From: a bacterium
GTDB lineage: Bacteria > UBA9089 > CG2-30-40-21 > SBAY01
NCBI GenBank assembly: GCA_040757115.1
Contig: JBFLYA010000059.1
Coordinates: 2,539 to 19,159 of the forward strand
Reading direction: 5' to 3'
DNA: 16,621 nt
The position numbers and the translations under genes were made by a program. Positions 1-16,621 of this stretch are shown one piece after another. The notes below the pieces were generated by a model that searched no databases, was not told the DNA's origin, and saw only the letters and a program-made list of their open reading frames with translations. Position 1 is the first letter of the stretch. Every line of letters starts with the position of its first letter.

Positions 1-6
1 GAAGGA

Positions 7-204
7 ATGAAGAAGAAGTTAATCAAGTCTGGGGGAGTGATTTTAATACTTTTAATTCTACTGGAAGGATGTTTCTATGACCAGTGTTCAGAAGGTGGTT
101 CTGAAAGAGAAAAGGAGATAAAGATTACTGAATTTACAATACCTTGGGCAATAAAGAAAATGAGATTAGTTGGTGTGACCCCTATAATAATAAAAAAGTT
201 TTAG
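7..204 (+). pseudogene. N-terminal part of a frameshifted beta-propeller lipoprotein
   Basis: This 65-codon frame begins with a lipoprotein signal peptide: positively charged MKKKLIKSGG, then a hydrophobic stretch, then LLEGC, an acceptable lipobox with Cys22 as the lipidated residue. After roughly residue 47 (FTIPW) the frame turns into unrelated sequence and stops at 204. The frame starting at 144 continues sensibly (GNKENEISW) into a beta-propeller. The switch lies at the GGG run at 146-148; one extra G there would fuse both frames into one protein of about 371 residues. The product would be an outer-surface or periplasmic lipoprotein. The start has GAAGGA directly against the ATG at the window edge, so an upstream or internal GTG start is possible. 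A sequencing or assembly error in the G run is as likely as a true mutation. Confidence 0.6.
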
Positions 205-1121
205 ATTATCCTCCAACTTTTAGAATTTGGTTTGATATTAATAACAATTTATATATTTCTGACATTTTTCAAGATAAAATAAAGGTATTTGATAAAAAAG
301 GTAGATATATTAAGTATATAAATATCAAAGTAGATCATAAGCTGTATTTAGGGAGCATTATTGGCCAAGATGACTACAGAAATTTATATTTTCTACATCA
401 CGATAATATTGTTCATAAGTTAGATAAAGAAGGAATTTATGTTAGGAGCTATGATATGAATAAATATGATGAGCGAGTTCGAATAAACCAAATAAGTATA
501 GATCGAGAAGGGAACATCTATTTGTGGGGTGAACGTAGTAAAATTCCAAATGGTGTATATAGTGACAAAGAGAAATTGCAGCAGTGGATATTTTATAGAA
601 GAGGTAGAATAGAACGCGAATATTTTATTCAAAAATTTGATAAAGATGGAAGGAAAATATTAAAGTGGAAAATAGGTGATGGACTTCCTTTCTCTTACTC
701 AGTAATATTCGATAGAATGGGTAAAGCTTATATTTATGACAAGAAAAAATGTAGGGTGCATATCTATAATCCAGACGGAAATTTAATTAAGAAATTTCAA
801 CTGAAGAAAAATAATATACTTAATTCTATTGAATTAATGAGGATTAATTCAGAGGGCATGTTATGTATAGGGATAAGAGGGGTTAAAACTAAAAGATATA
901 TAATATCACCGGATAAAATATTCGCAAATTTTAAAAAAATTGATAGTGATAGGGTAGTAGTATTAAATCTTGATATAGGCTATAACTTAGTTAAGCTACC
1001 ACCGATTTGGGTGGAAGTGGATAACAATTTTAATATGTACTGTTATGGGAATGAAGTATATTTAAAGGCTCCGAAAGGAACGTTTATGCTGAAAAAAATT
1101 GAATATCCTCTAAGGAAGTAA
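144..1121 (+). CDS. Six-bladed beta-propeller (NHL-like) protein, body of the frameshifted lipoprotein
   Basis: The 325-residue frame shows repeated beta-propeller blades of the type FDINNNLYISD..KIKVFDKKGRYIKYI, ISIDREGNIYLWG...FIQKFDKDGRKILKW and FDRMGKAYIYD...VHIYNPDGNLIKKF. This is the NHL/6-bladed-propeller pattern: a strand with G-x-x-Y, a short acidic turn, then a strand ending before a new D-x-x-G-N. Such domains mediate protein or ligand binding and are common in secreted lipoproteins of uncultured anaerobes; no catalytic motif is visible. The nominal TTG start at 144 is only the point where the frame opens; the true N-terminus is probably the signal peptide encoded at 7-147. Base composition is very AT-rich and lysine/isoleucine-rich compared with the genes to the right. 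The ligand and role are unknown. Confidence 0.65.
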   Translation: MGNKENEISWCDPYNNKKVLDYPPTFRIWFDINNNLYISDIFQDKIKVFDKKGRYIKYINIKVDHKLYLGSIIGQDDYRNLYFLHHDNIVHKLDKEGIYVRSYDMNKYDERVRINQISIDREGNIYLWGERSKIPNGVYSDKEKLQQWIFYRRGRIEREYFIQKFDKDGRKILKWKIGDGLPFSYSVIFDRMGKAYIYDKKKCRVHIYNPDGNLIKKFQLKKNNILNSIELMRINSEGMLCIGIRGVKTKRYIISPDKIFANFKKIDSDRVVVLNLDIGYNLVKLPPIWVEVDNNFNMYCYGNEVYLKAPKGTFMLKKIEYPLRK

Positions 1122-1461
1122 GCGATATCCAGAACTCATCCCTCTGGTAACTGCTGATGTAGAATACTATCGAAGGGTAATTCCTTCATTTGCCAGATGG
1201 GCAGGGATAGACACAATCCGAGGGAATGGTGTCATTGCTCTGGGTAACATTGCTGACCCTGCGGCTATCTCTGCACTTGAGGAGGCAATCCACCATCCCA
1301 AGCCACAAATGAGAGCCTATTCTGCTTGGGCATTAGGCAGAATAGGAACAAAAAGGGCAAAAGATATACTCAAAAGAGCATTATCAAAGGAAGAGAACCC
1401 GAAGGTTGTCAAGGAGATAAAAGATGCTATTGTAGTAAAAGGGACACCCCTCATAATTTAA
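1120..1461 (+). pseudogene. queG: 3' fragment of epoxyqueuosine reductase gene
   Basis: Frame +1 reads from just after the propeller stop to a TAA at 1459-1461: YPELIPLVTADVEYYRR..., then GNGVIALGNIADPAAISALEEAI and MRAYSAWALGRIG. This matches the C-terminal HEAT-like repeats of QueG, the cobalamin and 4Fe-4S enzyme that reduces epoxyqueuosine to queuosine in tRNA; the family signature there is R-N-x-x-x-ALGN-x-x-DP followed by RxxAAWALGRI. About two thirds of the gene, including the corrinoid-binding and 4Fe-4S domains, is absent, and no usable start precedes the fragment. It begins within a few bases of the propeller stop, so the two are joined by a rearrangement or a misassembly. Family assignment is confident; function is absent here. 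Confidence 0.7.
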
Positions 1462-1680
1462 GGATAATCGTGTGTGGTGGCAAGATTTGCTTCTGCCTGT
1501 GGTTCTATTATTACCTTGCCAGTATGGTATAGCCAAAGTGGTGAGAAAAAAAGTTTGGGGGCTCCACGATATCTTTGCCCGAGCAAGCTACCAAAAGAGC
1601 CGATAGTCTGTCCTATTGTCTGAAAGATAGGGAATCCCAAATCCAGGTCGGCTCTGAAGATTTAGTAAGTATATCTATGG
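1462..1680. other. Noncoding stretch between the queG remnant and lysR
   Basis: I see no credible gene here. A minus-strand frame at 1458-1640 has no recognisable family motif and no good ribosome binding site. No U-run terminator for lysR is evident. The patch around 1555-1640 is richer in GC than its surroundings and may be a remnant of something else. Confidence 0.4.
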
Positions 1681-2562
1681 TTATGAAGGAGAGGATAATA
1701 AACTCAAAAATGCTTTGACTACATTGGTAAAATATTTGTCTTTGCAATAAATAAAGTAAAAATTACGCTTAAGGTTAACCTCGGATAAAGAAAGTGATTT
1801 AAGTATGCCTGCATTTATTTCCCTTAAAATAGCATATTTGGATATGATTGAGATGCCTAATCCTGCTTCTACTGCCTTTTTGGTTGCCTCTGTATTTCCA
1901 AATTCAATTGTTTTCTTCAAAATAACACCTATCTGTTTTAGTCGCTCTTCTACAATCGTCCTTGTTCCAGAACCCTCTCTTGATAGGATAAATGGTTGGT
2001 TGATCAACTCATTGGGCTCAATAAATTCTCTACCTGCCCATTTATGCTGAGGTGGGATAATTACTACTAACTCATCGGTCAAGAATTGGTTTATAGTCAA
2101 CCTCTCATCATTTACTGGTGCTCCAATAAATCCTATATCAAGCATATTAGCCAAAACCTTTTCTACTATCTCCTGGCTCAAAAAAATATCTAATGCTATC
2201 TCAATATCAGGATATTTATGCCTGAATTTTCCTAAAATCTCAGGTAAAATATAGGTACCAATGGTAACACTGGCACCCATAGTTAGTTTTCCACCCCTTA
2301 TTTCTTTTAATTCATCAATCTTTATCTTTGCTTCATTTACTAAATTAAACATATCTTTGGTGGTTGCGAATAAAATTTCTCCTGCCTGGGTAAGCATAAC
2401 CTTCTTGCCGAGCCGATCAAATAGTCTAATTCCATAATATTCCTCCAATTCTTTAATATGCTTACTAATCCCAGGCTGGGTCAAATATAATTCTGAAGCT
2501 GCTCTTGTAAAGCTCTGTAATTTAGCCACATTATGAAAAACTCTTAGTTGATTTAGGTTCAT
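1681..2562 (-). CDS. LysR-family transcriptional regulator
   Basis: A 293-residue LysR-type regulator. The N-terminal winged helix (about residues 1-65) carries the classical MNLNQLRVFHNVAKLQSFTRAA, LTQPGISKHIKELEEYYG and LFDRLGKKVMLTQAG segments. A linker helix and a periplasmic-binding-protein-like effector domain (about 90-293) follow, with SREGSGTR and GLGISIISKYA typical of CysB/CbbR-like members. The frame opens further upstream at 2586, but ATG at 2562 is preferred because AAAGGTG lies 8 bases before it and it matches the family N-terminus. It is divergent from the C_GCAxxG_C_C gene across a short region where the two promoters overlap. It probably represses itself and controls that gene. 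The effector is unknown. Confidence 0.9.
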   Translation of the reverse strand: MNLNQLRVFHNVAKLQSFTRAASELYLTQPGISKHIKELEEYYGIRLFDRLGKKVMLTQAGEILFATTKDMFNLVNEAKIKIDELKEIRGGKLTMGASVTIGTYILPEILGKFRHKYPDIEIALDIFLSQEIVEKVLANMLDIGFIGAPVNDERLTINQFLTDELVVIIPPQHKWAGREFIEPNELINQPFILSREGSGTRTIVEERLKQIGVILKKTIEFGNTEATKKAVEAGLGISIISKYAILREINAGILKSLSLSEVNLKRNFYFIYCKDKYFTNVVKAFLSLLSSPS

Positions 2563-2605
2563 TCTATTATCACCTTTAGTTATCATTATTATAAAAACAA
2601 TTTAT

Positions 2606-2639
2606 TTGAATTATATCATACTTTGTGCTACAATTTCAA
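2606..2639. promoter_or_regulatory. Interlocked divergent promoters of lysR and the C_GCAxxG_C_C gene
   Basis: On + : TTGAAT (2606-2611), 17-bp spacer, TACAAT (2629-2634), reading towards 2674. On - : TTGAAA (complement of 2634-2639), 18-bp spacer, TATAAT (complement of 2610-2615), reading towards lysR. The -10 of each touches or overlaps the -35 of the other, so both cannot be occupied at once. A small dyad ATAAA-N5-TTTAT at 2591-2605 is a plausible LysR-type T-N11-A site downstream of the lysR start point. This is the usual layout for an autoregulated LysR gene with a divergent target. Confidence 0.6.
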
Positions 2640-2673
2640 ATAAAAAATTAAGGAGGGGAGGAGGTGATAAAAA

Positions 2674-3108
2674 GTGGTAAAAGAAGAAGTAGAACAGAGG
2701 GCGTTTGATTATTTTGAAGGAGGATTTCACTGTGCCGAAGCAATTTCAAAGACAATAACCGAGTTCTTTACAAAAGAGGTAAGCAGTGAAATACCAAAAG
2801 TTGCCTCAGGTTTTGGTGGAGGAATTGGTAAGACCAAAGAGGATGTCTGTGGAGCATTAACCGGAGGAGTAATCGCTTTGGGATGCATACTTGGAAGAAT
2901 GGAGCCGGGTAGGGATATAAAGGATGTCTGTGAGTTGGCATCAGAGTTTAGAAGACACTTCTTAGATAAATTTGGCTCTACCAATTGCCAAACCATACTG
3001 AAAGGATTCGGTGAACAAGAAAATATGCAGAAGTGTAAAAGGTTAACCGCCACGGCAGCAGGGATTCTCTCAGAAATATTGGCAGAAAGAGGGATAATAA
3101 AAGGGTGA
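2674..3108 (+). CDS. C_GCAxxG_C_C family protein (putative redox/metal-binding)
   Basis: A 144-residue protein with the spaced cysteine pattern of the C_GCAxxG_C_C family: Cys20 in GGFHCAEAI, the GFGGGIG loop at 46-52 followed by DVCGALTGGVIALGC (Cys59, Cys71), Cys86, Cys105 in FGSTNCQTI, and Cys121. The family is widespread in anaerobes, is of unproven function, and is thought to bind a metal or act in redox reactions because of its invariant cysteines. The length fits the family. It starts with GTG at 2674, preceded by an excellent GGAGGTGAT with a 5-base spacer. It is transcribed from the divergent promoter shared with lysR and is probably the regulator's target. No signal peptide, so cytoplasmic. 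Confidence 0.85.
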   Translation: MVKEEVEQRAFDYFEGGFHCAEAISKTITEFFTKEVSSEIPKVASGFGGGIGKTKEDVCGALTGGVIALGCILGRMEPGRDIKDVCELASEFRRHFLDKFGSTNCQTILKGFGEQENMQKCKRLTATAAGILSEILAERGIIKG

Positions 3109-3117
3109 GCTTCTTAA

Positions 3118-3358
3118 AACTGGGTAAGAGCATTATTTTTGATTATTCTCCTTATCTCTTCAAGTCTCTTTGGAAATATAGCCCAATTGTGTTATGAGGA
3201 TTCAATTGCTTTGACTATCAGCACCATGGCTAAGAATAATGCTATTGCTCTTGCCTTAGCCACATCAGCCTTTGGTGCAGAAAACAGCATTAGCCATTGC
3301 TATTGTCGGCCCATTGGTTCAACTTCCTATTATGCTATTTAAGGCTAAGGGATGTTAA
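3118..3358 (+). pseudogene. Frameshifted 3' remnant of a bile acid:sodium symporter/ACR3-like permease
   Basis: From 3118 the frame encodes a hydrophobic segment (LFLIILLISSSLFGN), then SIALTISTMAKNNAIALALA and SAFGAE. Near 3288-3292 the frame changes by +1 and continues as ALAIAIVGPLVQLPIMLF, ending at TAA 3356-3358. This resembles the last helices of BASS/ACR3-superfamily transporters, where the segment after 'KNNAIALALA' is a discontinuous transport helix and 'VGPLVQLPIML' is the last helix. Only about 80 codons remain of a protein normally above 300, and they are frameshifted, so it is dead. It lies just upstream of the arsenic genes, so it may be the remains of their efflux pump; the exact substrate class is inference. 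Confidence 0.5.
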
Positions 3359-3496
3359 GAAGATTCATCACTAATGATGTTACTATAAAAGAAAACTGTA
3401 AAAAGGTGAAGAGCTGGATGGGGTTTTAGCATTGGCGGGTGAATGAGACCGTTCAGGACTTAAGACTGAAATAAATGCATTTTTAACAAAAAGATC
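3359..3496. other. Noncoding DNA upstream of the first arsR promoter
   Basis: Only very short open frames are present, none with family motifs. A frame starting at 3352 inside the permease stop gives 25 codons ending at 3429 and is not convincing. The segment may be further debris of the decayed permease operon. Confidence 0.35.
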
Positions 3497-3525
3497 TTGA
3501 CAAATGGTTTTTATTTGTGTATAAT
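3497..3525 (+). promoter_or_regulatory. Consensus sigma-70 promoter of the first arsR
   Basis: TTGACA at 3497-3502, a 17-bp spacer and TATAAT at 3520-3525, both hexamers perfect. An imperfect dyad (AAGTGTAT...ATACTT, about 3528-3547) lies just downstream of the -10, where an ArsR repressor would block transcription. A promoter this strong needs repression, which fits autoregulation by the ArsR it precedes. Confidence 0.8.
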
Positions 3526-3570
3526 ATAAGTGTATGCTAAAATACTTTAATAAATTATGGAGAATGTGTT

Positions 3571-3870
3571 ATGAAAGAATCAGCAGAACTATTTAAACTT
3601 TTATCGGTGGATAAAAGAATAGAAATAATTGAGTGCCTTAAAAAAAATGATATGAATGTAAATGCGTTAGCTGAGAATTTAGGAATAACCCAGTCGGCGG
3701 TCTCTCAACACTTAAGGGTTTTGAAAGCAGCCGGGTTTGTAAAAGATGAGCGAAAGGGTTACTGGATTTATTACACCTTAAATCGTAATGTATTAGAAAA
3801 CTGCCGACAGAGATTGAATAGAATATGTACCTGTGGTTGTTTAGAGAGAGTAAAACATAATAAAGTGTAA
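3571..3870 (+). CDS. ArsR/SmtB-family repressor with a C-terminal CTCGC motif
   Basis: A 99-residue winged-helix repressor. Helices of the ArsR fold are clear: FKLLSVDKRIEIIECL, then the recognition region LGITQSAVSQHLRVLKAAG (about 37-55), and the wing KGYWIYYTL. The usual ELCVCDL metal site of ArsR is absent (here DMNVNAL at 27-33). Cysteines are instead at 22, 78 and in CTCGC (86-90) at the end, so the inducer is probably bound by the C-terminal helix, as in some alternative ArsR sensors. ATG at 3571 has GGAG 8-11 bases upstream. It follows a perfect promoter and precedes the 58-aa cysteine-rich gene, probably co-transcribed. Whether it senses As(III) or another thiophilic ion cannot be told. 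Confidence 0.85.
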   Translation: MKESAELFKLLSVDKRIEIIECLKKNDMNVNALAENLGITQSAVSQHLRVLKAAGFVKDERKGYWIYYTLNRNVLENCRQRLNRICTCGCLERVKHNKV

Positions 3871-3948
3871 AAAATAAGGAAGGTTTATATTTTTTTCCTA
3901 AATATATAAGTAAATGAGCATAAACTAATAAAAAGGAGGTGATTAAAA

Positions 3949-4125
3949 ATGTGTGGTGAAAGCGACATCAAGTGCGAAGTAAAGGTAATTGAACTTAAAG
4001 ATGGCTATCAAGTTCAAATTACCGGCGCCAGGGTAAAAGATGCACTTAAGCCAGAGAATCTGAAGAAGTGCATAAAAGCTTGTTGCTGTGGCGAAGCACC
4101 ATTTAAAGACATCTGTTGTCGTTAG
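3949..4125 (+). CDS. 58-aa cysteine-rich small protein in the arsenic cluster
   Basis: A short gene with an exemplary ribosome binding site: AAAGGAGGTGAT, then 6 bases to the ATG. It encodes 58 residues with eight cysteines: Cys2, Cys9, Cys41, a Cys45-46-47 triplet and Cys56-57, the last four residues being ICCR. The middle (VKVIELKDGYQVQITGARVKDAL) looks like two beta strands and a turn, and the C-terminal third is a cysteine-dense helix. I do not recognise the family. The cysteine clusters suggest binding of As(III) or another soft metal, i.e. a sequestering peptide or chaperone. It sits between two ArsR genes, 78 bases after the first and before a strong hairpin, so it should be induced with the first repressor. 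Function is inference; the reading frame is strongly supported. Confidence 0.75.
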   Translation: MCGESDIKCEVKVIELKDGYQVQITGARVKDALKPENLKKCIKACCCGEAPFKDICCR

Positions 4126-4135
4126 GTGGTTAAAT

Positions 4136-4170
4136 TCTGGGCGGTCTTAAGAGATTTGAGGCCGCCCAGA
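4136..4170 (+). terminator. Strong hairpin after the cysteine-rich gene
   Basis: TCTGGGCGG (4136-4144) pairs with CCGCCCAGA (4162-4170), and the stem continues inward TCTTAA/TTGAGG with two G-U pairs, giving 15 bp around a 5-base loop (4151-4155). The following TGAATTAAATTT is U-containing but not a clean U-run, so it is either a moderate intrinsic terminator or an mRNA-stabilising 3' end. It separates the first arsR unit from the second promoter. Confidence 0.65.
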
Positions 4171-4203
4171 TGAATTAAATTTAGGGGGGAATCAAAAAAA
4201 ACC

Positions 4204-4261
4204 TTGACAAGATAAAATTTTTGTGTTAGAATATAGACAATTGTAAATATGTATAAATATT
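4204..4261 (+). promoter_or_regulatory. Promoter and candidate operator of the second arsR operon
   Basis: TTGACA at 4204-4209, 17-bp spacer, TAGAAT at 4227-4232 (one mismatch to consensus). Downstream, the AT-rich dyad AATAT-N6-ATATT at 4246-4261 lies between the start point and the GGAGG of the gene at 4273; ArsR-family operators are typically such AT-rich inverted repeats. Confidence 0.7.
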
Positions 4262-4272
4262 GGAGGGCTTAA

Positions 4273-4593
4273 ATGGGAAAATGTGAGAATTTTTTCAAGG
4301 CATTATCGGATGAGACAAGAGTCCACATCTTAAAGATGCTGGAAGAAAAAGAAATGTGTGTCTCTGATATAGGGGAGGCTTTTGAGGTATCCCAGCCTAC
4401 CATCTCTCATCATCTGGATATTTTAAAGCGAGCAGGACTGGTAAAATCAAAGAGAAAGGGACAGAATATTTACTATTCCTTGAATAAGGATTGGCTGAAG
4501 GAATGCTGTGGCGATTTTCTCTCAATGTTTGAATGCTGTCTGGATTTTTTAAAAAACTATAAAATTGTAAAAAAAGGAGGTGATAAAGAATGA
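4273..4593 (+). CDS. arsR: ArsR-family repressor with alternative cysteine pairs
   Basis: A 106-residue winged-helix repressor: FFKALSDETRVHILKMLEEKEMCVSDI, recognition helix FEVSQPTISHHLDILKRAGLV (about 37-57), and wing KGQNIYYSL. It keeps one cysteine (29) at the position of the classical CVC metal site, and adds Cys4 and C-terminal pairs Cys78-79 and Cys88-89. Three-coordinate As(III) binding by Cys29 with the C-terminal cysteines is plausible. GGAGG (4262-4266) precedes the ATG. The TGA overlaps the next ATG as ATGA, and the ribosome binding site of the next gene lies inside this gene's final codons, so translation is coupled to the AhpD-like gene. It is the likely local regulator of the methylation operon. 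Confidence 0.88.
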   Translation: MGKCENFFKALSDETRVHILKMLEEKEMCVSDIGEAFEVSQPTISHHLDILKRAGLVKSKRKGQNIYYSLNKDWLKECCGDFLSMFECCLDFLKNYKIVKKGGDKE

Positions 4594-4859
4594 GCGGATG
4601 CTGTGTTTCTGAAGAAGAGAGAATAGAGAATCTAATTTCTCTTGCCATAGTCATCGGGGTAGGGTGTAAGCCTTGCACCAAATTTTACATTGATAAGGCG
4701 TTGAAAGAGGGTTGTTCTAAGGAAGACCTAAAGAAGGTTATATCAATAGCCGAGTCTTTGGAGAAGTCTGAATGCCTGCGTAAGGCCGTGAGAGAAGAAA
4801 ATGCAGACAGGATGAAAGAGCCTCTTAAAATAGCAAAAGAGCTATTGGAGGCAAAATAA
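4590..4859 (+). CDS. AhpD/carboxymuconolactone decarboxylase-like CxxC protein
   Basis: An 89-residue protein resembling the core of the AhpD/CMD family: SLAIVIGVGCKPCTKFYIDKAL is the hydrophobic helix followed by the CxxC (Cys26, Cys29) that is the redox dithiol of AhpD-type alkylhydroperoxidases; the second helical part is KEDLKKVISIAESL. Extra cysteines lie at 4-5 (GCC), 42 and 61. The family histidine downstream of CxxC is not evident. Such small CMD proteins often accompany arsenic genes, where they may act as a thiol reductant for arsenicals. The start overlaps the arsR stop (ATGA), with AAAGGAGGTGAT 6 bases upstream. Family assignment is good; the specific role is inference. Confidence 0.75.
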   Translation: MSGCCVSEEERIENLISLAIVIGVGCKPCTKFYIDKALKEGCSKEDLKKVISIAESLEKSECLRKAVREENADRMKEPLKIAKELLEAK

Positions 4860-4875
4860 TATGGAGGTGATAGCG

Positions 4876-5085
4876 ATGAATTGCAAAAGATTTTTGGCGT
4901 TTATTTCCTCTGTTTGTCCAATGTGCAACATTAAAAGGAAATTTCCCCATTCTTCCTTTGCCAGGATGATAAAAAAGGGTGAAAAATTCTGTCCTTGTTG
5001 TAAAGCCTATGAGGAAATCTATAGAAAAATGGGTGATAAAAATGAAGAAGAACAAAATACAAAAGATTGTAGAAGAAGCCTATAG
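4876..5085 (+). CDS. 69-aa CxxC...CxxC small protein upstream of arsM
   Basis: The frame is open from 4861, but that ATG is part of the ribosome binding site GGAGGTGAT (4863-4871), so ATG at 4876 is the better start. The 69-residue product starts MNCKRFLAF and has CPMC at 14-17 and CPCC at 39-42, with Cys3 and a late Cys65. Two CxxC motifs about 22 residues apart suggest a zinc-ribbon or an iron/arsenic-binding site; a helical charged tail follows. I do not recognise the family. It begins 16 bases after the AhpD-like gene, and its last 14 codons overlap the start of arsM in another frame, so the two are translationally coupled. That argues for a job linked to ArsM, e.g. delivering As(III) or reducing equivalents. 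Confidence 0.7.
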   Translation: MNCKRFLAFISSVCPMCNIKRKFPHSSFARMIKKGEKFCPCCKAYEEIYRKMGDKNEEEQNTKDCRRSL

Positions 5086-5884
5086 CAAGATTGCCCAAGG
5101 AAAAGAAGGTTGTGGATGTGGCACTTGTGGGCCAAATACCAAAGAGTTTGCCAAATCCATCGGTTATTCTGAAGAAGAATTGAAGGCTATTCCAGAAGAG
5201 GCTAATTTTGCTTTAAGCTGTGGAAATCCGACGGCATTAGCCAACCTCAAAGAAGGTGAAATTGTCCTTGACCTTGGCTGTGGTGCTGGGTTTGATTGCT
5301 TTCTGGCGGCAAGCAAAGTTGGTGCAAATGGCAAGGTTATCGGTGTGGATATGACACCAGAGATGATTGAGAAAGCAAGAAACAATGCAGAAAAGAACAA
5401 GATTGGTAATGTTGAATTCAGGCTCGGTGAGATAGAAAACTTACCTGTAGCAGGTAATTCAGTTGATGTGGTGATGAGTAATTGTGTCATTAATTTATCG
5501 GCTGATAAACCAAAGGTATTTCAGGAAGTTTATCGGGTTTTAAAGCCTGGCGGCAGGATAGCGATTTCGGACATTGCCCTTTTAAAAGAGCTTCCAAAGA
5601 AAATACAGGAAAGCATTGAGGCTTATGTAGGTTGTGTTGCTGGCGCAATTCTAGTTGATGAATACAAAAGGGTTGTTGAAAAAGCAGGGTTAAAGGATGT
5701 TAAAGTCAACATTAAAGACACAGCCTGTATCGACCTGAACACAAAAGATCCCATAGCAAGGGCAATTTGGGATAATTTGGGAGGGACAGAATCTCTAAAA
5801 AACTATGTTGTCAGTGTTTATGTAGAGGGGAAGAAGAGACACAGGTCTAAAGTTACCTGCACAGGTGGAAATCTTTTGCTTTGA
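5042..5884 (+). CDS. arsM: Arsenite S-adenosylmethionine methyltransferase
   Basis: A 280-residue ArsM. It uses SAM and thiols to convert As(III) to methylated, partly volatile arsenicals in the cytoplasm. Visible signatures: an N-terminal cysteine cluster GCGCGTCG (22-30), LSCGNPTA with Cys60, SAM motif I VLDLGCGAGFD (75-85), VIGVDMTPEMI, SNCVINLSADK (Cys148) and EAYVGCVAGAI (Cys198). Cys60 and Cys198 correspond to two of the arsenic-binding cysteines known in the family; Cys229 may be the third. The open frame reaches back to 4979, but ATG at 5042, behind GGTGAT, fits the family start. The protein's natural end should be near VYVEGKK; the last 15 or so residues (RHRSKVTCTGG...) come from repeat/operator-like DNA and look acquired. 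The stop codon lies inside the next promoter's -35. Confidence 0.93.
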   Translation: MKKNKIQKIVEEAYSKIAQGKEGCGCGTCGPNTKEFAKSIGYSEEELKAIPEEANFALSCGNPTALANLKEGEIVLDLGCGAGFDCFLAASKVGANGKVIGVDMTPEMIEKARNNAEKNKIGNVEFRLGEIENLPVAGNSVDVVMSNCVINLSADKPKVFQEVYRVLKPGGRIAISDIALLKELPKKIQESIEAYVGCVAGAILVDEYKRVVEKAGLKDVKVNIKDTACIDLNTKDPIARAIWDNLGGTESLKNYVVSVYVEGKKRHRSKVTCTGGNLLL

Positions 5885-5909
5885 CAAAATGGTGATTGTC
5901 TGGTATAAT
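5881..5909 (+). promoter_or_regulatory. Consensus promoter of the AbiEii-like toxin-antitoxin pair
   Basis: TTGACA (5881-5886), 17-bp spacer, TATAAT (5904-5909), both perfect. The TGA of arsM (5882-5884) is part of the -35. Just upstream are CAGGT (5842-5846) and the palindrome ACCTGCACAGGT (5855-5866), a candidate operator that also occurs, rearranged, before the ATPase gene. Confidence 0.8.
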
Positions 5910-5936
5910 CTGGTGAGAGAGAGGATGGTGGAATTA

Positions 5937-6203
5937 ATGAATTATCTTAAGGCAGTTTTTTGGGATTATCCACAATTTACCAATAAAGAAAATCTAAAAA
6001 AATACCTTCAAGAGGAAAAAAACTCCAGTTCATATCTATGGATATTAAAGAGATTTCTTGAATATGGCAGGGTTATTGATACGATAACCTATTTCAAAAT
6101 AGATGAAATAGCTCAACAATTACATAATCTAAAACTAACACCTTATACTTATAGAAAATGGACGAGGATGATTGAAGTTTATGGAAAACCTCATAGAAAA
6201 TAA
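5937..6203 (+). CDS. Putative antitoxin/partner of the AbiEii-like nucleotidyltransferase
   Basis: An 88-residue protein starting MNYLKAVFWDYPQF. The pattern 'L-x-x-x-FWDY... ILKRFLEYGRVIDTI' followed by a helical C-terminus (TYRKWTRMIEVYGKP) is like the small DUF6922-type proteins found directly before AbiEii/nucleotidyltransferase toxin genes, which are presumed antitoxins with a DNA-binding role. The frame is open from 5865, but that start lies upstream of the promoter at 5881-5909, so the real start must be at 5925 or 5937; 5937 is chosen because GGTGG lies 5 bases before it. The 3' end overlaps the toxin gene by 23 bases, implying coupling. Family assignment is moderate. Confidence 0.65.
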   Translation: MNYLKAVFWDYPQFTNKENLKKYLQEEKNSSSYLWILKRFLEYGRVIDTITYFKIDEIAQQLHNLKLTPYTYRKWTRMIEVYGKPHRK

Positions 6204-6870
6204 AAACTATTATGCCTCACAAACACAACGGGAAATATTACTTCAGCTTATGACACATCCGACGATAGAGGAATCTTTCTTTTTGACCGGTGGTACAGCT
6301 CTTGCGGTATTCTATCTACACCATAGAGTATCGGAGGATTTGGATTTCTTTACACTTCATTCCTTAGACCTGGCTGAAATAGACTTTTGGATAAGGAGAA
6401 TGTGGCCACAAAATGGTATTAAAATCAAAGAAAGTCCAAACTTTCTCTCGTATCTGATAAATGAAATAAAGGTTGATTTTGTTATTGATTCACTCTCAAA
6501 CAAAGAAAACAGGCAAAAGGTTTTATTGGAAAACAAGCACTATCTTTTAGTTGATACGATTAATAATATCTTTTCTAATAAGTTCTGTACCATTGCCAGT
6601 AGAACAGAACCCAAGGACTTTATTGATTTTTACTTTATACACCGTTCGTTTCCCCGGGAGGATATGGACAAGTTGTATCATAGTGCCAGAATGAAAGATG
6701 CCATCTTTGAGGATCCTCCTACTGTATCTTTTCAAATAGAAGAAGGGCTTGCTTTTTTAATGAAAAATCAAGCAATCTTCCCTCAAATATTCAGAGATTT
6801 TGACCTGGACGATTTTCTTAAATTTTATAAGGAAATTATTAACTGGCTATACCAACTGGTAAAGATATAG
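6181..6870 (+). CDS. AbiEii/AbiGii-type nucleotidyltransferase toxin
   Basis: A 229-residue nucleotidyltransferase. FFLTGGTALAVFYLHHRVSEDLDFF (residues 33-57) is the GG-T...hRxSxDLD signature of AbiEii-type DNA-polymerase-beta-fold enzymes, with Asp53 and Asp55 as the metal ligands. KVDFVI (about 96-101) supplies the third acidic strand, and RTEPKDFIDFYFI is the K-D motif of the family. Characterised relatives act as toxins that add nucleotides to tRNA or other targets and give phage protection by abortive infection. TTG at 6172 is an alternative start; ATG at 6181 is preferred, with GAGGATGATTG upstream. It overlaps the preceding small gene by 23 bases and is transcribed from the promoter at 5881. 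The length is near that of solo family members and all motifs are intact. Confidence 0.85.
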   Translation: MENLIENKNYYASQTQREILLQLMTHPTIEESFFLTGGTALAVFYLHHRVSEDLDFFTLHSLDLAEIDFWIRRMWPQNGIKIKESPNFLSYLINEIKVDFVIDSLSNKENRQKVLLENKHYLLVDTINNIFSNKFCTIASRTEPKDFIDFYFIHRSFPREDMDKLYHSARMKDAIFEDPPTVSFQIEEGLAFLMKNQAIFPQIFRDFDLDDFLKFYKEIINWLYQLVKI

Positions 6871-7039
6871 TAACCGCAAAGATATTTGGTAAAATTATCA
6901 AAAACTTGTCTCTGTGGCTAAAATCTATTTTTAGGAGGGAAAAAAATGAAGGGGGATAAGGGGATAAAGGAGTGTGGTATAATTTTGTTTTCCCAGGTCG
7001 ACCTATTTCACAGGTCGAAAAAAATTCTTAGACAACCAC
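6871..7039. other. Intergenic segment with CAGGT half-sites before the ATPase gene
   Basis: It contains the inverted repeat TTTGGTAA-N2-TTATCAAA (6885-6902), a G-rich run AAGGGGGATAAGGGGATAAA (6949-6968) resembling the arms of the repeat at the right end of the window, and CAGGTCGACCT with a second CAGGT at 7011-7015. A 38-codon frame (6946-7062) has a good AGGAGGG ribosome binding site but overlaps the promoter at 7040 and has no recognisable content. Confidence 0.5.
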
Positions 7040-7068
7040 TTGACAAAACTCTGTTTGTATAGTATAAT
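7040..7068 (+). promoter_or_regulatory. Consensus promoter of the ATPase gene
   Basis: TTGACA (7040-7045), 17-bp spacer, TATAAT (7063-7068), both perfect. Upstream, the dyad GACCT-N7-AGGTC and the sequence CACAGGTCGAAA (7009-7020) parallel CACAGGTGGAAA (5860-5871) before the toxin promoter; the distances to the -35 differ by ten bases, about one helical turn. Confidence 0.8.
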
Positions 7069-7095
7069 CAATATAGTGAATAAAAAAAGGAGATT

Positions 7096-8373
7096 TTGTT
7101 CAGTATAATTAGGAAAATGACCAAAGAGATAGTCTTGCAACATAAATTAGAAAAAGAAAGACTCCTCTCAAAAGATTATATCGAACGAGAAAAACTTGAT
7201 TTTGGGAGAAAATATTTAGACTCTTCGCTCATTAAGATAGTTACTGGTCCAAGAAGGGCAGGGAAATCTGTATTCTCACTCCTGCTCTTAAAGGATAAGG
7301 ACTTTGCTTATATAAATTTTGATGATGAAGCCATTTTGAAGATAAAGGATTATGATGAAATCCTTAAGTCAATCCATGAGGTCTATCCCCAGACAAATAT
7401 TATTTTATTTGATGAAATTCAAAATCTACCAGACTGGGAGTTATTTGTCAATAAACTCCAGAGAAGGGGATTTAATTTAGTCTTAACTGGTTCGAATGCC
7501 CGACTCCTTTCTCAGGAGATGTCCAATAGATTAACTGGCAGATACATTCCGATAGAGATTTTCCCATTTAATTTCAGGGAGGTCTTAAGGGCTAAAGAGC
7601 TAAAGGTAGGGGAAGAAGAGTTTAATCTTCCTGAGGTTAAAGGACGGATTTTAAACTATCTGGACGATTATCTTAAGAAGGGTGGATTCCCTGAGGTGGT
7701 AGTCACAAATTTAGAGCCAAGGATATATCTGCAAACACTCTTTGATGCCATCCTTCTGCGGGATATAGTTAAAAGGTATAATATTAGATTCTCTCAGAAA
7801 ATCTATGAATTATCCCTCTATTTAACCGCTAATTTTTGTAATGAGTTTAGCTTCAAAAGATTAACGAATATCTTGGAGTTTAGAAGCACAAATACCCTTC
7901 AGAATTATCTGAGATATCTTGAAGAAACCTACTTATTCTTTCCTTTAAACCGATTCTCTTTTAAGATGCAAGAGGTGATTAAAACCCCAAAGAAGATATA
8001 CCTTGTGGACAATGGCTTTATTCCACTTCTATCTTCCCAGAATTTAGGTAGGTTGATGGAGAATTTGGTTATGACAGAATGCTTAAGACGAGGATTCAAA
8101 TCCAACGAGAACCTTTTTTATTATAAGACAAGGAATAATAAAGAGGTTGATTTTGTTCTCAAGGAAGGACTAAAGATTAAAGGCTTAATCCAGGTATGTT
8201 ATGAAATGGATAATTCCCTTATCCGTGAAAGGGAGTTAAAGGCATTGGTTGAGGCAAGTAATGACTTAAATTGTAATGAGCTATTGGTGATTACCTGGGA
8301 TTATAAAACCCAGGAGAAATTTAAGGATAAAATGATTAGATTTATCCCCTTATGGAAATGGCTATTAGAATAG
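7096..8373 (+). CDS. AAA ATP-binding protein with DUF4143 domain
   Basis: A 425-residue AAA_14/DUF4143 protein. Residues 46-140 carry the P-loop GPRRAGKS (51-58), the Walker B strand NIILFDEIQN (101-110) and the sensor LTGSNA (130-135). GRYIPIEIFPFNFRE (148-161) is the family hallmark. The C-terminal DUF4143 part has a winged-helix-like region and MENLVMTECLRRG...EVDFVLKEG (about 321-358), the nuclease-like motif of the family. These proteins are abundant in anaerobes and archaea; their function is not firmly established, though many sit near defence or mobile genes. TTG at 7096 has GGAG only 3 bases before it; ATG at 7117 is an equally plausible start. It is monocistronic from its own promoter, next to a toxin-antitoxin pair and insertion sequences. 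Confidence 0.85.
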   Translation: MFSIIRKMTKEIVLQHKLEKERLLSKDYIEREKLDFGRKYLDSSLIKIVTGPRRAGKSVFSLLLLKDKDFAYINFDDEAILKIKDYDEILKSIHEVYPQTNIILFDEIQNLPDWELFVNKLQRRGFNLVLTGSNARLLSQEMSNRLTGRYIPIEIFPFNFREVLRAKELKVGEEEFNLPEVKGRILNYLDDYLKKGGFPEVVVTNLEPRIYLQTLFDAILLRDIVKRYNIRFSQKIYELSLYLTANFCNEFSFKRLTNILEFRSTNTLQNYLRYLEETYLFFPLNRFSFKMQEVIKTPKKIYLVDNGFIPLLSSQNLGRLMENLVMTECLRRGFKSNENLFYYKTRNNKEVDFVLKEGLKIKGLIQVCYEMDNSLIRERELKALVEASNDLNCNELLVITWDYKTQEKFKDKMIRFIPLWKWLLE

Positions 8374-8521
8374 TGAAAAATCCTTTGTGCCTATTTCCCA
8401 TCTTATTCTGTAACTGCTCACCGCAGAGATGATATGATAAAGTGTCAAGTTTGACCTGCGAAAGATTTTGTGGTATACTATACAAAAAGTATTAACTAAC
8501 TAAAATAAGGAGGACAAACTT
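8374..8521. other. Leader of an IS110-like element remnant, with a promoter
   Basis: TTGACC (8451-8456), 17-bp spacer, TATACT (8474-8479) form a good + strand promoter. The perfect palindrome GTCAA-GT-TTGAC (8443-8454) overlaps its -35. In IS110-family elements the noncoding end before the transposase can encode a guide (bridge) RNA; the stretch from about 8400 to 8520 is where one would lie, but I cannot prove a structure. Confidence 0.45.
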
Positions 8522-8602
8522 ATGACACAAACAACATATTTACCAAAAGATTATGAACTATTCATTGGGCTAGTACCCTGTCTCTATTCAATTGATGGAT
8601 AA
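8522..8602 (+). pseudogene. First codons of an IS110-family transposase, interrupted by an insertion
   Basis: ATG at 8522 behind AAGGAGGACAAACTT encodes MTQTTYLPKDYELFIGL, which looks like the start of an IS110-family transposase, where 'FIGLDVxK' begins the RuvC-like DEDD domain with its first Asp. Here the sequence is cut right after GL (8572): the next codons (VPCLYSIDG, stop at 8600-8602) belong to the inserted IS630-type DNA. The remaining 300 or more codons are not found after the insertion, so the element was deleted as well as interrupted. Family identity rests on a short match and is moderate. Confidence 0.5.
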
Positions 8603-9530
8603 AGTCGCTTCAACTTAATCCGGGCATCTGGGGTTGTAAATTGCCACTTCACTTTAGCCTCTACCTTGTTCCTATCTGATTTCCAAGATGCCACCTCCCT
8701 TTTCATCTCAGAAATGTTTTCGATTCTTCGTGACAAACACTGTTCGCTCAGAACACTTAATTCTATCTCTGCCATATTCAGCCAACTGCCATGCTTTGGC
8801 GTGTGGTGAATCTCCAGGCGATCCGCAATACGCTTTGCTTCGCCAGGTTCAAACAGTTCGTACAAAGACGCTGGTGTATGCGTATTAAGGTTGTCTATTA
8901 CCAAAACAATCTTTTGGCTTTCTGGATATTTCTCTTCAACCAGATTGCGGATGAACTTAGCAAAATCGACTTTTGTGCGGTGTTCGGTCACTTCCACATG
9001 TCTTTTGCCAGCCAACGGTTCAAACGCCATAAACAGATTAGCAACGCCATTGCGTCTATACTCGTGGTCATACCTGAGCGGCTGTCCAGGTTCTGCTGGG
9101 ATTGGCTTGCGTATCTCGCCAATCAATTGTCTGCACAACTCGTCTAAACATACCATTGGACGCAGCGGATCATAAGGCCGTTTGTACACATCTAAAACAT
9201 CTTCCATTCGCCAAACAAATTCTGCATTAGCTTGAGGCGGAATACACCATTGTTTGCTTAACCAAGGTTTAATTTCGTTTTTTTAAAGTGCGATGCACGG
9301 TGTCCTTAGATACCGAATCGATATACTCTAATGTAACCATCCTCTCTGCAAGCAATCTCAGTGTCCATCGACTGCGACCTTCTGGTGGCTCGTTGCAGGC
9401 CAGAGCAACCAGATGAACTTCAGCGTCGCCATCAATCTTTCGCCGATATTCACGCCGTGGCATCCTGCGTCCCAGGGCTGCTTCCAAACCTTCTTCTAGA
9501 GGGTCGGACCTATTCTAACCCCGCATCAGA
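8573..9530 (-). mobile_element. Truncated IS630-family insertion sequence
   Basis: The left boundary is sharp: the apparent IS110 coding sequence ends in ...GGGCTA at 8572 and the inserted DNA starts GTACCCTGTC, consistent with the TA target of IS630/Tc1 elements. The transposase is encoded on the minus strand with its stop close to this end, as usual for IS630. The other end is not clean: the transposase frame is lost at about 9520 in a stop-containing stretch, the N-terminal helix-turn-helix half is missing, and no inverted copy of the left terminus is found. A short dyad GTAGGATT...AATCCTAC (9532-9583) follows. The element cannot move by itself. Confidence 0.65.
8584..9487 (-). pseudogene. 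IS630-family transposase, 5'-truncated and frameshifted
   Basis: Two minus-strand frames make one transposase. The upstream part (9487-9269) reads MPRREYRRKIDGDAEVHLVALAC..., then WTLRLLAERMVTLEYIDSVSKDTVHRTLKK. The downstream part continues as NEIKPWLSKQWCIPP...MEDVLDVYKRPYDP and holds the DDE triad: VCLDE (first Asp), VLVIDNLNTH (second Asp) and GSWLNMAEIE (Glu). The frame changes at an A7 run (complement of T7 at 9278-9284): losing one A, or gaining two, restores a TLK(K)NEIKPWL junction. This could be a mutation or A-run slippage of the kind known in some IS630 elements. About 100 N-terminal residues, including the HTH, are missing, so it is inactive even if the shift is bypassed. Confidence 0.75.
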
Positions 9531-9640
9531 AGTAGGATTAGAGAGATTATGTAATAATTACACCTCCCATCCTTAAATCCTACCCATATCTCTTTGCCCT
9601 CCCCTTTAATCTTTCCTTAAAATCAATATTTTTGTTTAGT
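9531..9640. other. Noncoding flank of the repeat island
   Basis: No gene is seen. It holds the GTAGGATT/AATCCTAC dyad (9532-9539 with 9576-9583) and pyrimidine-rich DNA on the + strand. Confidence 0.4.
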
Positions 9641-9904
9641 AACTATTCACCACGAAGAGCACGAAGGGCAGGGAGATGTTACAGAACAAATCTCTTTATG
9701 CTTTCTTTCTATCTTTCCACATTGAAATTTATCAATAGACCAACCTTAAATAGTAGTCAGTAGTTAGTAGTCAGTAATTACTGTTCACTCTTCACCTCTT
9801 CCCTACTGACTACTCTCTACTCTCTACTATTTTAGGTAATGACTCTATTCGATAATTCATCAAATTTCACTTCGTGCTCTCCGTGCCCTTCGTGGTGAAT
9901 AGTT
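9641..9904. repeat. Nested inverted repeat, MITE-like
   Basis: The outer arms start AACTATTCACCACGAAG at 9641 and end CTTCGTGGTGAATAGTT at 9904, matching over about 30 bases with a few changes. An inner pair of 29-base arms, rich in AGTAGTCAGTAG-type units, lies at 9748-9776 and 9804-9832. Together they form a palindrome of 264 bases without coding potential. The 'CACGAAG-x-GCACGAAGGGCA' type of string occurs in many copies in several environmental bacterial genomes, so this is a dispersed non-autonomous element or the scar of several. Confidence 0.75.
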
Positions 9905-10051
9905 ACGTTGGACGCAGATAAACGCAGATTTTCAAGATTTTAAACTACAGAATTTTTTATTATCCTGATAATCTGTGCAAATCTGCGTCCCATTAACTTG
10001 AAAACCAATTCCGTGCTAATCCGTGTTAATCAGTGGCTGAATAGTTACGTT
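9897..10051. repeat. Direct repeats flanking a second small inverted repeat
   Basis: GAATAGTTACGTT occurs at 9897-9909 and again at 10039-10051, same orientation. Between them lie inverted arms GGACGCAGAT...CAGATT (9910-9930) and AATCTGTGC...CTGCGTCC (9970-9990), then a patch AATTCCGTGCTAATCCGTG. The direct repeats look like a duplicated end of the larger element at 9641-9904. The TTA stop of the adjoining radical SAM gene (10045-10047) lies inside the right-hand direct repeat. Confidence 0.7.
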
Positions 10052-11514
10052 TTAGATTGTAATAATCGGCGTAGAATATTATAAATCCATATATCAACAG
10101 GAAACCACAATAAGTGGTAATGTAAGCGAGCTATTGCTATGTATCTGAATATTTCAGCAACACATCTCCTGATACTTTTCAGTTTTTCGGTTATATAAGG
10201 TCTATACAACATCCGTAGATAGAGAATAGCTCGTTGTATATACCTGATTTCTGTAGCAGTGAATCTACCGGGGAAATAATCAAGTTTACTACTGCCATAA
10301 GCATCTACATTCAAAGCTATCCAATCTGCCAAATTCTTAGGTTCCTTGAAACCATGTTGTAATGATAATTTGAACAATGCCGTACCTGGTAAAGGTAAAT
10401 ATGTATTCAAAGCAATCAATGTATTTGAGCGATGAAGACACAGTTTGGCACAAGTGGAAATTGTTTCCTTTATCTCCTGAAATGATTCTGTAGGAAAACC
10501 AACGATGAACGACAATAAAACTAATATATCAGGATATTTTTTCAAAACTACCATAGCTCGTTCTATATCCTCTACCCCGAACCCTTTTGTTATTAATTGT
10601 AATATTCTCTCGGAGGATGACTCAATACCAATGAAAACCGACCTGATACCAGCTGTATGTAATGTATCAATGATATCATAATCTATTTGGTTTACTCTCA
10701 AATCTACTGCATAGCAAATAAATCCATTTTGACTCATCCATTGCAACAATTCTATCGCACGCTTTTTATTGCCCAAAAAACAATCATCCAGAAAGAGAAA
10801 TGAATTAATACTATATTGAGAACGAAGATACTGCATTTCTTTCTGGATTTGAGTTATATCTGATGGTTGCCAATGTCTGCCATGGAATGCTTTATTGTAA
10901 CAAAAGCCACAGTTAAAGGGACATCCTCGCGAACAGATGAAGCCGATAATTTTCTCTTGATGATTGGTGCTAAAGACAAATTCCTGAACGGGAAAACTTT
11001 CCCAGTCGGGACGTTCTATGGTAGAGTCAATTCCTGGAATACCTGGAGGGTTAATGACAACTTTACCGTTATTACGATATGCCAGTGACGGAACCTGTTC
11101 AATACCGATATTACGGTGAAGCATCTGGGCTATGGCTACTATTGTAGATTCACCAGGTCCCACGCATATCCAGTCAATAGATGGTTCATAGAGGCATTGT
11201 TCCGGTTCAAGGGAAGGATGGACTCCGCCCCACAAAATTGGTAAATCAGGCTGAAGTTGTTTGAGTAATCTTGACAGATGTAATGCCATCTTCAATTTGA
11301 ATCCTACAAGGACAGAAAAGCCTACCACCTGTGGCTGTAATGCGAGTACTTGATTAACCCATTTGTATGAGTCATCCCCAAATCGAAACAATACTATTTG
11401 CGATTGTTCTCCAGCATTTTTAAGTGCACCTGCCAAACACGCCAGAGCCAATGGTGGATATTTAACTCCATATACATCACATGGAGGAACGACAATTTCA
11501 GCTAATACAATCAT
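10045..11514 (-). CDS. B12-binding-domain radical SAM protein
   Basis: A 489-residue radical SAM enzyme with an N-terminal cobalamin-binding-like domain (about 1-150: YPPLALACLAGALKNAG, VVGFSVLV, WGGVHPSLEPE, DWICVGPGE). The radical SAM core follows with CPFNCGFC at 198-205, the CxxxCxxC that holds the 4Fe-4S cluster; FLFLDDCF, SVFIGIESSSERIL and FIVGFPTES are further core strands. No DxHxxG is visible, so any cobalamin would bind without His ligation, as in BchE-like members. Such enzymes methylate or rearrange unactivated carbons or phosphinates. ATG at 11514 follows GGAGA and starts 3 bases after the GT2 gene's stop, so it is last in the operon. Its last codons and stop lie in a repeat, so the C-terminus may be altered. 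Substrate unknown. Confidence 0.88.
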   Translation of the reverse strand: MIVLAEIVVPPCDVYGVKYPPLALACLAGALKNAGEQSQIVLFRFGDDSYKWVNQVLALQPQVVGFSVLVGFKLKMALHLSRLLKQLQPDLPILWGGVHPSLEPEQCLYEPSIDWICVGPGESTIVAIAQMLHRNIGIEQVPSLAYRNNGKVVINPPGIPGIDSTIERPDWESFPVQEFVFSTNHQEKIIGFICSRGCPFNCGFCYNKAFHGRHWQPSDITQIQKEMQYLRSQYSINSFLFLDDCFLGNKKRAIELLQWMSQNGFICYAVDLRVNQIDYDIIDTLHTAGIRSVFIGIESSSERILQLITKGFGVEDIERAMVVLKKYPDILVLLSFIVGFPTESFQEIKETISTCAKLCLHRSNTLIALNTYLPLPGTALFKLSLQHGFKEPKNLADWIALNVDAYGSSKLDYFPGRFTATEIRYIQRAILYLRMLYRPYITEKLKSIRRCVAEIFRYIAIARLHYHLLWFPVDIWIYNILRRLLQSKT

Positions 11515-11517
11515 TGT

Positions 11518-12537
11518 TTAGTCTCCTTCTAAAGAAAAACTCCATCGAAGCACATAGATATGCCATTTAATTTTATTCAAAAATAATTTTCGACGGTCAG
11601 GGGAATAAAAATATAAAATGTATAGAACCGACCAAAAGATTCCTTTCCCCAATGCCCCAACTAAAGTTATCAGTTTGATAATGCTCGCCTTAATAAAACC
11701 AAGATGTTTTCGATAAAAATATTGCTGACCGTTTAAAATAGCACTAACACGGTTAGCAAGGGATACTACAGTACTTCCACCTCCGATGTGAATTACCTTT
11801 GGTTTTGGGGTATAGATAATATGCCATCCATTCTTCTTAATTCGATAACACCAATCCCATTCTTCAGCATAAAAGAACATTGTTTCATCCATAAGACCTG
11901 CCTGTTCAACAGCCTCACGGCGAACAATGATACATGCTCCCACTATCCAATCAACATCTTGCTCTTGAAGATGTTCCTGGTAGGAAAGAAAGGGAGGAGA
12001 AAAATACTTGTATTCCTTCTGTATCAAATTACTCAATTTCCCGATGGGATTAAAATTCGCAAGAATGGAATACAGCGTTGGAAACCAACCACAGGCTGGT
12101 TGTAGAGAACCATCCGGGTTTAGTAGCCCGCAACCACCAGCACCGGCTCTTTGATTCTCATCCATATATTGCACTATTTGAGAAATAGCGTCATTAACAA
12201 TAATTGTATCACTATTAAGAAGGAGAAAATAGTGTCCATTTGCTTGACGCATTCCTTCATTGCAGGCAAAAGCGAATCCTTCATTTTTCTCGTTTCGGAT
12301 AAGGATTGTCTGAGGAAATTTTACTTGCACCATTTCACAGCTACCATCTGTAGAACCGTTATCTACAACGATTACTTCATAGGTTACATTGATTGTCTGA
12401 TTGTAAATTGACTCAAGACATTTTTCCAGTAACTCACAGGTATTCCAATTAACAATAATCACAGAGATGTTACAAGTAGATTCTCGATGTAGCAGTAATG
12501 GATGTTTTAAACGCCCCACTTGCGGCTGACTATCCAT
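11518..12537 (-). CDS. Glycosyltransferase family 2 (rhamnosyltransferase-like)
   Basis: A 339-residue GT2 enzyme: NISVIIVNWNTCELLEKCL, VIVVDNGSTDGS (55-66) for nucleotide-sugar binding, FLLLNSD (104-110) as the DxD-like metal site, and YAEEWDWCYRIKKNGW (223-238), the acceptor/catalytic ED-x-WC-R region of WbbL-like rhamnosyltransferases. A hydrophobic C-terminal segment (IIKLITLVGALGKGIFWSVLYILYFY) suggests membrane association. The frame is open up to 12729, but that part overlaps the GT4 gene; ATG at 12537 has GGAGGAGGT upstream and overlaps the GT4 stop as ATGGATAG, the better start. It would transfer a sugar onto a lipid-linked or surface glycan on the cytoplasmic face; donor and acceptor are not readable. 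Confidence 0.88.
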   Translation of the reverse strand: MDSQPQVGRLKHPLLLHRESTCNISVIIVNWNTCELLEKCLESIYNQTINVTYEVIVVDNGSTDGSCEMVQVKFPQTILIRNEKNEGFAFACNEGMRQANGHYFLLLNSDTIIVNDAISQIVQYMDENQRAGAGGCGLLNPDGSLQPACGWFPTLYSILANFNPIGKLSNLIQKEYKYFSPPFLSYQEHLQEQDVDWIVGACIIVRREAVEQAGLMDETMFFYAEEWDWCYRIKKNGWHIIYTPKPKVIHIGGGSTVVSLANRVSAILNGQQYFYRKHLGFIKASIIKLITLVGALGKGIFWSVLYILYFYSPDRRKLFLNKIKWHIYVLRWSFSLEGD

Positions 12538-13762
12538 AAATCCATACCTCCTCCAGTTGTTGCGACAGTGTTTTCCAACTGTATTTTGTTTCAACCAATT
12601 GACGGGCTCTTTTTGCCAGAGAATAGGCAAGAGAATCATTCTCCAGTAAACTACACAATGCTCGGGTGAACTCCTGTGATGTGTTAGCCAATAGTAATTC
12701 TTGTTCGCTCTGAATGTCAATCCCTTCACATCCTAATGCTGTTGATACTACGGGTAATCCAGCGGAAAATGCCTCCAGAACCTTAAGTCGTGTTCCACCG
12801 CCATTAAAAATGGGCACTACCATTGCGCGACATTGATGCATAAATGCGCAAACATCTTTAACATAACCGTGTATGGTGATACCATTCGTGCTATGTAATC
12901 TTTTAATATCCTCTGGAACGGCATCTCCAACAACTTCCAGCCGAACATCTGGCAAATGCTTGTGAATCTGTGGTAACACTTCCTGAATAAAAAAACGCAG
13001 TCCTATAACATTCGGAGGATGTCGAAAATAACCGAGAAATAGAATGGAATGATTGTTAATTTCACAAGGATGAAACGAAAAATATTCTGTATCAACACCG
13101 TTAGGTACCACCCAAACCTTCTCTGGAGAAGCATACTGTTGAATGTGCTGGCAATCTACTTCTGAAGGGGTAATCATTGCATCACATCGTGACCATAAAG
13201 ATTGCTCAAATTGTCTCATACGAATTATCTCCCTTTGCAAGAATTTTTTCTGTCGGTCATTGCTTTGTTCTGCAAGGCGTTGAAGGGCTATGTAGCTAAT
13301 GTCGATTTCGTCAAGCACTATCCTGACATCAGGTGCATACCTCCTTATCAGTGGTAAATATCGTCCCATAGCAGTATATTCCAACTGAACAACATCAAAA
13401 TGATATTTGATTAACAATCTTTTGAGATGTTGAGCGAGCGGTGGGAAATAAAAGCGTGAAGCCTCCCGTGGTAGCCCGACAATCCGCTCTTGCAATCGCC
13501 GTATTGTTCTCAACCATTTCCATGGCAACATAGCTTCAGCCAACCGTTGACCAAATGTATCATTATTTCTGGCCAGGACAAGAACGGCAGGTTCTTTAAG
13601 TCCTTCCAATGCCTCTGGAAATCTGTAAAGGTTAGGGGTAATCAACGAAAGAAGTTGCACATTATGCCGCTGTCCAGTATAACGGATTAAATTGAAAATG
13701 CGGCTATGTCCACCTGAACGAATTGGCAATGGATAGAAGGGTGATACAATTAATATTTTCAT
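12530..13762 (-). CDS. Glycosyltransferase family 4-like (GT-B fold)
   Basis: A 410-residue retaining GT-B glycosyltransferase. The N-terminus MKILIVSPFYPLPIRSGGHSR has the acceptor-side glycine loop. The C-terminal half has VWVVPNGVDTEYF, ILFLGYFRHPPNVIGL, then VPIFNGGGTRLKVLEAFSAGLPVVSTALGCEGI, the E-x7-E-type donor-binding signature of GT4. The PLPIRSGGHSRIFNL start and FLGYFRHPPN are typical of enzymes of the PEP-CTERM/exopolysaccharide type. The frame is open to a GTG at 13795; ATG at 13762 matches the family start. The ribosome binding site (GAGAG) is modest. It overlaps the following GT2 gene by 8 bases. A short sequence shared with the upstream region of the second radical SAM gene lies 13 bases before the start. 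Confidence 0.88.
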   Translation of the reverse strand: MKILIVSPFYPLPIRSGGHSRIFNLIRYTGQRHNVQLLSLITPNLYRFPEALEGLKEPAVLVLARNNDTFGQRLAEAMLPWKWLRTIRRLQERIVGLPREASRFYFPPLAQHLKRLLIKYHFDVVQLEYTAMGRYLPLIRRYAPDVRIVLDEIDISYIALQRLAEQSNDRQKKFLQREIIRMRQFEQSLWSRCDAMITPSEVDCQHIQQYASPEKVWVVPNGVDTEYFSFHPCEINNHSILFLGYFRHPPNVIGLRFFIQEVLPQIHKHLPDVRLEVVGDAVPEDIKRLHSTNGITIHGYVKDVCAFMHQCRAMVVPIFNGGGTRLKVLEAFSAGLPVVSTALGCEGIDIQSEQELLLANTSQEFTRALCSLLENDSLAYSLAKRARQLVETKYSWKTLSQQLEEVWIYG

Positions 13763-13774
13763 GTTAAATCTCTC

Positions 13775-13792
13775 GTAAGCGTTTAGGTAGTG
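13775..13792. repeat. Short repeat upstream of the GT4 gene (copy 1)
   Basis: GTAAGCGTTTAGGTAGTG; a same-orientation copy with 16 of 18 bases identical lies at 16418-16435 (GTAAGCGTTCAGGTGGTG), upstream of the second radical SAM gene. It may be a shared regulatory element or the end of a dispersed repeat. Confidence 0.55.
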
Positions 13793-13843
13793 CACGGTTT
13801 TTAGAGCTAAACGAACGAATCGAACAAAATATTTGGGAATAAT

Positions 13844-14647
13844 TCATTTTTTAAAAATAAAAAAAATCATAGGATTAGTTCCTTGACTATAATGTATTAG
13901 TTCTTCGATGTTTAATCTGTTTTTAATTGACATAATTTTATCATATACAACTTTTTCTTTTGCGGGAGATGCTGTAAAATATTCTATCTTTTTCTGTTTT
14001 AACCAATCTATAATCACACCACCTTCAGCATCAAAACCAGTAGGCTCTGCCGTATGAAATACATCATGGACACTTACCGGGGTTCCATTTTTTAGATTAG
14101 AAAATATATTTTGGATATACCAATGGGCGAAAGTGTCAGAATGATCTGAATCCATAAAAAGATAATCGATTTTTTGAGGTAATTTTTCTGTATTTTCCCT
14201 TATATCTCCTTTGGTAAACACCCACCTATTTTTAGATAAATCTAATGGTACCAATTTTGTCGAGTAATTCACTATGTCATATGAATATAATATTCCAAAA
14301 CCGTTATCTTTTATTGCATTTAGGAGCCATGATGTTGACCATCCTCCGCAAGGGGAAATTTCAACAACAGTCTCTGGCTTAAATTCTCGAATCAATAAAT
14401 AAGTTAGTTCTGCCTCAACATCATCCAATTGAGGATCCATTTTAACTACATTCTGTGTATAACTAAACTTTTTTAAAATATATCGCAGTGCACGGTAGAT
14501 AAAATATTTTTCAAACCAAGGTTTTTCAAACCATGTGTAACCCTTTTGAGAATGTAATTTTCTTTGATATTTTCTTACCTTTCGAAGATCATATAAATAT
14601 TTCTCATATAAACCAAGGATAAAATTAATATTCAATTCATTAGTCAT
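13844..14647 (-). CDS. Class I SAM-dependent methyltransferase
   Basis: A 267-residue protein. VVEISPCGGWSTSWLLNAI (94-112) is a variant of SAM motif I, LYSYDIV (120-126) is motif II, and DYLFMDSDHSDTFAHWYIQNIF...GTPVSVHDVF (161-197) resembles the Methyltransf_24/metal-dependent sugar O-methyltransferase group, with Asp166, His169, His195 and Asp196 as possible metal ligands. It may methylate a sugar or glycolipid made by the neighbouring glycosyltransferases. The start has AAAGGTGAT 8 bases upstream. It is more AT-rich than the genes on either side and is flanked by noncoding gaps (13763-13843 and 14648-14895), as if inserted into the operon. Methyltransferase assignment is good; substrate is inference. 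Confidence 0.75.
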   Translation of the reverse strand: MTNELNINFILGLYEKYLYDLRKVRKYQRKLHSQKGYTWFEKPWFEKYFIYRALRYILKKFSYTQNVVKMDPQLDDVEAELTYLLIREFKPETVVEISPCGGWSTSWLLNAIKDNGFGILYSYDIVNYSTKLVPLDLSKNRWVFTKGDIRENTEKLPQKIDYLFMDSDHSDTFAHWYIQNIFSNLKNGTPVSVHDVFHTAEPTGFDAEGGVIIDWLKQKKIEYFTASPAKEKVVYDKIMSIKNRLNIEELIHYSQGTNPMIFFIFKK

Positions 14648-14895
14648 AATAATAAATCACCTTTTCTTTTTATAAATGTAACCAAACCGCCAACAAGCAA
14701 TTTCGGACAACGGCACAGTGGGTATGCGAAGATGAAGGCTGTGGCCTTTGACAAAAACAAGACTGCACCAGGATATTGTAGTCATCGAGTTTCCCTTCTA
14801 AACAAAATTTCTTGGCAACTTAAAACTTGCCTTTATTCTCTTTATCGGTATGATACATCTTAAACTTTAACTAATCTGAGTTACTACCGTCTTTC
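14648..14895. other. Noncoding gap inside the glycan/radical SAM gene block
   Basis: No clear gene. On the minus strand a 42-codon frame (14785-14657) begins after AGAAGGG and ends in the ribosome binding site of the methyltransferase gene, but its product has no recognisable motif. The gap may be the decayed remains of another gene or a long leader. Confidence 0.35.
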
Positions 14896-16395
14896 TTATA
14901 CTTCTGAGGTATAATCTGCGTCACATTTTTTCCCAGCAATTATCTTTTTTAGACTCTTCAATTGCAACCAGAGGACATGAATCAAAGGTCGTGACCATAT
15001 CAGAACGGTCGGTGCCAGACGACAAGTCAAAAATGTATCCAGCAAGAATTCCACACATCGCGACAGAGACTTTGGTAATAGATATAGATAGGCATAAACT
15101 TTTACAAATGTGTGAAAGTATTGCCAAAACATATGTAACTGCTGACAGGATAGGCTGGGAAGATTTAAAACGGTATTCATATAATCATTGTTTACTCTGC
15201 GTTCAGTAAGCAATCTTTCATCACGGCACAACTCATAGAGCCGCGTTCCGGGATAAGGATAGAAAATAGTATGCCGAATATCGTCAACACTGCAATGTGC
15301 ATTTAATTTAATGGTATCCAATATTCGACTTGGGTTTTCATGAGGAAGACCAATCATATTAAAAGACATAACCTTTATCCCATATTTCCTTGCAGTATGA
15401 AAGGCGTTGATTATGGTATTCTTTTCAAGATTGCGATTCAACAATTCCTTGCGGATATATTCATTGCCACTTTCTAATCCAATTCGCAGTTCATAGCAGC
15501 CAGCGTAGGAGAGCATTTGTATCGTTTTCTCATTACAAAGGCTGGGATGAATATTACAGCAAAATGGTAGCGAAATCTTTTGTCTATATAATTCCACAAA
15601 CTCTTGTGCCCAATCTGACTTTAAGACGAGAATATCGTCATCGAAATGCAACCCCTTAACAAATGGATAGTCATGCAATACCTGCTGGATTTCCTGGATA
15701 ACACTATTTACAGAGCGAAATCTGACATAATGCCCTAATTCCTTATAGAGATTTCTCAGTGCTTCGTTACTGCAATAGGTGCAAGAATAAGGACATCCCC
15801 GAGAAATCATAAATGTTGCTTCCTTCCGCTGTTCAAAATATAGATGTGGATAATCAAATAGTTCACGGTCCGGGAACGGGAGTTCGTCGAGGTTTTCGAT
15901 AAGATGCCGCAGTGGATTGCGTACCACCTTTCCATTCATTCTCAACCATAGATTAGGAATGTTATCCAACCTTTTACCTTGTTCAAGTGCTGTGCATACA
16001 TCCAGTAAGCATCCCTCTCCTTCCCCGACACAAATCATATCAATCCCGGGTGTTTGTATGCTTTCCTCAGGTGACAGGGTGGGATGAATACCTCCATATA
16101 TCGTCGGTGTATTTTTATATACATTTTTAAGACACACCACCATTTTCTTGACCATTGCATAACCGTGAGTGGTTGAAGAAAAGGCAATAAGGTCAGGTTG
16201 ATGTTGTTCGAGAGAGTGAGAGAAGTCTGCGGTGGAATACTCCGAATTGGTTATGTGAACGAGCGAAGTAGAATGCCCTGCACTCTTCAAAACCGCCGAA
16301 AGTAAGGCAATTCCAGTATAGAAGGTTCCTTTGTAATCGGGAATATATTCAAATATATCAGGATAGACAAAGGTTACTTTCATTGTTGCTGACAA
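14896..16395 (-). CDS. B12-binding-domain radical SAM protein (second copy type)
   Basis: A 499-residue enzyme built like the one at 10045-11514. Its cobalamin-binding-like domain has YTGIALLSAVLKSAG, LIAFSSTTHGY, YGGIHPTLSPEES and DMICVGEGEG (to about 150). The radical SAM core has CPYSCTYC at 201-208, LHFDDDILV, YELRIGLESGNEYIRKELLNR and FNMIGLPHENP. The C-terminal 90 residues are hydrophobic and aromatic-rich, suggesting a membrane-near role. TTG at 16395 sits 3 bases after GGAGG; ATG at 16383 fits the protein alignment but is 15 bases away, so the start is uncertain. It is the first gene of the minus-strand block. It is not a recent duplicate: sequence similarity to the other is limited to family motifs. 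Substrate unknown. Confidence 0.88.
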   Translation of the reverse strand: MSATMKVTFVYPDIFEYIPDYKGTFYTGIALLSAVLKSAGHSTSLVHITNSEYSTADFSHSLEQHQPDLIAFSSTTHGYAMVKKMVVCLKNVYKNTPTIYGGIHPTLSPEESIQTPGIDMICVGEGEGCLLDVCTALEQGKRLDNIPNLWLRMNGKVVRNPLRHLIENLDELPFPDRELFDYPHLYFEQRKEATFMISRGCPYSCTYCSNEALRNLYKELGHYVRFRSVNSVIQEIQQVLHDYPFVKGLHFDDDILVLKSDWAQEFVELYRQKISLPFCCNIHPSLCNEKTIQMLSYAGCYELRIGLESGNEYIRKELLNRNLEKNTIINAFHTARKYGIKVMSFNMIGLPHENPSRILDTIKLNAHCSVDDIRHTIFYPYPGTRLYELCRDERLLTERRVNNDYMNTVLNLPSLSCQQLHMFWQYFHTFVKVYAYLYLLPKSLSRCVEFLLDTFLTCRLAPTVLIWSRPLIHVLWLQLKSLKKIIAGKKCDADYTSEV

Positions 16396-16417
16396 TGTCC
16401 TCCTCTAATCAAAGTTT

Positions 16418-16435
16418 GTAAGCGTTCAGGTGGTG
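16418..16435. repeat. Short repeat upstream of the radical SAM gene (copy 2)
   Basis: Copy of the element at 13775-13792 with two differences. It lies 5 bases before the palindromic repeat that starts at 16441, so it may mark the end of that repeat rather than a promoter element. Confidence 0.55.
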
Positions 16436-16440
16436 TAACA

Positions 16441-16621
16441 AAAGGAGATGTGGAGATTAAGGAGATAGGGAGATATTATTAAAAAAATTGAAATTAATAG
16501 AAACTAATAGAAATTTATGGAAATTTGTTGTTTTCCACAATCAATTTCTACCTATTTCTATAAATTTCAATCTATTTCTATTATCTTATCTCCATATCAC
16601 TCTTATCTCCTTATCCCCTTT
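16441..16621. repeat. Long imperfect palindrome, MITE-like
   Basis: The left arm AAAGGAGATGTGGAGATTAA... (16441) matches the reverse complement of the window's end (AAAGGGGATAAGGAGATAAG...) over most of about 80 bases, continuing through repeated 'ATAGAAA' units to a centre near 16530 (TTGTTGTTTTCCACAATCAA). No reading frame is present. Transcribed from either strand it would fold into a long hairpin. The right boundary may lie at or beyond the window edge. Confidence 0.7.

Follow-up and report, generated by a model that had tools for sequence, protein, structure and literature searches.

A small cysteine-rich protein family recurrently encoded next to ArsR-type repressors in distant uncultured bacteria

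Described repressor–metallothionein systems and the locus

Proteins of the ArsR/SmtB family repress their target genes and release them upon binding a metal or metalloid, while some subfamilies sense sulfur species instead. ArsD, a small protein with cysteines for As(III), is also under ArsR control. Two described systems are organized as an ArsR/SmtB repressor with a metallothionein: SmtB-SmtA of Synechococcus and BxmR-BmtA of Oscillatoria brevis (PMC8790569). The three-cysteine As(III) sites of ArsR proteins include the R773, AfArsR and CgArsR types (PMC11868830).

Herein, we describe a locus that resembles these systems. The window (the whole stretch of 16,621 nucleotides that was analysed) holds, at 3949-4125 on the forward strand, a gene for a cysteine-rich protein of 58 amino acids (MCGESDIKCEVKVIELKDGYQVQITGARVKDALKPENLKKCIKACCCGEAPFKDICCR), hereafter the peptide. 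As with SmtA and BmtA, a cysteine-rich protein of about 55–60 amino acids adjoins an ArsR/SmtB protein by which, judging from the sequence, it is apparently repressed, and operator-like repeats lie beside the small gene. The organization matches that of BxmR-BmtA and, less closely, that of SmtB-SmtA; smtB and smtA are divergent (PMC8790569), whereas the arsR and peptide genes are co-directional here. The peptide itself is unrelated in sequence to SmtA and BmtA, has no Pfam or NCBIfam metallothionein match, and carries vicinal CC and CxxxCC motifs rather than repeated CxC. It also departs from the SmtB and BxmR systems in its predicted fold, a beta-hairpin plus helix, and in its ArsR partners, which have Cys-rich candidate sites. 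ArsD is similar in being a small Cys protein under ArsR control, but the peptide is half as long and matches no Pfam or NCBIfam family, and no ArsA-type ATPase was seen among the peptide neighbours. In the literature on ArsR-regulated small Cys proteins of this kind, only the cyanobacterial metallothionein systems were found.

A conserved family of small proteins

The sequence-only reading had claimed a protein of 58 amino acids with eight cysteines and a textbook ribosome binding site, and both features were borne out. Translation of the gene places cysteines at positions 2, 9, 41, 45, 46, 47, 56 and 57, so that they are clustered and make up 13.8% (8/58) of the peptide, a size and content in keeping with a metallothionein (about 15%). 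The extended Shine-Dalgarno sequence (3933-3943, forward strand; AAGGAGGTGAT) is near-perfect, and a similarly strong, AAAGGAGGTGA-like site precedes the peptide start in all 11 family members. When the region 3871-4272 was shuffled 20,000 times, a single shuffle yielded an ATG-initiated ORF this long with at least eight cysteines. Among seven close members, dN/dS was 0.04-0.32, and nucleotide differences at the three codon positions numbered 218, 186 and 510, so third positions dominate. The dN/dS values show coding selection, with strong purifying selection on the protein, so the ORF is a genuine gene; a nucleotide pattern devoid of coding conservation, which had been named in advance as evidence against the gene, was not what we found.

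Close homologues were searched for in a genome collection of 84,980 species. Five were found, with 74-82% identity, in three Omnitrophota MAGs, one Caldisericota MAG and one unclassified MAG, the last of which holds a second copy (L013). A profile search added distant members in G283 (Omnitrophota), G574, G434 and G599, the latter from the same phylum as the Caldisericota carrier. Besides the peptide of the window, the family thus has ten further intact members, spread over four or more lineages, Omnitrophota and Caldisericota among them. The family is rare: it occurs in 4 of 285 Omnitrophota genomes and in 5 of 386 genomes of a broad sample that includes the window's own genome and its congener. 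No relatives were found on plasmids or viral contigs. One MAG contig end (L015:6310-6622) translates to a familiar sequencing-adapter sequence (FFFFKQKTAYEIYQCDWSSDVCSSDL) and is an assembly artefact.

Ten residues (C9, V13, E15, G19, Y20, I24, G26, K30, C45 and C46) are invariant in all 11 members in alignment A5, and V22, T25, K34 and C56 are present in nearly all; C41 is usually conserved. Each member carries 6-8 cysteines, with L013 lacking C2, and the CC and CxxxCC clusters are kept across the alignment. The CCC triplet noted earlier is present in the window (C45-C47), but it is not a family trait: its third cysteine, C47, occurs only there, and the sister genome G001 and other close members have CCS. 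Likewise, the CC pair described as terminal does exist (C56-C57), but R58 follows it and C57 is variable in the family.

No member gave a convincing match in sequence searches of Pfam, NCBIfam, PHROGs and the PDB. The Pseudomonas and cyanobacterial metallothioneins represented by Pfam Metallothio_Pro are alike in size and Cys content, yet the metallothionein models matched none of the 11 members at E values up to 10. The peptide therefore represents an unannotated small-protein family that does not belong to any of the metallothionein families tested. An AlphaFold2 model built from six sequences, of moderate quality (mean pLDDT 74.6), comprises a beta-hairpin (10-16 and 19-25), a helix (35-46) predicted to hold C41, C45 and C46, and a short C-terminal helix. 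Neither Foldseek nor VIA-align found a similar fold in the PDB for this moderate-quality model, the lowest E value being 2.4 and Z scores never reaching 2.

ArsR linkage and putative operators

The gene upstream of the peptide, arsR1 (3571-3870, forward strand), encodes a 99-aa ArsR/SmtB-family repressor and has a sigma-70 promoter (TTGACA-17-TATAAT, 12/12) at 3497-3525 on the same strand. Its C-terminal C86-T-C88-G-C90 is a CxCxC motif whose three cysteines are invariant in five orthologues and exactly match none of the described R773, AfArsR or CgArsR sites. An ArsR-family gene lies directly upstream of the peptide, on the same strand, in 9 of the 11 members. The gap between the two genes is 62-78 bp in eight of these, while in L005 it is 537 bp, the ancestral intergenic stretch being present there but interrupted by an insertion. 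Conservation next to arsR, which the sequence-only reading had offered as a check, thus holds across distant bacteria, and the prediction survives the opposite outcome that it had named, a lack of homologues near arsenic or metal genes.

Three different ArsR types precede the peptide. The first, in the window and in L004, L005, L006 and L007, is ArsR1 with its CxCxC. The second, in G574 and G434, is about 54% identical to the second ArsR of the window, ArsR2, and has C-terminal CC pairs, which in both proteins recall AfArsR (C95, C96, C102). The third, in G283 and G599, has several CC and CxC motifs; in the L014 and L019 proteins of this type, a CxC right before the DNA-recognition region recalls R773. 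The two members with no adjacent ArsR are L003, in which the peptide follows a sigma-factor-like gene (L003:5305-6177) that replaces arsR1, and L013, which closes a corrinoid methyltransferase operon. The L003 genome does hold an arsR1 orthologue, near the end of another contig and with no peptide alongside. A second, N-terminally truncated arsR1 copy is present in the window's own genome (L042, G000 contig 3, 1514-1734; 94% DNA identity over 185 bp).

Beyond ArsR, the peptide neighbours vary from locus to locus. The G574 peptide lies between rho and guaA, the G283 peptide has Hcp among its neighbours, and that of L013 belongs to an mtaCBA-like operon. An acyl-CoA dehydrogenase gene stands beside the peptide in L006 and L007, further downstream in L003, and as a broken copy in L005. 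The intact copies in L003, L006 and L007 belong to one clade (82-94% identity), and its occurrence after the peptide in different phyla suggests transfer as a block.

Next, we considered whether the peptide has an operator in common with its upstream repressor. A matrix was built solely from the arsR1 promoters of L004, L005 and L006, and both strands of the 16.6-kb window were scanned with it. The best match (21.5 bits) was putative operator 1 (3526-3547, reverse strand; AAGTATTTTAGCATACACTTAT), which adjoins the -10 box of the arsR1 promoter. The second (13.9 bits) was putative operator 2 (3908-3929, forward strand; AAGTAAATGAGCATAAACTAAT), directly 5' of the ribosome-binding site of the peptide, while the next unrelated site scored 9.2 bits. 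None of 300 column-shuffled matrices reached the operator 2 score in the intergenic region. The same second site is the second-best match of the ArsR1 matrix in L004, L005, L006 and L007, and the operator 2 region of the window has 93% DNA identity over 45 bp with that of L005 (Caldisericota), as compared to 71% in arsR1. Upstream of operator 2 lies a T-tract (3890-3896, forward strand), and nearly every intergenic region between an ArsR gene and the peptide has a T-run (T5 to T8) in the equivalent position. At operator 2 itself, no promoter matching the consensus was found.

The ArsR type of G574 and G434 has a different motif, and the second-best site of each locus again falls between arsR and the peptide. 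From the placement of these motifs, each of the two ArsR types therefore appears to have an operator pair, with one site at the promoter of its own gene and the other before the peptide. In a generic comparison of best matches between arsR promoter and intergenic region, L006 and L007 gave a clear signal, L004 a moderate one and the window a weak one (14/200 shuffles); for the window, the matrix derived from other genomes is the decisive test. For L014 and L019 the generic comparison was negative, and no common operator was found. We infer that the protein bound at the ArsR1-type sites is ArsR1. An adjacent ArsR in 9 of 11 members, of three types, and a common operator at arsR promoter and peptide for the ArsR1 and G574/G434 types are the features of a gene repressed by an ArsR/SmtB protein.

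The peptide had been described as lying between two ArsR repressors. It is indeed flanked by both, but it belongs with arsR1; arsR2 (4273-4593, forward strand) is a neighbour in a separate transcription unit, with a promoter of its own at 4204-4232 (forward strand; TTGACA-17-TAGAAT). ArsR2 carries CC-x8-CC near its C-terminus (C78, C79, C88, C89). The window's best match to a matrix of the G574 and G434 arsR promoters is a putative ArsR2-type operator at 4231-4250 (forward strand; ATATAGACAATTGTAAATAT). The peptide was also said to have its own hairpin terminator. A strong stem-loop does follow the stop codon (4137-4169, forward strand), and it recurs in nearly all members. Its shape is conserved with compensatory changes in homologous loci: the stems of the window, G001, L003, L004 and L005 mostly keep their pairing via paired changes, e.g. 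C-G/G-C to T-A/A-T. The terminator reading was rejected, however, as no T-run follows the stem, here or in most homologous loci, and a terminator scan of the window did not list it.

Further along the forward strand are genes for a CMD/AhpD-like protein (4590-4859; PF02627) and the arsenite methyltransferase ArsM (5042-5884; NF008823, 333.5 bits against a cut-off of 263). NCBIfam NF041537 comprises ArsM-AhpD fusion selenoproteins, and the separate genes at 4590-5884 may be the split form of that fusion, with CxxC replacing selenocysteine. A 69-aa protein with CPMC and CPCC motifs, conserved in G001 and without a family match, is encoded between the CMD and arsM genes (4876-5085) and overlaps the start of the latter. 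The window also contains a perfect TTGACA-17-TATAAT promoter (5881-5909), genes for an AbiEii-like nucleotidyltransferase and a small partner (5865-6870), and a broken DDE_3 (IS630-like) transposase in two frames (8584-9487, reverse strand).

Candidate functions of the peptide

The best reading, to which we assign a probability of roughly 0.6 from comparative sequence evidence, is that the peptide is an ArsR-repressed, thiolate-rich protein that sequesters a soft metal or metalloid. The earlier proposal of an inducible, metallothionein-like peptide binding As(III) or another soft metal is thus retained in its general form, since the family is real, linked to ArsR, and has its own ArsR-type operator; its arsenic specificity is unsupported. 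The peptide would be a small thiolate protein of the cytosol, predicted to fold into a beta-hairpin and a subsequent helix; its conserved cysteines are C9 and C45-C46 and, usually, C41 and C56. Its expression would be under the control of ArsR1, bound to two operators, the first at the arsR1 promoter and the other before the ribosome-binding site of the peptide. Binding of a soft metal(loid), the presumed inducer, at the C-terminal CxCxC of ArsR1 would release both operators. Through its very strong ribosome-binding site, the released gene would give an abundant product, which would bind the same metal(loid) with its clustered thiols, presumably affording protection. With such a site and such thiols, stoichiometric sequestration is the simplest role. 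The Cys-rich candidate sites of the partner ArsRs indicate a thiophilic inducer, probably As(III), Sb(III), Cd, Pb, Hg or Cu(I).

The sister genome G001 also argues for sequestration under ArsR1. There, between flanks about 90% identical to those of the window, arsR1 is deleted; the peptide has lost about 40 bp between two ATCAAGT repeats, which shifts its frame, and carries a C2 to Y replacement. The joint loss is one event in one MAG assembly. Against sequestration count the two members of 11 with no adjacent ArsR and the 6-8 cysteines, which are modest for a metallothionein. Further points against it are that some ArsR proteins respond to sulfur species, that operator 2 showed no consensus promoter through which ArsR1 would act, and that L014 and L019 gave no common operator.

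Arsenic is a possible target of the peptide. The ArsR2-type motif precedes the operon of arsM in the window and the peptide in G574 and G434, a placement that hints at arsenic. Upstream of arsR1 lies a frame-broken, degenerate remnant of an ACR3/SBF-type permease (3111-3365, forward strand); its counterpart in G001 (L002:1173-1472) is recognizable by matches to acr3 (E 0.0013) and SBF (E 0.0002), and the two genomes present two states of decay. An intact ACR3 was found in neither. In seven of the 11 genomes searched, an intact ACR3 lies away from the peptide, and no peptide was found beside it; the other four, the window's genome among them, have none. No recurrent linkage of the peptide to arsM, ACR3, ArsB or ArsC was found. 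Conservation next to arsM, also suggested as a check, failed as well, arsM adjoining the peptide in the window only. A more specific version is put forward as tentative: the peptide would belong to a new bacterial family that sequesters As(III) or methylarsenite and has an origin separate from that of the known metallothioneins, and three or more different thiolate-sensing ArsRs would have recruited it, two of them duplicating their operator in front of it.

The peptide may instead be a metallochaperone, which would hand As(III) or some other metal(loid) on to ArsM, an exporter or ArsR rather than storing it. The small number of cysteines and the predicted fold would be closer to a chaperone than to a classical metallothionein, and arsM lies in the next transcription unit. 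However, no peptide was found at the ACR3 loci of seven genomes, and no partner other than ArsR recurs widely. The neighbouring enzyme or exporter changes by locus: the window alone has arsM, L006 and L007 share the acyl-CoA dehydrogenase, and the G574 peptide sits between rho and guaA. Delivery is on these grounds rather unlikely. The arsenic-chaperone role proposed earlier is thereby not upheld, and its ArsM version was demoted because arsM is no recurrent neighbour.

BigR and SqrR are sensors with a two-Cys site. If the partner ArsR sensed a persulfide or an oxidant in a similar manner, the vicinal cysteines of the peptide could carry sulfane sulfur or buffer redox. ArsR1 does match the sulfur-sensing BigR, weakly and far below the cut-off; a DsrE gene and a NifS-TusA fusion lie downstream of the peptide in L003, and a C_GCAxxG_C_C redox protein and the CxxC CMD protein are encoded nearby in the window. 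We consider a thiol-redox or reactive-sulfur function improbable, as sulfur-transfer genes stand beside only 1 of the 11 members, and the clustered cysteines of the partner ArsRs (CxCxC, CC...CC) resemble three-thiolate metal(loid) sites, unlike the two-Cys site of BigR and SqrR.

There is little to favour an accessory role with corrinoid or zinc methyltransferases, to which the ArsR linkage would be secondary. It is modelled on L013, whose start lies 21 bp downstream of a gene for a UROD-type methyltransferase, with genes for a corrinoid protein and a methyltransferase further upstream (mtaC-mtaB-mtaA-like), but this is one member of 11, the one without C2, and no such genes lie beside the peptide at any other locus. 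Finally, a short ORF followed by a stem-loop could be a chance ORF, a reading already refuted by dN/dS, or a leader or attenuator of arsR2, but strong purifying selection, protein conservation across phyla and the promoter at arsR2 itself make either negligible.

A small Cys protein that recurs with ArsR regulators across distant uncultured lineages is of interest because gene callers and family libraries miss such short proteins. If it does sequester a soft metal(loid), the family would be a second solution, with a different fold, to the problem solved by SmtB-SmtA, and it would supply a search rule: scan for unannotated ORFs that are separated from an arsR gene by an additional operator. In G434, that rule already reveals another small protein. 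On contig 19 of that genome (L036, 1281-1788), an arsR1 orthologue is followed by an ArsR1-type operator and then by genes for a different, basic 57-aa CGCGC peptide and for a membrane protein resembling CopD.
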